This document shows, in pieces, positions 1-64,000 of a DNA stretch of 64,000 nucleotides. This DNA is from Silvanigrella paludirubra. Its GTDB lineage: Bacteria > Bdellovibrionota_B > Oligoflexia > Silvanigrellales > Silvanigrellaceae. Both the position numbers and the translations under genes were made by a program. Location: the NCBI RefSeq assembly GCF_009208775.1, contig NZ_WFLM01000003.1:163374-227373 (forward strand), in the 5' to 3' direction. Under the pieces are notes generated by a model. It saw only the letters and a program-made list of their open reading frames with translations. It was not told the origin of the DNA and did not search any database. How positions within the stretch are numbered: position 1 is the stretch's first letter; each line of letters starts with the position of its first letter.

Positions 1-243
1 TATTAACAAAAAAAGACTTTTAAAAAAATTTATGAATGTTTGATTGTGAATTGGTGAATGAACGAAAGGAATATCATATTGGTTGCATTTATCCTTCATA
101 GCTGTACTTCCTACTTCAGCACAGTAAAGAATATTATGATTCGTTTTTACATAAAGCGCAATTTGTAAACTATAATCGGAGACCGCAGAAAACCATGGGT
201 TTGAATTTAAAAATAAATGGGTGATTTTAAATTTGCTGTTCAA
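1..243 (-). CDS. Glycosyltransferase-like protein, N-terminal fragment
   Basis: This is a partial gene running off the left edge. Reading from a TTG at 243, 81 codons stay open to base 1. The product begins MNSKFKITHLFLNSNPWFSA and continues with an AVSDYSLQIAL helix and a strand ending ILYCAEVGS. That is the look of the first Rossmann half of a GT-B (family 4-like) glycosyltransferase, in which an N-terminal strand is followed by a serine-rich turn and a long helix. The TTG is preceded by AAGG at good spacing, and the start overlaps the 3' end of the methyltransferase gene by 17 bases, which suggests one operon. No ATG or GTG alternative with a better ribosome site was seen. The sugar donor and acceptor cannot be told from this fragment. 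Confidence 0.6.
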   Translation of the reverse strand, partial: MNSKFKITHLFLNSNPWFSAVSDYSLQIALYVKTNHNILYCAEVGSTAMKDKCNQYDIPFVHSPIHNQTFINFFKSLFLLI

Positions 244-1285
244 CTTTGTTCGCCTTACGAAAAATAAGAATAGGGTTTGTTAACAACTCCTGTTTCTTAT
301 CTGCTTCTATAATTTTATTCCAGACTAAAAACGGGTTTTCAAACCCATTCACATAGCCTTCATTTTCTAATTTTCCTTCACAGTAAACAAGCTCTAAACC
401 GAATTGTTGAGCTTGTTCTTGAAAGTAGGATAAAGAAAATCCAGGATCCGAAGGATGCATAAGAGCATCGGCAACAGAAGCTGAACCTGGCCCTAAATAA
501 CGAAATCTTTCGAAGGTAGATCTAAAAAAACCTATAAAATTAAAAAATTGCCATACTCTTAATTGAAAATATTTAATAACAATATGAAATTTAAATCCTT
601 TTTTCTGTAAAAAAGAATCCCATGTCCCACTATAACGATTTTGAATACGACGTTCTAATTTTCGTCCATGAAAACTATAGATCATAAGTCTTAAAACACC
701 ATTTTCATTTAATTTTTGTGAAATTGCCAGAAGGATGCCTGTAGGGTCTGGTTGATGATGTAACACTCCAAAGCATTGAATATAATCAAATTTTCCAATT
801 GCTTTTTCCTTTAAAATCATTTCTGCATTTCCTAAAAGAAACTCGATTTTTTTAAATGTTTTTTGATTCCAAAAAACATTTAAAATAGTATGAAAGGCGA
901 GCTTTTTTTTTGCTTTTTGGATTGCTTTTCTGCTAAGATCCATAGCAATTATTTCGTTTTCTGGATGTAATTTTCTAAAAAGAAGAGGCTCATCGGTTCC
1001 ACAACCTACTAATAATATTCTTTTTGTATTTGGAAAAATCTCTATCATTTCATTATAAACAGGCAGGAATTCTTCTTTTGATATTTTTATATTTGAATGT
1101 TTATACTTGGAGCTTAAAAACCAAATTTTTTCAGCAAGAATTGTCCTTCCCTTAGACAACATCATCAGAAAACCACCATGAGCTGTTAACTGAGCGTCTA
1201 ATTTAGGAGAAACAAAAATAGGGCGGTTAGGATAAGGGAAAAGGTCATAAAACTGCCTCATTTTCTCAATCTTTAACTGCTCCAT
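227..1285 (-). CDS. Class I SAM-dependent methyltransferase
   Basis: The protein of 352 residues carries a class I methyltransferase core: motif I is RILLVGCGTDEPLL, the acidic end of strand 2 is EIIAMDLSRKAIQKAKKK, and motif IV/post-IV is FDYIQCFGVLHH. An N-terminal FYDLFPYPNRP segment resembles methyltransferases with a short substrate-recognition head. I chose the ATG at 1285 because GGAAGGA lies five bases upstream; an ATG at 1333 is in frame but has no ribosome site. The 3' end overlaps the glycosyltransferase fragment, so both may modify the same surface polysaccharide or lipid; this is inference. The substrate is unknown. Confidence 0.75.
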   Translation of the reverse strand: MEQLKIEKMRQFYDLFPYPNRPIFVSPKLDAQLTAHGGFLMMLSKGRTILAEKIWFLSSKYKHSNIKISKEEFLPVYNEMIEIFPNTKRILLVGCGTDEPLLFRKLHPENEIIAMDLSRKAIQKAKKKLAFHTILNVFWNQKTFKKIEFLLGNAEMILKEKAIGKFDYIQCFGVLHHQPDPTGILLAISQKLNENGVLRLMIYSFHGRKLERRIQNRYSGTWDSFLQKKGFKFHIVIKYFQLRVWQFFNFIGFFRSTFERFRYLGPGSASVADALMHPSDPGFSLSYFQEQAQQFGLELVYCEGKLENEGYVNGFENPFLVWNKIIEADKKQELLTNPILIFRKANKVEQQI

Positions 1286-1378
1286 TGTTATCCTTCCCTC
1301 TAATCGTATTTGCGACAGGTGAAATTCTGTCATAATAACATGAAGATCCCGTAAACTAAAGAGTTTGTTACTCTGTGC

Positions 1379-1407
1379 TTGACACTCATATATTTGTAAA
1401 GTATTGC
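1379..1407 (+). promoter_or_regulatory. Probable sigma-70 promoter of tRNA-His
   Basis: A perfect -35 hexamer TTGACA (1379-1384) is followed after 17 bases by TATTGC (1402-1407), a weak -10. The tRNA begins 16 bases later. The -35 is convincing; the -10 matches consensus at only three positions. Confidence 0.45.
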
Positions 1408-1422
1408 TTTCAGGCTTGAGAT

Positions 1423-1499
1423 GGTGACTGTAGTCAAGCGGTTAAGACAATGGATTGTGATTCCATCATGCGGGGGTTCGAATCCCCTCAGTCACCCCA
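1423..1499 (+). tRNA. tRNA-His(GTG)
   Basis: A full cloverleaf is present. The acceptor stem GTGACTG pairs with CAGTCAC, and the anticodon stem ATGGA/TCCAT encloses the loop TTGTGAT, giving anticodon GTG. The T arm contains GGTTCGAATCC. The extra G at 1423 can pair with the C at 1496, which is the G-1:C73 identity pair specific to tRNA-His. The CCA end (1497-1499) is encoded. A terminator hairpin follows at once, so this is a single-gene transcript. Confidence 0.97.
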
Positions 1500-1507
1500 T
1501 TTTAAAG

Positions 1508-1537
1508 AGCTTCCTAATTATTTAGGAAGCTTTTTTT
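1508..1537 (+). terminator. Rho-independent terminator after tRNA-His
   Basis: A ten-base-pair stem AGCTTCCTAA/TTAGGAAGCT with a TTAT loop is followed directly by a run of T. It lies nine bases after the tRNA 3' end. Confidence 0.9.
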
Positions 1538-1650
1538 GTTTTGATCATATTATTTTGTATAAAATAAAAAAATTAATAAATATCTTTAAATATTAAATAC
1601 TTTAGCCGATAGAAACTTAGAATAAATAAGTTGCGAGGTTTATTGCATAT

Positions 1651-2187
1651 ATGGCTCAAATATTTAAAAATCAAAAAAATTTAGAACAGTCTTTAAGAAG
1701 AAAAAAACTGGATAAACCAGGAAAACACGCCCTTTTTCTATTATCTTTATTCAATCAAATAGCTTTTACTCAGGAACAAGATTTATCTGTAACCATAAAT
1801 GGGGAAGAAGTTTTACAAGCTGGACTTATTTCAGACTTAAACCATTTTGATAATTGGAAAAACAAAATGGTATCTTTAGGTATATTTATTCTAAATAATA
1901 ATGAGGAAAATGTATTTAAACCTTCTTCATTTATATTGAATTATATTTATAAAGAAAGAAATATTCCTATTGGAGTTAATAATAATAAAAATAATTCTGT
2001 TTTAGAAGAAAATTTAAAAAATGAAATTAAAAACTTACAAGAAGAAATTTTATTATTAAAAGAAGCATTAAAAGAAACAAATAGAAGAATTGAACGTGCT
2101 GCAGAAAGCTGGAAGCTTAGATCAACATTTGTTCTAAAAAAAGAAAACGAAAGACAAGCTTTAAATGCGTTTCCAAAAAGATATTAA
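1651..2187 (+). CDS. Hypothetical protein with C-terminal coiled coil
   Basis: The product has 178 residues and I do not recognise the family. The first 40 residues are basic (LRRKKLDKPGKH) and are followed by a mixed alpha/beta stretch. An Asn-rich linker near residue 110 leads to a heptad-rich coiled coil (about 120-155: LKNEIKNLQEEILLLKEALK). There is no signal peptide or membrane segment, so it is probably cytoplasmic and oligomeric. GAGG about 15 bases upstream of the ATG is a distant ribosome site. The gene stands alone after the tRNA-His terminator and converges on the paralogue array, with seven bases between the stop codons. Confidence 0.65.
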   Translation: MAQIFKNQKNLEQSLRRKKLDKPGKHALFLLSLFNQIAFTQEQDLSVTINGEEVLQAGLISDLNHFDNWKNKMVSLGIFILNNNEENVFKPSSFILNYIYKERNIPIGVNNNKNNSVLEENLKNEIKNLQEEILLLKEALKETNRRIERAAESWKLRSTFVLKKENERQALNAFPKRY

Positions 2188-2194
2188 TTATTTA

Positions 2195-2647
2195 TTAATA
2201 AGAATTTATAAATATTCTGACCGAAAAATTCGCTCTTTTTTGATAACACTTAGGACATGAAACTATAGTATCTGTAAATCCTGTTGAAAGAAATTCTGAA
2301 TTTTCTCCAAAAACTGTCCAATTAGAAAAAAAACCTGTAGCTGGTTGTGCAAGTATATAAGAATTTCCAAAATTTTTAATACATAAACTTTCAATTTCTC
2401 TTATTTTATGAATACCACCATTAATTTTAAAATAGTCAATTTCGTAAAAATAATTTGAATCTATTTTTTTTAAAAATTTTTCCCACTTTCCTTCAACACT
2501 ATATATTTTATCATCAATTTTAAGCCACTCCCATTTCATAGAAAGGGTTGAACAAAATACATCTACTTTAGTGGCATACAAATTATTAAAATAAAATATA
2601 TTTACTAAAGTTAAATATAATAATATTTTTAATTTTTTTTGATTCAT
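2195..2647 (-). CDS. Small secreted four-cysteine protein, paralogue 1
   Basis: The product has 150 residues with an N-terminal signal peptide (LKILLYLTLVNIFYFNNLYA, cleavage likely near residue 25). Its mature part matches the next two genes. Shared marks are VFC near the new N-terminus, a K-W-E-W-L block, a G-K/E-W segment, DYFKI, a second Cys in LCIKNFG, the pattern YILAQ-x-A-x(2)-FS-W, and a C-terminal CxxC (CPKC). Four conserved cysteines in a secreted protein suggest two disulfides or a metal site. I know no family with this pattern. It is the last of three tandem genes, only 21 bases after the second. Confidence 0.7.
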   Translation of the reverse strand: MNQKKLKILLYLTLVNIFYFNNLYATKVDVFCSTLSMKWEWLKIDDKIYSVEGKWEKFLKKIDSNYFYEIDYFKINGGIHKIREIESLCIKNFGNSYILAQPATGFFSNWTVFGENSEFLSTGFTDTIVSCPKCYQKRANFSVRIFINSY

Positions 2648-2668
2648 AACTATACCAATTTATAAATA

Positions 2669-3139
2669 TTAATAAATAAACTCAAAAATATTGTTATTTT
2701 TTTGAGAAAGTTCATTCACACTCTTATGAAAAGTTTTTATTTTTAAACATCTTATACAGTAATAACTTAAGCTTAAAAAACCTTGCAGTACATTTCTATC
2801 ATCAATACCAACAGGTAACCATGTTGAAAAAATCCCGCTTGATGCTTGAACATATTGAAAATCAGAGCCAAAACTATGAACACAAAGTTGCTGTATTTCA
2901 TTCAAATTTAAATTTTTATTATTTAATTTAAAATATCTTGCTATTAACCTATACTCAGAATTTATTTTTTTAGATAAATTTTGCCATTCACCATTTAATT
3001 TTAAAATATCATTGTTATAATAAAGCCATTTTGTTTCTTTATTTTTATTAGCACAATAAATATCTGCTGTATCTGCATAAGCCATTAATGAGGAACATAA
3101 AACAAAATTAATATAAATTAAAATTTTAATAAATTTCAT
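2669..3139 (-). CDS. Small secreted four-cysteine protein, paralogue 2
   Basis: The product has 156 residues with a signal peptide (first 22 residues, ending SLMAYA). It shares the frame of its neighbours: IYCANKNKETKWL at the start of the mature protein, an NGEW-type block, ARYFKL, LCVHSFG, VQASSGIFSTWLPVG, and a CIRC pair. The C-terminal tail is Asn-rich and differs from the other two, as does the spacing around the KW block. It is clearly homologous to genes 2195-2647 and 3236-3715, though diverged, so the duplication is not recent. The function is unknown; export to the periplasm or beyond is predicted. Confidence 0.7.
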   Translation of the reverse strand: MKFIKILIYINFVLCSSLMAYADTADIYCANKNKETKWLYYNNDILKLNGEWQNLSKKINSEYRLIARYFKLNNKNLNLNEIQQLCVHSFGSDFQYVQASSGIFSTWLPVGIDDRNVLQGFLSLSYYCIRCLKIKTFHKSVNELSQKNNNIFEFIY

Positions 3140-3235
3140 ATTTACATCCTTAAATAAAATTTAAATAACTTAAAATTTTAAAATATTCAAGCAAATTTTA
3201 TTTAATACTTTTTCCATTTTTATATTTAAGCTATT

Positions 3236-3715
3236 TTAAAACTCATTAAAATATTTTTCTAAATTAAAATAATCATAAAAATTAATTCTTATTATGCTAA
3301 AAGGTTTTAGGTTCCTTGAGCAAAATACACACCTATTATTTAATTCAAATACACCTTTTGCTACAGAATTATTTGACACACCCAAAAGAAACCAATCTGA
3401 AAACATACTATCAGCTACTTGAGCAAAAATATAAGATGGACCAAATTTTTTAATACATTCTTTTTGCAAATTTTCTATAAAACTCCAGTCAGCATCTATT
3501 TTAAAATATCTTAGGCTTAAATATCTATTATTCGTTATTGACTTGCTGAATAATACCCACTCTCCATTCACAGAAACAATTTGATTATTTGATCTTAGCC
3601 ATTCCCATTTTTTGTCATTCGTAGCACAAAATACTTCTGTCGTTTCAGCAAAAATACTTTGAAAACAAAATGTATTAATTATAAATAAAATTAGATATAT
3701 AAATTTTATTTTCAT
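3236..3715 (-). CDS. Small secreted four-cysteine protein, paralogue 3
   Basis: The product has 159 residues and is the first gene of the tandem array. The signal peptide covers about residues 1-23 (IYLILFIINTFCFQSIFA). Mature features are VFCATNDKKWEWL, VNGEW, LRYFKI, ECIKKFG, YIFAQVADSMFSDWFLLG and a CVFC pair followed by a basic then aromatic tail. A 96-base AT-rich gap separates it from paralogue 2, so each gene may have its own promoter. The regular Trp and Cys pattern argues for a compact, disulfide-stabilised extracytoplasmic fold; a role in adhesion, inhibition or signalling would be guesswork. Confidence 0.7.
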   Translation of the reverse strand: MKIKFIYLILFIINTFCFQSIFAETTEVFCATNDKKWEWLRSNNQIVSVNGEWVLFSKSITNNRYLSLRYFKIDADWSFIENLQKECIKKFGPSYIFAQVADSMFSDWFLLGVSNNSVAKGVFELNNRCVFCSRNLKPFSIIRINFYDYFNLEKYFNEF

Positions 3716-3859
3716 AAAATTTCCTTTTTTATTATTGAATATTATATTTATTTTTTGATTTTCAAAGATTAAATTATATTAAATTAGCCACACGGTCAAT
3801 TAAATAATTAAAAATTTTGAAATTGCTACCCATTAATCTTAATTTTTTTTAAAATTTAA

Positions 3860-3885
3860 AAATGTCAAAAATATTTTTGGCATTT
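3860..3885. promoter_or_regulatory. 26-bp near-perfect palindrome
   Basis: The sequence is centred between 3872 and 3873 and reads AAATGTC, AAAAATATTTTT, GGCATTT with a single G-T mismatch. It lies between the divergent start of the four-cysteine array and the acetyltransferase gene. It could be an operator for a dimeric repressor serving both directions. It lacks a T run immediately after the stem, so a terminator is less likely. Confidence 0.35.
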
Positions 3886-3940
3886 AAAAAATTTTTATTT
3901 ATAATAAATAAAGAATAAAGAAAATATTAAGGATTTTATT

Positions 3941-4492
3941 ATGAATAGTTTAGTTACAATTCAATCAAAAAGAATTACATTAAGATCTTTAAAAATTGAA
4001 GATTATTTACAAATATTTGAATATTCAAAAAATTTAAATGTTACAAAATTTCTAAATTGGGATTATCACAAAAATACAGAAGAAACAATTGATTATTTAA
4101 ATAGAATTATATCATTATATAAATATTTTCCTACAAGTAATTTAGCAATTTTGTTAAATGAAAGTGAAACTGAATCTGAGAAAATAATTGGAACTATTGG
4201 ACTCCTTCCTAAAAATCCTAAATTACCAAATCAATATGAACTAGGATTTGTATTAGGAGAAAATTGGTGGGGCAAAGGATACGCTTATGAAGCTGCAAAT
4301 ACGTTAATATCATTTACAAATAAAAATTTTAAAATAGAAAAAATTTTAGCTTATTGTGCCACTCAAAATATATTTAGTTTTAGACTATTGGAAAAGCTTG
4401 GGATGAAAAGAGAAGGAATAATAAAAAAACATATTTTGAAAAATGGGGATTTTTTAGACTCTTATCTTTATTCGTTACAAAATATTAAATAA
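3941..4492 (+). CDS. GNAT N-acetyltransferase (RimJ/RimL-like)
   Basis: The product has 183 residues. It begins with the typical RITLRSLKIEDYLQIFEYS strand-helix of the Acetyltransf_3 group. It has the acetyl-CoA segment ELGFVLGENWWGKGYAYEAA, in which GKGYAYEA takes the place of the pyrophosphate-binding Q/RxxGxA loop, and ends with a RLLEKLGMKREG motif, the usual C-terminal signature. Such enzymes acetylate N-terminal residues of proteins or small amines; the substrate cannot be read from the sequence. AAGGA lies nine bases before the ATG. The gene is monocistronic and converges on the stress-protein gene. Confidence 0.85.
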   Translation: MNSLVTIQSKRITLRSLKIEDYLQIFEYSKNLNVTKFLNWDYHKNTEETIDYLNRIISLYKYFPTSNLAILLNESETESEKIIGTIGLLPKNPKLPNQYELGFVLGENWWGKGYAYEAANTLISFTNKNFKIEKILAYCATQNIFSFRLLEKLGMKREGIIKKHILKNGDFLDSYLYSLQNIK

Positions 4493-4495
4493 TAT

Positions 4496-4921
4496 TTAAT
4501 TTAATATTAAAACATCGCTATGAATTTTATTCGCAATATAATTCGCTGTAGAACCTAGCATTCCAATAAAAGAATGGTGATGGCCAGCAATTATAACCAA
4601 ATCAATATTTAATTCTTTAGCAAAAGCAACAATACCCTCTTTAGGATCAGCAAAAAAAACATGAATATTTTGCTTTTCTACATTAAGATCCGCAACAAGT
4701 TTATTCATTTTTTGTTCAGCATCTTGAATGGCTTCTTTTTCAAGATCAATATTTACAGGATAGTAGTATCCATGAACAGGAATAGATGCAACTGGACTTA
4801 CGGCATGACAGATATGTACTTCCGCATTAAAAGCACTTGAAAGAGGAATTGCTTTTTGAAATGACTTAATACTCGCTTCTGAAAAATCAGTACATATTAA
4901 TATTTTTTTATATGCAGACAT
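4496..4921 (-). CDS. Universal stress protein (UspA family)
   Basis: The product of 141 residues has the UspA alpha/beta fold: strand 1 is KKILICTDFSEAS with the conserved Asp, and the C-terminal half is LVIIAGHHHSFIGMLGSTANYIANK. The family's ATP-binding signature is G-x2-G-x9-G-S/T. Here it reads G-HHH with the second Gly replaced by Ser/Phe, while the GS pair is kept, so nucleotide binding is plausible but not certain. It is a single cytoplasmic domain. The stop codon is only three bases from the acetyltransferase stop on the other strand. Confidence 0.85.
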   Translation of the reverse strand: MSAYKKILICTDFSEASIKSFQKAIPLSSAFNAEVHICHAVSPVASIPVHGYYYPVNIDLEKEAIQDAEQKMNKLVADLNVEKQNIHVFFADPKEGIVAFAKELNIDLVIIAGHHHSFIGMLGSTANYIANKIHSDVLILN

Positions 4922-5063
4922 AAATCCGTTCCTTTATCTAAGATAGTAAAAACTTATTCATGGAATAAGAAATAAAATCATTCATTATTTTATATTTTTT
5001 TTATAAATTATTCAAGATAATAATAAGATATTAAAATAACAATTTCATTTATATAATAACATT

Positions 5064-6581
5064 TTAAACTAAATTTACATTTAAATTATTTTTTGGGTAG
5101 TCTGTTATTCTTGCAAATGGTCCTTCAAAAATTTGTTTTACTAATGTAACATTTGAAGAATCTATATCTTCTTTTTGTGATATATCATTTTCATGAATAA
5201 TAAGGATACGATGAGAGTTTGTATCCGTTATAATTAAATTTCCGTTGAACCAAGTAATACCAGATGGTTCATTTAAACGTTCAGATAAAGGAACTGTCCC
5301 TAAATAATCCTTGCCTACAGAATAAATTCTCATCGCATTATTATAAGAATCAAGTATATATAAATTTTGTGAGGTAGGACTCCATGCACAACTTAATGGG
5401 TGCTGCATTTTAGCTTCTGCACCAAGTCCATCTGAAAAACCAAAATCAAAAAGACCTCCACCAACAAGACTAACTATCATTGTTTTTCCTGTTTCATTCC
5501 AATTTTTAATAATAAGTCTGATAGAACTTGTCTCACTATCCGTAAAAGCTAGGACAGTATCAGAAACGGCAGAAACTCCTGATGGCTCAGCCAAAGCAGC
5601 AAACGAGGCGGGTCCATCTAATAGATCTTCTCGACCTGACCCAGCAATATGTGAAACAGAATCGTCTTTAACTATATATTGAACAATTTGATTGCTTCCA
5701 GAGCATGAAATAGCAAGATGATTTCCCCACACACAAACATCAGCTGGACAATTTAACGGAGCTAGTTTTGCATCATATTCAGAGCGGGCTTCAAATAAAC
5801 CTTTTTCCCCTTTACCAGCAAGTACTCTATATTTTCTTTGGGGTTTGCCCTCTAAATCAAAGGCAATAACACGATGATGTCCAGAATCACAAACGATGAG
5901 CTCTTCTTTCCAAATACAACATCCTAAAGGTGATGAAAGAATTCCTTCACCAAATGATGTTACAAATTTTCCTTCATAATTTAATTGAACAATTCTATTA
6001 TTAAATGTATCCGAAACAAAATAAAATACATTTGAATTTATTTCTGTTGCCACTGCTTTTGTAGGATATCTAAAATTAAATTTATCATCAATTGTTCCCC
6101 AGTTACTTAATTGAACTTGTGGTAAATTTTTATTTATAATTAAAGATGAAATTTGTTCCTTTAAAAAATCATATTTATTTTCACCAGTAACTGAATTAAA
6201 TATTTTACCTTCACAATCAATTATCACAAAAGTAGGCCAATTTCGTATAGCAAACTTTTTTGAAATTTGCATGTCTTCATCAACAATAACTGGGTGATTT
6301 ATATTTAATCTATGGCAGGCTTCTTTTACATTATTAAAATCTTGTTCATGAAAGAATTTAGCGTTTTGAACTCCAATTACGACTAATCCTTTTTTACTAA
6401 ATTCGTCTTCTAATTTTTTTAATTCAGCTAATACTTCTAGACAGTTTACACTACAAAAAGTCCAAAAGTGTAATAAAATAGGATGACCTTTAAAGTGTTC
6501 TAAGCTTAAAGAAAATTCCGAATTTATCCACTTAAACTCTGGAGGAAACTCTGGAGCATTTACCGGCATCATGGCACCCAT
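5064..6581 (-). CDS. Thioredoxin-like domain plus NHL repeats (NHLRC2-like)
   Basis: The product has 505 residues. Residues 1-150 form a TlpA/AhpC-type thioredoxin fold (ILLHFWTFCSVNCLEVL, then LVVIGVQNAKF and FVIIDCEGKIF). In place of the usual CxxC it has C-S-V-N-C, as in NHLRC2 proteins, which carry a CCINC sequence. Residues 170-470 are NHL repeats that would form a six-bladed propeller; examples are DTFNNRIVQLNYEGKF, DSGHHRVIAFDLEGK and DTNSHRILII. There is no signal peptide, so it is cytoplasmic. The family is conserved from bacteria to animals with an uncertain biochemical role. It precedes the small membrane protein at 7043 in the reading direction of the minus strand only by distance, with 27 bases between them. 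Confidence 0.85.
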   Translation of the reverse strand: MGAMMPVNAPEFPPEFKWINSEFSLSLEHFKGHPILLHFWTFCSVNCLEVLAELKKLEDEFSKKGLVVIGVQNAKFFHEQDFNNVKEACHRLNINHPVIVDEDMQISKKFAIRNWPTFVIIDCEGKIFNSVTGENKYDFLKEQISSLIINKNLPQVQLSNWGTIDDKFNFRYPTKAVATEINSNVFYFVSDTFNNRIVQLNYEGKFVTSFGEGILSSPLGCCIWKEELIVCDSGHHRVIAFDLEGKPQRKYRVLAGKGEKGLFEARSEYDAKLAPLNCPADVCVWGNHLAISCSGSNQIVQYIVKDDSVSHIAGSGREDLLDGPASFAALAEPSGVSAVSDTVLAFTDSETSSIRLIIKNWNETGKTMIVSLVGGGLFDFGFSDGLGAEAKMQHPLSCAWSPTSQNLYILDSYNNAMRIYSVGKDYLGTVPLSERLNEPSGITWFNGNLIITDTNSHRILIIHENDISQKEDIDSSNVTLVKQIFEGPFARITDYPKNNLNVNLV

Positions 6582-6608
6582 AATAGTAAAGGTGAAATTA
6601 AAGCATTT

Positions 6609-7043
6609 TTACTTTGTTCTGATTTGACCAAATAAGCCTCTAATTAAATTATAATCCATTTTTAAACCAGAAATTCCTTTTTTTCTAAATATATTGAAAA
6701 TTTTTGGCAAAAAAATGACAAACATGATTAAACCAATTATTAATAGAAATAAAAATCCTAATATAATAAAGGGAAGTAACAATATAATTTTTAAAATTGA
6801 TGGCTTTTTTAATTTGATATTAGAATTATTTCCAAAGGAATAATAGAAAGATTTAAATTTTTGTTGTTGATTTTCAGATGAATAAAATTCTTGCTCTGAA
6901 AAATGATATTCATTCACTTTTTTTATACTATTACTTTGATTTTCATTGATATTAGAATTTGAATTATTTGTTTGAGTACTATCTTCATTAACAAACTCAG
7001 CGTCAATAATATCATTTTTTTTATTTAAATTATTTTCATTCAC
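6609..7043 (-). CDS. Small membrane protein with Asn-rich N-terminus
   Basis: The product has 144 residues and no recognised family. The first 85 residues are hydrophilic and rich in Asn, Ser, Glu and Gln, so probably disordered. A single long hydrophobic stretch follows (about 88-115, IILLLPFIILGFLFLLIIGL) and could span the membrane once or form a hairpin. The C-terminal tail is basic. Upstream lies the BtuD-like ATPase and downstream the NHL protein, all on the minus strand with short gaps, so it may be the link in one transcript. A ribosome site (AAAGGAA) precedes the ATG. Confidence 0.6.
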   Translation of the reverse strand: MNENNLNKKNDIIDAEFVNEDSTQTNNSNSNINENQSNSIKKVNEYHFSEQEFYSSENQQQKFKSFYYSFGNNSNIKLKKPSILKIILLLPFIILGFLFLLIIGLIMFVIFLPKIFNIFRKKGISGLKMDYNLIRGLFGQIRTK

Positions 7044-7087
7044 TAATAATTCCTTTCAATAATTGGATTTGAGAATAAAAATATTTT

Positions 7088-7828
7088 TTATTCTAATGAA
7101 TTTCGAATTCCATATAATTTTTGTACGATATTTGACCTCCAAAAAAAATCAGAATCCGAATTCCAAACCCATAAACCGTCACTTAATGCACATATTTTAT
7201 TTGCAATCTCTCTAGCAAAAAATAGGTCATGTGAAGTGATAAAAATGATTGATTGATTTTCACGAGCGTATAATTTACATTTATAAATTAAATCGTGCTT
7301 GTGTCTTGCGTCTAAATCACTTTCAGGCTCATCTAAAAAAAGTACTTTTGCTTTACTAGCCCATATTCTGGCCAATTGTACTCTTTTCCACTCACCACCA
7401 CTTAAATCAACCAATTCTGTATTTTTTAAGTGCATTAAGTCAAAATCTCTCAAAATGTTATCATAGTCAATAGAAAGCTCATTTGATAAATAACTAGTAT
7501 TCCTATTTAAAAAATCGCTCAAAGATATAAACTCAATAACGTTAAAATTTTCAGGTCGAATAAGCTGCTGTGGTAACCAAGAGATTGATTTCCTATTTTT
7601 ATGACTTTTTAATAAGTCATCCTGAGATTTTAATAATGAGACTTGACCATAACTTGGCTCCAATAAACCTGCGCAAACCTTCAACAAAGTACTTTTACCA
7701 GCACCATTATTACCAAGCAAACAAATGATATCTCCACCGGTAAACTCAAAACTTACGTTTCGAAATAATATTTTACCGCTTTTTACAGCATAAGCAAGAT
7801 CTAAAGACTTTAAGAAAATAGGAGTCAT
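7088..7828 (-). CDS. ABC transporter ATPase, cobalamin/siderophore type (BtuD-like)
   Basis: This is the ATPase subunit (246 residues) of a type II importer. Walker A is GNNGAGKSTLL, the Q-loop is SWLPQQL, the signature is LSGGEWKRVQLARI, Walker B is VLFLDEPESDLDARH, and the H-loop is ITSHDL. Its start codon overlaps the permease stop by four bases, so the two are translationally coupled. Together with the FecCD permease and the BtuF-like binding protein it makes a complete importer on the inner face of the cytoplasmic membrane. Vitamin B12 or an iron chelate is the expected cargo; the binding protein favours B12. Confidence 0.88.
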   Translation of the reverse strand: MTPIFLKSLDLAYAVKSGKILFRNVSFEFTGGDIICLLGNNGAGKSTLLKVCAGLLEPSYGQVSLLKSQDDLLKSHKNRKSISWLPQQLIRPENFNVIEFISLSDFLNRNTSYLSNELSIDYDNILRDFDLMHLKNTELVDLSGGEWKRVQLARIWASKAKVLFLDEPESDLDARHKHDLIYKCKLYARENQSIIFITSHDLFFAREIANKICALSDGLWVWNSDSDFFWRSNIVQKLYGIRNSLE

Positions 7829-8838
7829 ATTTTATGCCTATTTAAAAGAATAAAAGAGAGCATAGGAGCTCCTAAAATTGCTGTAAAAATGCCAACAGAT
7901 AGTTGAGCTGGTGAAAATAAAGACCTAGATAAAGTATCTGCATTTACTAGAACAATAGCACCTAAAATCATGCAAATAATTATTTCAAAATATGATGAAA
8001 ATCTATGAATTTTTCGAATGATATGTGGAATAATTAAACCAATAAAAGCAATAATTCCAGATGTTGATACTGCTAATGAAATAAGAATACAAATCATTAA
8101 AATTGAGTTGTTTCTTAATTTTACAGGATTTATTCCCATAGATTTTGCAAAATCATCTCCAAATAACATATAATCATAAAATTTTGATTTTTTTAGAATA
8201 TAGTATATTGGGTATATTGACAACGTAACTATAAATAATAAAGGATAAATTGATATTGGCTGTAAAGACCCCATTAAAAAATTATGAATTTCAGATAACT
8301 GTTCAGGCTTTGCAAGAGAAAATATCAACATTAATATAGATGAAAAAAAAGAATTAATAATAATTCCTATTACAGGAAAAATATAATCATCATTTAAGTT
8401 TTTTATATTTTTTCTAGCTAAAATTAAAATTATAAATGAAAACATACATCCAATAAATGCAAATATAGATTGTATTGGAAAAAGTATTGTTAAAGGAAGA
8501 CTCGAAATTATAGGCAAAGAATTAAAAATGAAAAATAAAGACGCAAAACACGAACCACCAGATGATATTCCTAAAATAAAAGGATCTGCTAATGGATTTC
8601 TTAACAGTTTTTGTAAAATATATCCACACAAAGCTAAAATAGCGCCTATAATTGCTGCTTGTATTAAACCATTCATTCTCAATTCTAAAATTTTTAGGTA
8701 TAAATCATTGTTAGTTTGAATTAAATTTGAACTAAAAATATTTATGTCTGTAGAACCAAAATAGATACTTAAAAATGAAGAAACTAAAAAAATTAAAATA
8801 TAGATAATAAAAATTTTAAAAGAAAAATCTTTTTTCAA
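7825..8838 (-). CDS. FecCD-family ABC permease (BtuC-like)
   Basis: The product has 337 residues with about ten membrane helices. It has family landmarks: an ILELRMNGLIQAAIIGAILALCGYILQ segment around residues 48-75, then LLRNPLADPFILGISSGGS, and near the C-terminus IAFIGLIIPHIIRKI. RNPLADPxxLGISSGA is the hallmark of the BtuC/FecCD/FhuB group. It dimerises to form the translocation pore and couples to the ATPase at 7088. The start lies two bases after the binding-protein stop. No TonB-dependent receptor is encoded nearby. Confidence 0.9.
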   Translation of the reverse strand: MKKDFSFKIFIIYILIFLVSSFLSIYFGSTDINIFSSNLIQTNNDLYLKILELRMNGLIQAAIIGAILALCGYILQKLLRNPLADPFILGISSGGSCFASLFFIFNSLPIISSLPLTILFPIQSIFAFIGCMFSFIILILARKNIKNLNDDYIFPVIGIIINSFFSSILMLIFSLAKPEQLSEIHNFLMGSLQPISIYPLLFIVTLSIYPIYYILKKSKFYDYMLFGDDFAKSMGINPVKLRNNSILMICILISLAVSTSGIIAFIGLIIPHIIRKIHRFSSYFEIIICMILGAIVLVNADTLSRSLFSPAQLSVGIFTAILGAPMLSFILLNRHKI

Positions 8839-8840
8839 TG

Positions 8841-9659
8841 TTATATACTTTCAATAAAATGAATTCCTTCAACAATTCGAGGTCCTGGTCTTACTAGAAC
8901 ATCTTTAGGTAATATTTCTATATCAATTTTTTTAGTATCTTCTCCATAAATTTGTTGGATTTTTTGTTTTTGTATTTCTAAACTTTCCTGTTTAGTTTTA
9001 CCTTCAATACCACCTACTAAAATCAAATCTGGTCTGTTTTTTAATAAAAATTCATTTGAAATTATAGGATACTTAATTACACTTTTTCCAACAATATTTT
9101 TAAGTCCTGATAGTTTAAATAATTCACCTAGCCAAGTTTCTTCACTTACGGAATAAATAGGATTAAATTGTAATATCAGTAAAAATGATTTATTTTTTTT
9201 CTTACCATTTGAAATTTTTTGCAAAGATTTTTCAATACTACTAGATAGCTCTTTTCCTTTTTCTGTTACTCCTAGGTTATTCGCAATAGTTTGAATTATT
9301 ATTGGTATATCGGTAGCTTTTTGAGGTTTTACTTGAACTATTTTTATTCCTTTTGTTTTTAGAGCATTTAATTTTTCCATTGGATTACCTTCAGTTGCTA
9401 AAATAATATTTGTTCCTGAAGAAATGATTCTTTCCATATTTGGATTATTAAAATTACCTACTTTATATACTTTTTTTGCTTGTTCTGGATAGTCACATAA
9501 AATTGTATTTCCAACTAATTGATTGCCAAGTCCAAGTGCATATACAATTTCTGTAAGATTAGGTGCTAATGAAACAATTTTTTGATTTTTATTTGCTGAT
9601 GCTTTTGAAATAATTATAAAATTAAAAAAAACAAAAATATAAATAAAAAATATTTTCAC
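8841..9659 (-). CDS. Periplasmic B12/iron-chelate binding protein (BtuF-like)
   Basis: The product has 272 residues with an N-terminal signal peptide (KIFFIYIFVFFNFIIISKASA). The mature part follows the BtuF pattern: KIVSLAPNLTEIVYALGLG, the strand-turn CDYPEQAKK, VGNFNNPNMERI and LALKTKGIKIV. The helical-backbone fold delivers ligand to the FecCD permease. The match to the SDYPPQAQK and LERI landmarks of BtuF makes cobalamin the best guess, but heme- and siderophore-binding relatives share them. The start is GTG, overlapping the rpoH stop as GTGA, so translation of the importer is coupled to that of the heat-shock sigma factor. Confidence 0.85.
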   Translation of the reverse strand: MKIFFIYIFVFFNFIIISKASANKNQKIVSLAPNLTEIVYALGLGNQLVGNTILCDYPEQAKKVYKVGNFNNPNMERIISSGTNIILATEGNPMEKLNALKTKGIKIVQVKPQKATDIPIIIQTIANNLGVTEKGKELSSSIEKSLQKISNGKKKNKSFLLILQFNPIYSVSEETWLGELFKLSGLKNIVGKSVIKYPIISNEFLLKNRPDLILVGGIEGKTKQESLEIQKQKIQQIYGEDTKKIDIEILPKDVLVRPGPRIVEGIHFIESI

Positions 9660-10870
9660 CGATTTATTCCTGCTGCAATAATTCTATCTTTAATTTTTTT
9701 TATAACTCGTGCTTCAAGCTGCCTTGCTCTTTCTCTAGTAATACCATATTTATCACCAACATCTTGAAGAGTAATAGGGTCATCAGACATAATTCTATTG
9801 TGAAAAATATATGCATCTCTTTCATTTAATTCTTTTTCAATAAATGAAACTTCTTTTCGTAATATTTTTAATAGTTGCTCTTTTTCATAAGTAACATCAG
9901 CTTCTTCGGAATCAGAAAATAACAAATCAACTTGTCTTGTATCATTATCTTCACCAACAGGAGTATCTAAAGAAACATCATTTTTAGTTAATCGTTGTTG
10001 CATTTCAACAACATCTTGTGGTTGTACACCAATTTTTTCAGCTAACAAATTAGCATCAAATTTTTGAGTTAAAGCATATAATTTTTCAGCTTCGCCTCTA
10101 AGTCTGAAAAATAATTTTCTTTGAGCATCGGTAGTTCCCATTCTTACAAGACTTTTATTGTCCATTAAAAATTTTAAAATATAAGCTCTAATCCACCATG
10201 CACTATATGTTGATAACTTAACACCTCTATAAGGATTAAAACGATTTACAGCTTGAACTAAACCTGCATTACCTTCTTGTATTAAATCTAATATTTGTGA
10301 ATAAGCTCTTCTATATTCCATAGCTATTTTCACTACAAGTCTTAAATTAGAGGTAACAAGACGATTTCTTGATTCAATATCATGCTCTTCATAAGCTTTT
10401 ATTGCGACTTCTTTTTCTTGCTCTCTTGTCATTAAGGAATATTTACGAAGTTCGGCAAGATATTTTTGTAAAGCGTTTGTAGTTATTAAACCATTTTCTT
10501 TAGCACCAATTTCAATTGTATCATCAAGGTCAACATCATCATCTTCATCGGACTCTTCTTCACGAAGGGCAGGAAGTATATCGCTGTCATCTAAAATAAC
10601 TTCGGTTTCAGAGTCTTTATAATTATCTATATCTATTATATCTTGTCGTTCTTTTGAAGATTCTTCTGTATAATCATCTTCATCTAAAACTTCTGCATCA
10701 AGTAGATCTGTTTTTTTTGATTTGGAGTTCAGATTTGTTTTTATATTGTTGTTTTTTAATTTCTGTTTGCTCTGTCCAGAAACTCGAACAAAAGATTTTT
10801 TATTTGTTTTATTTGAATCATCTGTTTGCTTTTCTTCGTCAGTTATCACAATCTCTTTCTTACGAGTCAT
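9656..10870 (-). CDS. rpoH: RNA polymerase sigma factor RpoH (sigma-32)
   Basis: The product is 404 residues from the ATG at 10870, which has GGGAG ten bases upstream; an in-frame TTG at 10900 is a poorer choice. Region 1.2/2 reads NALQKYLAELRKYSLMTREQE and continues to RFNPYRGVKLSTYSAWWIRAYIL. The RpoH box is present as AQRKLFFRLR, which separates it from RpoD and RpoS. The 4.2 helix-turn-helix is LQDVGDKYGITRERARQLE. The first 125 residues are an unusual basic-then-acidic extension (runs such as EESDEDDDVDLDD) not found in the 284-residue E. coli protein. It directs heat-shock transcription. Its start is 29 bases from the divergent lipid kinase gene. Confidence 0.93.
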   Translation of the reverse strand: MTRKKEIVITDEEKQTDDSNKTNKKSFVRVSGQSKQKLKNNNIKTNLNSKSKKTDLLDAEVLDEDDYTEESSKERQDIIDIDNYKDSETEVILDDSDILPALREEESDEDDDVDLDDTIEIGAKENGLITTNALQKYLAELRKYSLMTREQEKEVAIKAYEEHDIESRNRLVTSNLRLVVKIAMEYRRAYSQILDLIQEGNAGLVQAVNRFNPYRGVKLSTYSAWWIRAYILKFLMDNKSLVRMGTTDAQRKLFFRLRGEAEKLYALTQKFDANLLAEKIGVQPQDVVEMQQRLTKNDVSLDTPVGEDNDTRQVDLLFSDSEEADVTYEKEQLLKILRKEVSFIEKELNERDAYIFHNRIMSDDPITLQDVGDKYGITRERARQLEARVIKKIKDRIIAAGINR

Positions 10871-10899
10871 AGGGCTTACTCCCTGAAAAGGAATCCACA

Positions 10900-11883
10900 A
10901 TGCTCAGAGTCGGAATCATTTCCAACCCTTTTGCAAAAATTATCAAACATAATCCTGAGTACAATACGCGCCTCTGGTATACTTTGGCCAATTATGGGCA
11001 ACTTGAAGTCACTCGATCTATTGAACAACTAAATCAAGTTTGCCAAGAATTTAGTGCAAGAAAAATAAATCTTGTTGGAATTGTTGGCGGTGATGGAAGC
11101 ATTAGTTTAACACTTTCAGCCATATTAAAAGCTTATGGGCCTAATAATCTTCCAAAAATTCTTATCCTAAAAGGCGGAACAATCAATTTTTTAGCTAAAA
11201 ATTTAGGCATAAAAACAGAAGCTCTGACTTGCCTAGAAGATACATTAAAACTCATCAACACAAAACAAATCATGAATGAAGCTATTCTGAGTACCTTGTA
11301 TGTCAATGGGCGAATTGGATTTATCTTTGCAAACGGAGTAGCCACAGCTTTTCTTGAAGAGTTTTATAAAGATAAAACAAACTCATTTGGAGCCGCTCTC
11401 AAAATAGCTGGATATATTGCTGACGGCCTTTTAAAAGGTAAAATAAATGGGGAATTTCCACGATTAGTTAAACAGCAAAATATGAAAATAGAAACATCAC
11501 CTTCTCCAATTTGGCAGTCTATCCACAAACTTCATAACACACCTGATGAATTTAGTTTAGTATTTGCTTCAACAGTTCAAAAACTTCCACTTACCTCACA
11601 TTTTTTTAAAAAAGTAGAATTGGGCGATAATTTTGCAGAAATGATGGCTATTTCTGAAAAAGGAAGAAAACTTATAAAAGGAGCTATGAAGGCTTTTTTA
11701 GGCGGAGATATTTATAATTTTTCAAAAGTTCACTCTGTAAAATTCAAAAAAGCTATATTAACTTGCAATGATAGCACTCTTTATTCGTTAGATGGTGATC
11801 TTCTAAATTCAAATGATGGTAAAATTAACATTGAAATGGGACCAAATTTTGTGTTTTGCTCTCCTTACGTTATAGCTAAATAG
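10900..11883 (+). CDS. Diacylglycerol/lipid kinase family protein (DAGKc domain)
   Basis: The product has 327 residues. The DAGKc catalytic motif is clear: an N-terminal GIISNPFAK strand, then LVGIVGGDGSISLTLSAI, where GGDGS binds the nucleotide phosphates. After it comes a LKGGTINFLAKNL segment equivalent to the family's P-x-GTxNDxA loop. The C-terminal part is the beta-sandwich of the YegS/DgkB group (ending SLDGDLL). Substrates in this family include diacylglycerol, ceramide and sphingoid bases; none can be assigned here. AAGGA is eight bases before the ATG. It heads a long plus-strand run. Confidence 0.82.
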   Translation: MLRVGIISNPFAKIIKHNPEYNTRLWYTLANYGQLEVTRSIEQLNQVCQEFSARKINLVGIVGGDGSISLTLSAILKAYGPNNLPKILILKGGTINFLAKNLGIKTEALTCLEDTLKLINTKQIMNEAILSTLYVNGRIGFIFANGVATAFLEEFYKDKTNSFGAALKIAGYIADGLLKGKINGEFPRLVKQQNMKIETSPSPIWQSIHKLHNTPDEFSLVFASTVQKLPLTSHFFKKVELGDNFAEMMAISEKGRKLIKGAMKAFLGGDIYNFSKVHSVKFKKAILTCNDSTLYSLDGDLLNSNDGKINIEMGPNFVFCSPYVIAK

Positions 11884-11909
11884 GCTTATTTAGTTAAAAA
11901 AGGGTTTTT

Positions 11910-12671
11910 ATGACAGTGAAAGAAAAAAGAGAAAAAGAAGAAAGTAAGGAAGAAAAGAAAAATCTTGATTCTAAACGCAGCTTTTCTATTCGCGAAATGG
12001 AAATCCAAGATTTAGCTGAAGCTTATAACTTAGGTGAAACATGCTTTAGAGCAGATTTATGGCCAATGTTATACAGAGGCTGGGATGAATATGAAGTCAC
12101 AAGTATGTTTAATACAGATGGTGATTATTGCCTTGTTGCAGAAAATGATGATTTTCAAAAAGGTGAAGATCCTGAAGATGAACGTATTGTTGGCTTTGTT
12201 TTAGGAACAGTAATGTCTAAACCAGGAACCGCCTGGAGCTATGGATATATTGTTTGGTTATGTGCACACCCAAATTGGCAAAGAGAAGGTGTAGCAAGCA
12301 AACTTATTGATAAAGTAGTTGAAGCATTTGTAGAAAATGAAGGTGTTCGTATTATAATGGCTGATACAGATCCAAGCAATAATAGAGCAGTTCAATTTTT
12401 TAAGAAAAAGGGATTTGATCAAGAACACCAACATGTATTTTTGACTTCAAATATTGAAAACAACCCTCTTTATTCTAATTTACTTCATAAATCGAGAGCT
12501 GCTGCATTAGAGGAACAATATTTAAAAAAAATAAGAAGATTAGCTATTGGTTCTTCTGGCCTTGCGGCTATTAAAAATCTGAAAAGAAAAAATATTAATA
12601 GTAAAAATGAGAGTAATAAAAATGTTACCCCAAAGCGTAATAAGAAAAAATCTAAAAAGAAAAAAAAATAA
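11910..12671 (+). CDS. GNAT acetyltransferase with Lys-rich tail
   Basis: The product has 253 residues. A charged N-terminus (KEKREKEESKEEKK) precedes a GNAT domain (about 25-180) with SIREMEIQDL and with AHPNWQREGVASKLIDKVVEA, the acetyl-CoA binding Q-R-E-G-V-A loop. ADTDPSNNRAVQFFKKKGF is the RimI-style C-terminal motif. The last 50 residues are almost only Lys, Asn and Arg, ending in a run of lysines, which suggests RNA or ribosome contact. RimI-like protein N-acetylation is a reasonable guess. GGG lies eight bases before the ATG; the gap from the lipid kinase is 26 bases. Confidence 0.82.
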   Translation: MTVKEKREKEESKEEKKNLDSKRSFSIREMEIQDLAEAYNLGETCFRADLWPMLYRGWDEYEVTSMFNTDGDYCLVAENDDFQKGEDPEDERIVGFVLGTVMSKPGTAWSYGYIVWLCAHPNWQREGVASKLIDKVVEAFVENEGVRIIMADTDPSNNRAVQFFKKKGFDQEHQHVFLTSNIENNPLYSNLLHKSRAAALEEQYLKKIRRLAIGSSGLAAIKNLKRKNINSKNESNKNVTPKRNKKKSKKKKK

Positions 12672-12713
12672 AGTAACATCTTGCTCTGCATTTATAAAAG
12701 GATAATTTCAATT

Positions 12714-15056
12714 ATGCATAATCAAACAGGGACTCCTGATCTCACTCTTTTAAATAAAGCCCAATATGATGCATGCACACACAAAGATGGTCCTGCAGTT
12801 GTTTATGCTGGTGCAGGTAGTGGAAAAACAAGAGTAATTTGCTCAAGAATTGGCTGGTTAATAACAGAACAAGGCGTTCCTCCATCTTCCATTTTAGCAG
12901 TAACTTTTACAAATAAAGCCGCTAAAGAAATGAAAGAAAGAATTGAAAGCTATATCGGTGGACAAAAATCAAAAAACATTATTGTTTCAACTTTTCACGC
13001 TTTTTGTGCAAGATTTCTTCGAATTTATTCTCATGAAGCCGGCTATCAACCTGGTTTTACAATATATGACGATAATGATCAAAAAAGTTTATTAAAAGAT
13101 ATTTTAAAACAATTAAATGTTCCAGATAAACTTCTTTCATTAAATACTGTTAAATCTAAAATTGATAAAATTAAAAATCAAGGACATACTCCTGAAGAAT
13201 ATTTACAAGAAATAAAAAATAATAAAGATTATACGATAAAAGAAGAAAGAAACCAGCTTAGAAATTTTGGTGAACATTACGATCCTGAACTTATACAAAA
13301 AGTTTATGAACTATACCAAAGACAAATGAAGCAACAAAATGCAATGGATTTTAATGATTTATTATTAATTATGTATAAATTATTAGAAAACAACCCAAAT
13401 GTTCTAGCTTCATTACAAAATCGTTTTCGCTACTTTTTAATTGATGAATTTCAAGACACAAATCCAATACAATTTAAATTAATTCGTATTTTAAGCTCAA
13501 AAACTAAAAATTTATTTATTGTTGGTGACGATGATCAAAGTATTTATTCTTGGCGAGGGGCTGAGCCTTCTTTTATTTTAAATTTTGATAAAGAAAATGA
13601 AAATACAAAAGTTTATAAACTTGAAGAAAACTATAGAAGTTCAAATACCATTATTGGCGCAGCTACAGGAGTAATTAAAAATAATTATAAAAGAGCCGAT
13701 AAATCTATTTTTACTCAAAAAACAAATGGTTCAAAAATTAAGTTTAAATCCTGTGATGATTCTTATTCTGAATCTCGTTTTATTGCTAATGAAATATATT
13801 CTGCCATTCAAAATGATGAAAAATTTTCCGATTTTTGTATTTTATATAGAACAAATGCGCAAAGCCGTTCTTTAGAAGACGAACTTAGAAGACGCATGAT
13901 GCCATATATTATTTATGGCTCTGTTCGTTTTTATGAACGTGCCGAAATTAAAATTCTGCTTGCTTATTTAAAATTAATTATAAATCCAACAGATGAAGCG
14001 TCCTTTCAAAAAGTAATAAATACTCCTAGACGTGGTTTTGGAGATAAAGCTTTACAAAATTTAAAAGATCTTTCCTTAAGTAGAAATGAAACACTATTAA
14101 AAACAATGACAGAAATTGTATATGGAACTATTGAAAACGAAATATCGAGATCTATTTCAGGAATAAAAGAATTTATTATGAGCTACCAAAAATGGCGAAA
14201 TAATATAAATGAACATAATAAGCCCTCTCAAATTTTAGCAGACATAATTTCAGATATTAAATTTGAAGCTTATTTAAAAACAACACATCCTGAAGATTTT
14301 GATGAAAGATGGCTTAACGTTATTGAGTTAAGAAACGCGATTATTGAATTTGAAAATTTTGAATATGATGAAGAATTTATTCAAAATGAAAAACCTTTTA
14401 CAGGAATAGAAAAATTATCTCGTTTTATTGAACAGGCAATGCTTACTATTGAACCAACAGTTGTAAATGTTCAACAAGGTACTGCAAATGCAATTACATT
14501 AATGACAATACACTCTGCAAAAGGTTTAGAGTTTCCAAATGTCATTATTGCAGGACTAGAAGAAGGAGTTCTTCCACATCAAAACTCTCTAGATTCTCCT
14601 GAAGCAATTGAAGAAGAGCGTCGCTTAATGTATGTTGCTATTACTAGAGCAAAAAATAAGTTAACAATTACTAATTGCAAAAGAAATAGATACAAAGATT
14701 TTTTACCCGCTCAAGAAAGCAGATTTATTTCTGAAATTCCTTTTGAATTTATAGATCAAATTGATACTATTAATAAAAATGTAAAAAAAGAATTTGGTAA
14801 AATAAATGCTGAAAATAAATTTATAGATAAACCTCGAATATTTAAAGGTGACGATCTTCTTCAAAAAGAAACAAATCACTCAAATGAAGACACTCCTACC
14901 TGGAGAAAAGGACAAAGAGTAAATCATAAAGTATTTGGTGAAGGCATCATTCGAGAAATAGAAAAAAGTTCTCAAGGTTATAGACTAAAAATTAAATTTG
15001 AAAGAAGTAGTGTAGGTGAAAAAACATTAATACATACTTATGTTAATCCTATATAG
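12714..15056 (+). CDS. uvrD: ATP-dependent DNA helicase UvrD/PcrA
   Basis: The product has 780 residues and is a superfamily 1A helicase with all motifs in order: Q-motif LNKAQYDA, motif I GAGSGKT (33-39), Ia VTFTNKAAKEM, II DEFQDTNPIQ, III GDDDQSIYSWRGA, IV EENYRSS, V TIHSAKGLEFPNVI and VI RRLMYVAITRAK. The C-terminal segment GQRVNHKVFGEGIIREIE is the Tudor-like tail of PcrA/UvrD that binds RNA polymerase. It unwinds DNA 3'-5' in nucleotide-excision and mismatch repair. I chose the ATG at 12714 (AAGGA 9 bases upstream) over one at 12681. Confidence 0.96.
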   Translation: MHNQTGTPDLTLLNKAQYDACTHKDGPAVVYAGAGSGKTRVICSRIGWLITEQGVPPSSILAVTFTNKAAKEMKERIESYIGGQKSKNIIVSTFHAFCARFLRIYSHEAGYQPGFTIYDDNDQKSLLKDILKQLNVPDKLLSLNTVKSKIDKIKNQGHTPEEYLQEIKNNKDYTIKEERNQLRNFGEHYDPELIQKVYELYQRQMKQQNAMDFNDLLLIMYKLLENNPNVLASLQNRFRYFLIDEFQDTNPIQFKLIRILSSKTKNLFIVGDDDQSIYSWRGAEPSFILNFDKENENTKVYKLEENYRSSNTIIGAATGVIKNNYKRADKSIFTQKTNGSKIKFKSCDDSYSESRFIANEIYSAIQNDEKFSDFCILYRTNAQSRSLEDELRRRMMPYIIYGSVRFYERAEIKILLAYLKLIINPTDEASFQKVINTPRRGFGDKALQNLKDLSLSRNETLLKTMTEIVYGTIENEISRSISGIKEFIMSYQKWRNNINEHNKPSQILADIISDIKFEAYLKTTHPEDFDERWLNVIELRNAIIEFENFEYDEEFIQNEKPFTGIEKLSRFIEQAMLTIEPTVVNVQQGTANAITLMTIHSAKGLEFPNVIIAGLEEGVLPHQNSLDSPEAIEEERRLMYVAITRAKNKLTITNCKRNRYKDFLPAQESRFISEIPFEFIDQIDTINKNVKKEFGKINAENKFIDKPRIFKGDDLLQKETNHSNEDTPTWRKGQRVNHKVFGEGIIREIEKSSQGYRLKIKFERSSVGEKTLIHTYVNPI

Positions 15057-15083
15057 AATTTTATTATTGAATAAGGTTACAAA

Positions 15084-15755
15084 ATGAAAAAAGAAATCAA
15101 AGTTTCTCCCTCTATTGCAGCTGCTAATCTGATGAAATTGGAAGAAGAAGTTAAAAAACTCGAGTCTAGTGGCGCAGATAGTATTCATTTTGATGTAATG
15201 GATGGTCATTTTGTACCACTATTAACCATTGGTGTTCCATTTATTGAGCAAATGAGAAAAATAACAAAAATGCCTATTGATGTGCATATTATGGTAACAA
15301 ACCCAGATCATGTATTTCAAGATTATTTAGATGCAGGGGCAGACGTTTTATCTTTTCATCAAGAAGTATCATTACACCCACATCGCATTTGTATGAAAAT
15401 AAAAGATGCAGGAAAAAAAGCTGGTATTGCTTTAAATCCATCAACCCATTGGAATACAATTGAATATTTACTTCCTATTCTTGATCAAGTAACAATTATG
15501 TCTGTTAATCCTGGTTTTTCAAGACAATCTCACATACCTATAGTTCATAAAAAAATTCATGAACTTTCAAAATTTAGAAAAGAAAATAACTTAAATTTTG
15601 AAATTATGGTTGATGGTGGGGTAAATGCAGAAAATGTTATGACATTGAAACAATTAGGTACAGATATTGTAGTCGCAGGTGGTGCTGTATTTAATTTTGA
15701 AAATTACTCAGAAGCTATTCAAAAAATTAAAAAAGCATCTTTAAAAAATGCATAA
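15084..15755 (+). CDS. rpe: Ribulose-phosphate 3-epimerase
   Basis: The product has 223 residues and is a TIM barrel that interconverts ribulose 5-phosphate and xylulose 5-phosphate in the pentose phosphate pathway. Visible family marks are VSPSIAAANLMKL, HFDVMDGHFVP (metal-binding His and catalytic Asp), PIDVHIMV, SVNPGFSRQ and the second catalytic Asp in MVDGGVNAEN. Length and motifs are normal. A ribosome site (AAGG) lies nine bases before the ATG, 27 bases after uvrD. It probably belongs to the uvrD-to-oppF transcript. Confidence 0.96.
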   Translation: MKKEIKVSPSIAAANLMKLEEEVKKLESSGADSIHFDVMDGHFVPLLTIGVPFIEQMRKITKMPIDVHIMVTNPDHVFQDYLDAGADVLSFHQEVSLHPHRICMKIKDAGKKAGIALNPSTHWNTIEYLLPILDQVTIMSVNPGFSRQSHIPIVHKKIHELSKFRKENNLNFEIMVDGGVNAENVMTLKQLGTDIVVAGGAVFNFENYSEAIQKIKKASLKNA

Positions 15756-15800
15756 ATAAATTGATTTAAATAATTTTAACTTTATTAAAGAAGATTAAAT

Positions 15801-16805
15801 ATGATACCTAAATTTTACGATCCAATATCTGATGAACTTATTTCTTTAGAAAAAAAACTTGTTGAGTATTTACTAACTCCAAATGAGCCTACTAATCAAG
15901 TTTTATCCCATATTTTTTCTTCAGGTGGAAAAAGAATAAGACCTGCTATTTTTCTTTTATGCTCTAAATTAATTGGTTATAATGGAGAAAATAAATTTCC
16001 AATAGCTTCTGTATGTGAATATATTCATACAGCTAGTTTATTACATGATGACGTTATTGATAACTCAACATTAAGAAGAAATAAACCAACTGTTAATTCT
16101 GTTTGGGGAGATGAAACCGCAGTTTTGTCTGGTGATCTTATTTATTCAGCAGCATGTAGACTCATGGTTAAAACAAAGAGTTTAGAATTAATAGATGATT
16201 TTGCTGAATGTATTCGATTTATGAGTGAAAGTGAACTTTTTCAATTAGAGCTTTTGTGGAAACCAAATACAACAATAGATCAATACGAAAGAGTTATTGC
16301 AGGAAAAACAGCAGTTCTTTTTCAAGCAAGTGCAAAAACACCTTGCTATCTTAAAGAAACAAACACTCAAATTTCAAATTATTTTGCAGAATATGGTAGA
16401 AATTTAGGTTATGCATTTCAAATATTTGATGATTGCTTAGACTATGAAGGAAAACAATCTATCTTAGGGAAGCCAGTTTTAACCGATTTGCTTGAAGGTA
16501 AAATTACATTACCGCTAATTTACTCTATAAACTCTCAGCACAATTCTAAAACTAAATTAATTGAGCTAGTGAATTCAATTATTGAAACAGGTGAAACCTC
16601 AGAGCAAAATAAACAAATTCTTTTGAGCTATGTTATTGAAACAGAAGGATTAGAAAAATCATATAAAACAGCTGAAGAATATTCAAAAAAAGCAAGAGAT
16701 GCTCTTAATAAAATAGAAAAAGAATTAAAATTAAATACAGAACAAATTCATGCACTAGAAGCACTTCGTGAAATAACGTATTTCGTTCTGAACAGAAAGA
16801 ATTAA
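15801..16805 (+). CDS. ispB: All-trans polyprenyl diphosphate synthase (IspB-like)
   Basis: The product has 334 residues with the two aspartate-rich motifs of trans-prenyltransferases. The first is LLHDDVIDNSTLRR (DDxxD) and the second is FQIFDDCLDYEG. The Lys/Arg pair GGKRIRPAIFLL binds the isopentenyl diphosphate. It extends farnesyl or geranylgeranyl diphosphate to the long side chain of a respiratory quinone. The chain length cannot be read reliably, so octaprenyl versus heptaprenyl is open. It is flanked by rpe and an M16 protease with gaps of 45 and one base. Confidence 0.9.
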   Translation: MIPKFYDPISDELISLEKKLVEYLLTPNEPTNQVLSHIFSSGGKRIRPAIFLLCSKLIGYNGENKFPIASVCEYIHTASLLHDDVIDNSTLRRNKPTVNSVWGDETAVLSGDLIYSAACRLMVKTKSLELIDDFAECIRFMSESELFQLELLWKPNTTIDQYERVIAGKTAVLFQASAKTPCYLKETNTQISNYFAEYGRNLGYAFQIFDDCLDYEGKQSILGKPVLTDLLEGKITLPLIYSINSQHNSKTKLIELVNSIIETGETSEQNKQILLSYVIETEGLEKSYKTAEEYSKKARDALNKIEKELKLNTEQIHALEALREITYFVLNRKN

Positions 16806-16806
16806 A

Positions 16807-18138
16807 ATGAAATTTTTTTCAATAAGTAAACATACTTTAAAAAATGGATTGCGCGTATTATATTGTCACACGCCCGATTCCGTTTCATTTGAATTATCTA
16901 TTCATATAAATACGGGTGCTAGGGATGAGTCTGAAGAAAATAATGGTGTATCCCATTTTTTAGAGCATATGATGTTCCGTGGTTCTAAAAAATATCCGAA
17001 TTCACTTTCGCTTTCAAAAGCTATGGAATCTTTTGGTAGTGAAACAAACGCAATGACTGGGATAGAACATACAACTTATTGGTTAAAAGGTGATTCTGAA
17101 AAAACAATTGAAGCAATTGAATGTTTTTCTGATTTCTTTTTGCATCCTAATTATGCTGATTTAGAAATTGAACGTTCTGTTATTTTGCAAGAAATGGCAT
17201 CTGATTTTAATGAATCTGGGGATAGTATTGATACAGAATCTTTATCTATGTCTACATTATTTTCAAATCATCCATTAGGAAATCCAATAATTGGTAATGA
17301 AGATGTAGTCAAAAAAATATCGGAAAAAGAATTATCCGAAAAAAGAAGAAATTTTTATATACCTGAGCGTTGTATAATAACAATAAATACTTCTTATTCT
17401 GAAATTGAAACAATTAAAACACTTGAAACTTATTTTGGAAACTTTTGGGAGCATACAAAACAATCTAACCCAAATAGAGTTACGGCTGAAAATACTATAC
17501 CCTCTCTATCTAAATTAAGAAAACCCCAAAATGCATTATGTTTACAAAATAATCCTGATAATCAATTTGCTGTAAAAATGATATTTCCTACAATAGGCGG
17601 ACTATCAAGAGATATTGTTTTAATTACCTTTTTACAAAGAATTCTTGATGATGGTATTTGCACAAGGTTACCAGCAAATATTAGAGAAAAACATGGATTA
17701 GTCTATGATATTAGTTGTGACACTCAATTTTTTAATGAGATAGGAACCTTTAGTATAGACGCTACTGTTTCTGAAGATCGATTAAATGAATTACTCGAAA
17801 AATTAGCTAGTGAATTAAAAACAGTAATTTCAGAATATCCTCTTAAAGAGGAAATAGAGCACATTAAATTTAGATATTGTTTTGATTTAAAGCAAATTAA
17901 AGAAACACCATCTCGTTTATTAAACAGAGAAGTCTCTTCTTATTTTATGAACTCTAATTTATCTGTTGATGATGAAATAGATATTGTTAAATCTATAACT
18001 CAAGAACAAATTTTACATACCGCAAAAAAAGTCTTTGGTTCTGCTAGAAGAGGATTTGTTTTAATTGGTCCTAAAGCAAGAAGAAAACGAGACTTAGTAG
18101 AAAAATTATTAAGTATTTTTGATAATATTGGAGATTAA
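16807..18138 (+). CDS. M16 family zinc peptidase (processing-peptidase-like)
   Basis: The product has 443 residues. The inverted zinc motif HxxEH is present as HFLEHMMFRGS near residue 50, and the third ligand Glu lies in IERSVILQEMASD about 75 residues later. The second M16 domain (from about 240) is the inactive half, with LPANIREKHGLVYDI as its typical arginine/tyrosine signature. These soluble proteases resemble mitochondrial processing peptidase beta or PqqL-type enzymes. There is no signal peptide, so it acts in the cytoplasm. The start follows the ispB stop by one base, so translation is coupled. Confidence 0.92.
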   Translation: MKFFSISKHTLKNGLRVLYCHTPDSVSFELSIHINTGARDESEENNGVSHFLEHMMFRGSKKYPNSLSLSKAMESFGSETNAMTGIEHTTYWLKGDSEKTIEAIECFSDFFLHPNYADLEIERSVILQEMASDFNESGDSIDTESLSMSTLFSNHPLGNPIIGNEDVVKKISEKELSEKRRNFYIPERCIITINTSYSEIETIKTLETYFGNFWEHTKQSNPNRVTAENTIPSLSKLRKPQNALCLQNNPDNQFAVKMIFPTIGGLSRDIVLITFLQRILDDGICTRLPANIREKHGLVYDISCDTQFFNEIGTFSIDATVSEDRLNELLEKLASELKTVISEYPLKEEIEHIKFRYCFDLKQIKETPSRLLNREVSSYFMNSNLSVDDEIDIVKSITQEQILHTAKKVFGSARRGFVLIGPKARRKRDLVEKLLSIFDNIGD

Positions 18139-18143
18139 TATTC

Positions 18144-19103
18144 ATGAACAAGGTTCCAATAACAAATATAAAACAATATACCGAAGGCTCTCTTAAAGAA
18201 AAAAATGAGTTTATAAAAATATTTGGCAAAGCAATTCAAGAATTTGGTTTTGTTATCATTGAAGGTCATGAAGTTCCAAATAAATTAATTCAAGATTGTT
18301 ATGATCAAATTATTCAATTATTTGATTTACCAAAAAATATTAAATCAAATTATATTGAAGAAGGTGGATTAGGCCAAAGAGGTTATGTAAGTTTTGGACT
18401 AGAACATGCTAAAAATAACGATAAAGGCGATTTAAAAGAATTTTGGCATATTGGAAGAGAGTTTTATGAAAACAAAGACCTTGAATTAAAAAGTGCAAAA
18501 AATATTTGGCCTGTAAAAGAATTACCAAATTTTAAAGATAAATTAACAACATTATATTCTTCATTAGACAAAATATCTCTTGTGTTACTTTCTGCTATTT
18601 CAGAGTATTTAGGAATTCCAAAAAATACACTTTCTAATATGGCAAAAGATGGAAACACTGTTTTAAGAGCATTGCATTATCCTCCTGTAACAGGCGATCA
18701 ATTTAATTCGGGAGCAATTCGTGCTGCTGCTCATGAAGATATCAATTTAATTACGATACTTTGTGAAGCAACAGAAGGAGGGCTTGAAATATTAACTCGA
18801 CAAGGAAAATGGCTTGAAATCCAAAGCCAAAAGGGTCAAATGATAGTTGATTCAGGTGACATGTTATCAAGAATTACAAATGAAATTATACCCTCCACTA
18901 CCCATCGAGTTGTGAATCCTATAAATGCCAAAAACGTTTCTCGATACTCATTGCCATTTTTTGTTCATGCATATGAAAACTGCGAACTCAATGTTTTAGA
19001 TAAATGTGTTTCTCCATCAAGATCAGCAAAATTCCCCCCTATCTTAGCAAATGAATTTTTGTTACAAAGGTTAAGGGAAATAGGCTTGGGTAAAAAAATT
19101 TAA
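18144..19103 (+). CDS. 2-oxoglutarate/Fe(II) oxygenase, isopenicillin-N-synthase-like
   Basis: The product has 319 residues. The N-terminal DIOX_N half includes [16 protein letters not shown]. The catalytic half has the iron ligands in [10 protein letters not shown] (H-x-D) and in STTHRVVNP (distal His), with the 2-oxoglutarate-binding Arg in [11 protein letters not shown]. This layout is shared by plant-type gibberellin oxidases, ethylene-forming enzyme and isopenicillin N synthase. The substrate is unknown. It is in an operon after the M16 protease, five bases apart, and before oppD. It could act in secondary metabolism or nucleotide/amino-acid breakdown, but the neighbours do not tell which. 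Confidence 0.87.
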
Positions 19104-19123
19104 AATCTAATCGGAGTTTTAAA

Positions 19124-20092
19124 GTGAAAGACGAAACCGTTCTGGCAGTTGAAAATTTGGTAACAAGTTTTAAAGTATCAGGACGCGAAATTAATGCTGT
19201 TGATAATTGTTCCTTTACTGTAAAAAAAGGGAAAACCTTAGGAATTGTTGGCGAATCTGGATGTGGAAAAAGTGTAACAAGTTTATCTTTAATGAGATTA
19301 ATTCCAAATCCTCCTGGTAAAATAGTTTCTGGAAATATTATTTTTGAAAATAAAAATTTATTAACATTATCTGAAAAAGAAATGAGATCTGTTCGCGGTA
19401 ATAAAATTTCAATGATTTTTCAAGAACCTATGACAAGTTTAAATCCTGTTTATACAATTGGAAATCAAATTGCAGAGGTTTTTACTTTGCATAAAAGAGC
19501 TACTCGAAAAGAAGCTCGAGATCTCTCTATTGAAATGCTTAAACTTGTAAGAATTCCATCACCAGAAAAAAGAATTGATGATTATCCTCATCAATTATCA
19601 GGTGGCATGCGACAAAGAGTGATGATAGCAATTGCTCTAGCTTGTAAACCTTCACTTTTAATTGCAGATGAGCCAACAACAGCTTTAGATGTGACAATTC
19701 AAGCTCAAATTCTTGCGCTCATGAATAATTTACAAAAAGAAACAGGAATGTCTACAATTCTAATCACACATGATCTTGGGGTTGTTGCAGAAACTTGTGA
19801 TGATGTTGTGGTCATGTACGCTGGGAAAATAGTGGAAAAATCTTCTACAAAAGAATTATTTGAAAACCCAAAACACCCCTATACAATTGGATTGCTTAAT
19901 TCAATCCCAAAATTAGGTGAAAAAAAACACAGATTAAATACCATACCTGGTATTGTTCCCTCTTTATCAAATTTACCTAAAGGTTGTCGTTTTCAAGATA
20001 GATGTTCTTTAGTTTCAGATGAATGTAAAATAATAGAACCTGAATTAAAAACTTTAAAAAACGAAAAACTAGTCTCATGCTTTAAGGCTTAG
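19124..20092 (+). CDS. oppD: Oligo/dipeptide ABC transporter ATPase (OppD-like)
   Basis: The product has 322 residues with a GTG start preceded by CGGAG. Walker A is [14 protein letters not shown], the signature is [15 protein letters not shown], Walker B is [15 protein letters not shown], and the H-loop is LITHDLG. The C-terminal oligopeptide_HPY extension carries four cysteines (CRFQDRC, DEC, SC), which bind an iron-sulfur cluster in characterised OppD/DppD proteins. Normally two such ATPases drive the OppBC permease; here the partner ATPase is at 20883, with a nitroreductase gene between them, and no permease or binding-protein gene is in the window. Confidence 0.93.
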
Positions 20093-20105
20093 GGAATAAT
20101 AAATT

Positions 20106-20876
20106 ATGTCAAAAAATATTTTTAATACCATCCCAACTAAAAATTATGAAGAAGCAAACCCAAAAATAAATCCTGAAGAATTTAAAAAAGTTGTTACCTC
20201 AAGAAGAAGTGTCCGTGTTTTTACAAACACTTCTATTCCTGAAAATATAATGAATGAATGTTTAGACCTTGCCTTACTTGCCCCAAACTCTTCTAATTTA
20301 CAACCATGGGAGTTTTATTGGGTGCGCAGTAAAGACAAAAAACAAGAATTAGTCAAAGCATGCTTATCTCAACCAGCAGCAAGTACAGCTGCTGAATTAA
20401 TTGTGTGTGTTGCTAGAACAAACACATGGAAACAAAATGCAAAAAAAATGTTGAACTTACTCGAAAGCCAAGGAGATAAAGTTCCAAAAACGGCAATAGA
20501 TTATTATAAAAAAATTGTTCCCTTAGCTTATACACAAGGATTTTTAAGTATTATTGGTACTATAAAAAAACCCATTTTATATATAAGAGGATTAAAAACA
20601 CCTACTCCTCGAAATCCTGTTTCAAATAGTGATATGGTATTATGGGCAACAAAAACATGTGCTCTTGCAGCAGAAAATCTTATGTTAGCGTTAAGAGCGC
20701 ATTCCTTTGATTCATGCCCAATGGAAGGATTTGATGCACAAAGAGTTCAAAAAATACTTAATCTTCCAAAAGATGCTTATGTAGTAATGGTAATTGGAGC
20801 TGGCGAAAAAGCTCCAAATGGAGTTTATGGTCCTCGAATTCGTTTTGAAAGAAGTTCCTTTATTAAAGAGGTATAA
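20106..20876 (+). CDS. Nitroreductase family protein
   Basis: The product has 256 residues. VVTSRRSVRVFTNTSIP is the N-terminal FMN-phosphate binding segment (S-R-R-S-x-R). ALLAPNSSNLQPWEFYWV and MVIGAGEKAPNGVYGPRI are the middle and C-terminal marks. These homodimeric flavoproteins reduce nitro compounds, quinones or other small electrophiles with NAD(P)H. It sits between oppD and oppF with gaps of 13 and six bases, so all three are co-transcribed. An insertion of about 60 residues (LLESQGDKVPKTAID to LYIRGLK) makes it longer than the classical 217-residue NfsB. Confidence 0.87.
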   Translation: MSKNIFNTIPTKNYEEANPKINPEEFKKVVTSRRSVRVFTNTSIPENIMNECLDLALLAPNSSNLQPWEFYWVRSKDKKQELVKACLSQPAASTAAELIVCVARTNTWKQNAKKMLNLLESQGDKVPKTAIDYYKKIVPLAYTQGFLSIIGTIKKPILYIRGLKTPTPRNPVSNSDMVLWATKTCALAAENLMLALRAHSFDSCPMEGFDAQRVQKILNLPKDAYVVMVIGAGEKAPNGVYGPRIRFERSSFIKEV

Positions 20877-20882
20877 AATAAT

Positions 20883-21890
20883 ATGTCTACAGATTATATT
20901 TTACAGATTAATAATTTGGTAAAATATTTTCCTATTAATGGTGGAATTTTAGGTAAACAAATTGCAAAAGTACATGCAGTCGATGATGTTACTTTTACGC
21001 TTGAAAAAGGAAAAACATTAGGCCTTGTTGGTGAATCAGGATGTGGAAAAAGTACTCTTGGAAGGACAATTCTGCGTTTAATCGAACCGACATCGGGTAG
21101 TATAATATTTGAAGGAAAAGATATTACAAATATATCTCAAAAAGACTTACGCCCCCTTAGAAAAGAATTTCAAATTGTTTTTCAAGATCCTTTTGCAAGC
21201 CTTAATCCTAGAATGTCTATAAAAGAAATATTATCTGAACCTTTTGAGATTCATAATTTATACAAAAATAAAAATGAACGTCTTGATAAAATTGTTTCTT
21301 TATTAAAAGAAGTTGGTTTAAGCCCAGAATCAATTGATAGATATCCACATGAGTTTTCTGGAGGACAAAGGCAAAGAATAGGAATTGCTCGTGCTCTTTC
21401 CTTAAATCCTAAAATTATTATATGCGATGAACCTGTAAGTGCTTTAGATGTTTCAATCCAAAGCCAAATATTAAATCTTATGATGGATCTTCGTGATAAA
21501 TATAAATTATCGTATATATTTATTGCACATGATTTATCTGTAATAGAGCATATTTCAGATAATGTTGCTGTCATGTATTTAGGAAAAATAGTAGAATATA
21601 CTTCATCTGAAAACTTATATAAAAATCCTTTGCATCCTTATACACAAGCTTTAATATCCAGTATTCCAAGGCATAACATTGTAGAAAAAAGAGAGCGACA
21701 GGTATTACAAGGTGATATTCCAAGCCCTATCAATCCACCAAGCGGTTGTCGATTTCATACAAGATGCCCTTTTGCAAAAGAAATATGTACAAATGAAGTT
21801 CCTAATTTAAAAAATTTGGGAACAACAGAAAATCCACATCATGTTTCATGTCACTTTAGCAAAGAAATTAAAGATAAAAAAATAAATTAA
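20883..21890 (+). CDS. oppF: Oligo/dipeptide ABC transporter ATPase (OppF-like)
   Basis: The product has 335 residues. Walker A is [15 protein letters not shown], the signature is FSGGQRQRIGIARAL, Walker B is IIICDEPVSALDVS, and the H-loop is FIAHDLS. The C-terminal HPY extension has CRFHTRCPFAKEIC and a final HHVSCHF. VHAVDDVTFTLEKGK near residue 30 is typical of OppF/DppF rather than OppD. It is the second ATPase of a peptide importer with OppD at 19124. It is the last gene in the long plus-strand run: a 90-base gap with a small inverted repeat follows before hpd. Confidence 0.93.
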   Translation: MSTDYILQINNLVKYFPINGGILGKQIAKVHAVDDVTFTLEKGKTLGLVGESGCGKSTLGRTILRLIEPTSGSIIFEGKDITNISQKDLRPLRKEFQIVFQDPFASLNPRMSIKEILSEPFEIHNLYKNKNERLDKIVSLLKEVGLSPESIDRYPHEFSGGQRQRIGIARALSLNPKIIICDEPVSALDVSIQSQILNLMMDLRDKYKLSYIFIAHDLSVIEHISDNVAVMYLGKIVEYTSSENLYKNPLHPYTQALISSIPRHNIVEKRERQVLQGDIPSPINPPSGCRFHTRCPFAKEICTNEVPNLKNLGTTENPHHVSCHFSKEIKDKKIN

Positions 21891-21980
21891 TTATTATTAC
21901 TAATCATTAAATAAACAAATTCTTTACTTTAAAAAAAAATTGATCCAATATCTCTTGATATTTAATCAGGAGGTACCGCT

Positions 21981-23174
21981 ATGAAAAATGAAAATAAATC
22001 ACTTGGTCTTATTGGTTATCATTCTATTCAATATTTTACACGCGATATTAAAACCTGCGTGCATTGGCATAAAGAAAAATTTGGTTTCGAAGAAATTGCT
22101 AAATCAACAACAAATTGGGAAAAACGTCATGGAATGCGTGCTATTGTCCTTTTAGGGGCAGGAAAACTTGGATGGATAATTACTGAGCCAATAGAAAAAT
22201 CATCCACTGCAGGTAGATATTTAACAAATCATCCAGATGGAATTGCATATTTAAATTTCAGAGTTAAAAATATAAAAAATACAGCTGAATTTCTATTAGA
22301 TAAAAAAGCTTCCATCCTATATGATATCGAAAGTCATACATCTCCTCATGATGGTTCTTGGAGAGAAACATCTATTGCAACAGCTATAGATGATGTTGGA
22401 TTTCGTTTTATAGAGGAAAATAATTTTGATCAATTTGCCCCAGGTTTTGAATGGACAAATAAAAATAATAAAACAAAATTAAATGATATTGGTTTAGATC
22501 TGGGTATAGATCACGTTACTTGTAATGGGCGCTCCATGCACGCTATAACAGAGTTTTATAGGCACTGTATGGGGTTTGAGCAGTACTGGGGGGTTGAATT
22601 CCATACAGCTCATCATAAACCAGAATTAGGTACAGGATCTGGGTTAGAAAGTATTGTGATGTGGGATAAAGAAAGCGGCATTAAATTTGCAACCAATCAA
22701 CCCCTAGCCCCCTATTTTAATAACTCTCAAATTCAAATTTATGTTGAAGACAACAGAGGATCGGGTATTCAACATATCGCTTTTGGAACAAAAAATATCA
22801 TACAAACCGTTGAAAAACTTAGAGAAAGAGGAACCGTTTTTCTTGAAGCATCAGATAAATACTATGAGCAATTACCTGAACGCATGAAACAAATGAACCT
22901 ACAAAAAATAAATGAACCATATGATATTGTTAGAAAAAACAACATATTATTAGATGGTTCTAACGGCAAATATCTGCTTCAAATATTTATGAAAGAGCAG
23001 TGTGTTCAATTGAATAACAAGAATGCGGGACCTTTTTTCTATGAAATTATTCAAAGAGAAGGCGATGATAGCTTTGGAGAAGGTAATTTTAAGGCTCTTT
23101 TTGATAGTATAGAAAAACAGCAAGTCTCTGATCATAGACAAGAAATGAGAGAAAGAGTCGATTCTCTTTGTTAA
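21981..23174 (+). CDS. hpd: 4-Hydroxyphenylpyruvate dioxygenase
   Basis: The product has 397 residues and two VOC domains. It converts 4-hydroxyphenylpyruvate to homogentisate with Fe(II) and O2 in tyrosine breakdown. The three iron ligands can be placed: His178 in GIDHVTCNG, His265 in IQHIAFGT and Glu355 in FFYEIIQRE. LLQIFMKEQ is the usual C-terminal strand. An optimal AGGAGGT lies seven bases before the ATG. No homogentisate dioxygenase or fumarylacetoacetase gene is nearby, so the product may go to full degradation encoded elsewhere or to a melanin-like pigment. Confidence 0.95.
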   Translation: MKNENKSLGLIGYHSIQYFTRDIKTCVHWHKEKFGFEEIAKSTTNWEKRHGMRAIVLLGAGKLGWIITEPIEKSSTAGRYLTNHPDGIAYLNFRVKNIKNTAEFLLDKKASILYDIESHTSPHDGSWRETSIATAIDDVGFRFIEENNFDQFAPGFEWTNKNNKTKLNDIGLDLGIDHVTCNGRSMHAITEFYRHCMGFEQYWGVEFHTAHHKPELGTGSGLESIVMWDKESGIKFATNQPLAPYFNNSQIQIYVEDNRGSGIQHIAFGTKNIIQTVEKLRERGTVFLEASDKYYEQLPERMKQMNLQKINEPYDIVRKNNILLDGSNGKYLLQIFMKEQCVQLNNKNAGPFFYEIIQREGDDSFGEGNFKALFDSIEKQQVSDHRQEMRERVDSLC

Positions 23175-23227
23175 ACTTATTTTTTTTTAAAAGAACTTGC
23201 GAAGCTCTTATACACATGTTACAGGTC

Positions 23228-23274
23228 AGCTTCTGTATTAGAGAAGTTACAACCTTCTCAACCTAAATGAGGAG
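23228..23274 (+). promoter_or_regulatory. Leader with three mutually exclusive hairpins
   Basis: Four short segments in the 5' leader of the 42-residue protein can pair in only two exclusive ways. Segment 1 (CTTCT, 23230-23234) pairs with segment 2 (AGAAG, 23242-23246). Segment 2 (GAGAAG, 23241-23246) also pairs with segment 3 (CTTCTC, 23254-23259). Segment 3 also pairs with segment 4, the ribosome-binding GAGGAG (23269-23274). Each loop is seven bases. Pairing 1:2 would leave 3:4 to hide the ribosome site; pairing 2:3 would free it. This is read from the sequence; a function is inference. Confidence 0.45.
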
Positions 23275-23280
23275 ATTAAA

Positions 23281-23409
23281 ATGGGTAAGAAAGATAACCG
23301 TCGTACTTTTAAAATGAAAAGAAAAAAAGCTCAAGCTGCTAAAAAAGCACGCATTAAAGCAAAAATAGTAGCTTCTAAGACAACAAAGAAATCAGCTACT
23401 AAAAAGTAA
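23281..23409 (+). CDS. Very basic 42-residue protein, ribosome- or nucleic-acid-associated?
   Basis: This short gene encodes 42 residues starting MGKKDNRRTFKMKRKKAQAA. Nearly half the residues are Lys or Arg, with Ala and Thr filling the rest. The N-terminus resembles small ribosomal accessory proteins of the THX type (MGKGDRRT), though the rest differs; a histone-like DNA binder is the alternative. GAGGAG sits six bases before the ATG and is part of the alternative hairpins described for the leader. tRNA-Ser starts 22 bases after the stop, so the two may share a transcript ending at the 23528 terminator. Confidence 0.7.
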   Translation: MGKKDNRRTFKMKRKKAQAAKKARIKAKIVASKTTKKSATKK

Positions 23410-23431
23410 TTTTAATTAAAAGATTTTATTT

Positions 23432-23521
23432 GGAGAGATGGCCGAGTGGCTTAAGGCGGCGGTCTTGAAAACCGTTGTAGGTGTGAGCCTACCGGGGGTT
23501 CGAATCCCTCTCTCTCCGCCA
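23432..23521 (+). tRNA. tRNA-Ser(TGA)
   Basis: The acceptor stem GGAGAGA pairs with TCTCTCC. The anticodon stem GCGGT/ACCGT encloses CTTGAAA, giving TGA. A long variable arm (GTAGGTGTGAGCCTAC) marks a class II tRNA. The T loop is GGTTCGAATCC. The CCA end is encoded at 23519-23521. Total length is 90 bases. Confidence 0.97.
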
Positions 23522-23527
23522 TATTAG

Positions 23528-23563
23528 ACCCCCTTCTTAAAGGATTAAGAAGGGGGTTTTTTT
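23528..23563 (+). terminator. Strong Rho-independent terminator after tRNA-Ser
   Basis: A 13-base-pair stem ACCCCCTTCTTAA/TTAAGAAGGGGGT with an AGGA loop is followed by a run of seven T. It ends the basic-protein and tRNA-Ser transcript. Confidence 0.93.
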
Positions 23564-23692
23564 ATTGTTTACTCATTTTTAAATATAAATATCTTAGTCT
23601 ATAAGTTTGTCATAATTTTTCTTTTATCACTTTAAATAAATAATTAAAAATCTGTTATATTTATAAAATAATATTTTTCTGGAGAATATGAA

Positions 23693-24478
23693 GTGTTTAT
23701 AAAAGTTTTAAGTAGAATTTCTATAATACTTATTTTTATTTTATTCCCACTATTTTCTATTGCAAAAGAATTTGAATTAAAATTATGCTATCCAGATAAC
23801 GATGCTCCTCCTTGGCAAATAGGAAATGGTGATCATGTTTTTAATCCTGCAGGACTTTCTTTAGACATTATTTCAAAAGCTGCCAGTAATTTAAATATCA
23901 AAGTAATTTATTCTCGTGTACCAACTAACCGTGTCTTTAATATTTTAAAAAAAAATGAAGTAGATGGTGCATTTATTTTTTCTTTTTTAGAAGAAAGATT
24001 AGAATACGGATATTTTCCAATGAATAAAAAAGATCTTGATCATGAAAGACGAGTTGCCACAATGATATATTCTTTTTATAAAAGAAAAGACTCTAATATA
24101 ACATGGGATGGAAAGAAATTAAGTAATTCAGATAAAGCAGTAGGTGTAAATCGAGGTTATGCAGTTATTGATGTTCTTAAAAAATTACAAATACCTTATG
24201 AAGAAAGCAAAGGAACTGAAGTTCTTCTTAAAAAACTTGATTCTTCTCGTATTTCATCCTGTATAGGGCAATCTATTACAGTTGATTACTTTATTAAAAA
24301 ACTAAAACTAAAAAATATTGTTAAAATAAATCCTGATGTAATTTCAAAAGATTATTTTTTAATTTTTAGTCATAAGTTTATAAATGAACACAAAAATATT
24401 GCAGAAAAATTATGGACTGAAATTGGAAAAGTAAGAGATATTGAAATTCAAAAAAATATTTCAACCTATGAAAATTAA
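23693..24478 (+). CDS. Periplasmic solute-binding protein, family 3-like
   Basis: The product has 261 residues with a GTG start and a GGAG ribosome site. The signal peptide is VLSRISIILIFILFPLFSIA, with cleavage near residue 25. The mature part begins with FELKLCYPDNDAPPW, then PAGLSLDIISKAASNLNI and a VDGAFIFS block, which is the SBP_bac_3 order (ligand loop, helix 1, hinge). No permease or ATPase is adjacent, as is common for lone family-3 proteins with sensory or amino-acid scavenging roles. The ligand is unknown. It converges on the UbiG-like gene 19 bases away. Confidence 0.8.
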   Translation: MFIKVLSRISIILIFILFPLFSIAKEFELKLCYPDNDAPPWQIGNGDHVFNPAGLSLDIISKAASNLNIKVIYSRVPTNRVFNILKKNEVDGAFIFSFLEERLEYGYFPMNKKDLDHERRVATMIYSFYKRKDSNITWDGKKLSNSDKAVGVNRGYAVIDVLKKLQIPYEESKGTEVLLKKLDSSRISSCIGQSITVDYFIKKLKLKNIVKINPDVISKDYFLIFSHKFINEHKNIAEKLWTEIGKVRDIEIQKNISTYEN

Positions 24479-24497
24479 AAATATATTTAAATATATA

Positions 24498-25238
24498 CTA
24501 ATTTTTTTTGACATAACCAATATAACCAGTAAGTAGCGATGAATTTATTTGAAACGTAAAATTTTTATCTACAACTCCATTCTGAATTAAGTTAAAAAAA
24601 GATTTTGAAAATATTTTTGGACTTAATCCTTTTAATTCTATTTTTTGGCAGTTTAATTTAGAAAAAAAACTCAATAATTCTGATGGTTTTATAAACAAAT
24701 GAGCCACATGAAGATTTTTTGGCGTTCCCTTAACAAACCATTCCATACCTTTAATAACAAAAAGAGAAGAAAATAAATTTCTATTAAAGGTATGGAAGAA
24801 AAACAAACCATTTTTCTTTAACACTCTAGTTCCTTCTTTTAATGCAAGTTGATAATCTTCAATATGTTCTAAAAAATCCATTGCACAAACAACATCAAAA
24901 CTTTCATCAGGAAAAGGTAAATTTAATGCATCTGCTTTTATATATTTAACTTTTTTAAATTGATCATAATTTCTAGCTACCTGCAAAACTTCTTCATGAA
25001 TATCAATTCCTGAAACATGATATCCAATTTTTGATAAATCATTGGATAATAAACCTCCTCCGCAACCTATATCAAGAATTTCAATATTTTTATTAAAATA
25101 TTTTTCAATTTGAAGCATAATCCAAGGATTTCGTGTTTTTGCTTCCGATCTTAAGAGTTCAACATAATCATTTCCATGATACCATTTATCTCCTAAGCTT
25201 TTATAAAGTTCATTATTTATCGTTTTTTTTTGAAACAT
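24498..25238 (-). CDS. UbiG-like SAM-dependent methyltransferase
   Basis: The product has 246 residues. Motif I is ILDIGCGGGLLSNDLSKIG, followed by the acidic strand HVSGIDIHEEVLQVA and motif IV FDVVCAMDFLEHIED. The C-terminal part, FFHTFNRNLFSSLFVIKGMEW then VKGTP and FIKPSELLSFF, matches the O-methyltransferase UbiG of ubiquinone synthesis in order and spacing. The N-terminal KWYHGNDY is close to the family's W-W-D-x-G segment. No other quinone gene is adjacent, so I do not fix the symbol; relatives acting on other polyprenylated or small phenolic substrates exist. Confidence 0.75.
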   Translation of the reverse strand: MFQKKTINNELYKSLGDKWYHGNDYVELLRSEAKTRNPWIMLQIEKYFNKNIEILDIGCGGGLLSNDLSKIGYHVSGIDIHEEVLQVARNYDQFKKVKYIKADALNLPFPDESFDVVCAMDFLEHIEDYQLALKEGTRVLKKNGLFFFHTFNRNLFSSLFVIKGMEWFVKGTPKNLHVAHLFIKPSELLSFFSKLNCQKIELKGLSPKIFSKSFFNLIQNGVVDKNFTFQINSSLLTGYIGYVKKN

Positions 25239-25285
25239 ATTAATTATCCTATATTTAGAAATAATAAATTATTCTTTTATAAAAA

Positions 25286-26146
25286 TTAGATATTTTTTAA
25301 TGGTATAAAAATCTCAGTTTTATTTTCACTGTATATTTCAAAGTCAAAACCCTTATCCCTTTCTTGTTCAGATTCAATAAACCATATTCCATAAATATAT
25401 TTCCATGCATTAGCTAATTTTTTAGTTCCACCTATAACTTCAAAACACGCATACTTTCCTTTTGGCAATATTTGAATTTTATAATCTAAATTTAAAAATT
25501 CAGAACATTCATAGCCAAGTAAATAAATAAAATCCTCTTCATCAGTCATATCCTTATAAAGGCCATATAAATAATTTGATTTTATATATGGAATCATAAT
25601 ATTAAAATTATTATTTTTAAGACATTTTTTGTAAAAATTTGGAATATCTTTTTTTAATTTATTATTTTTTAATGATGTTTTTAATTCTAATCCATAAATT
25701 TTTGAGCTATTTAATAGAACATAGGATAATTTTGGAATTTCAATTGTTTTATTTTTTTGTTTTTTAATTATTTCTTCAATTTTTAATACTGGAAATAACT
25801 TTTTTCTAGATGGGTTTTTCCTAAAATAGGAAGGATTACAAAGAAACATTTCTTTAAAGGCTCTTTGAAAACTTTCAGGAGTATGGTAGCCAGCTTCAAA
25901 AGCAATATCTATAATTTTTGTTTTTTTTAATAATAATTTTTCAGCAGCGATTGAAAGTTTTCTTTTACGTATATATTCTTTTAAAGATATTCCTGTCATA
26001 AATGAAAATATTCTATGAAAATGAGACAAAGAACTAAAGGCTTCTTTAGATACATCAGAAAGTTTTATTTCTTCATCTATATTTTTTTCAATAAAGTTTA
26101 TTGCTTTTTGAAGTCTGTTTAAATATTCATCACGTTTCATTAACAA
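25286..26146 (-). CDS. AraC-family regulator with GyrI-like effector domain
   Basis: The product has 286 residues. Residues 8-105 hold two helix-turn-helix motifs: EIKLSDVSKEAFSSLSHFHRIF with TGISLKEYIRKRKLSIAAE, and IIDIAFEAGYHTPESFQRAFK with NPSYFRK. The latter is the AraC signature. Residues 130-286 form a GyrI/Rob/BmrR-type small-molecule binding domain (for example ILPKGKYACFEVIGG and FDFEIYSE). Regulators of this build (Rob, SoxS relatives) usually respond to drugs, dyes or lipids. The only neighbour in the same direction is the decayed hydrolase upstream, 26 bases away, which may have been its target. Confidence 0.9.
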   Translation of the reverse strand: MLMKRDEYLNRLQKAINFIEKNIDEEIKLSDVSKEAFSSLSHFHRIFSFMTGISLKEYIRKRKLSIAAEKLLLKKTKIIDIAFEAGYHTPESFQRAFKEMFLCNPSYFRKNPSRKKLFPVLKIEEIIKKQKNKTIEIPKLSYVLLNSSKIYGLELKTSLKNNKLKKDIPNFYKKCLKNNNFNIMIPYIKSNYLYGLYKDMTDEEDFIYLLGYECSEFLNLDYKIQILPKGKYACFEVIGGTKKLANAWKYIYGIWFIESEQERDKGFDFEIYSENKTEIFIPLKNI

Positions 26147-26172
26147 AAATCCCAGTTTATTTAAAAATAATT

Positions 26173-26969
26173 TTAATCTGAATCATAAACTTCACACTCT
26201 GATTTACTACTTTTGTTGCAAAAATCTATTGCTTTTTGTATTGCTATCTCTTTTGAGTATTGTGAGTTACTTCTTCCATATCCACCCTTTTTTGATATTG
26301 CAAAAGCTTTATGAGGAGCATCTTCTAAATAGGTTTGAAAAAAACTTTGATACTTTTTCGCTAATTCATTAGGCCACATATACGTCCATTAGAGTAAGAA
26401 CCACTCCCGCCTGCAAAATTAACTCCTGCAACAACAACAGCATCTTTAGGCTCTGGAGGAAAAGCGGTTAAACCCAGAATAGCAAGCCCTCCCGTGGAAA
26501 CACCAATAACAATTGTTTTAGATGTATCAAATTGAGGCATAGAAGATAAATATGAAATTGCCTCTTTTAAATCATTCGAAGCTTTTTTTGTCCTTAGTAA
26601 ATAGGGCGGAGATGTACACGAATCATTTAAATATCTTGACAACCCACCACCAGAATGACCAAATCCTTTTCTCATAACAACCGCTACCCCAAATCCTCTT
26701 CTTGCAAACTCCACTGCTTGAGCAAAAAAAAGCATTGCGGTTCTTTTTGGAATTTCTTCGTGATTTCTCGGGGTACCATGCGTTATTAAGGTTAAAGGAT
26801 GCTTGCCTTTCGTATCAGGCCACATGATTAAAGATTCAAGTCCGTTCGAATTTGTTTTCTCGGCAGGTATTTGAATTTGTTCCCAAACTATTTTTTGGGC
26901 AAGTAATTGATTTTGAAATAACGAAATAAAAAAGATATAAGTAGGAATTTTAATAAAATTGAAAAACAT
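26173..26969 (-). pseudogene. Decayed alpha/beta hydrolase with C-terminal accessory domain
   Basis: Two overlapping reading frames look like pieces of one gene. The 5' frame (26361-26969) encodes a signal peptide and a dienelactone-hydrolase-like half, including ITHGTPRN, GHSGGG and the nucleophile elbow VIGVSTGG, ending at NGRICG. The family normally continues through a W-x-Y-x-END-x-F-x-P-E-LA block with the acidic catalytic residue, then a histidine. The other frame (26173-26379) resumes with NELAKKYQSFFQTYL and APHKAFAIS, then a small C-terminal domain ending C-x-VYDSD. The Asp and His blocks are missing and the frame changes, so the product would be inactive. A tightly joined two-gene reading is the alternative. 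Confidence 0.5.
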
Positions 26970-27083
26970 AATTATCCTTAAAATTAATAAAAAAATTAAT
27001 TTATAAAAATATTAAGGAAATTATATCAAATTTTTGAAATATTTAAAAGTTTCAGTAAAAAATTAATTTATTAAATGTTAATT

Positions 27084-27227
27084 TTAGCAGTCATCAAGTG
27101 TACAAATTCTTATTTTTTTGGGTCCCGCATTAAATTGTTCTGAAGACGCATCAGAAATATACATTGTTAATGCTAAAAATAATACAAATGGTGCTATAAT
27201 AAAACGAGCTGAAAATTTAGAACGCAT
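27084..27227 (-). CDS. 47-residue secreted or membrane peptide, CTLDDC tail
   Basis: This short gene encodes 47 residues. It has a basic start (MRSKFSAR), a hydrophobic core of about 15 residues (FIIAPFVLFLALTMYI), a possible signal-peptidase site near SDASS, and a polar tail ending KKIRICTLDDC. AAGGA is placed seven bases before the ATG, and a strong sigma-70 promoter lies about 120 bases upstream. It resembles exported peptide precursors or small single-span membrane proteins. The two cysteines (C-x4-C) could form a disulfide loop. It lies next downstream of the YD-repeat gene on the same strand. Confidence 0.6.
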   Translation of the reverse strand: MRSKFSARFIIAPFVLFLALTMYISDASSEQFNAGPKKIRICTLDDC

Positions 27228-27345
27228 GATTCATTCCTTATCAGTTATTTATTAAATTAATATATATTCAAGTATGATATTTAATGAATTATTATATAAT
27301 TTAATTTAGAGCATTTATAAAAAAGACGCGTTGGGATCAAGGGTC

Positions 27346-27374
27346 TATATAAATAAGATTTGTTTACTTGTCAA
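27346..27374 (-). promoter_or_regulatory. Strong sigma-70 promoter for the 47-residue peptide gene
   Basis: Read on the minus strand, TTGACA (27374-27369) is separated by exactly 17 bases from TATATA (27351-27346). This is close to the consensus and predicts a leader of about 110 bases before the ATG at 27227. Confidence 0.65.
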
Positions 27375-27482
27375 TACAAATAATTAACAAATATATTACA
27401 ATATTTTTTAATGGGTTATGGGAGTAATTATTATATTTTTCTGTTTTTAAAAATAAAAATTCTAATAAGCAAATAATAAGGT

Positions 27483-27517
27483 ACTAAAGTTCTAAATTAT
27501 ATTTTAAGAACTTTAGT
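27483..27517. terminator. Hairpin with T run on the plus strand
   Basis: An 11-base-pair stem ACTAAAGTTCT/AGAACTTTAGT encloses an AT-rich loop and is followed on the plus strand by CCG and seven T. It lies directly after the YD-repeat gene, which is on the minus strand and ends at 27526; in that direction the tract after the stem is not T-rich. It may still stop transcription from the large gene, with the A run leading into the stem, or act on the opposite strand. Confidence 0.45.
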
Positions 27518-27525
27518 CCGTTTTT

Positions 27526-30500
27526 TTACATACCATCAACATTTAATTTATCTACTGTTTCTCTATAAGTAAGAGGGGATTTAAATACTGACATACTTGC
27601 AGAAACACCGCCCGTAGTTAAGGATAACCAGAAAATGTCAGTTGCTATTTTTCCATATAAATCAGATTTTTCATTATCACCGGCTTTTCCTGCATTTCTT
27701 GATGCTTCTCCAAAACCTTTTCCAGCAATCCAAGCAGCATCACTTGTATAACCCATAATCATTTTTGTGTATTTAAATTGAGAACTAACTCTTATCCCAT
27801 CAGAAGTAGAAATATTATACATATCTGCTAAATAATTATTATTCGTTATTTTATTCGCGTTAGAGCTTCCTAATTTAATTATATTATCAGAAGTATTTTT
27901 TGCTGCCGACGCGACGCCAGCTAAAGAAGAAACCTCAAGGCCAATACCAACAGCACTTGCAGCCATTCCTAAAGCAAATGATGTCCATCCTAATGCGTAT
28001 GAAATATCACCATATTTAGTTGCATCCGCTTTATTTCCTGCTGCATTTGCATCACTTGATAACTTTCCATAAACTTGTCCAGTTATCCCAATAACACTTG
28101 AAGCAATACCAGCAGAAGCAGCAACAGTTACAGCTATATCTGCAGCAGATAATGCTGCTGTACCTGCAATAGCAGGGGCTAATGTTGTACCTAAAGTAAA
28201 TATGGAAAGGAATATTCCTAATATAGACAAACCAAGTCCAACACCTAGCATAATATTTGCAGCATTTTCACCTGTGGGGTCGAATTTCATTATAGGGTTA
28301 TTTTCAGCAAATATATATCCGTTAATCCCACCTTTTCCAAATGGAGATTGAGTATCATATTGCATAAATCTACCTAAAGCAGGATTATACGCTCTGTAAC
28401 CTTTACCAAGAAATTGATAACCTGTTTTGCCATCAGTTCTTTCTCCATTAAAACCAATATCACTTAATTTAGGAGAATTTGCTGCAGAATTTGAAACATC
28501 AAATTGCTCACCGTATGGTGTGTATACAAAATTCTTAGTTAATAATTTTGCACCTTCCATAACTCGAATGACACTTCTAGCCTGATCTGTTAAATAAAAT
28601 TGGAAAACGCTACCTGGATTTACTTTACCAATAATGTAACCATTAATTTGTAAATAACTTACAATTTTTCCATTTGAATTTTCGTTTATAATTTTATTTC
28701 CATTGTAATAAAATTTAACTAATCCATTTTCGCTATCATTTTGTGATATAATTTCACCTGAACCATTGTAACTATATTCTATTGTTTTATCTTTACTAAT
28801 AAATTTTGATAATCTTTGAAATGGTGTATAAACTAATTTATTATCATTACCATCTTTAATTATATTTCCATCTTCATCATATTCTAAAGTAGATGATGTA
28901 TTTTTTAATCCAGTTGAAGAATATCCCTCTAATCTAACTCCATCTGTTTTATTATAATTATATGTCGTTATACTATCTGTTGTAGAATCAGAATATTTAA
29001 CTTTTGCAGTTTTAATATTATTTAATGAATCAAAAGAATATTCTTCTGATTTTATAATATTTCCGTTTGTATCCCTAGGACAAAGTACTCCAGTACAAAC
29101 ATATTTTTGGAGATTATTAAGTGAATCATAAGAATAATTTTCTTGAGAATCAACACTAGAAGAATTATTACTATATCTATTTCTTGATGCAATATTCATA
29201 TCTATATTATAGGAATATGTATAGGATAGAATATTAGAATTATTTACATCTGTATAAGATAAAGAGTTTAATGCTCCCATTGAATTGTATGAATAAGAAA
29301 CTTTTGTATTATTTGGAAGTACTTTATATAATATTCTACCAAAATCATCGTAATAATAATTTTCTTCCTGGAAAATACCATCTTTAGAATTGTATTGAAT
29401 TTTTTCTAAACGACCGGTTGATTTATTAAAGATATAGCTTGATTTTAATTGATTAATATCAGTTAAAGTAACTGGATAGTCTTGAAAATTATATTCATAG
29501 CTAATCGATTTTCCATCAGGATAAGTAACAGATTTTAATTTACCATCTTTAAAAGTAGTATATTTAGTTTTACCAGTTGAATCAATCATATTAACTAAAT
29601 ACATAGAAAACGAATCATACTCATAATTCGTTGTATAATTAGATTCTTCACCCAAGACTTGTTTTTTAATTAATTTATTAAATCCATTATATAAATATTT
29701 TATTTCCTTACCTGATCTTAATGTTTTACTTACAACATTTCCGTATAAATCATAAATATATTTTATAGATTTTCCAAATGGATCGGACTCTGATACTAAT
29801 TGACCTATTGAATCATATTCTCTTGAACCTAAAGTGTATGAAGAACCATCAGATGTTATAACTGATTTTTTAATTATTTTATCATTTAATAATGGATCAT
29901 AATCGTAAGAAATTTTTCTTCCATCAGAAAAAATATCTTGAACTTTTTGAGACAAAGGGCTGTATTTAAACTTAACAACATTTCCGTTTACATCTGTAGA
30001 TTCTATTAAGTTACCAAATCCATCAAATAAACTTGAGCTCTTACTAAATAACGTTCTATCTTTAGTTAAAAGTTCAAGCCGAATAGGTTTTTTATTTAAA
30101 TCAAAATATGAAACACTTATTGAAGATGAGTTCCCTGTATTTGATATCATGTAAGTTTCAGAACTATTTTTAGCATCGTCATATTTCGTTACTTTCGTTT
30201 CTCCATTTGGTGAAACAACCATGTTTTCTCTTGCTAAAACGTCATATTTATATTTTGTTGATATTTGATATTTATAACCATCTTTATCAATATCGTATAA
30301 ACTCTGAGAATCTTTTTGACCGGTACTATTATAACTTAATGAAGATACTAAATTGAATGAACTATCATATTTAGATTGTAAAAAAGTTTGAATCTCTCTT
30401 CCTAAAGAATCGTTAACTTTATATGTAGTATATCCGTTAGGATTCATTACTAATACAGCAGAAGTTCCAAATCCCAAACCATATTTTGAATCATTTAAAT

Positions 30501-32574
30501 AATATAAATAGTTTGTAGATATAGAACTCTCACCATTCACAGATGTTATTGTTTCTTTTAAAACTCTTCCTAAATTATCATATTGATAAGAAATATTTTT
30601 TCCATCTGTTTCAACTTTATTTTCTTCTTTTTTAGTAAAGGAATTTATTTTTGATGTTTCTTTAGCTAGAATATTTCCCTTATAGTCAATATATTCTTTA
30701 TTTGTAATATTAAAGTTTGAATTTAATGAATATGTATTTTTATTAATAGAGACCTTACATTTACCACCAGAAGCTGATTTAATTTTAACAATAGAAGGGA
30801 GAGAATAAATATTAAATTTATTTGTATCCTTGTTATAAGTATTCAATTCGGTTTTGTATACTTTTCCACAGTTTACATCACTTATTCCACATATATTTGT
30901 ATTATATCTATAAATTTTTGCTAAAACTCTTTGAAATGTTTTTCCTGTTAAATTTTGAGTGTTTTCATATTTATATTCTGTTATTAAACTAACTTTATCA
31001 ATAGGAGATGTTTTAATCTCTTTTTCTACTAAATGCACCAAGCCATTAAATGTATTTTCAGCTGATAAATATTGGTATTCTTTTATAATTCCATTAGCTT
31101 CTATTGTTTTAAGTATATTTCCAGAATTATCATACGAATTTTTAACTACTTCTGTTCTATTTAAACCATCTTTATAGTATGTAGTTTTTACTTCAATTGG
31201 ATAATTATAATTTGGGTCAAGTGAAGCAAAACTTTTACTCTTCCATTCAGGATAATTATATTCTTTTGTTTGAATCAAATTATCATTTTCTTTTATTTTT
31301 TCACTCATTAATTGATGAAAATGATTATATATTCTTTCTGTTTTAATATTTGACCCAGTTGGGGAGTCTTTACTTTCTATAGAAGAATAAGTATATGTAT
31401 TTGGTGTATAAAATAAAGTATCTTCACCTTCTTTATATCCAGTAAAACCTTTTCCTAAATAGTTTGATGAATCTTGATTAAAAATATATGAAATAGATTC
31501 AGAATTCATTCCAAGTTTATTAGAATTACTTTTCAAAGTAAAAGAGTTAGTTTCAATTTTTGATACAGCAGGAAAAGAAATTCCATCTAAAGGAGAATTT
31601 AAACCTCCAGTTAAATAAGTTACATTTACTGAAGTTCCAGTAGGAAAAGAAATTTTTGTTACAAGAGAATCTGTAGAAAAATCTTTTTCAGATGAAGCTC
31701 CATAAGAAAAATTTACTTCTTGCAATAGTGGATTTTTAATTGATGTTAATAAATTACTATTATTAGATTTTGTTAAAGTTGTAGTAGGTAAATTGTTAGT
31801 TCCATTATTTAATTTAATTGTTATAAATGTGTTACTAGAGTAAATTAATTCAATTTTTTTAATATCTGAATCACTATTTAAATCTTTATAGCTTATACTT
31901 TGTAATTTATTTCCATTAATATAATTAAAAAATGCTTGATAGCCTTCTTTGTTAGTTACAGAAACTAAATTTCCAAATGCTTTTTCTATTTTTTCTTCTC
32001 TACCATCTTTATATTTTAGAGTTAAATAGATACTTCCAATTTCAATTTTTAAATCATTTAATTTATAATATTTTAACTTACCTTGACCAATATCAAGCTT
32101 ATAACTACCTCCACTCGATAAACTCAGCATTCCTGTTTTAGTATCATAAAACGTTAGATTCCAAGCCCATCCTTTTCCTAATCCAAAGCGATCTGATTGT
32201 GATAATGATGAATAGTTTACGGACAGAGGAATAATGGGATCTTCAAAACCATTCCCAACTACATCAGCAATTTTATATGAAATAGAAAAAGCACCGGTTC
32301 TAGGATCTACATTTTTAGTTAAATCTTTATAATTATAGGCATCACTAACAATATTTGACGATTGATTCGTTGAGGTAATTGCTGCATTTGCCGATTGAGC
32401 TGAATTATTAACCAATAAGCTGTTATTATTACTATACTTTTCGTTTTTTGAGTTGTAAATTATTGATGTTACTTTAGAAATTCCTTTAGCAAAAGCATAT
32501 GTTTGAAAAGGAGAAGAAAGAATTAACAAGGAACAAAAAACGGATAGAAATTTTTGCAAATTTTTTCTTTTCAT
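27526..32574 (-). CDS. Large secreted YD-repeat (Rhs-like) protein with hydrophobic C-terminal domain
   Basis: The product has 1682 residues. A signal peptide (about 1-30, KFLSVFCSLLILSSPFQTYAFA) is followed by an N-terminal beta region with NVDPRTGAFSISYKIADVVG. Many YD repeats (such as YDLYGNVVSKTLRSGKEIKY and YDILGRENMVV) then span most of the chain and would form a hollow beta-shell. The Rhs-associated core ends at GRFMQYDTQSPFG, NGYIFAENNP and FDPTGEN (Asp1432), where Rhs proteins are cut. The last 245 residues (1438-1682) are Gly/Ala-rich with two or three hydrophobic segments and a polar tail, unlike nuclease toxins; a membrane-active effector is inference. A Sec signal rather than a PAAR or VgrG marks it as a secreted or surface protein. 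Confidence 0.9.
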   Translation of the reverse strand: MKRKNLQKFLSVFCSLLILSSPFQTYAFAKGISKVTSIIYNSKNEKYSNNNSLLVNNSAQSANAAITSTNQSSNIVSDAYNYKDLTKNVDPRTGAFSISYKIADVVGNGFEDPIIPLSVNYSSLSQSDRFGLGKGWAWNLTFYDTKTGMLSLSSGGSYKLDIGQGKLKYYKLNDLKIEIGSIYLTLKYKDGREEKIEKAFGNLVSVTNKEGYQAFFNYINGNKLQSISYKDLNSDSDIKKIELIYSSNTFITIKLNNGTNNLPTTTLTKSNNSNLLTSIKNPLLQEVNFSYGASSEKDFSTDSLVTKISFPTGTSVNVTYLTGGLNSPLDGISFPAVSKIETNSFTLKSNSNKLGMNSESISYIFNQDSSNYLGKGFTGYKEGEDTLFYTPNTYTYSSIESKDSPTGSNIKTERIYNHFHQLMSEKIKENDNLIQTKEYNYPEWKSKSFASLDPNYNYPIEVKTTYYKDGLNRTEVVKNSYDNSGNILKTIEANGIIKEYQYLSAENTFNGLVHLVEKEIKTSPIDKVSLITEYKYENTQNLTGKTFQRVLAKIYRYNTNICGISDVNCGKVYKTELNTYNKDTNKFNIYSLPSIVKIKSASGGKCKVSINKNTYSLNSNFNITNKEYIDYKGNILAKETSKINSFTKKEENKVETDGKNISYQYDNLGRVLKETITSVNGESSISTNYLYYLNDSKYGLGFGTSAVLVMNPNGYTTYKVNDSLGREIQTFLQSKYDSSFNLVSSLSYNSTGQKDSQSLYDIDKDGYKYQISTKYKYDVLARENMVVSPNGETKVTKYDDAKNSSETYMISNTGNSSSISVSYFDLNKKPIRLELLTKDRTLFSKSSSLFDGFGNLIESTDVNGNVVKFKYSPLSQKVQDIFSDGRKISYDYDPLLNDKIIKKSVITSDGSSYTLGSREYDSIGQLVSESDPFGKSIKYIYDLYGNVVSKTLRSGKEIKYLYNGFNKLIKKQVLGEESNYTTNYEYDSFSMYLVNMIDSTGKTKYTTFKDGKLKSVTYPDGKSISYEYNFQDYPVTLTDINQLKSSYIFNKSTGRLEKIQYNSKDGIFQEENYYYDDFGRILYKVLPNNTKVSYSYNSMGALNSLSYTDVNNSNILSYTYSYNIDMNIASRNRYSNNSSSVDSQENYSYDSLNNLQKYVCTGVLCPRDTNGNIIKSEEYSFDSLNNIKTAKVKYSDSTTDSITTYNYNKTDGVRLEGYSSTGLKNTSSTLEYDEDGNIIKDGNDNKLVYTPFQRLSKFISKDKTIEYSYNGSGEIISQNDSENGLVKFYYNGNKIINENSNGKIVSYLQINGYIIGKVNPGSVFQFYLTDQARSVIRVMEGAKLLTKNFVYTPYGEQFDVSNSAANSPKLSDIGFNGERTDGKTGYQFLGKGYRAYNPALGRFMQYDTQSPFGKGGINGYIFAENNPIMKFDPTGENAANIMLGVGLGLSILGIFLSIFTLGTTLAPAIAGTAALSAADIAVTVAASAGIASSVIGITGQVYGKLSSDANAAGNKADATKYGDISYALGWTSFALGMAASAVGIGLEVSSLAGVASAAKNTSDNIIKLGSSNANKITNNNYLADMYNISTSDGIRVSSQFKYTKMIMGYTSDAAWIAGKGFGEASRNAGKAGDNEKSDLYGKIATDIFWLSLTTGGVSASMSVFKSPLTYRETVDKLNVDGM

Positions 32575-32747
32575 TTAACACCATAATATTAAATTCATTA
32601 ATGATAATAATAATCTAAAACAATTCAATTCAAAATATGACAATATACCAGAATATCATTATAATATAACATGATTACATTTCGGTTAATTTGATATGAA
32701 ATATTAGGTTTTTTTTAAATTATTTAAAAAATATTTTATCAATATAT

Positions 32748-33665
32748 TTATTCAAATTGAACACTAATAACTTTATTTATTTTTTTTAAATTAAAATAAG
32801 ATACAGAGTTATTTATTAAGTCATTTGAGTTTTTACTATTAATATATAAATTATTTATAACTGATTTATCATAACCAATATAATTTAAAATTTTACATAT
32901 ATTTTCTTTAGAATTTATATTTTTTAATGGCTCTGCTTTTGTTTGTTTGGATAATTTTTGATTTTCTTTATTTAATAAAATAGGAATATGTGCGTAATTT
33001 GGTGTAGTAAAATTTAAGCATTTTTGCAAATAAATTTGACGTGAGGTTTGAAAGAGTAGATCACAACCTCTAACTATTTCTGTTATACCTTGAAGTTCGT
33101 CATCCACTACAACCGCTAATTGGTAAGAAGCTATATTTTCATTTCGCCACAATATGAAATCGCCTACTTCTTTTTCAAGATTTTGTTCAATTGAACCCTG
33201 AATATTATCAGTAAAATTAATATTAAATGTATTTAAAGCCTTTATTCTGCATGAAAACACATTGTTTTCAATCTCTTTATTCCTACAAATACCTGGATAA
33301 ACATATTCCATAGTTTGTAGATTTTTATAATAATTTATTAAATTTTTTCTTGAACAAGAACATTTATAAATTAATTTTTTTTCTACTAATTGATTTAAAT
33401 AAAAACGATATATTTCAGTTCTTTTAGATTGATAAATAACTTCATCATCCCATTCTAAACCATGTAATTCTAAAGTTTTTAAAATAGAATAAGTAGAACC
33501 TTTTTGGTTTCTTTTTTGATCAATATCTTCAATTCTTAAGAGCCATTTTCCATTTTGAGAGCGAGCTCTTAGATAACTAGCGACAGCTGTTACCAATGAA
33601 CCAAAATGAAGATCGCCAGTAGGAGACGGCGCAAAGCGCCCAACATATTTTGAAAATTTTGTCAT
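32748..33665 (-). CDS. gluQ: Glutamyl-Q tRNA(Asp) synthetase
   Basis: The product has 305 residues and is a truncated GluRS-like enzyme that attaches glutamate to queuosine in tRNA-Asp. The class I HIGH-like motif is APSPTGDLHFGSLV. LLRIEDIDQKRNQ is the glutamate-binding block, and the zinc site is CSC, then Y-x3-C in YVYPGIC. The KMSKS-like loop is KLSKQTKA. There is no anticodon-binding domain, as expected. It lies between tRNA-Lys and the YD-repeat gene on the minus strand; nothing here links it to dksA, its usual neighbour in enterobacteria. Confidence 0.93.
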   Translation of the reverse strand: MTKFSKYVGRFAPSPTGDLHFGSLVTAVASYLRARSQNGKWLLRIEDIDQKRNQKGSTYSILKTLELHGLEWDDEVIYQSKRTEIYRFYLNQLVEKKLIYKCSCSRKNLINYYKNLQTMEYVYPGICRNKEIENNVFSCRIKALNTFNINFTDNIQGSIEQNLEKEVGDFILWRNENIASYQLAVVVDDELQGITEIVRGCDLLFQTSRQIYLQKCLNFTTPNYAHIPILLNKENQKLSKQTKAEPLKNINSKENICKILNYIGYDKSVINNLYINSKNSNDLINNSVSYFNLKKINKVISVQFE

Positions 33666-33693
33666 TTGACTTGTTTGTAATAAAGCGGATAAA

Positions 33694-33769
33694 TGGTGAA
33701 GGGTCAGGGACTCGAACCCTGGACCAAGAGATTAAGAGTCTCTTGCTCTACCAACTGAGCTAACCCTCC
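33694..33769 (-). tRNA. tRNA-Lys(CTT)
   Basis: On the minus strand the acceptor stem GGAGGGT pairs with ACCCTTC. The D arm is TAGCTCAGTTGGTAGAGC. The anticodon stem AGAGA/TCTCT encloses a loop with CTT, and the T loop is GGTTCGAGTCC. The discriminator A and encoded CCA end at 33694. gluQ starts 29 bases downstream. Confidence 0.97.
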
Positions 33770-33824
33770 ACTTTTGTTTCCACTTAGTTATCTAAGATGA
33801 ACTTCTAAGTCAAGGAATGAATAT

Positions 33825-33865
33825 AAAAAAATAGTTTAAAGTAATTTACTTTAAACTATTTTTTT
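33825..33865. terminator. Bidirectional terminator after atpE
   Basis: A 19-base-pair A/T-rich palindrome (ATAGTTTAAAGTA/TACTTTAAACTAT flanked by seven A and seven T) with a three-base loop works as an intrinsic terminator in both directions. It lies 17 bases after the atpE stop and separates the F0 genes from tRNA-Lys. Confidence 0.85.
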
Positions 33866-33881
33866 ATGAATAAAACTTATA

Positions 33882-34214
33882 TTACTTACCGATAATAATA
33901 AATGCAATAATTAAACCAAGAATCGCTTGAAATTCAATAAGAGCCATTGCTAATAGGAAAGGAGTAAAGATTTTATTGTAAGCTTGTGGGTTGCGTCCAA
34001 TACTTTCAAGAGCGCCTTTTGCAGCTTGTCCTTGACCTTGTCCAGCACCAACAACAGCTAGGCCGATTGCTAATCCAGCGCCTACTAGTTTTAGTCCTGT
34101 TCCAATAGACATTCCGTCTGTAGCGACAGTAGTTGCAGCATCATTAGCAAAAGCTAAAACGTTAACAGATAAAGCCGCCGCAGCAGCAGAAACCATAGCA
34201 AATTTCTTTTTCAT
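33882..34214 (-). CDS. atpE: ATP synthase F0 subunit c, with signal-like N-terminus
   Basis: The product has 110 residues, about 30 more than usual. Residues 1-24 (KKKFAMVSAAAAALSVNVLAFA) look like a cleavable signal peptide. The two-helix hairpin follows: TGLKLVGAGLAIGLAVVGAGQGQG, the polar loop ESIGRNPQA, and TPFLLAMALIEFQAILGLIIAF with the essential Glu. The Gln in GQG matches a residue used by sodium-binding c-rings, but the Ser/Thr after the Glu is replaced by Phe-Gln, so proton coupling is more likely. It is the last gene of the operon; two hairpins fill the 200-base gap before it. Confidence 0.96.
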   Translation of the reverse strand: MKKKFAMVSAAAAALSVNVLAFANDAATTVATDGMSIGTGLKLVGAGLAIGLAVVGAGQGQGQAAKGALESIGRNPQAYNKIFTPFLLAMALIEFQAILGLIIAFIIIGK

Positions 34215-34295
34215 GAAAAACTCCTAAAAATAAAAAACTTTTAATCACTGCCATTCGTTTCTTTTTTACATGCAGAATACCAGTTCTCATGTAAT

Positions 34296-34327
34296 GATTC
34301 TTATAGAATCACCTCTAAATAAGAGGT
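34296..34327 (-). promoter_or_regulatory. Twin hairpins in the atpB-atpE gap
   Basis: Two adjacent short hairpins, GATTCT/AGAATC (34296-34310) and ACCTCT/AGAGGT (34311-34327), lie about 80 bases before the atpE start. No T run follows, so they are not terminators. They could protect the atpE message or set RNA processing, which would help make more subunit c than subunit a; that is inference. Confidence 0.35.
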
Positions 34328-34417
34328 AAGGAAATTTATGAATTAAATCTTTATCCTGAATGGATAGGAATTGATATATTCAATAAATCCTAAATAAACA
34401 TAAACTAAAAAACAATT

Positions 34418-35275
34418 TTAATGTTGTTCTTTAGATTCAAGTGCAAGTTTGATGTATACGGCGCTTAAAGTCATAAATATAAACGCTTGAAGACAGGCAA
34501 CAAATGTACCAAATCCAAGAAAAATTGCTGGAATTGGAACAAATGGAATATATAAATCTTTCATAAGTCCAGAAAAAATTGCAAACACAAAGTGATCGCC
34601 TGATACATTTCCGAAAATACGTAAAGAAAGCGAGATTGGTCTTGATAATAAACTAATAAATTCGATTAAGAACATTAACGGAGCCATCCATAAAACAGGT
34701 CCTGCTAAGTGTTTAATATAATCAAAACCAGATTCTTTTAAGCCGTAATAATTAAAATATACGAAGATTGCCATGGCTGCTGCAAATGTAAAAGACATAT
34801 TTGATGTCGCAGGAGAAAAACCAGGTAATACGCCTGATAAGTTTGTTACAATTAGTACAAAAAAAGTTCCGCCTAATACTCCAACAAATCTCATCCAATT
34901 TTTCTCACCAATTGTGGATTCAAGAGTTGAGGAAACAACGGACCAACAAAGCTCAATAAAAGCCACAATTCCAAACTTTTTAGGTGGGAGGATTTCCTCA
35001 TCACTCATTTGCTCTGGCTTCATTTTTGAAAAACCAGAAAATATTGCAATAGCCGCTAGTAAAAGTACTGCACAGGCAGAAGCAAAAACAGGGGACCACT
35101 GCTCAGCTTTTATACTTGCAGCTGCCTGAGTTATGTCAGGATTAAAAAATACAAAAAAGTTTTCTAAAATTTCATGATACCAATTCACAACATGCACTCC
35201 TGAGGAATCTGCATAGGCTGCTGGCGCAACAACTATAGATAACAAGGTTAAGATATGAATAATTTTACGTTTCAT
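34418..35275 (-). CDS. atpB: ATP synthase F0 subunit a
   Basis: The product has 285 residues. It is the proton-channel stator subunit. The conserved arginine lies in ISLSLRIFGNVSGDH, and the last helices contain FVACLQAFIFMTLSAVYIKLAL. The N-terminus (MKRKIIHILTLLSIVVAPAAYA) looks like a signal peptide ahead of the normal periplasmic segment VVNWYHEIL. That feature is shared with the c subunit here. It is downstream of two small membrane proteins and upstream of atpE. The genes for b, delta, alpha, gamma, beta and epsilon are not in the window. Confidence 0.96.
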   Translation of the reverse strand: MKRKIIHILTLLSIVVAPAAYADSSGVHVVNWYHEILENFFVFFNPDITQAAASIKAEQWSPVFASACAVLLLAAIAIFSGFSKMKPEQMSDEEILPPKKFGIVAFIELCWSVVSSTLESTIGEKNWMRFVGVLGGTFFVLIVTNLSGVLPGFSPATSNMSFTFAAAMAIFVYFNYYGLKESGFDYIKHLAGPVLWMAPLMFLIEFISLLSRPISLSLRIFGNVSGDHFVFAIFSGLMKDLYIPFVPIPAIFLGFGTFVACLQAFIFMTLSAVYIKLALESKEQH

Positions 35276-35325
35276 AATTTTAATGTAGGATCCCTTCGTA
35301 AAATATCAAAGCAAACACAAGCCAA

Positions 35326-35607
35326 TTACATTATTGAGACTCTTCTTGCAAGTAGGTAGAGCATTAAGCTGACAAAATATGTTGCAACAAAAAGAGACAA
35401 ATTCAAAATCAATTTCTCAGAAGGACACTCGTAAACCAGATAAGCTAAAATAGCAAAGCCAAGATACTTCATAGTTATGACTAGTAGCCTACTCAAGAAA
35501 GATGTATTTTGGTTTTTATTTAAAATGAATTTAGCATTGATAAAAACTCCGGCCATAATTAGAATAGCCGATATTACAAACATTATTTGCATAGATAAAC
35601 TACTCAT
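35326..35607 (-). CDS. AtpI-like small membrane protein
   Basis: The product has 93 residues and three or four membrane spans (IMFVISAILIMAGVFINAKFIL, YLGFAILAYLVYE, LILNLSLFVATYFVSLMLYLLARR). Its position before atpB and its size fit AtpI (subunit I), which assists c-ring assembly, although sequence identity is not visible. I chose the ATG at 35607 because AAGGA sits eight bases upstream; it overlaps the preceding stop. An ATG at 35628 is possible. Confidence 0.65.
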   Translation of the reverse strand: MSSLSMQIMFVISAILIMAGVFINAKFILNKNQNTSFLSRLLVITMKYLGFAILAYLVYECPSEKLILNLSLFVATYFVSLMLYLLARRVSIM

Positions 35608-35878
35608 CACGATTGTCCTTGAACTCATTTTTGATTAATAATTTCAAATTTTTATACACAGTTATAAACGAAAGTACAAAAATAAATATGGAAATAAGTA
35701 TTTTTACAGTAAATGGTTCAAAAAATAAATAACTTACAATTTTTTTTCCATTTTCCGTATCTCCTAAAACCCAAATCATTAGAATGATCAAAATAGTTGA
35801 ACTAATCTGACCAAACAAGATTGCAACAGTTCTTAATTCATTATTCATAAAAAAAATACCATTTTTTAGGCAAAACAC
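35600..35878 (-). CDS. AtpZ/AtpI-like small membrane protein
   Basis: The product has 92 residues with two membrane helices (RTVAILFGQISSTILIILMIWVLG and TVKILISIFIFVLSFITVYK) and a charged C-terminus. This hairpin is the build of AtpZ, the small protein encoded first in many atp operons. The GTG at 35878 has GAGG four bases upstream; an ATG at 35848 is a second possibility. It is divergent from dnaA, and its start lies almost on top of the dnaA promoter -35. Confidence 0.6.
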   Translation of the reverse strand: MFCLKNGIFFMNNELRTVAILFGQISSTILIILMIWVLGDTENGKKIVSYLFFEPFTVKILISIFIFVLSFITVYKNLKLLIKNEFKDNRDE

Positions 35879-35907
35879 TTGACCTCAAGAATTTGGCTCG
35901 TAAGAAT
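35879..35907 (+). promoter_or_regulatory. Probable dnaA promoter
   Basis: TTGACC (35879-35884) is followed after 16 bases by TAAGAA(T) at 35901-35907. The start codon of dnaA is 62 bases downstream. No DnaA box lies in this stretch, so classical DnaA autoregulation at its own promoter is not visible. Confidence 0.45.
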
Positions 35908-35968
35908 CAAAACGCAACGCAAAGGCTAAATGCCTCGCTGGCGACAAAACCCAAAACGAGGTTATTTC

Positions 35969-37489
35969 ATGTTAGATAAAGAATCGAACCAAATTTTTTC
36001 TGAAAAACTCCGTACTCGATTTATTGAGTTGGGTCTTTCAAAACAAACTGCAACAAAAATAACCAAACTAATCACACCTGTAAAGATAGATGGAAATACC
36101 ATTATATCCTACTGCTCTGACACTTTTTATAGAGATCACATTATCTCTCCAAAAATAGATGAAATAGAAAAAATAGCTAAAGATTGTTGGGGAAAAGCAT
36201 ACGATTTTAAAATAGAAGGCAACCCTATTGAAGAAAACAGTGCCGTCAAAACAAAAAGCTTTAAAACAAATAAAGAGTCTCAAATTACACTTTTTCCAGA
36301 TGAAAATAACTATTTCCCAGAAAAAAAGAAAAAATTAAAACCCAAAATTTCTTTTCAAGAAATTACTCCTGTAAATGCAATTAAAGAAGAAGAAATAACT
36401 CAAAAATTTGAAGAAAAAAATAATCTTCCAATAAATAATGAAAAACCAAGAACTTTAGATGCTACGCAAAACTTTGGAACTTTTATACGCTGTGAAAGTA
36501 ACCTTGTAGCTTATTCTGCATGTGAAGCGGTAGCAAAAAATCCTGGTAATTTATCTAATCCATTGTTTATTTACGGTGCAACAGGACTTGGTAAAACACA
36601 CCTTCTTCACTCAGTAGGTAATGAAATAATTCAAAAAATTCCAAATGCAAAAATTCTTTATATAACAAGTGAAGACTTCGTAAATGATGTAATTCATAGA
36701 GGGATTCGTGTTGGAAAAATGGATGAAGTTAGATCTAAATATAGTGCTTGTGATGTTTTATTAGTTGATGATATTCAATTTCTTGAAAAAAAAGATGCTT
36801 GTCAAATAGAGTTTTTTCATACATTTAATGAGCTTTATCAAAAAAGAAAACAAATTGTTATTACAAGTGATAAGTTTCCTAAAGACATTCCAAATATTGA
36901 AGAACGCTTAAAAAGTAGATTTTTACAAGGTTTACTTGTTGATATCGAACCACCAGGATTTGAGGATAGAGTTGCTATTATCGAAACAAAAGCAAATTTA
37001 ATTGGTCTTAAAATAAATCAAGAAATTTCTTTTTTAATTGCTACACATGCAAAAACAAACGTAAGAGAAATTCAAGGATTGTTAAAAGATCTTCTTATGA
37101 ATCAGCACATGACCGGGAGAAGCCCTACTATTGAATCTGTAACAACAATTTTAAAAAGAAGATTTCCTACAGGCTCTGTAGAATCTACAATTGATACTGC
37201 CGCAATTCAAAAAGTAGTAGCAAATCATTTTCAAATAAAAATGGCTGATTTAATGGGACAAAGTCGTCAACAAAAATTTGTAATCGCAAGACATATTGCA
37301 ATGTTTTTAGCAAAAGAAATGATTGGTTTACAAATAGTAGCAATCGCAAACGCGTTTGGAAAAAAAGACCACACAACAGTTTTACATGCGATGTCAAAAG
37401 TAAAAGAGCTTTTAGAAAAAGACGATGAGTTCAGAGGCAATTTCATACAAGTAAAAAGAAAAATCGAAGCTCTAATGCAATCTAATTAA
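35969..37489 (+). CDS. dnaA: Chromosomal replication initiator protein DnaA
   Basis: The product has 506 residues from the ATG at 35969, seven bases after GAGG; an upstream in-frame ATG at 35930 lacks a ribosome site. Domain I covers about 1-85. A lysine-rich linker follows (about 100-150). Domain III is an AAA+ module with Walker A GATGLGKTHLLH (from about 203) and Walker B DVLLVDDIQFLEKK. Domain IV has the DNA-binding helix-turn-helix and the signature GKKDHTTVLHAMSKV. It binds the TTATCCACA boxes in the origin 1.1 kb downstream. The stop overlaps the convergent sua5 stop by eight bases. Confidence 0.98.
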   Translation: MLDKESNQIFSEKLRTRFIELGLSKQTATKITKLITPVKIDGNTIISYCSDTFYRDHIISPKIDEIEKIAKDCWGKAYDFKIEGNPIEENSAVKTKSFKTNKESQITLFPDENNYFPEKKKKLKPKISFQEITPVNAIKEEEITQKFEEKNNLPINNEKPRTLDATQNFGTFIRCESNLVAYSACEAVAKNPGNLSNPLFIYGATGLGKTHLLHSVGNEIIQKIPNAKILYITSEDFVNDVIHRGIRVGKMDEVRSKYSACDVLLVDDIQFLEKKDACQIEFFHTFNELYQKRKQIVITSDKFPKDIPNIEERLKSRFLQGLLVDIEPPGFEDRVAIIETKANLIGLKINQEISFLIATHAKTNVREIQGLLKDLLMNQHMTGRSPTIESVTTILKRRFPTGSVESTIDTAAIQKVVANHFQIKMADLMGQSRQQKFVIARHIAMFLAKEMIGLQIVAIANAFGKKDHTTVLHAMSKVKELLEKDDEFRGNFIQVKRKIEALMQSN

Positions 37490-38597
37490 TTAGTACAAAT
37501 TTACCAGATGCTGCTCTATAAATTCTGTCAAAAATAGCACTTAAATTCTCATTATTTTCATAATTTAAATCTGGTAATAAAATAAACTCAGCATTTTCAA
37601 TTATCTCTGCTTTTCTTAAAAAATGAAATAAATTTTTACTTGCTTCTTTAGAATCTCCTGAATCAGATAAGTCTAAGTAGCACAGTGAAAGTTCTTTGAA
37701 TTTTAAATTTTTAGAATTGAAATCAATTAAAACGGATTTTGATAATAAGTTTTTTGAAAATAATGGAATATTTTTATTTAATTTTAATTCATTATTTTTA
37801 ATAATAAATGATTCAATATTTGGTGAATAATGTGTTAATAATTGTCCAGGAGAGTCTAGGTTAGTTGATAATTCCTGATCTTCATTTATTATTTTCACTT
37901 CTCTTTTAACTAAATTTACTTTTATATTTACATTATTTTCATTTAATACATTATTTAATTGAAGTGAACTAATAGCTCCTGGTCTTAAAATAGAAATTTC
38001 GTTATTTTCAGATATTTTAACTACTGTTGATTCAATTCCTATATCGCATTCTTCTATTTGATTTATAATATATAAATCTGGGAAGCTTCCTAAATCATCA
38101 TAAACATGATTTGCTTTAGTCGGACTTACATGACCGAATCGATTTGCACTAGGAGCAGCGATTGGAAAATTTACTTTTTTTAGCAAACTTAAAGCAATTT
38201 TTCCCGATGGAATACGAATAGCGATAGAATCTCCACCAGCAGTGATAAGTTTGGGGATATTTTTGGAGGCCTTCACAATTAATGTCAAAGGACCTGGCCA
38301 AAATTTCTTACCAAGAATGTCAAAACAATGTCTTTGAAATGAAGTCATTTCTGTTAAGCTTTCAGCTTGGAATATTTCACTTATATGAACGATAAGAGGA
38401 TCTGACTTTGGCCTTCCTTTGGCAAAGAAAATTTTTTCTAATGCTTTCTCATCAAGCGCATTTGCTCCCAAGCCGTAAACTGTTTCCGTGGGAAATGCGA
38501 CTAAGTTACTTGCTTGTAAAGCATGGGCACACAGATCCATTGATTCTTCAGAGAAATTTAAGATTTTTGCCACTTGTATCTCCAATTTTTGATTCAT
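37482..38597 (-). CDS. L-threonylcarbamoyladenylate synthase (Sua5)
   Basis: The product has 371 residues. The YrdC domain (about 25-215) has LVAFPTETVYGLGANALDE, FFAKGRPKSDPLIVHI and FPIAAPSANRFGHVSPT, which make the ATP/threonine/bicarbonate site of the t6A tRNA-modification pathway. A Sua5 C-terminal domain follows, SPGQLLTHYSPN being the typical linker. The gene points away from oriC and sits between dnaA and the origin, so dnaA is not next to its boxes. Its first codons lie 19 bases left of the first DnaA box. Confidence 0.93.
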   Translation of the reverse strand: MNQKLEIQVAKILNFSEESMDLCAHALQASNLVAFPTETVYGLGANALDEKALEKIFFAKGRPKSDPLIVHISEIFQAESLTEMTSFQRHCFDILGKKFWPGPLTLIVKASKNIPKLITAGGDSIAIRIPSGKIALSLLKKVNFPIAAPSANRFGHVSPTKANHVYDDLGSFPDLYIINQIEECDIGIESTVVKISENNEISILRPGAISSLQLNNVLNENNVNIKVNLVKREVKIINEDQELSTNLDSPGQLLTHYSPNIESFIIKNNELKLNKNIPLFSKNLLSKSVLIDFNSKNLKFKELSLCYLDLSDSGDSKEASKNLFHFLRKAEIIENAEFILLPDLNYENNENLSAIFDRIYRAASGKFVLIN

Positions 38598-38802
38598 TTC
38601 GAGTTCTTAATAGACTTATCCACATGTTATCCACATAGGAAATAGGACCTCACCTCAATCGCATTTTTTCCATATTTTAGAATGATTTTCAAGGTTTTTA
38701 CAAAAAGTTATCCACATCAAAAATCAAAGTTATCCACATACTCACATAAAAATTTAGTTACTCTATCTCACTTTTGGGAATCTTTACAGATCTCATTTTC
38801 TA

Positions 38803-38844
38803 TGTGGATAAGATGTGGATAAAGTGTGGACAACCTGTGGATAA
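38803..38844 (-). repeat. Reverse-oriented DnaA-box array, 11-bp period
   Basis: Four boxes in the TGTGGATAA orientation start at 38803, 38814, 38825 and 38836, exactly 11 bases apart. The third is a variant (TGTGGACAA). One DNA turn per box would put the DnaA monomers on one face of the helix. Confidence 0.95.
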
Positions 38845-38872
38845 CTAAAACGCTTAAAATTAATGCAGCAAG

Positions 38873-38934
38873 TTATCCACCAAAATTTTAGCTTATCCAC
38901 ACTTTATCCACACTTTATCCACATCTTATCCACA
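38873..38934 (+). repeat. Forward-oriented DnaA-box array, 11-bp period
   Basis: Four perfect TTATCCACA boxes start at 38893, 38904, 38915 and 38926, again exactly 11 bases apart, preceded by a near-box (TTATCCACC) at 38873. With the reverse array it forms a large inverted repeat: CCACACTTTATCCACATC is found in both when one is reversed. Confidence 0.95.
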
Positions 38935-39002
38935 GGTTTTTTAGTACTCAAAAACGCCTCTAGTTATTGATTTATAATATATATTTTAAATCCTCATTTG
39001 TG

Positions 39003-39040
39003 TTATCCACATAAAATAGCTTCACCTACTACTACTTCTA
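39003..39040 (+). promoter_or_regulatory. DnaA box followed by DnaA-trio tract
   Basis: A box TTATCCACA (39003-39011) is followed by a 14-base spacer and then CTA CTA CTA CTT CTA (39026-39040). The complementary strand reads GAT GAT GAT GAA GAT in the 3' to 5' direction, the pattern of DnaA-trios that guide DnaA onto single-stranded DNA. AT-rich sequence follows. The box-trio-AT order matches the known basal unwinding element. Confidence 0.7.
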
Positions 39041-39110
39041 ATAAAAAGTTTTTAAATTTCTTATAAAGTGTATAAGAAGAGTTACTCAAGTACTCATGCT
39101 TGAACAGCTG

Positions 39111-39141
39111 TTGACAATAGGTTAAGCAAACACTGTATAGA
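39111..39141 (+). promoter_or_regulatory. Possible dnaN promoter
   Basis: TTGACA (39111-39116) and TATAGA (39136-39141) are separated by 19 bases, wider than ideal, with TG just before the -10. If real, transcription starts after 39145 and rules out the ATG at 39141 for dnaN. Confidence 0.4.
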
Positions 39142-39164
39142 TGAATTTTTTCAAAGGTGGACAT

Positions 39165-40349
39165 ATGTTTAAAAAGAGCAAATGTTTTTTTTCATCCGAC
39201 GTCCAAAGTATAAGTCCTGAAATTTCTGCTGAGTTTGACAGGGACAAATTAGCTAGTGCGTTATTATCCGTAAGTGCAGCACAAATTGACCCTGATATTG
39301 GTTGGGTACAACTTTCTTTTTCCGGTGGTAAAAGAGTTGTTATTTCTTCTATAAGTCACAATCTTGCAATTAAATGTGAAATAGAAACGCCTTATACAGG
39401 ACAAGGAGTTATTAAGGTTTCTGGAAAGCAGTTTTCAGACTATGTTAAACAACTTCCTTCAACTAAAGTCTATTTAAAAGCCGAACTCCCTTCTAGAATT
39501 CAATTAAGATGTGGAAGAAGTTCTGCTAAAATACAACTTGTACATGATCAATCACAAAGTAAAATTGATATTCCACAAGCAGGAACTTTAGTAAAAATCA
39601 AAGGAAATTTAATTGAACGCTGGGTTTCAAGCTTTAAAGATTTTGTTTCTGTTGATGATAATAGATTTTATGCAAATGGTGCCTTAATTTGGGCAGAAAA
39701 AAATTCCGAAAATAGTTCTGTTTTACATGCAGTAGCAAGTGATGCTTTAAGATTAGCAAAATCATCATTGAATGAAGGCGTTCAAATTGAAAATTTGGAT
39801 TCAAGTCAAGTTTTAATTCCTAGAAAAGCTTTAGAAGAATTAAAAAGAGTAGCTACTTTAGAACCTGAAAAAGAATTTAGTTTAAAATGGCATGAAAAAG
39901 AGCTCTTTTTTTCTGTTGAAGCTGATGAATATACGATGTTTGCAAAATGTATTGCGGGACAATATCCTCCTTATGAAGCAGCTATACCTCAAAAAATAAA
40001 TACAGAAATTCAACTAGATTTAAAATCAATTCAAGATAGTGTAAAGCGTTCTCTTCTTTTTGCTGACAAAAATAAAGTGATGAAATTACATTTTGAAAAT
40101 TCACTTTTAACGATGGCAAGTTCCACCCCTGGTCAAAAAGAAGGCGAAGAGGTGATCGAAATGAGTGCATCTATAGCATCTCCATTTGAAGTGAACTATA
40201 ACGGATCTTTGATTATGGGTATTTTAGGGGTTTTATCTGGATTACGTGTTCAATTTGCTTGGGAAAATATGAACAGACCTGTTAAAATCACTGGCGAAAG
40301 TCAAAGAGGTTTAGAAGTTTTTTATCTTCTAGTGCCAGCTCGTTTTTAA
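39165..40349 (+). CDS. dnaN: DNA polymerase III beta subunit (sliding clamp)
   Basis: The product has 394 residues. It begins with ISPEISAEFDRDKLASALLSV, as expected for the first clamp domain after a short N-terminal extension. Middle marks are VLIPRKALEELKR, KCIAGQYPPYEAAIP and the C-terminal domain. It ends with EVFYLLVPARF, where E. coli has a VVMPMRL-like end. It forms the dimeric ring that tethers polymerase and partners to DNA. The ATG at 39165 follows AGGTGG; an ATG at 39141 overlaps the putative -10. The gap to gyrB is 42 bases and no recF is present between them. Confidence 0.95.
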   Translation: MFKKSKCFFSSDVQSISPEISAEFDRDKLASALLSVSAAQIDPDIGWVQLSFSGGKRVVISSISHNLAIKCEIETPYTGQGVIKVSGKQFSDYVKQLPSTKVYLKAELPSRIQLRCGRSSAKIQLVHDQSQSKIDIPQAGTLVKIKGNLIERWVSSFKDFVSVDDNRFYANGALIWAEKNSENSSVLHAVASDALRLAKSSLNEGVQIENLDSSQVLIPRKALEELKRVATLEPEKEFSLKWHEKELFFSVEADEYTMFAKCIAGQYPPYEAAIPQKINTEIQLDLKSIQDSVKRSLLFADKNKVMKLHFENSLLTMASSTPGQKEGEEVIEMSASIASPFEVNYNGSLIMGILGVLSGLRVQFAWENMNRPVKITGESQRGLEVFYLLVPARF

Positions 40350-40376
40350 GTCCGTATTTGAGTTTTTAATTTTTGA

Positions 40377-42842
<2,466 letters not shown>

Positions 42843-42875
42843 TTAAAGTATAAAAAAAAAGTTGGAAAAAAGATT

Positions 42876-45350
42876 ATGTCACTAGAAAAAATGAGTGTTC
42901 TTTCAGCAAATATTAACGATGAAATGAAAAATGCTTATCTCGATTACGCCATGAGCGTAATCGTAAGTCGTGCTCTTCCCGATGTACGCGATGGTATGAA
43001 GCCAGTTCATAGACGAGTTTTATATGCTATGTATGAACAAAATAACGTTCATAATAAACCTTTTAAAAAATCGGCGCGTATTGTTGGTGATGTGTTAGGT
43101 AAATACCACCCTCATGGAGATAGTGCAGTTTATGGAGCTCTAGTTAGGTTAACTCAAGACTTTTCTATGCGTTATCCTTTAATAGATGGTCAAGGAAACT
43201 TCGGTTCGATTGACGGCGACTCTGCTGCGGCAATGCGTTATACGGAAATTCGTTTAGCAAAAATTTCCGAAGCACTTATGGCTGATATTGAAGAAGATAC
43301 AGTCGACTTTGGTCCTAACTACGATAATAGTGAAACACAGCCTCTTGTTTTGCCAACTGTATTGCCTCAATTATTAATTAATGGACAAAGCGGTATTGCT
43401 GTTGGAATGGCAACAAATATACCTCCGCACAATTTAGGCGAAGTGATTGATGCTTTGTTGCATATGCTAGAAAAAGGGAAAACAACTGTTGATCAAATTA
43501 TGCATTTTATCAAAGGCCCAGATTTTCCTACATATGGCATGATATGTGGTTTAAAAGGGATTCAAGATGCGTACCGTACAGGTAGAGGAAGTATTGTTGT
43601 TAGAGGTAGAGCTGCTGTTGAATCCACTAAAGGTGGAAGAGAGCAAATCATAGTAACAGAACTTCCTTATCAAGTGAATAAATTAACTTGGATCGAAAAA
43701 ATTGCTGAACTAGTTAAAGACGAAGAAGTTCAGGGTATTTCTGATATTCGTGACGAAAGTAACAAAGAAGGTATTCGCGTTGTTATTGAAATTAAAAAAG
43801 GTGAAAATGCAGAAGTTATATTAAATCATCTTTATAAAAGAACACGTTTACAAGACTCCTTTGGCGTAAACATGGTTTGTATTGTTAGAGGCGTTCCTCG
43901 TTTACTTAATATTAAAGAAACATTGGAATATTTCTTAGAACATCGTCTAGAAGTGATTACGCGTCGAACTACATTCCGCTTACGCAAAGCAGAAGATCGT
44001 TTGCACATTTTAGAAGGCTTAAAAATAGCAGTCGATAATATAGATAAAGTTGTTGCTATTATACGTGGTGCAGATAGCCGTGATGACGCAAAAGAAAAAC
44101 TAATTTCAGCCTATTCATTATCTGAAAAACAAGTTGGCGCTATTCTTGATATGCGTTTAGTTCAATTAACAGGCTTGGAAAGAGATAAAATAATTGCTGA
44201 GCATAAAGAAACATTAGCAATCATTGCAGACTTGCAAGATATATTAAATAAACCAGAAAGAGTTCGTGCAATTGTTAAAGAAGAGTTTATTAATTTAAAA
44301 AATTTACATAATGATAAAAGACGTACTGAAATTGTTGCAGATGCTGGAGATGTCGATATAGCAAGTTTAATTCCTCCTGCTGATGTTTTTGTAACTTTTT
44401 CAAGTTCTGGATATATTAAACGTGTAAATCAAGACGAATTTAGAACGCAAAATAGAGCTGGAAAAGGAAAAACAGGAGCAGCATTAAAAGAAAATGATGT
44501 TGTTAAGTTTACATTCCATGCGCATACTCATGATTATGTTCTTATGTTCTCAAATCTTGGAAAAGTTTATAGCTTTAAGGTTTATGAATTGCCAGAAGCA
44601 TCCGCTACTGCAAGAGGTAAATCTATAAATCAAATTTTAACTATGTCTAGTAATGAACAAATTACGGCTATGTTACCCGTTAAAGAGTTTGTTGAAAATC
44701 AACATATTTTAATGGTAACTAAACAAGGAACAATTAAAAAGACAGAATTATCTTCGTTTTCAAATATTCGTGCTGGCGGGTTAAGAGCTGTTACTTTAGA
44801 AGATGGAGACACTTTAGTTTCTGTTAAAATCACATCTGGAAAAAATGAAATTATTATTGCTACAGCTAATGGCCAAGCAGTTCGTTTTGATGAAGATGAT
44901 GTTCGCTCAATGGGAAGAACAGCTAAAGGCGTTAAAGGAATTACTATAGACGATGAAGAAAAAGACTATGTAGTTGCTGCAGAAGTTGTACACCCTGAAG
45001 AAAGTTTATTAGTTGTTACTGAAAACGGTTACGGCAAAAGAAGTAAATTAGAAGAATATAGAAAAACAAGTCGTGGTGCAAAAGGCGTAAAAACGATTAA
45101 AATAAGTGAACGTAACGGAAAAGTAATTACAATGATTTCCGTTTCTGAAGACTCCGATATTATGTTTACAACAAATACAGGTAGAGTCTTAAGAATTTCA
45201 GTTTCTTCATTAAGAGTTATGGGACGAGTTACTCAAGGTGTTTGTTTAATGAGAATTCTTGAAGATGAAAAAATTGTTTCAGTTTCCACTCCAAGTGAAT
45301 TTGATGACACACCTGTTACTCAAATAGAATCTGTTGAAGAGGTTGAATAA
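42876..45350 (+). CDS. gyrA: DNA gyrase subunit A
   Basis: The product has 824 residues. The breakage-reunion domain has [27 protein letters not shown] and the active-site Tyr in [10 protein letters not shown]. The C-terminal half is a six-bladed pinwheel with repeats such as [19 protein letters not shown] and the GyrA-box-like RAGKGKTGA. In the quinolone pocket the numbering matches E. coli: Ser83 is kept, but residue 87 is Gly (codon GGA at 43134) instead of Asp. It cuts and rejoins DNA in the gyrase tetramer. The next gene, a lipoprotein, starts five bases after the stop. Confidence 0.98.
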
Positions 45351-45355
45351 TTAAT

Positions 45356-47218
45356 ATGAAATTAAAATTAAACAAGAGTTTTATTTTTTCTTCTATAATT
45401 ATTATGATTTCTTCTTTAGTATTTTCATGCGGTAAAAGATCTAAGGCTCCACCAATTGGCAATAATATGTCTTTTCCTGGTTCAATGATTGCCTTAGGAA
45501 CAACAGATTTTTTATTATTAAACACGTCTGCAAATGGTGACTACTCAGATGGATCTATTCAAAGATATACAGTAGATTCATCAGGAAACCATACTTTTAT
45601 TTCAGCTATGTCTGTCCCCGCTCATGGAACAGAAATAGCTGTGAGCTCTGATAGTAAATTAGTTGCATTATCTTTTGATGGAAGTTATTCAAACACTCAA
45701 GTTCAATTTTATAATTATTCAAATAAAAATAGTCCTTCTTTACTCCCAATAAATCTTTCTTTGCCTTCTTCTGGGGGCAAGCAGGCAGTAAAAAGAACTG
45801 GTTTTTTTAAAAGGACTGCCGATAATAGTTACTACTTTTATGGTTCAATTTTAACATTTCCAAATGACGATGGTTCTAATGGAAATATTCCATCAAGAGT
45901 TTTTGTTGCAAAAATTGATAGTAGTTTTTCTTCTGTTCAATTATTATTTATTCTTTCTTACGGATTGAACGATACAAATTCTTTGTCACCAAATTCAACT
46001 TCTATAAATTCCGCCGTGACTTCAAATAATGCTCAATATACTTTTGGATATGGTGCACCAACTTATGTTGGTGGAGGAAATGATTTATTTATAGCATTTC
46101 CTACTGGGTCAATTGGTGGATTTAATAATGGAGTGAACTCATATCCTGTTTTACCTGATGCTTTGACGTATTTATCGGGTACTTCAAATAGCACGACATG
46201 TAATGGAGTTGCTTGTAAAATTTTACCTGATTTTAGAACAATTTCTTTAGCTGCAGTGGATATGGCAGATATTGTGGCCGGAAAATCTGTTAATAATTCA
46301 ACCTATTTTGTTCCTTTATTATGGAATCAAAATGGTATGGGATATCGTTCTACAACAAATGGAACTCTAATTACATATCCAAATAATACTAATAATTCTG
46401 ATCTTAATTCCTTTTCTTATCAATATGGCTTTTGGTCTTCGTATTGGGCAAATACTTCAAATGTAGGTTCTGGTGCTACTTCTTGTTATGCAACAACAGG
46501 AACAACAAGTGCAAATCAATATCAAGTTTTAGGCGATAATTCGGTTTTTGTTGCTAAAAGTGGATTAAATGGAAACAATGATAATTCAAATGGTGGTAAA
46601 ACGGGAAATGGAACAGAAGTTCTTGCTTTAACTGGTTTTGATAATTTAAGATCAAATATTAATGTGATTAAAGGATTAAGAACTGCTTCTGGTGATTCAG
46701 ATTTTAATAAAATTTCTGCTTATCAAATAATAGATTTTTATAATGCGGCAAAGACTTCATTAAATACAAGTACAACGTGGACTTCAACTGTGGGCCCTTT
46801 AACTCCATTTATGTTTTCTAGAACTTCTAATGTAAGTAATTTTGATAATACAGGCGCAGGAATAGCTAACATAAGTGTTGTAAAATTTGCATCATCAAAT
46901 ACATGTAGACCGTATTGGGCTCGAAATACAGTAACATCCGGTTCATTAGGAAGAGATACTGCTTGGCTTATATCTAGTCCTGTAACTATGACATCATCTT
47001 CTGGTGGCTATGCGACCTATCAAAATTTAACAATAGATCCAACACAACCATCTGTGTTTAATTTTAGCGCAGGTTCAGGTGCTCAATCTTGTACCGATGT
47101 TTTACCAATAGCGGATAATCCGAAAGTTTTTTGTGTAAATTATTTGTATTCAACCATCTCAAGATATAAAGTTTCATCATCTGCTAATAGTGATCCTGTT
47201 ATTTTTACTGAATATTAA
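45356..47218 (+). CDS. Large Ser/Asn-rich lipoprotein of unknown function
   Basis: The product has 620 residues. Residues 1-25 are a lipoprotein signal (FSSIIIMISSLVFSC), with the lipid-anchored Cys in the lipobox VFSC. The mature protein is rich in Ser, Asn, Thr and Gly and has repeated short strands. Examples are DGSIQRYTVDSSGNHTFISA and VSSDSKLVALSFDGSYSNTQ, which resemble propeller blades such as in YncE-type proteins. Several cysteines lie late in the chain. No catalytic motif was seen. It begins five bases after gyrA, so it is probably read through from the gyrase operon. Confidence 0.75.
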   Translation: MKLKLNKSFIFSSIIIMISSLVFSCGKRSKAPPIGNNMSFPGSMIALGTTDFLLLNTSANGDYSDGSIQRYTVDSSGNHTFISAMSVPAHGTEIAVSSDSKLVALSFDGSYSNTQVQFYNYSNKNSPSLLPINLSLPSSGGKQAVKRTGFFKRTADNSYYFYGSILTFPNDDGSNGNIPSRVFVAKIDSSFSSVQLLFILSYGLNDTNSLSPNSTSINSAVTSNNAQYTFGYGAPTYVGGGNDLFIAFPTGSIGGFNNGVNSYPVLPDALTYLSGTSNSTTCNGVACKILPDFRTISLAAVDMADIVAGKSVNNSTYFVPLLWNQNGMGYRSTTNGTLITYPNNTNNSDLNSFSYQYGFWSSYWANTSNVGSGATSCYATTGTTSANQYQVLGDNSVFVAKSGLNGNNDNSNGGKTGNGTEVLALTGFDNLRSNINVIKGLRTASGDSDFNKISAYQIIDFYNAAKTSLNTSTTWTSTVGPLTPFMFSRTSNVSNFDNTGAGIANISVVKFASSNTCRPYWARNTVTSGSLGRDTAWLISSPVTMTSSSGGYATYQNLTIDPTQPSVFNFSAGSGAQSCTDVLPIADNPKVFCVNYLYSTISRYKVSSSANSDPVIFTEY

Positions 47219-47245
47219 AAATTTGGGAAGAATTGGAAGAAGATT

Positions 47246-47905
47246 ATGAAAATATTTATTGACTCTGCTGATATTAATGAAATTAAATCGGTTGCTGAAC
47301 TCGGTGTGTGTGATGGTGTAACTACAAATCCAACATTAATTGCGAAATCCGGACAAGATTTTAAAACTGTTTTACTTGAGATTATAAATATTATACCGGG
47401 CCCTATTTCTGCAGAAGTGATTTCAAGCGACTCAAAAGGAATGCTTAGAGAAGCAGAAGAACTAGCAAAAATAGCCAATAGCATAGTTATTAAACTTCCG
47501 CTTACTCAAGAAGGTTTAAAAGCCTGTAAAGTTTTAACGGGTAAGGGAATTAAAACAAATGTTACCTTATGCTTTAGTGTAGGACAAGCATTGCTTGCCG
47601 CTAAAGCTGGTGCAACATATGTATCGCCATTTATTGGAAGATTAGATGATATAGGTGAAGAAGGAATACGCCTTATTTCAGAAATTAAGGAATTATATTC
47701 TGCCCATAAAGTTGAAACAAAAATACTTGCAGCAAGTATTCGTAATCCTCGACATGTAACAGATGCCATTATTGCAGGTGCCGATATTGCAACCATTCCT
47801 TATAAAGTATTATTACAGCTTTATAATCATCCCTTAACAGATAAAGGTCTTGCTCAATTTATTGAAGATTGGGAAAAATCGGGCCAAAAAAATATTATCT
47901 CTTAA
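47246..47905 (+). CDS. tal: Transaldolase (short, Fsa/MipB-type fold)
   Basis: The product has 219 residues. The Schiff-base lysine is in [20 protein letters not shown] near the N-terminus and [23 protein letters not shown] are the other marks. In fructose-6-phosphate aldolase the residues at two diagnostic positions are Gln and Tyr; here they are Glu (ISAEVI) and Phe ([10 protein letters not shown]), the transaldolase pattern. So the enzyme should transfer dihydroxyacetone groups in the pentose phosphate pathway, in line with the rpe gene elsewhere in the window. It lies 27 bases after the lipoprotein gene. Confidence 0.92.
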
Positions 47906-47919
47906 AATAAAAGATATTT

Positions 47920-48789
47920 ATGACAATTTTAATATTTACAAGTAATAGTGGAAAATTAGTTGAATTTCAAAAAATGTTAAAGAATGAAATTAATCTAGTT
48001 GGTCTTAAAGAATTAAATGAATTATCTAGTAACCATAATGTTGAGCCCATAGAAAATTCAGACTATTTTTTAACAAATGCTTTTATCAAAGTATTTGTTG
48101 CGTTAAAATACATTTATAATAATAAAAATATTCAAAAATTTAATGAAATAAAAAAAATTATTATAGATGATTCTGGTTTGTGTGTACCTGGTTTAAATTA
48201 TTTGCCAGGTGTTCATTCTGCAAATTATGCTGGTTATCCCAAAGATGATAAAAAAAATAAGTTAAAACTTGCCGATGAAATCTTAAAAAGTTCAAAATCT
48301 TTTGATTATGCAAATGAAAAAAGATTATCCGCATTTTTTGTTTGTTTTTTATTTGAAATAAATTTTAACCAAATAAATGATTTTGAATTTATAAATAATT
48401 TTGATTTTACAGAGGCATCATCATTTGTAAACAAAAATTTAATAGAAAATGAAAATGAACTTTTGAAAAAAGTTGATCTTAAAAGGGTAGGTGGTTTTCA
48501 TTCAATTTCATTACCCTTTTCTATGTTTTACAAGGAATTTCCTTTAGATATTCATCTAAATATTCACTATGGATATTGTAATGGTGAAGTCTCTTCAAAA
48601 GAGCAAAATTTGATTTCTGGTGCTGGTCACGGGTATGATTCACAATTTTTTTCTTTAGCAAATAAAGATCTTTCTTTTGCTAGTATTTCTATGGAAGAAA
48701 AAAATCGTTTAAGTCATAGAGCGTTTGCAATGGAGGCATTTAAGAAAAAAAATGATTTCAATAAATCTTCCAAAAATATTCAGCAATGA
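47920..48789 (+). CDS. rdgB: RdgB/Ham1-family non-canonical purine NTP pyrophosphatase, enlarged
   Basis: The product has 289 residues, compared with about 200 in typical RdgB. The N-terminus LIFTSNSGKLVEFQKML is the substrate loop (SNxGKxxE). IIDDSGLCVPGLNYLPGVHSANYAG is the catalytic Asp block, GAGHGYDSQFFS replaces GFGYDPIF, and LSHRAFAMEAF is the end motif. Between residues 145 and 215 an insertion rich in Asn, Phe and Glu separates AFFVCFLFE from YGYCNGEV. The enzyme removes dITP and XTP. Its 3' end overlaps the nitronate monooxygenase start region. Confidence 0.82.
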   Translation: MTILIFTSNSGKLVEFQKMLKNEINLVGLKELNELSSNHNVEPIENSDYFLTNAFIKVFVALKYIYNNKNIQKFNEIKKIIIDDSGLCVPGLNYLPGVHSANYAGYPKDDKKNKLKLADEILKSSKSFDYANEKRLSAFFVCFLFEINFNQINDFEFINNFDFTEASSFVNKNLIENENELLKKVDLKRVGGFHSISLPFSMFYKEFPLDIHLNIHYGYCNGEVSSKEQNLISGAGHGYDSQFFSLANKDLSFASISMEEKNRLSHRAFAMEAFKKKNDFNKSSKNIQQ

Positions 48790-49848
48790 TTTTTATAAAA
48801 TTTTTAATTTAAAATATCCTATCATCCAGGCTCCTATGGGGCTGGAGGAGCATCTTCCCCAAATCTTGTTGCTGCAGTTGCTAATGAGGGTGTTTTAGGC
48901 TTTTTAGCAGCAGGTTATTTATCTACAGAAATACTTGAAAAACAAATAATAGAGACTAAATCAAAAACCAATAAAATTTTTGGTGTAAATCTCTTTATTA
49001 TAGATCCATTAATTCAGAATAATTTTATAAAACCTGAAAATATTTGTGCAATAGAAAAAGAATTAGGAATTTTTAAAACTAAAAAAATAAAAATTCATAT
49101 TGATGAAGAAATAGAGAATAAAATTGATATTATTATTAAACATAATGTCAAAATTGTTAGTTTTACCTTTGGATTACCAAATAAAAAAATAATTGAAAAA
49201 TTAAAGAAACATAATATTTATACCATTGGTAGTAGTACAAATATTATTGAAGCTAAAATAATAGAAGAGTTGGGATTAGATGCTGTTGTTGCGCAAGGAA
49301 TTGAAGCTGGGGGACACAGAGCATCATTTTTAAATCATAATTTAAGAGATGAAATAGGCTTAATTTCATTATTACAAGAATTTCAAGGTTTAATTCAAAT
49401 TCCCGTGATTGCTTCAGGAGGAATTATTACTGGAAAAAGTTTGTTAGCTGTTGAAACACTTGGTGCAACTTCTTCACAAATTGGAACAGGATTTTTATTA
49501 ACGGAAGAAAGCGGTATTCCTAAATCTTACAAAGAATCTTTATTAAACTGTCATTCACATGAAACTATTTTAACAGAGTATGTTTCTGGTAAAAAGGCTA
49601 GAGGAAAATTTAATTTGTTAATAGAAAATCTACAATCTAAAAAAACAAAAAAAGCTGAATTCCCCATTCAAAATTCTATGACTAAAGATATTCGCGCTTT
49701 TGCAAGTAAAAATGAAAATCCAGATTTCATGTCACTTTGGTGCGGACAATCTGTTTGGAAAATTAAAAAAATTATTTCTGCAAAACAATTTATTTTTAAT
49801 ATTATGGCAGAGTATCAAGAAGAGATTAATAAAATAAAAAAATTATAA
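48752..49848 (+). pseudogene. Nitronate monooxygenase gene with a frameshift
   Basis: A frame opening at ATG 48752 reads ISINLPKIFSNDFYKIFN then YPIIQAPM, the FMN-site start of the nitronate monooxygenase (2-nitropropane dioxygenase) family, up to 48838. After a run of four G the reading resumes one frame over with AGGASSPNLVAAVANEG, LGFLAAGYLS, later AQGIEAGGHRASF and IASGGIITGKSLLAV, ending at 49848. The rejoined protein would have about 365 residues, which is normal. Only a one-base change is needed, so either the gene is freshly broken or the sequence has an error in the G run. The 3' frame alone opens at TTG 49270. Confidence 0.7.
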
Positions 49849-49861
49849 AATGATATGTTGC

Positions 49862-51373
49862 CTAATCATCTTCAAAGTCAGAAATTTGTGGGCCCCAAGT
49901 GGCTTGTTTAACTTCTGCTAGAGGTATATCGAGGGGTCTTTGATAGGAACCATCTTTTGTCATAACAAATAATCTTTTTGGCCCATTTCTAGTTCCTTTA
50001 GCAGTTCTATCGGATTGAAACAAAATAAATCTTCCATCTGAAGACCAAGTCGGTTTTTCGTTATCTCCTTGATTTAAAGTTAAACGTTCAATGTTGGAAC
50101 CATCCGCATTTATTTTAAATAAGTCCCAGCGATCAATATCTCTATCGTAACTTGCAAAAGCAATAGTCTTGCTATCTGGAGTCCAATTTGCTGAAGCATT
50201 ATACCATCCTGCGTATGTAATTCTTGTGCTGGCTTCTGTTGCTAAGTTTTTTATAAAAATCATTGGCTTACCAAATTTTGTACTTGTATAGGCAAGTAGT
50301 TTTCCATTTGGTGAGTAAGCAGGTTCAACCTCTATTGCGCTTGTATCAACTAAGGTTTTTTTATTGCCACCAAATTTATTCATAGAAAATATATGAGTGG
50401 AACCTTCTTTAGTACTTGAAGAAAAAGCTATGGTATTTCCATCTGGAGACCAAGAGGCACCAGAGCTGTTTGGCATATTATTTACAATTTTTGTCTCTTG
50501 TTTTGTGATTAAGTCGTAATTATAAATTTCTGGTCTACCCGATTTAAAAGAAGTGTAAGATATTTTATTTCCGTCTTTTGTCCAAGTGGGGCTTAAATTA
50601 ACTGCATTATTATTAGTTATTTGTTTAATATTACCACCATCGAAGTCTGCAATATATATTTGACCATTGCCATTCAGTTGTTTTTTACCAACAAAGACAA
50701 TTTGAGACATAAATGGTCCTGTTGTACCTGTTAATGCTCCAACAGTTACATCTCCAAATCTTCTTAATGCGATATCAGCTGTTTTTAAACTTAAATTAGT
50801 ATATAATTTTCCAACAATTTGATTTTGTGATTTAACATCAAACAATCTTACTTCAAAATTAAACTTATTAGATATACTTCCCGAAGTAAATTTTCCGAGA
50901 ATAACATATTCCGCTTTTAAAGGTTTCCATTGATTAGCTTGAAACGGTTGAAGTGCAATATTTGCCACTTTAGGAAAAGAATCTTGAGGAATAAACTCAA
51001 ACCAATTTGTAAAACCTAAGATTGAGCTCATTCTTTTTGTTAATAAATTTAAATCTTGATTACTTAAAGTAACACTTTTGTCATTAATGACAAAACTTGG
51101 AATGGCCATCCTGATTTTTTTTACGCCTGGGGCTCCCACATCTATTGTGTTATCTAGCTTTCCTTCTGGAATTAAATCTTCAGGAACTGAGGATGGTTTT
51201 TTTTCAATTGATTTAGGTTTAATATTTGTTTTTGCATTTGAATCAAAAGAACTAGATGCACCACTAGAAGAAGAAAATGAGGAATTACTTTGTGCATAAC
51301 TAAAAAAAGAAAAATTTGTTGAACTTAGTATTGCTAGTAAAAAGTATTTTTTAAATTTATTCGGAAATATCAT
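49862..51373 (-). CDS. tolB: Tol-Pal system protein TolB
   Basis: The product has 503 residues with a signal peptide (KYFLLAILSSTNFSFFSYA). A Ser-rich linker precedes the N-terminal domain (about 85-210), starting IRMAIPSFVIND. A six-bladed propeller of TolB/WD-type repeats follows, with signatures SPTWTKDGNKISYTS, EIYNYDLITKQET, WSPDGNTIAFSS and PTWSSDGRFILFQS. It acts in the periplasm with Pal and TolA during outer-membrane constriction. It is the last gene of the accA-tolB run; a pal gene does not follow. Confidence 0.94.
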   Translation of the reverse strand: MIFPNKFKKYFLLAILSSTNFSFFSYAQSNSSFSSSSGASSSFDSNAKTNIKPKSIEKKPSSVPEDLIPEGKLDNTIDVGAPGVKKIRMAIPSFVINDKSVTLSNQDLNLLTKRMSSILGFTNWFEFIPQDSFPKVANIALQPFQANQWKPLKAEYVILGKFTSGSISNKFNFEVRLFDVKSQNQIVGKLYTNLSLKTADIALRRFGDVTVGALTGTTGPFMSQIVFVGKKQLNGNGQIYIADFDGGNIKQITNNNAVNLSPTWTKDGNKISYTSFKSGRPEIYNYDLITKQETKIVNNMPNSSGASWSPDGNTIAFSSSTKEGSTHIFSMNKFGGNKKTLVDTSAIEVEPAYSPNGKLLAYTSTKFGKPMIFIKNLATEASTRITYAGWYNASANWTPDSKTIAFASYDRDIDRWDLFKINADGSNIERLTLNQGDNEKPTWSSDGRFILFQSDRTAKGTRNGPKRLFVMTKDGSYQRPLDIPLAEVKQATWGPQISDFEDD

Positions 51374-51385
51374 AAAAATTCCTTA

Positions 51386-52603
51386 TTATTGTACATTTTT
51401 AGCTGAATATGATGCTTCAAATCTTTTTGGAGGATTGATATCTTTTGGTGGTGGTTCAGAAACGGGAAAAGTACTTTCAAGAGAATTGATAACAAGTGAA
51501 TCAAACTCACTATTACCACTTGATTTAATTATTTTCGGTTTACCAATTAAATGGCCAAATGGATTAACTATAAATTCAACTTTTGCTTTTAAATTTGAAG
51601 GAAAATTATTTCCTTCCGATGTCCCCCAATTTAACTTTAATTGTCTACCAATGTAAGCCTTATAGCTATTATAACTTTTGCTACTTATTTTTCCTTCTAA
51701 GACACCAGAAGGAGCTTCTGCAAAAGGGCTATCAGGAAGATCACTAGGAGATGCAAAAGGTGAAGTAGGAATTTTATTTGGATTTACTTTGTTACCTTCT
51801 GGTTTAGCAAGATTTTTTTCACGTATACCATCTGTTTTTTTTGAGGCTTCTTTTCTTGTATCAAGCTCTTTACGTTTTAAAAAATCATCTACTTTAATTT
51901 TTTGTTTATCTTTATCTGGTGTTGGCCCAATTGGCTTATTTTCAACTTTCTCTTTGTTTTCTTTTTTCTCAATCGGTGGTGGTTTTACTTTTGTTTCTTG
52001 CTCTTTATAAGTAAGAGTACTGTTTGGATTATCAATTAAGGGAGTTTTTTCTTGAACTTTTTGAGCTGTATCAGGAGTAACATTTTTTGTTAATTGAGGT
52101 AATTCACGTATAGTTTTTGTCGCTTCGCTTTCCCCAATTTCTTCTGTAGTTGTCTTCTGTATTGTTTGAGCAGCTGTGTCATTTAATCCAAATGTTACTT
52201 CAACAATTTCTGCTTTATCTTGATTAATGGATGAAATATAAGAAGTAACAACAAAAAATGAAGCTATGCTTAAATGAACAATTAAAGCTACTAAAAAATG
52301 AAATGGCTTTGTATTATAATATTCACTAACTTCTGCTGGTGATAAAAAAGGAATTTTAAAACTATTGGGCTTTATATCTATTATAGGTTGTTTTACTTTT
52401 TTATTTAATGGTAATTCGGAAATTTTTAAATATCTTGGACCAGTTAGAACTTTATCATCATGAATAGAGTTTTCAAATGAACTTGAAAAATAAATATTAT
52501 TCTTTGCTGTATAAGTCGGCTTGTTAAATTTTAACATGTTTTTTTCGTCGACTTCAGGATATCTATAAGATTTTATTTCAATCGGTATTTCGTATTTATT
52601 CAT
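51386..52603 (-). CDS. TolA/TonB-like energy transducer
   Basis: The product has 405 residues. An N-terminal cytoplasmic part (about 1-100) is followed by one membrane span (FHFLVALIVHLSIASFFVVTSYI, about 100-122). A long Lys/Pro/Glu-rich periplasmic linker (150-300) leads to a C-terminal TonB/TolA fold, with AKVEFIVNPFGHLIGKPKIIKSSG and FDSLVINSLES. Its place between tolR and tolB makes it the TolA of this system. The 100-residue cytoplasmic head is longer than in E. coli TolA, which has almost none. The start overlaps the tolR stop by four bases. Confidence 0.85.
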   Translation of the reverse strand: MNKYEIPIEIKSYRYPEVDEKNMLKFNKPTYTAKNNIYFSSSFENSIHDDKVLTGPRYLKISELPLNKKVKQPIIDIKPNSFKIPFLSPAEVSEYYNTKPFHFLVALIVHLSIASFFVVTSYISSINQDKAEIVEVTFGLNDTAAQTIQKTTTEEIGESEATKTIRELPQLTKNVTPDTAQKVQEKTPLIDNPNSTLTYKEQETKVKPPPIEKKENKEKVENKPIGPTPDKDKQKIKVDDFLKRKELDTRKEASKKTDGIREKNLAKPEGNKVNPNKIPTSPFASPSDLPDSPFAEAPSGVLEGKISSKSYNSYKAYIGRQLKLNWGTSEGNNFPSNLKAKVEFIVNPFGHLIGKPKIIKSSGNSEFDSLVINSLESTFPVSEPPPKDINPPKRFEASYSAKNVQ

Positions 52604-53037
52604 TTCTTGTCACGTTTATTTTCGCCAACCATGCCGATTCTTTCGATACCAGCTTTCTGAGCAGCTGTCATGGCGGCCATTACTTTACCATAGGGAACAC
52701 CATCATCTGCTCTAATAAAAATAGATGGATGCTCTCGATCTTTAATTGAATTTTTAATTACAGTTACAAGACTAGTATCTTTTATAAATTCTTTTCCAAT
52801 ATAAAATTCGCCTTTTTTATTAATGGATAATATTAAAGACTCATTAGATAAAGAAAGAGATTTAGATTGAGATGTTTTTGGTAATTGAACATTTACCCCA
52901 GAAATTGCAAAAGGCGCTGTTACCATAAAAATGATTAAAAGCACAAGGCAAACATCAACAAATGGAGTCATGTTGATTTCTGCAATAAAATTTGCTTTGC
53001 GATTACTTTCATTTTCATTATCAATTTGAAAAGACAT
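52600..53037 (-). CDS. tolR: TolR/ExbD family protein
   Basis: The product has 145 residues. One membrane span near the N-terminus contains the functional Asp in INMTPFVDVCLVLLIIFMVTAPF. The periplasmic domain has IFIRADDGVPYGKVMAAMTAAQKAGI, which is the usual TolR/ExbD end. It forms the proton-driven motor with TolQ. It starts 14 bases after tolQ. Confidence 0.94.
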   Translation of the reverse strand: MSFQIDNENESNRKANFIAEINMTPFVDVCLVLLIIFMVTAPFAISGVNVQLPKTSQSKSLSLSNESLILSINKKGEFYIGKEFIKDTSLVTVIKNSIKDREHPSIFIRADDGVPYGKVMAAMTAAQKAGIERIGMVGENKRDKK

Positions 53038-53051
53038 TTTAAGATATCCTT

Positions 53052-53765
53052 TTAATTACCTTCTTGATCTGGCTTAATTGTGTAATGACGTTCTAAAATA
53101 TTAATGAAATCAGAAGAAAACCCGTCTAATAAAACGAGATGTTTTTTTATTCTGTTTATTAAAACATTATAAAAAATAACTGCAGGAATAGCTACAAATA
53201 AACCTAAAGCTGTTGCTATAAGTGCTTCAGAAATACCGGGAGCAACGGAAGCTAAGCTAGATGTACCACTTGAACCAATGTCATGAAAAGCGCGAATAAT
53301 ACCAACAACAGTTCCAAAAAGTCCGATAAATGGGCCAGCAGAAGAACAAACTGCAAGAATACTTAAATTGTTGCCTAAATTAGCTTCTTCAAGCATTTTT
53401 TGTCTAGATAATGTCCTTTTAACTGTATCAAATGGAATTGGACCAGATGCCCCTCTTTTTTCACGAGTTTGTAAAACTCGAATCATTTCATTGAATCCTG
53501 AGCGAAAGACTTCACGAGCTGGGCTATAATCCATGTCTTTAACTTTAAGATTTAATTCAGAAAGGCTTTTGGCTTCCCAAAAATTTGTGAGAAATTTTTC
53601 CGAGAGATTTTGCATCGTTTTTAGAGAGCGCATTTTGCCAACAATAACAACCCATGCCCAAATACTCATGAACCCTAATAATATCATGACTGCCATGCCA
53701 ACAGGGCCGCCATTTAAAAGGATGGAAAACCAATCTATTTTTGTTGATTCTAATGCAGTATCCAT
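53052..53765 (-). CDS. tolQ: TolQ/ExbB family motor protein
   Basis: The product has 237 residues and three membrane spans: GPVGMAVMILLGFMSIWAWVVIVGK, LSILAVCSSAGPFIGLFGTVVGII and SEALIATALGLFVAIPAVIFYN. The GPFIGLFGTVVGI and EALIATALGLFVAIPAV motifs are the signature of the MotA/TolQ/ExbB family. With TolR it makes the proton channel that drives TolA. cmk lies 23 bases upstream. Confidence 0.95.
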   Translation of the reverse strand: MDTALESTKIDWFSILLNGGPVGMAVMILLGFMSIWAWVVIVGKMRSLKTMQNLSEKFLTNFWEAKSLSELNLKVKDMDYSPAREVFRSGFNEMIRVLQTREKRGASGPIPFDTVKRTLSRQKMLEEANLGNNLSILAVCSSAGPFIGLFGTVVGIIRAFHDIGSSGTSSLASVAPGISEALIATALGLFVAIPAVIFYNVLINRIKKHLVLLDGFSSDFINILERHYTIKPDQEGN

Positions 53766-53788
53766 TAAAAAAGCCTTCCAAAATTAAA

Positions 53789-54511
53789 TTAAAATTCGCT
53801 TTGTGAAATAACTAAATCTTTTTGTACAGCAAATTGCAAGATTTTTTTTGCAATTTCTTCTTGAGATGATTTAGTAGAATCTAGTGAAATAGCATCAAGA
53901 GCTGGTTTTAATGGAGAAAAAGTTCGATTTAAATCTCTTTCGTCTCTCTCATGAATTTCACGAAGTATTTCCTTTATATCTGTTTTTTGACCACTTTGAT
54001 TTAATTCTTTTAGCCTTCTTTCAGCTCTTTCTTTGACTGAGGCTGTTAAGAATATTTTAAGTGGGGCGTCAGGAAATACAACCGTCCCCATATCTCTGCC
54101 GTCAACAACAGCACCATTGTTATTTAAAACAACTTTTCTTTGAATAGGCAGCAGCCTTTTTCTAACAAAATCTTCTTGTGCAAGAATGCTAGCTAATTCC
54201 GAAACAAATGGAGCTTTAATTTCATTTGTAATGTCGCGTTCGCCAATAAAAACTTGCCCCGAATTAGATTCTTGTCTATATCTTTCTGTTATAAAAGAAA
54301 TAAATCTTTCTGTATTTTCAAGATCTGTAACTTTAATATTAGATTCATGAAATAAAAGAGCTAGGGTTCTATAAATGGCACCTGTAGTTACGTAAATCCA
54401 ACCCAGATTTTGGGCAACAATTTTTGCAACTGTGCTTTTTCCAGAGCCCGCAGGCCCATCTATGGTTATTACCTTTAATTTTTCTTGCAAATTGAAATCG
54501 GGGTTAATCAT
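53789..54511 (-). CDS. cmk: Cytidylate kinase
   Basis: The product has 240 residues. The P-loop is TIDGPAGSGKSTVAKIVA. YVTTGAIYRTLALL, VVDGRDMGTVVFPDAPLKIFLTAS and RAERRLKELNQSG are further marks of bacterial CMP/dCMP kinases. It phosphorylates CMP and dCMP. The start is nine bases after accA. cmk and accA head the run that also makes the Tol proteins. Confidence 0.96.
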   Translation of the reverse strand: MINPDFNLQEKLKVITIDGPAGSGKSTVAKIVAQNLGWIYVTTGAIYRTLALLFHESNIKVTDLENTERFISFITERYRQESNSGQVFIGERDITNEIKAPFVSELASILAQEDFVRKRLLPIQRKVVLNNNGAVVDGRDMGTVVFPDAPLKIFLTASVKERAERRLKELNQSGQKTDIKEILREIHERDERDLNRTFSPLKPALDAISLDSTKSSQEEIAKKILQFAVQKDLVISQSEF

Positions 54512-54519
54512 AAATTCCT

Positions 54520-55590
54520 CTATTGCAGACCCAAAAAGGATTCAACATCTTCCCAAGCTTCATTCCAATCAGGAATGTGGGATTTTTCTGAATGCATTGG
54601 TGAAATTGCAGGCATATTTTCAAATGAACCAATTTTAAAATATTTTTTTATTCTATCTAGTTTAAGTTCATCTTTACTTAATTTTGACAATTGATTTACA
54701 TTTTTCTCAATAATATCACCTATAGATTCAATTGCTTCTTTGCTTTTCCAATGAGCTCCACCAAGAGGTTCTTTGATAATTCCATCAATGATTTTATTTT
54801 TCAAAGCAATATCAGCAGTTAATCCAAGAATATTAGCAGCTTTATCGGCTTGTGAGCCATCTTTCCATAAAATAGAAGCACAGCCTTCAGGTGATATTAC
54901 ACTATATGTCGAGTATTCCATCATAAAAGTTTTGTTAGCAACTCCAATCGCAAGTGCGCCACCGCTTCCCCCTTCTCCGACAACAATGGAGATAATAGGT
55001 ACAGATAGTCGACTCATGACCATAATATTTTTTGCAATCGCTTCGCTTTGGCCACGCTCTTCAGCATCCATTCCGGGGTAAGCACCAGGAGTATCAATAA
55101 AAGTAATTATTGGTAAATTGAAGCGTTCCGCTAAATTCATTATTCTTAGAGCTTTTCTGTAACCTTCGGGTCTTGGCATTCCAAAATTTCTTTTCATATT
55201 TTCTTTGGTGCCGCGGCCTTTTTGATGTCCTATAATGACAACTCTTTTTTTACGAATTATTCCAATTCCTGTTACAATTGCTTGATCGTCAGCAAAATTT
55301 CGATCTCCATGCAATTCGATAAAATCTGAGCACAACTGATTAATAATATCTAAAGTGTAGGGTCTGTTTGGATGGCGAGAAAGCTGTGTAATTTGATAAG
55401 GTGTTAAGTTAGAAAAAATTTCTTTTGCTAAAAGTTCAAATTTATTTTCTAGTATAGAAATTTCTTCATTAAGACCTTTAGTATCTTCAGTTTTTGATAG
55501 TGAAATAGAGGATTGTTGAGCAGCAATTCGAAGTTCTGAAATTCTATTATAAAGTTCAAGAAGGGGTTTTTCAAGCTGTAGAATGTCCAT
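54520..55590 (-). CDS. accA: Acetyl-CoA carboxylase carboxyltransferase subunit alpha
   Basis: The product has 356 residues. The N-terminal helical part (LEKPLLELYNRISELR) is followed by the crotonase-like core: QLSRHPNRPYTLDII, ELHGDRNFADD, IIGHQKGR, NFGMPRPEGYRKALRIM and ITFIDTPGAYPGMDAEERGQ. GEGGSGGALAIGVANK is the oxyanion region. It transfers carboxyl from biotin to acetyl-CoA with AccD, the first committed step of fatty-acid synthesis. The C-terminal tail, about 35 residues beyond the E. coli end, is Pro/Glu-rich. It is divergent from gltA. Confidence 0.97.
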   Translation of the reverse strand: MDILQLEKPLLELYNRISELRIAAQQSSISLSKTEDTKGLNEEISILENKFELLAKEIFSNLTPYQITQLSRHPNRPYTLDIINQLCSDFIELHGDRNFADDQAIVTGIGIIRKKRVVIIGHQKGRGTKENMKRNFGMPRPEGYRKALRIMNLAERFNLPIITFIDTPGAYPGMDAEERGQSEAIAKNIMVMSRLSVPIISIVVGEGGSGGALAIGVANKTFMMEYSTYSVISPEGCASILWKDGSQADKAANILGLTADIALKNKIIDGIIKEPLGGAHWKSKEAIESIGDIIEKNVNQLSKLSKDELKLDRIKKYFKIGSFENMPAISPMHSEKSHIPDWNEAWEDVESFLGLQ

Positions 55591-55714
55591 ATTGTTTTAA
55601 TCCTCTTAAAGTGCTGGTATGTCACAATGAGTACAGCTCAAAACTAACTTCGAGCATTGTTAAAGTTGGTAGCAAAATTGAGCGTAATGGTCAAAAAAAC
55701 CGAGGAAGTTTGAA

Positions 55715-56878
55715 ATGAGTCAACAAGACCCATCGAAGCAAAATGATGAATTAAAATATAATATGCAAGACATGATTGTAGATACGACTGGAATAAGTTG
55801 GGTAGATGGGGTAAATGGACGCTTATTTTATAGAGGAATTAATATTGCGGAACTCGCTGCTCATGCGACATTTGAGGAAACTGCGTGGTTACTTTTAACT
55901 GGAAAATTACCTACTAAAAGTAGACTCGAAGGATTTCAATGGGGATTAAGTAATATGTCCCATTCACAAGAAAAAGTAATACGAATTATTGAAGAGTTTC
56001 CTCAGCATTCTAATCCATTACTTGTCTTGCAAACTGGATTATCATCTTTGGCGTGTATTGACAGAGAAGATGAATATTTAGAAGAAGAAAATCATATTGA
56101 AAAAGTTATGCGTGTTATTGCACAAACTCCTGTAATATTATCTGCTGCCTATCGTCATTATTTAGGTGTTCCATTATTAGAGCCAAGATCGGATTTAACT
56201 TTTGTTGAAAACTTTATTTACATGCTTTTTGGAAATATTCCATCAAAAAATCAAAGTAGATGTATGGAAATTGCATTAATAATTCAAATGGATCATGGTT
56301 TTACACCGTCTACATTTACCGCAAGAGCTGTTGCGTCAACTTTCTCAAATTTTTATTCTGCGACAAGTGCTGCTGTGGGAGCATTAAGTGGTGCTTTACA
56401 CGGTGGTGCAAGTGAATTAACTATTGATATGTTAAAAAAAGCAAAATTAAGTGGAAATCCTGTAAAGTATACAAGAGAATTATTAAATTCTGGCGGAAAA
56501 ATTATGGGAATGGGGCATCGAGTTTATAAGACATTAGATCCCAGGGCGGTTATTTTTAAAGACTTATTAACTCAATTAACCCAAAAAGATGAGAAAGATA
56601 GTGATTTAAAAATTTTATCTGAAATAGAAGAAGAAGCTAGAAAATATTTTAAAGAAAAAATGTTGCCAGTTCATGTAAACGTAGATTTTTGGAGTGGTGC
56701 TGTTTACAAAAAATTAGGTATTCACCCTGTACTTTATTCAGCAATTTTTGCTGCAGCAAGAATGGTTGGTTGGTGCGCCCATATTTTAGAACTCAGACAA
56801 AATAATAAAGTGTATAGTCCTAATTCAAAATATATTGGTGATATAAATGTTCCTTATATTCCCATTGAACAAAGATAA
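55715..56878 (+). CDS. gltA: Citrate synthase
   Basis: The product has 387 residues. Catalytic blocks are all visible: ALSGALHGGASE (His in HGG), MGMGHRVYKTLDPRAVIF (His and Arg) and VNVDFWSGAVYKKLGI (Asp). It condenses oxaloacetate and acetyl-CoA in the TCA cycle. The N-terminus GISWVDGVNGRLFYRGI is the type-II-like citrate/methylcitrate domain. A 124-base gap separates it from the divergent accA, so both promoters must lie there. GAGG is seven bases before the ATG. Confidence 0.96.
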   Translation: MSQQDPSKQNDELKYNMQDMIVDTTGISWVDGVNGRLFYRGINIAELAAHATFEETAWLLLTGKLPTKSRLEGFQWGLSNMSHSQEKVIRIIEEFPQHSNPLLVLQTGLSSLACIDREDEYLEEENHIEKVMRVIAQTPVILSAAYRHYLGVPLLEPRSDLTFVENFIYMLFGNIPSKNQSRCMEIALIIQMDHGFTPSTFTARAVASTFSNFYSATSAAVGALSGALHGGASELTIDMLKKAKLSGNPVKYTRELLNSGGKIMGMGHRVYKTLDPRAVIFKDLLTQLTQKDEKDSDLKILSEIEEEARKYFKEKMLPVHVNVDFWSGAVYKKLGIHPVLYSAIFAAARMVGWCAHILELRQNNKVYSPNSKYIGDINVPYIPIEQR

Positions 56879-56900
56879 AATATAGACAGGAGTTTTTTTA

Positions 56901-58406
56901 GTGTTTTTTATATATGAAATTTTTCAAAAAATTGTTTATTTTTTATTGATAATATTATCTAAAATTATTGTAAATAAAAAATTTATACGATTTTGTGAAT
57001 TAAGAAATTCATCGTTTTTTTTGAGTGAAATAAAAAACACAAAAGAAAAAATTAATAATTTAACTAAAAATAATATTGATTATCCTATAATTTATTGGTT
57101 TCATGTTGCTAGTGCCGGTGAAATGGAACAAGCTATCCCTGTTGCAAGAAAATTAAATGAAAAATTAGGAGCTCATTTTTTTGTTACTTATTATTCACCT
57201 AGTGCAGAGCCATTTTTAAAAAATTTTCCTGCAAAAATAGGTTGTGTTGGTTTACCTATTGATTTAAGAAAATTATATAATATTCTTTTTGATGAAGTAA
57301 AAATAGATAAAATGTTCTTTGTTAGATACGATATTTGGCCAGGATTATTTGAAACATGTTTACAAAGAAAAATTGAACTAAACTTAATATCTGCTTCGTC
57401 TGAGAAAACAAAAAGCGGATTATTAGGATTTTTAAGTAAAATTTGGAATAAAAAATATTATATAAATTTTAAAAATATTTTTGCAGTTTCAAATGAAGAT
57501 GTTACTTATTTTTCTCAATTTATGAATGGTTCAAAGATATATTTATCTGGTGATGCAAAATGGGCTAGGGCAAATGAAAGAGCTCAAAACGGATCAGGAA
57601 AAAAAGTAGAAAATGATTTTTCTCTATTTTATTCATACTGTATTGCTCAAAAAAAATCATTATATAAAAAATGTATTGTATTTGGTTCGCCTCATAGTGA
57701 TGAGCATAAAATAGCAATTCAGTGTGCATCTTTAAAAGAAAAAATATTAATTATATATGTTCCCCATGATGTTAATTCAAAAATTTGTCAAAATATTTTA
57801 GAAGACTTTTATAAATTAGGAACAAAAGCGGTTTTATTTTCAGATCTTATAAATAGTATTAAAAATGAATTTACTGAAAATAAAAACGATAATTTAGAAA
57901 AAATATTGTATCAAAAAAACAATGATCATCATAATGAATTAAGGTTGCCAAATAATATTTATAATTATAAAAATGAAATAAAATTTTCGCCAAATTTAAT
58001 GTCTTTAAGTGAAATAATTATAGTAGATAAAATTGGATATTTAGCAGAAATATATGAGCTAGCAGATGCTGCCATTATTGGTGGTGGATTTGATGGCCAA
58101 ATTCATAACGTTTTAGAGCCCGCAGCTCATGGGGTTCCTGTTTTAATCGGTAATATGTTTTTGCGAGCTAGAGAGGCAGCTCAGTTGATAAATTCGGGAG
58201 GAGCAATTTCTTTTCAAAATTCAAATGAGTTGTTCCAATTTCTTGCCCAGTGGGTTAGTTTGGTAGAGAAGGGGGCTGACTCAACCCATCCAGCGATTCA
58301 ATTAGGCCAAGCAAGGTCAAAAGCGATAGAGCTGTTTAAAAGTATTCCTGATACAAGTGAAATTATCTTGCAAGCCTTTTTAGAAGGTAAAAATAGTAAA
58401 GACTAG
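56901..58406 (+). CDS. waaA: 3-Deoxy-D-manno-octulosonic acid transferase (Kdo transferase)
   Basis: The product has 501 residues with a GTG start and a GGAG ribosome site. The N-terminal helix is the membrane anchor. IYWFHVASAGEMEQAIPVARKL is the conserved first-domain motif with the catalytic Glu. Later YDIWPGLFETCLQRKI and, in the C-terminal domain, DAAIIGGGFDGQIHNVLEPAAHGVPVLIG are the Kdo-nucleotide binding part. Two Asn/Lys-rich insertions near residues 230 and 320-350 explain the extra 75 residues. It adds Kdo to lipid A, so lipopolysaccharide is made. It follows gltA with 22 bases between them. Confidence 0.92.
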   Translation: MFFIYEIFQKIVYFLLIILSKIIVNKKFIRFCELRNSSFFLSEIKNTKEKINNLTKNNIDYPIIYWFHVASAGEMEQAIPVARKLNEKLGAHFFVTYYSPSAEPFLKNFPAKIGCVGLPIDLRKLYNILFDEVKIDKMFFVRYDIWPGLFETCLQRKIELNLISASSEKTKSGLLGFLSKIWNKKYYINFKNIFAVSNEDVTYFSQFMNGSKIYLSGDAKWARANERAQNGSGKKVENDFSLFYSYCIAQKKSLYKKCIVFGSPHSDEHKIAIQCASLKEKILIIYVPHDVNSKICQNILEDFYKLGTKAVLFSDLINSIKNEFTENKNDNLEKILYQKNNDHHNELRLPNNIYNYKNEIKFSPNLMSLSEIIIVDKIGYLAEIYELADAAIIGGGFDGQIHNVLEPAAHGVPVLIGNMFLRAREAAQLINSGGAISFQNSNELFQFLAQWVSLVEKGADSTHPAIQLGQARSKAIELFKSIPDTSEIILQAFLEGKNSKD

Positions 58407-58460
58407 GTAACTCCATTTGTGTTTGGATTTTTGAACCTTTTTAAAAAAAGAATATGAGTC

Positions 58461-60011
58461 ATGGTCGCTAAGCAATTAGTTATAAACAGCACTTCTTATG
58501 AGACGCGTGTTGCTCTTATAGAAGGTGGTCAGGTTTCAGAGTATTACATTGAAAGAAGTCGAGATAGAGGAATCGTTGGAGGTATTTATAAAGGCAAAGT
58601 AATTCGTGTTCTTCCTGGAATGCAAAGTTGTTTTGTTGATATAGGTCTGGAACGAGCTGCCTTTCTATATGGGGGAGATATAAAACCAGAGGGTTCTTAT
58701 GAATTACCTGAAGGTTTTGATGAAGAGGGTAAGCCTATTCATCATCATGTAGATGATGATGAAAATAATGAAGGAAACCCGAATAAAAATTTTCAAAAAA
58801 ATTATAAAATATCTGACCTCGTAAAAGAAGGTCAAGAAGTCCTTGTGCAAGTTGCTAAAGACGCAATTAGTACAAAAGGAGCTCGGGTTACAACTTACTT
58901 AAGTTTACCTGGAAGATATGTTGTATTAATGCCAAGTATTAACCATATTGGTGTCAGTAGAAGAATTCAAAGTGAAGACGAAAGAACAAGATTACGCACT
59001 ATTGTTCAAAAAATAAAGCCAGATGGTGCTGGTATTATCGTAAGAACTGCAAGTGAAAATGTCCCAGATGAAAAAATAATTGCCGATATCGATTTTTTAG
59101 TTAAACTTTGGGAATCTTTAAGAACAAAAAGTTTAAAATCGAAATCACCTTGTTTAGTTCATGAAGATTTAGATCTTGTTTTCCGTGCTACCAGAGATCT
59201 TATTTCACGAGATTTAGATCGAATTGTGATTGACGACAAAAAACGTTACGAAGATCTTGTACGTTTTTTAAATCGTTTTAGTGTTAAGTTAGGTGCTCAA
59301 GTTCAACTTTATCAAGGCGACACTCAAATATTTGATGCTTTTGGAATTGAGCAAGAGGTTTCTCGTGCTTTAGGTTCTAAAGTGTGGCTTAAATCGGGTG
59401 GTTATTTAATTATTGAACAAACAGAAGCCTTAACTGCAATTGATGTTAACACAGGAAGGTTTGTTGGTAATAAATCTCTTGGAGACACTATTGTTAAAAC
59501 GAATCTTGAAGCTGTAAAAGAAATTGTTCAACAGCTTCGTTTACGTAACATTGGTGGTATTATTATTCTCGATTTTATTGATATGGATCGAAATGATGAT
59601 CGAGATAAAGTTTTTCAAGCTCTTGTTGAAGAACTTAAAAAAGATAAAGCTAAAACTACAGTATTAAGAATTTCAGAAATGGGTCTAGTCCAAATGACTA
59701 GAAAACGTACTGAAGAAAGTTTAATGCAAAAAATGACTGTAGATTGTCCTTACTGCGATGGAAATGGTCATGTAAAAAGTCCTTCTACAGTTTCTTATGA
59801 AGTAATTAGAGAGTTATTAAGAGAATTTTCTCGCTCAAATAATGAAGGATTTGTTGTTAAAGCTCATCCACATGTTGCAGACAGATTATTGGAAGAAGAT
59901 AAAATTTTTATTGATGAACTTAAAGCTAGGCATGGTAAAAAGGTAGTCGTTAAATCTTTTGTAGATTATCATTTAGAGCACTTTGAAATTGCACCCATTC
60001 GATTTGAATAA
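58461..60011 (+). CDS. rng: Ribonuclease G (Rne/Rng family)
   Basis: The product has 516 residues. The S1 domain (about 35-130) starts IVGGIYKGKVIRVLPGMQSCFVDIG and contains an acidic, His-rich insertion (HHHVDDDENNEGN). The catalytic Asp residues are in ALTAIDVNTG and IIILDFIDMDRNDDRDK. The zinc-link CPYCDGNGHV is present, and a small folded end follows as in RNase G. It lacks the long RNA-degradosome scaffold of RNase E. It processes rRNA and degrades mRNA. Confidence 0.95.
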   Translation: MVAKQLVINSTSYETRVALIEGGQVSEYYIERSRDRGIVGGIYKGKVIRVLPGMQSCFVDIGLERAAFLYGGDIKPEGSYELPEGFDEEGKPIHHHVDDDENNEGNPNKNFQKNYKISDLVKEGQEVLVQVAKDAISTKGARVTTYLSLPGRYVVLMPSINHIGVSRRIQSEDERTRLRTIVQKIKPDGAGIIVRTASENVPDEKIIADIDFLVKLWESLRTKSLKSKSPCLVHEDLDLVFRATRDLISRDLDRIVIDDKKRYEDLVRFLNRFSVKLGAQVQLYQGDTQIFDAFGIEQEVSRALGSKVWLKSGGYLIIEQTEALTAIDVNTGRFVGNKSLGDTIVKTNLEAVKEIVQQLRLRNIGGIIILDFIDMDRNDDRDKVFQALVEELKKDKAKTTVLRISEMGLVQMTRKRTEESLMQKMTVDCPYCDGNGHVKSPSTVSYEVIRELLREFSRSNNEGFVVKAHPHVADRLLEEDKIFIDELKARHGKKVVVKSFVDYHLEHFEIAPIRFE

Positions 60012-60033
60012 ATAAACAGAAAAAAATAAAATA

Positions 60034-60345
60034 TTATTTTTTAGAACCACCTGCACACGTAGGTGAGTTTTCTGTTTTTCCATTCTTTTTTTCCCATTCA
60101 TTTATGGTTAAAGTATGAAGGGAACAAGCACGAATTTTTGAAATTTCTTCGGAAAGCAATTCGTTAATAAAACGATGTCTCGTTAATAGATTTTTATTTT
60201 CAAAATAATTAGAAACAACTTCAATTCGAAAATGCGACTCGGATCCTTTTGGGACACTGTGCATATAACTTTCATTTTCGACTTTTAAAAAATGGGGATT
60301 TAATTTTTCTTTTAATTTTAATTCGATTGAAGACTGAATGCTCAT
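60034..60345 (-). CDS. bolA: BolA-family protein
   Basis: The product has 103 residues from the ATG at 60345, five bases after AGGTG; a GTG at 60351 is in frame but less likely. [27 protein letters not shown] is the class-II KH-like fold core with the invariant H-R. CSLHTLTINEWEKK is the C-terminal helix with the conserved His. The tail SPTCAGGSKK is extra. BolA proteins bind monothiol glutaredoxins and iron-sulfur clusters and can regulate cell-wall genes. It converges on rng. Confidence 0.9.
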   Translation of the reverse strand: MSIQSSIELKLKEKLNPHFLKVENESYMHSVPKGSESHFRIEVVSNYFENKNLLTRHRFINELLSEEISKIRACSLHTLTINEWEKKNGKTENSPTCAGGSKK

Positions 60346-60375
60346 AGGCACACCTAAGTTCTTTAGACTTTAAGA

Positions 60376-60459
60376 TGGTGCGGACGGAGAGACTCGAACT
60401 CTCACACCAAAGGCACTGGCTTCTAAGACCAGCGTGTCTACCAATTTCACCACATCCGC
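60376..60459 (-). tRNA. tRNA-Leu(TAG)
   Basis: On the minus strand the acceptor stem GCGGATG pairs with CGTCCGC. The anticodon stem CTGGT/GCCAG holds the loop CTTAGAA (anticodon TAG). A variable arm TGCCTTTGGTGTG and a GGTTCGAGTCTC-like T arm complete a class II tRNA, with the discriminator A and encoded CCA (60376-60378). It stands alone between bolA and the HATPase gene. Confidence 0.96.
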
Positions 60460-60532
60460 TCGATGTCCTTCTGTATATGAGATTTTTAGATAGTTCAACC
60501 CTAATCGGTAATTAAATTAAAAAAAAATGACT

Positions 60533-61507
60533 TTATATGCTAAAGAACTGAAATGAGCGCTGTTTTCTAGTAAAAGCTTTTGGGCTGGTGGTTAAGTTTA
60601 AAATTGCTATAACTTCTGTCGTTTTATTTGGAGAAACAGTAATAATTAGTGAACTTAGTCTTTCAAGCACCATAAAAAGCCCTAAACCCGCTCCCGCTGC
60701 TTCTTGTTGAAGACGGATCATCGCTTTTCTATCGCTGGCAAATAAAAACTTTAAGTACTTATAAACAGTGTGTTTGCTAAAGGATCCAAAAGAGTCTCTT
60801 ACGCCAACAGCTAAATAAGTTCCATCAAAACTCCATTCAATTTGGACACTTTCTTGTGGTAATAAGGCAATTGGAACTCTTCTATCGACATCTTGCAGTT
60901 TTGGATTAGCATCCCATATAGCGTTCATAAGGAGCTCTTCTTGGACTTCTACACCAAATTGAGCATAGGCATCCGTTGGTCTACCTAAAACTTGAGATAG
61001 ACCTTTAATAAATTCAAATAAAGCATCTCTAAACCATTGTCTTTGATCGGAATGAGATAAGACATATCTATGAACATAGGCACCATAAGAAACACACTTA
61101 TCAACACCAAAGTATTTTTTTTCACGTATTTTTCTTATTGTGCTCATTAATTGTAAATGTGGTACATGCTCTTGATTACATGATAATACATGGCCAAAAA
61201 GCATTAAGCCTTCGCTATCTACTATTTTATCTTTCGTTTCTTCATCTACTAAAAGCAAATTTTCAATTCGAATAGAAGGAATAAGTTCATGTTCTTTTAA
61301 TTTTTTTTCATCTACTTTATCAGTGATATACATGGTTTGTTTACAACCACTTTGTGCCAGTTTTTTTATTTCTATAATAGTTTTATCCATAGATGCTATA
61401 ATAGTAGATATAGCGCAACTTTTAAATAAAGCGACCAATTCATTTCTATAATGTTCGCTCTGCACATCAATAATTGCATCTAAATTTATGTTGTCACTAT
61501 CTATCAT
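60533..61507 (-). CDS. HATPase-fold protein, anti-sigma/kinase-like (RsbW/SpoIIAB group)
   Basis: The product has 324 residues. A C-terminal GHKL ATPase domain (about 165-305) carries the N-box EVQEELLMNAIWDANPKL, the G1 box VAVRDSFGSF and the G2 box GAGLGLFMVLERL. This is the build of anti-sigma factor kinases such as RsbW/SpoIIAB or of asymmetric histidine kinases without a phospho-acceptor domain. The N-terminal 150 residues are an alpha/beta region that may be a receiver-like or sensing domain (TIIASMDKTIIEI, KQTMYITDKV). The gene begins 13 bases after a STAS-domain gene, the typical antagonist partner. Confidence 0.75.
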   Translation of the reverse strand: MIDSDNINLDAIIDVQSEHYRNELVALFKSCAISTIIASMDKTIIEIKKLAQSGCKQTMYITDKVDEKKLKEHELIPSIRIENLLLVDEETKDKIVDSEGLMLFGHVLSCNQEHVPHLQLMSTIRKIREKKYFGVDKCVSYGAYVHRYVLSHSDQRQWFRDALFEFIKGLSQVLGRPTDAYAQFGVEVQEELLMNAIWDANPKLQDVDRRVPIALLPQESVQIEWSFDGTYLAVGVRDSFGSFSKHTVYKYLKFLFASDRKAMIRLQQEAAGAGLGLFMVLERLSSLIITVSPNKTTEVIAILNLTTSPKAFTRKQRSFQFFSI

Positions 61508-61520
61508 AGAAATCCTTAAT

Positions 61521-61973
61521 TTATTTTAAATTTTCAATAAAATAAAAATATGATTCAAAATCGACATCGGATTCAATACTACAACCTTCTTTATCACATT
61601 TAGGAAGCTCATATTCTAATTTTTTACCCAATGTGAATTCTTTTCCAGAATTCATTAAAAATACTTTTTGTTCACCGCAATTTTCACAATATGCCGGTAT
61701 TTGAAAGCTTTCTACTTTGGCATTATTAGATAAAAATTCTTTAACCATATTAAATTGCATAACGACGGATTGAGGGCAATTATAATAAACAGGAGTTATT
61801 TTTAGTTTTGTAATCCATAATATCCATTCACGAACGCCGCAGCTATTGATTGTTCTTATGCTACCTAAATCAAACTTTACAACTCCCGAAGGAAGACCAA
61901 AGTCTCCTAAATTACAAGTTTCGGTGATGTCTCCAGAGACAAGGTATATGCCATCCTTTAACTGAACATCCAC
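61521..61973 (-). CDS. STAS-domain protein with C-terminal zinc-ribbon-like cysteines
   Basis: The product has 150 residues. Residues 5-95 form a STAS domain: VSGDITETCNLGDFGLPSGVVKFDLGSIRTINSCGVREWILWI. The Ser in TINSCG takes the place of the serine phosphorylated in SpoIIAA/RsbV. The C-terminal part has CENC near residue 105 and C-x4-C (CDKEGC), a pattern that could bind zinc. Fusion of STAS and zinc ribbon is not one I recognise. The HATPase-fold protein follows, so the pair resembles a partner-switching module controlling a sigma factor or a membrane target elsewhere. Confidence 0.75.
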   Translation of the reverse strand: MDVQLKDGIYLVSGDITETCNLGDFGLPSGVVKFDLGSIRTINSCGVREWILWITKLKITPVYYNCPQSVVMQFNMVKEFLSNNAKVESFQIPAYCENCGEQKVFLMNSGKEFTLGKKLEYELPKCDKEGCSIESDVDFESYFYFIENLK

Positions 61974-62006
61974 GTAAACCTCCCGAAACTAAATGCATTA
62001 AAATCT

Positions 62007-63212
62007 TTAATTCAATATATCGACAGTGAGTTTCGTAATATATCGTCTGTCGATGACATAACCATTGTTAATTGGAACACTTTCGCCATATGTTGCGAAT
62101 TCTAGATTAGCAAAAAGAATGTATATTGACATTCCTGCACTAAAAGTCTGCATTCCATAACCAAGTCTTGCAGAGAATGGTGCGTTAGCTCCGGTTTTTT
62201 CACCAAAACTAAATTCACATCCTGCACGTAGCTTATTTCGGTCATCCACTCTTGGATCATTAATTCTTTCTTCTTCAATTGAGAGAATGGTGCCAACGTT
62301 TTTGCTAATATCTGGACTAATACTTAAGCCCCCTTTAATATTCATTTTTTCAACTTCGTTGCTGGATGATGAGCTAGCAGCTTTATATGTGGTATCTCCA
62401 ACATCTAGGAACGAAAAGGCTATTTTGGTGTTTATACTATCATAAAGGGGTAAAATAATTCCTGTATCAAAAGCAAAACCATAAGTATAATTCACATTTT
62501 TATCAGAAGCCTTATTAGAAGCGTCTATAGCACCATTTTGATTGGCTTCAATCGTATTCATTTTTGTTGCTCTTTGCATAAATCTTGAGCCTAGTCCTAA
62601 TACAATATGCCTAGAAAAGGTATAACTAAATCCCATAACAGGCCCATATTGATCGCGACTAAATAGAGTAAAGGTTCTATCGTAAGTCAATGGACTTGCG
62701 CTAGTTGAATATGCACTAGTTTGGATTGAATTCGATTTTGTAGTATAACCATTAACGTAAGAATCAACTAAAATTCCTAATTGAAAACGCCCAATAACTA
62801 CATTTGGAAATAAACTTAATCTTGTAAATACAATATTATTAGTATCAGAGTTTGTAACAGCTTTATTAATTATACCAGAAGGATACTCAAAGGAATTAAA
62901 ATAATTTCCTAATAAATCTGTTGTATATGCGTTGCTTGAAAATGAAATATTAGGGAAAGAAGCACTTTTTAAAATTGATTTAGATTTTAAATTATTTAAA
63001 CCAATCCCTGCAGGATTTTGGAAGATAGTATTTTCATCGTCTGCAACGGCAACAAATGCGTCTCCCATACCTAGTGGTCTAGCACCTAAATACATTGGAG
63101 TAGGCGGAATTAAAATGGAGCTATCACTATAAACCCTATAATTAATTAATATTATTGATAAAATAACTATTAACTTAATTATTGATAAAAATTTTAGCAA
63201 CTTTATCTCCAC
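62007..63212 (-). CDS. Outer-membrane beta-barrel protein (PorV/FadL-like)
   Basis: The product has 401 residues with an N-terminal signal peptide (IIKLIVILSIILINYRVYS). The start of the mature protein, YLGARPLGMGDAFVAVADDENTIFQNPAGIG, is the signature of PorV/PorQ/UPF0164 and FadL-type barrels (ARxxGMGGAFxAxAdDxxAxxxNPAGL). The rest alternates strand-like segments such as GFAFDTGIILPLY and RLGYGMQTFSAGMSIYI, and ends in a strand with KLTVDILN. It is probably a 14-strand barrel in the outer membrane; ligand unknown. The start of the divergent transglycosylase-like gene is 14 bases away. Confidence 0.82.
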   Translation of the reverse strand: MEIKLLKFLSIIKLIVILSIILINYRVYSDSSILIPPTPMYLGARPLGMGDAFVAVADDENTIFQNPAGIGLNNLKSKSILKSASFPNISFSSNAYTTDLLGNYFNSFEYPSGIINKAVTNSDTNNIVFTRLSLFPNVVIGRFQLGILVDSYVNGYTTKSNSIQTSAYSTSASPLTYDRTFTLFSRDQYGPVMGFSYTFSRHIVLGLGSRFMQRATKMNTIEANQNGAIDASNKASDKNVNYTYGFAFDTGIILPLYDSINTKIAFSFLDVGDTTYKAASSSSSNEVEKMNIKGGLSISPDISKNVGTILSIEEERINDPRVDDRNKLRAGCEFSFGEKTGANAPFSARLGYGMQTFSAGMSIYILFANLEFATYGESVPINNGYVIDRRYITKLTVDILN

Positions 63213-63226
63213 ATTTATAAAATAAT

Positions 63227-63871
63227 TTGTTATATGTACTCGGTGTTTTTTTCTATGTTTTTAGAGTACTTAGTAATACTGAGGGGTTTGTGGTTCCTAA
63301 TATAGATTTTTTGGCTTCTATTCCTGAGGGCCAAGCTATCCAGTACGTTTCAAAAAAGAGAGATATACCTTGTCACGTGCTATTTTTAGCTGCAGCAGGT
63401 AAGGCATCTTCGAATAAACTTCCTGCAGACGAGCGTTTGCTTATGATGAATTTTGCAAAAGCAGCTTGTGACACTCAAAATCCCGATATTTTATGGCAAA
63501 TAGCTCATGTTGAATCTATGTTTAAAATAAGAATAGTAAATATAGAAGGAAAACAGGTTCTTACTGGTAATGATGCTAAAAAGTTTTTATTAAAAGGGTT
63601 ACCAAAAAATAAAAATGTTGATATTGGCCCCTTGCAAATTAATTGGAAAGCTAACGGATCAAAATGGGAATATGAGCCCATAAAATATTTAAACGGCGAA
63701 TTTTCTGTTGATTTTTTATCCAATAAAATTTTAAAAACATATGTTAAAACTTGTGGTGATAAATGGATAAACTGTTACCATTCCTATAATAAAGATAGAG
63801 GTTTGGGATACAGAAATAAAATAGAATTATCAGGAAGAAAATTAAGAAACATCCTTGTTACTTATTTATAA
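63227..63871 (+). CDS. Lytic-transglycosylase-like exported protein
   Basis: The product has 214 residues from a TTG. QIAHVESMFKIRIVN carries the catalytic Glu of the SLT fold, and NVDIGPLQINWKANG gives the DxGPxQIN-like motif. YHSYNKDRGLGYRNKI matches the usual end, where NxG becomes NKDRG. Residues 1-20 are hydrophobic and may be a signal peptide. The start is uncertain: TTG 63227 lacks a good ribosome site, and a GTG near 63292 follows GAGGGG but would remove the export signal. It should cleave peptidoglycan strands. Confidence 0.68.
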   Translation: MLYVLGVFFYVFRVLSNTEGFVVPNIDFLASIPEGQAIQYVSKKRDIPCHVLFLAAAGKASSNKLPADERLLMMNFAKAACDTQNPDILWQIAHVESMFKIRIVNIEGKQVLTGNDAKKFLLKGLPKNKNVDIGPLQINWKANGSKWEYEPIKYLNGEFSVDFLSNKILKTYVKTCGDKWINCYHSYNKDRGLGYRNKIELSGRKLRNILVTYL

Positions 63872-63877
63872 TCACTT

Positions 63878-64000
63878 TTATAAAATATTTAATATTTCTT
63901 CTTTAGATAAAGTAAACTTTTCACCTTTAATTTGGTTTAATTGTTCTTGTGAAGCATTATCCAAAATTTGTGAAGCGGTTTGAATTTTATCAATTAAGGA
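63878..64000 (-). CDS. Unknown protein, C-terminal fragment
   Basis: This is a partial gene entering from the right edge. Forty codons run to a TAA at 63878. The fragment is helical and charged (DKIQTASQILDNASQEQLNQ and GEKFTLSKEEILNIL) with no recognisable motif. It converges on the transglycosylase-like gene, whose stop is seven bases away. Codon use matches its neighbours. Confidence 0.5.
   Translation of the reverse strand, partial: SLIDKIQTASQILDNASQEQLNQIKGEKFTLSKEEILNIL

Follow-up and report, generated by a model that had tools for sequence, protein, structure and literature searches.

The chromosomal origin of Escherichia coli contains two oppositely oriented arrays of DnaA boxes with 2-bp spacing (left, R1-R5M-tau2-I1-I2; right, C3-C2-I3-C1-R4), each half of which is thought to carry one head-to-tail oligomer of ATP-DnaA that fills toward the centre. 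The half adjoining the unwinding element opens the DNA while the other aids helicase loading, and the spacing of the centre, between R2 and C3, is reported to be important for DnaB loading. Full-turn insertions are tolerated in E. coli, whereas half-turn insertions are not (Woelker and Messer 1993, as cited in later work), and the two arrays are stated not to be helically phased with each other (Rozgaja 2011, as relayed by a review). Basal unwinding in Bacillus subtilis depends on the distance between a box and the DnaA-trios, with a peak at spacers of 10-13 and a limit at 16. For Thermotoga maritima DnaA, the available part of the source gives optima of 2 bp between direct boxes and 4 bp between inverted boxes, the arrangement of the latter being left unspecified there, and also records that 10 bp added between boxes 1 and 2 are tolerated but 5 bp are not. 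The origin of Bdellovibrio bacteriovorus, which is probably of the same broad lineage as the DNA examined here, is described (PMC5124646) as comprising eight boxes, of which two are within dnaA, with one box beside an unwinding element that has four GAT trios on one side. A paper from 2023 concluded that the design principles of DnaA-box layouts remain unclear.

The window analysed here is a stretch of 64,000 nucleotides from Silvanigrella paludirubra, the features of which are collected in Table 1. Its box cluster had been annotated initially as oriC, and that identity is borne out by several features. Each of the 12 perfect boxes in the 64-kb window falls within the 543-bp intergenic region 38598-39140, on the dnaN side, with only 16 present in the surrounding 400 kb, and the rest of the 3.93-Mb genome contains no tandem box pair when up to one mismatch is allowed. 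The cluster has dnaA, dnaN and gyrB (at 40392) as neighbours, and the cumulative GC-skew (G-C) minimum, computed over a 400-kb stretch, is located at contig position 202411, or approximately 39038 in the window, where it coincides with the DnaA-trio motif. Since the skew minimum falls on an unwinding motif, the locus is, on these sequence features, the chromosomal oriC, with DnaA-dependent initiation predicted. Two further observations concern the neighbouring genes. dnaN is followed directly by gyrB, recF having not been found between them (39141-40392), unlike in Bdellovibrio, and the DnaN protein is divergent (114.8 bits versus a TIGR00663 cut-off of 137.65). Additionally, the 38616/38627 box pair lies some 20-40 bp upstream of the start of the sua5/tsaC-type gene and, since this pair is also conserved in the genus, DnaA may regulate that gene.

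Table 1. Genes, DnaA boxes and unwinding motif at the origin (window coordinates)
Feature	Coordinates	Strand	Basis
dnaA, initiator gene	35930..37489	+	TIGR00362 DnaA equivalog, 428 bits vs cut-off 343.9; Pfam Bac_DnaA, Bac_DnaA_C
sua5/tsaC-type threonylcarbamoyl-AMP synthase gene, between dnaA and oriC	37482..38597	-	TIGR00057 and Pfam Sua5, above cut-off
Outer forward box pair (38616, 38627), 11-bp step	38616..38635	+	Two perfect TTATCCACA; kept in 7/7 genus genomes
Two further forward boxes (38708, 38730), 22 bp apart	38708..38738	+	Perfect; spacing identical in 7/7 genus genomes
Reverse array, four DnaA boxes (38803, 38814, 38825, 38836), 11-bp steps, distal to unwinding side	38803..38844	-	Box scan
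Centre between arrays, 48 bp; starts of inner boxes 57 bp apart (13 + 4 x 11)	38845..38892	.	Sequence
Central single box TTATCCACC, near-box in window	38873..38881	+	Perfect TTATCCACA in other 6 genus genomes
Forward array, four perfect DnaA boxes (38893, 38904, 38915, 38926), 11-bp steps, proximal to unwinding side	38893..38934	+	Box scan
DnaA box of basal unwinding system; last forward array box lies 77 bp (7 x 11) before it	39003..39011	+	Perfect; box and distance same in genus, counterpart across class
DnaA-trios CTA CTA CTA CTT CTA ATA (CTACTACTACTTCTAATA; 3'-GAT-5' on other strand), 14 bp after box 39003	39026..39043	+	Conserved across class families
dnaN, sliding clamp gene	39141..40349	+	Pfam DNA_pol3_beta domains 1-3

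Rescanning of the window reproduced every box coordinate, orientation and 11-bp step in the initial annotation, together with the forward near-box at 38873. Seven of the eight array boxes are perfect consensus, the third reverse box at 38825 (TTGTCCACA) having one mismatch, and five perfect forward boxes lie outside the arrays (38616, 38627, 38708, 38730 and 39003). The centre was said to be 48 bp long and AT-rich; the length is correct, but a direct count gives approximately 31% GC compared with 0.308 for the whole intergenic region, and the centre is therefore not specially AT-rich. A short AT-rich stretch flanked by GC ends is present at 38851-38868 (GCTTAAAATTAATGC), with similar AT stretches between GC flanks at the equivalent place in congeners, and is possibly a bending site. 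The IHF consensus WATCAANNNNTTR was not found in 38598-39140; a bending protein other than IHF is possible.

Shared with E. coli are two opposed arrays with mostly 2-bp internal spacing, one middle box, and an unwinding element that lies outside just one of the arrays, its polarity relative to them being the same; the predicted anatomy is a mirror image of the E. coli two-halved plan. The idea that head-to-head arrays are unusual does not hold, given that E. coli and many phyla have the arrangement, and a unique layout is ruled out on the same grounds. Conversely, the array boxes of the window are mostly consensus, whereas those of E. coli are weak, ATP-selective and placed between strong sites, although forward arrays in congeners are more degenerate than that of the window. 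The middle box has the orientation of the unwinding-proximal array, whereas R2 of E. coli has that of the distal one, the intergenic region is without a recognised IHF site, and the origin adjoins dnaN and has a clear DnaA-trio. With respect to Bdellovibrio, the published account, so far as it is available, does not describe two phased arrays.

The unwinding module, by contrast with the arrays, resembles that of B. subtilis, comprising a forward box and a 14-bp spacer followed by CTACTACTACTTCTA, which corresponds to 3'-GAT-5' trios. The arrangement conforms to the definition of a basal unwinding system (a box, a spacer of 0-16 bp and at least three trios, with 3'-GAT-5' preferred), and the box plus 14 bp plus CTACTACTACT recurs across families of the class. 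Unlike in B. subtilis, the module ends a two-array region, and no second tandem box is evident beside that at 39003. No mirror copy of the motif was seen by eye beyond the reverse array, and the predicted unwinding module is thus on the dnaN side only. The two facing, phased arrays had been read initially as two DnaA filaments, perhaps for symmetric bidirectional firing. The former is indeed the natural reading, but symmetric function in its simple form is unlikely because the unwinding motifs are on the dnaN side only.

Conservation was assessed in 7 genomes of the genus and in 47 dnaN-upstream regions from the class. The reverse array comprises four boxes in 7/7 genus genomes, and the forward array also has four except in G004 and G007, which have three, the outermost (fourth) box having decayed. 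Steps are all 11 bp in five genus genomes and 11 or 12 bp in G004 and G007, whereas spacing is retained in the forward arrays of G002 and G003 even though the boxes are degenerate. The central box has the orientation of the proximal array throughout the genus. In the class, both arrays were recognisable in 21 of the 47 regions at the stringency used, and in each of these 21 loci the forward array is the one nearer dnaN, with the reverse array upstream of it. One or both arrays were not recognised in the remaining 26 genomes at this stringency, with contig ends accounting for some. The control, which was the forward-then-reverse arrangement in the class, gave 3 of 56 genomes versus 9 of 58. Array size varies among relatives, and in other families 11- and 12-bp steps are mixed. 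The initial expectation that relatives would keep both orientation and 11-bp phase is therefore upheld for orientation, and for a phase of roughly one turn, but not for steps of exactly 11 bp, which are ruled out as a constraint since relatives use 11 and 12. Spacing changes in the genus also extend beyond the arrays. In G004 and G007, the third forward box and the 39003 box are separated by 77 bp compared with 88 bp elsewhere, while box 38730 and the reverse array are 51 bp apart as opposed to 73-74 bp. Both changes are whole lattice units, of about one and about two turns, respectively, and as an analogy they resemble the full-turn tolerance of T. maritima and E. coli.

This conservation bears on whether the arrays might serve mainly to titrate DnaA, or to regulate the sua5 and dnaN promoters, with initiation requiring only the 39003 box and the trios. 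Most of the boxes are indeed high-affinity consensus sequences lying between two genes whose promoters must be in the region, and unwinding of the B. subtilis type in vitro needs nothing besides the box and trio module. Titration alone, however, would not require orientation, steps and inter-array gap to be conserved along with the unwinding module across families, and both E. coli halves act in initiation. A role confined to titration or promoter control is accordingly considered very unlikely.

Measured start to start, the innermost boxes of the facing arrays are 56-58 bp apart in the genus. When 84,980 species genomes were scanned for perfect boxes arranged as two reverse plus two forward, with the inner gap set to 23-53 bp, 52 stretches or contigs were recovered from many phyla (some phylum labels being those of metagenome bins, which may be wrong), with at least one of dnaA, dnaN, gyrB and mnmG being found in 45 of the 52. 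Gaps between inner boxes in these loci are quantised, clustering at 13, ~24, ~35 and ~46: the counts are 13 (2 loci), 23-26 (6), 28-29 (2), 34-36 (19), 38 (2), 40 (1) and 44-47 (20), with 30-33, 41-43 and 48-53 being avoided within the scanned range. The periodicity statistic for 34 collapsed in-range values, near relatives having been collapsed by record title as opposed to by tree, was 0.75 at ~10.6-11 bp, whereas the maximum across 20,000 uniform simulations was 0.64. All reverse-forward box pairs in the 52 loci gave peaks at 24, 35, 46, 57, 69 and 80-81, but the inner-gap test is the stronger of the two since the array step partly recurs in pairs that are separated by more than one box. 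When one value per genus of the class was taken, each of the eleven genera entered was within 2 bp of 13 + 11n. The published E. coli spacers (I2-R2, 9 bp; R2-C3, 20 bp) place I2 and C3 47 bp apart, which is also on the lattice. Similarly, counted from start to start, the T. maritima optima become 11 and 13 bp, which are also the two constants of the window lattice, and the origin of that organism likewise has inverted boxes with a register, although it has one inverted box and a non-canonical box sequence and is without the long array pair.

A second, smaller set of loci (L094, L095, L124, L132 and L138), labelled mostly as Bacillota and Spirochaetaceae, has gaps of 28-29, 38 or 40, which depart from the main lattice by as much as about half a turn and are left unexplained by the 13 + 11n rule.

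Oppositely oriented arrays with 2-bp spacing are already known from E. coli, and the quantised distance between inner boxes is the new part; in the open-licence literature, no previous description of phased inverted arrays was found beyond the papers cited here. That the 13 + 11n register represents a general, undescribed rule of bacterial origins, in which the oligomers would touch or form one continuous in-register assembly spanning the centre, with contact being part of initiation, is proposed tentatively and is on balance doubtful.

The two arms of the window are also alike in sequence. The inverted 18-mer noted initially, CCACACTTTATCCACATC, is present in both and sits within a longer, 28-bp perfect inverted repeat in which 38803-38830 pairs with 38907-38934. 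Among 41 foreign loci, the runs shared between arms averaged 19 within a genome versus 13 between genomes, and inner spacers agreed in 13 of the 41 compared with 3.5 expected; neither value was reached by any permutation. Spacers are TAC in both arms of G004 and G007, and the arms of G019 are identical over 47 nt. Because arms are more alike within than between genomes, these data suggest that they may be homogenised, as in concerted evolution of an origin palindrome, perhaps by template switching. Since arms of one genome often share spacers and unit lengths, the array units have evidently been copied, and the register could feasibly be a relic of 11-bp unit duplications from an ancestral inverted pair, with gap differences reflecting units gained or lost and the oligomers having no contact. 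Yet the centres differ completely between phyla, where random indels should have erased the phase as opposed to leaving whole ranges of gap lengths unoccupied, and whole-unit deletions in the genus fall outside the arrays as well. A purely historical origin of the register is thus regarded as unlikely.

The similarity of the arms could also mean that the palindrome is itself functional by adopting a hairpin or cruciform structure, through extrusion or in the single-stranded state, with the boxes merely its building material. The predicted DNA fold of the window arms has an energy of -40.2 kcal/mol (z = -12), 7/7 genus genomes fold strongly as single strands (z of -6.5 to -12.9), and the inverted repeat and the better match of arms within genomes point in the same direction. 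However, inverted consensus boxes pair automatically, and in G002, G003 and G006 the pairing is mismatched or shifted by one box while spacing and orientation persist. Furthermore, many foreign loci keep the register despite dissimilar arms, with a shared run of ~10 that barely exceeds a box. A functional hairpin is therefore highly improbable. An RNA element was dropped as a candidate, an Rfam scan of 38000-39600 having returned no match.

The explanation that we favour, and consider likely, is that the window contains an oriC built on the E. coli two-halved plan with consensus boxes and a trio module of the Bacillus type, where two in-register DnaA oligomers form and that on the dnaN side feeds the DnaA-trio. 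On each array, ATP-DnaA would assemble into a head-to-tail oligomer. That on the forward, dnaN-proximal array, together with the box at 39003, would feed DnaA onto the trio strand such that the DNA opens at 39026-39090, whereas the reverse, distal oligomer would support the open complex and loading of a second helicase for bidirectional replication. From the fixed register (inner boxes at 13 + 11n bp), we infer that the side of the DNA on which the two oligomers face each other would be defined, the centre between them being bent or bridged. Ordered filling by affinity cannot be assumed for these arrays, because most of their boxes are consensus, unlike the weak sites of E. coli. A swivel in the linker between domains III and IV has been proposed for T. 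maritima DnaA; since alignment of the window DnaA with those of B. subtilis and T. maritima has a gap of at most one residue through this junction, its linker is not shortened relative to theirs. Standing against the favoured explanation are the review's account of Rozgaja 2011, the 26 class genomes in which the full array pair was not recognised, and the lack of a match to the IHF consensus.

DnaA-box layouts are so varied that a common assembly rule lacks agreement. A quantised distance between facing arrays, which is kept across phyla while the intervening sequence is not, constitutes a simple rule that can be tested with mutants, and the lattice is relevant to the claim that phasing is absent between the two E. 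coli arrays. The genus is unusually clean material in this respect, having consensus boxes, one cluster and an obvious trio.
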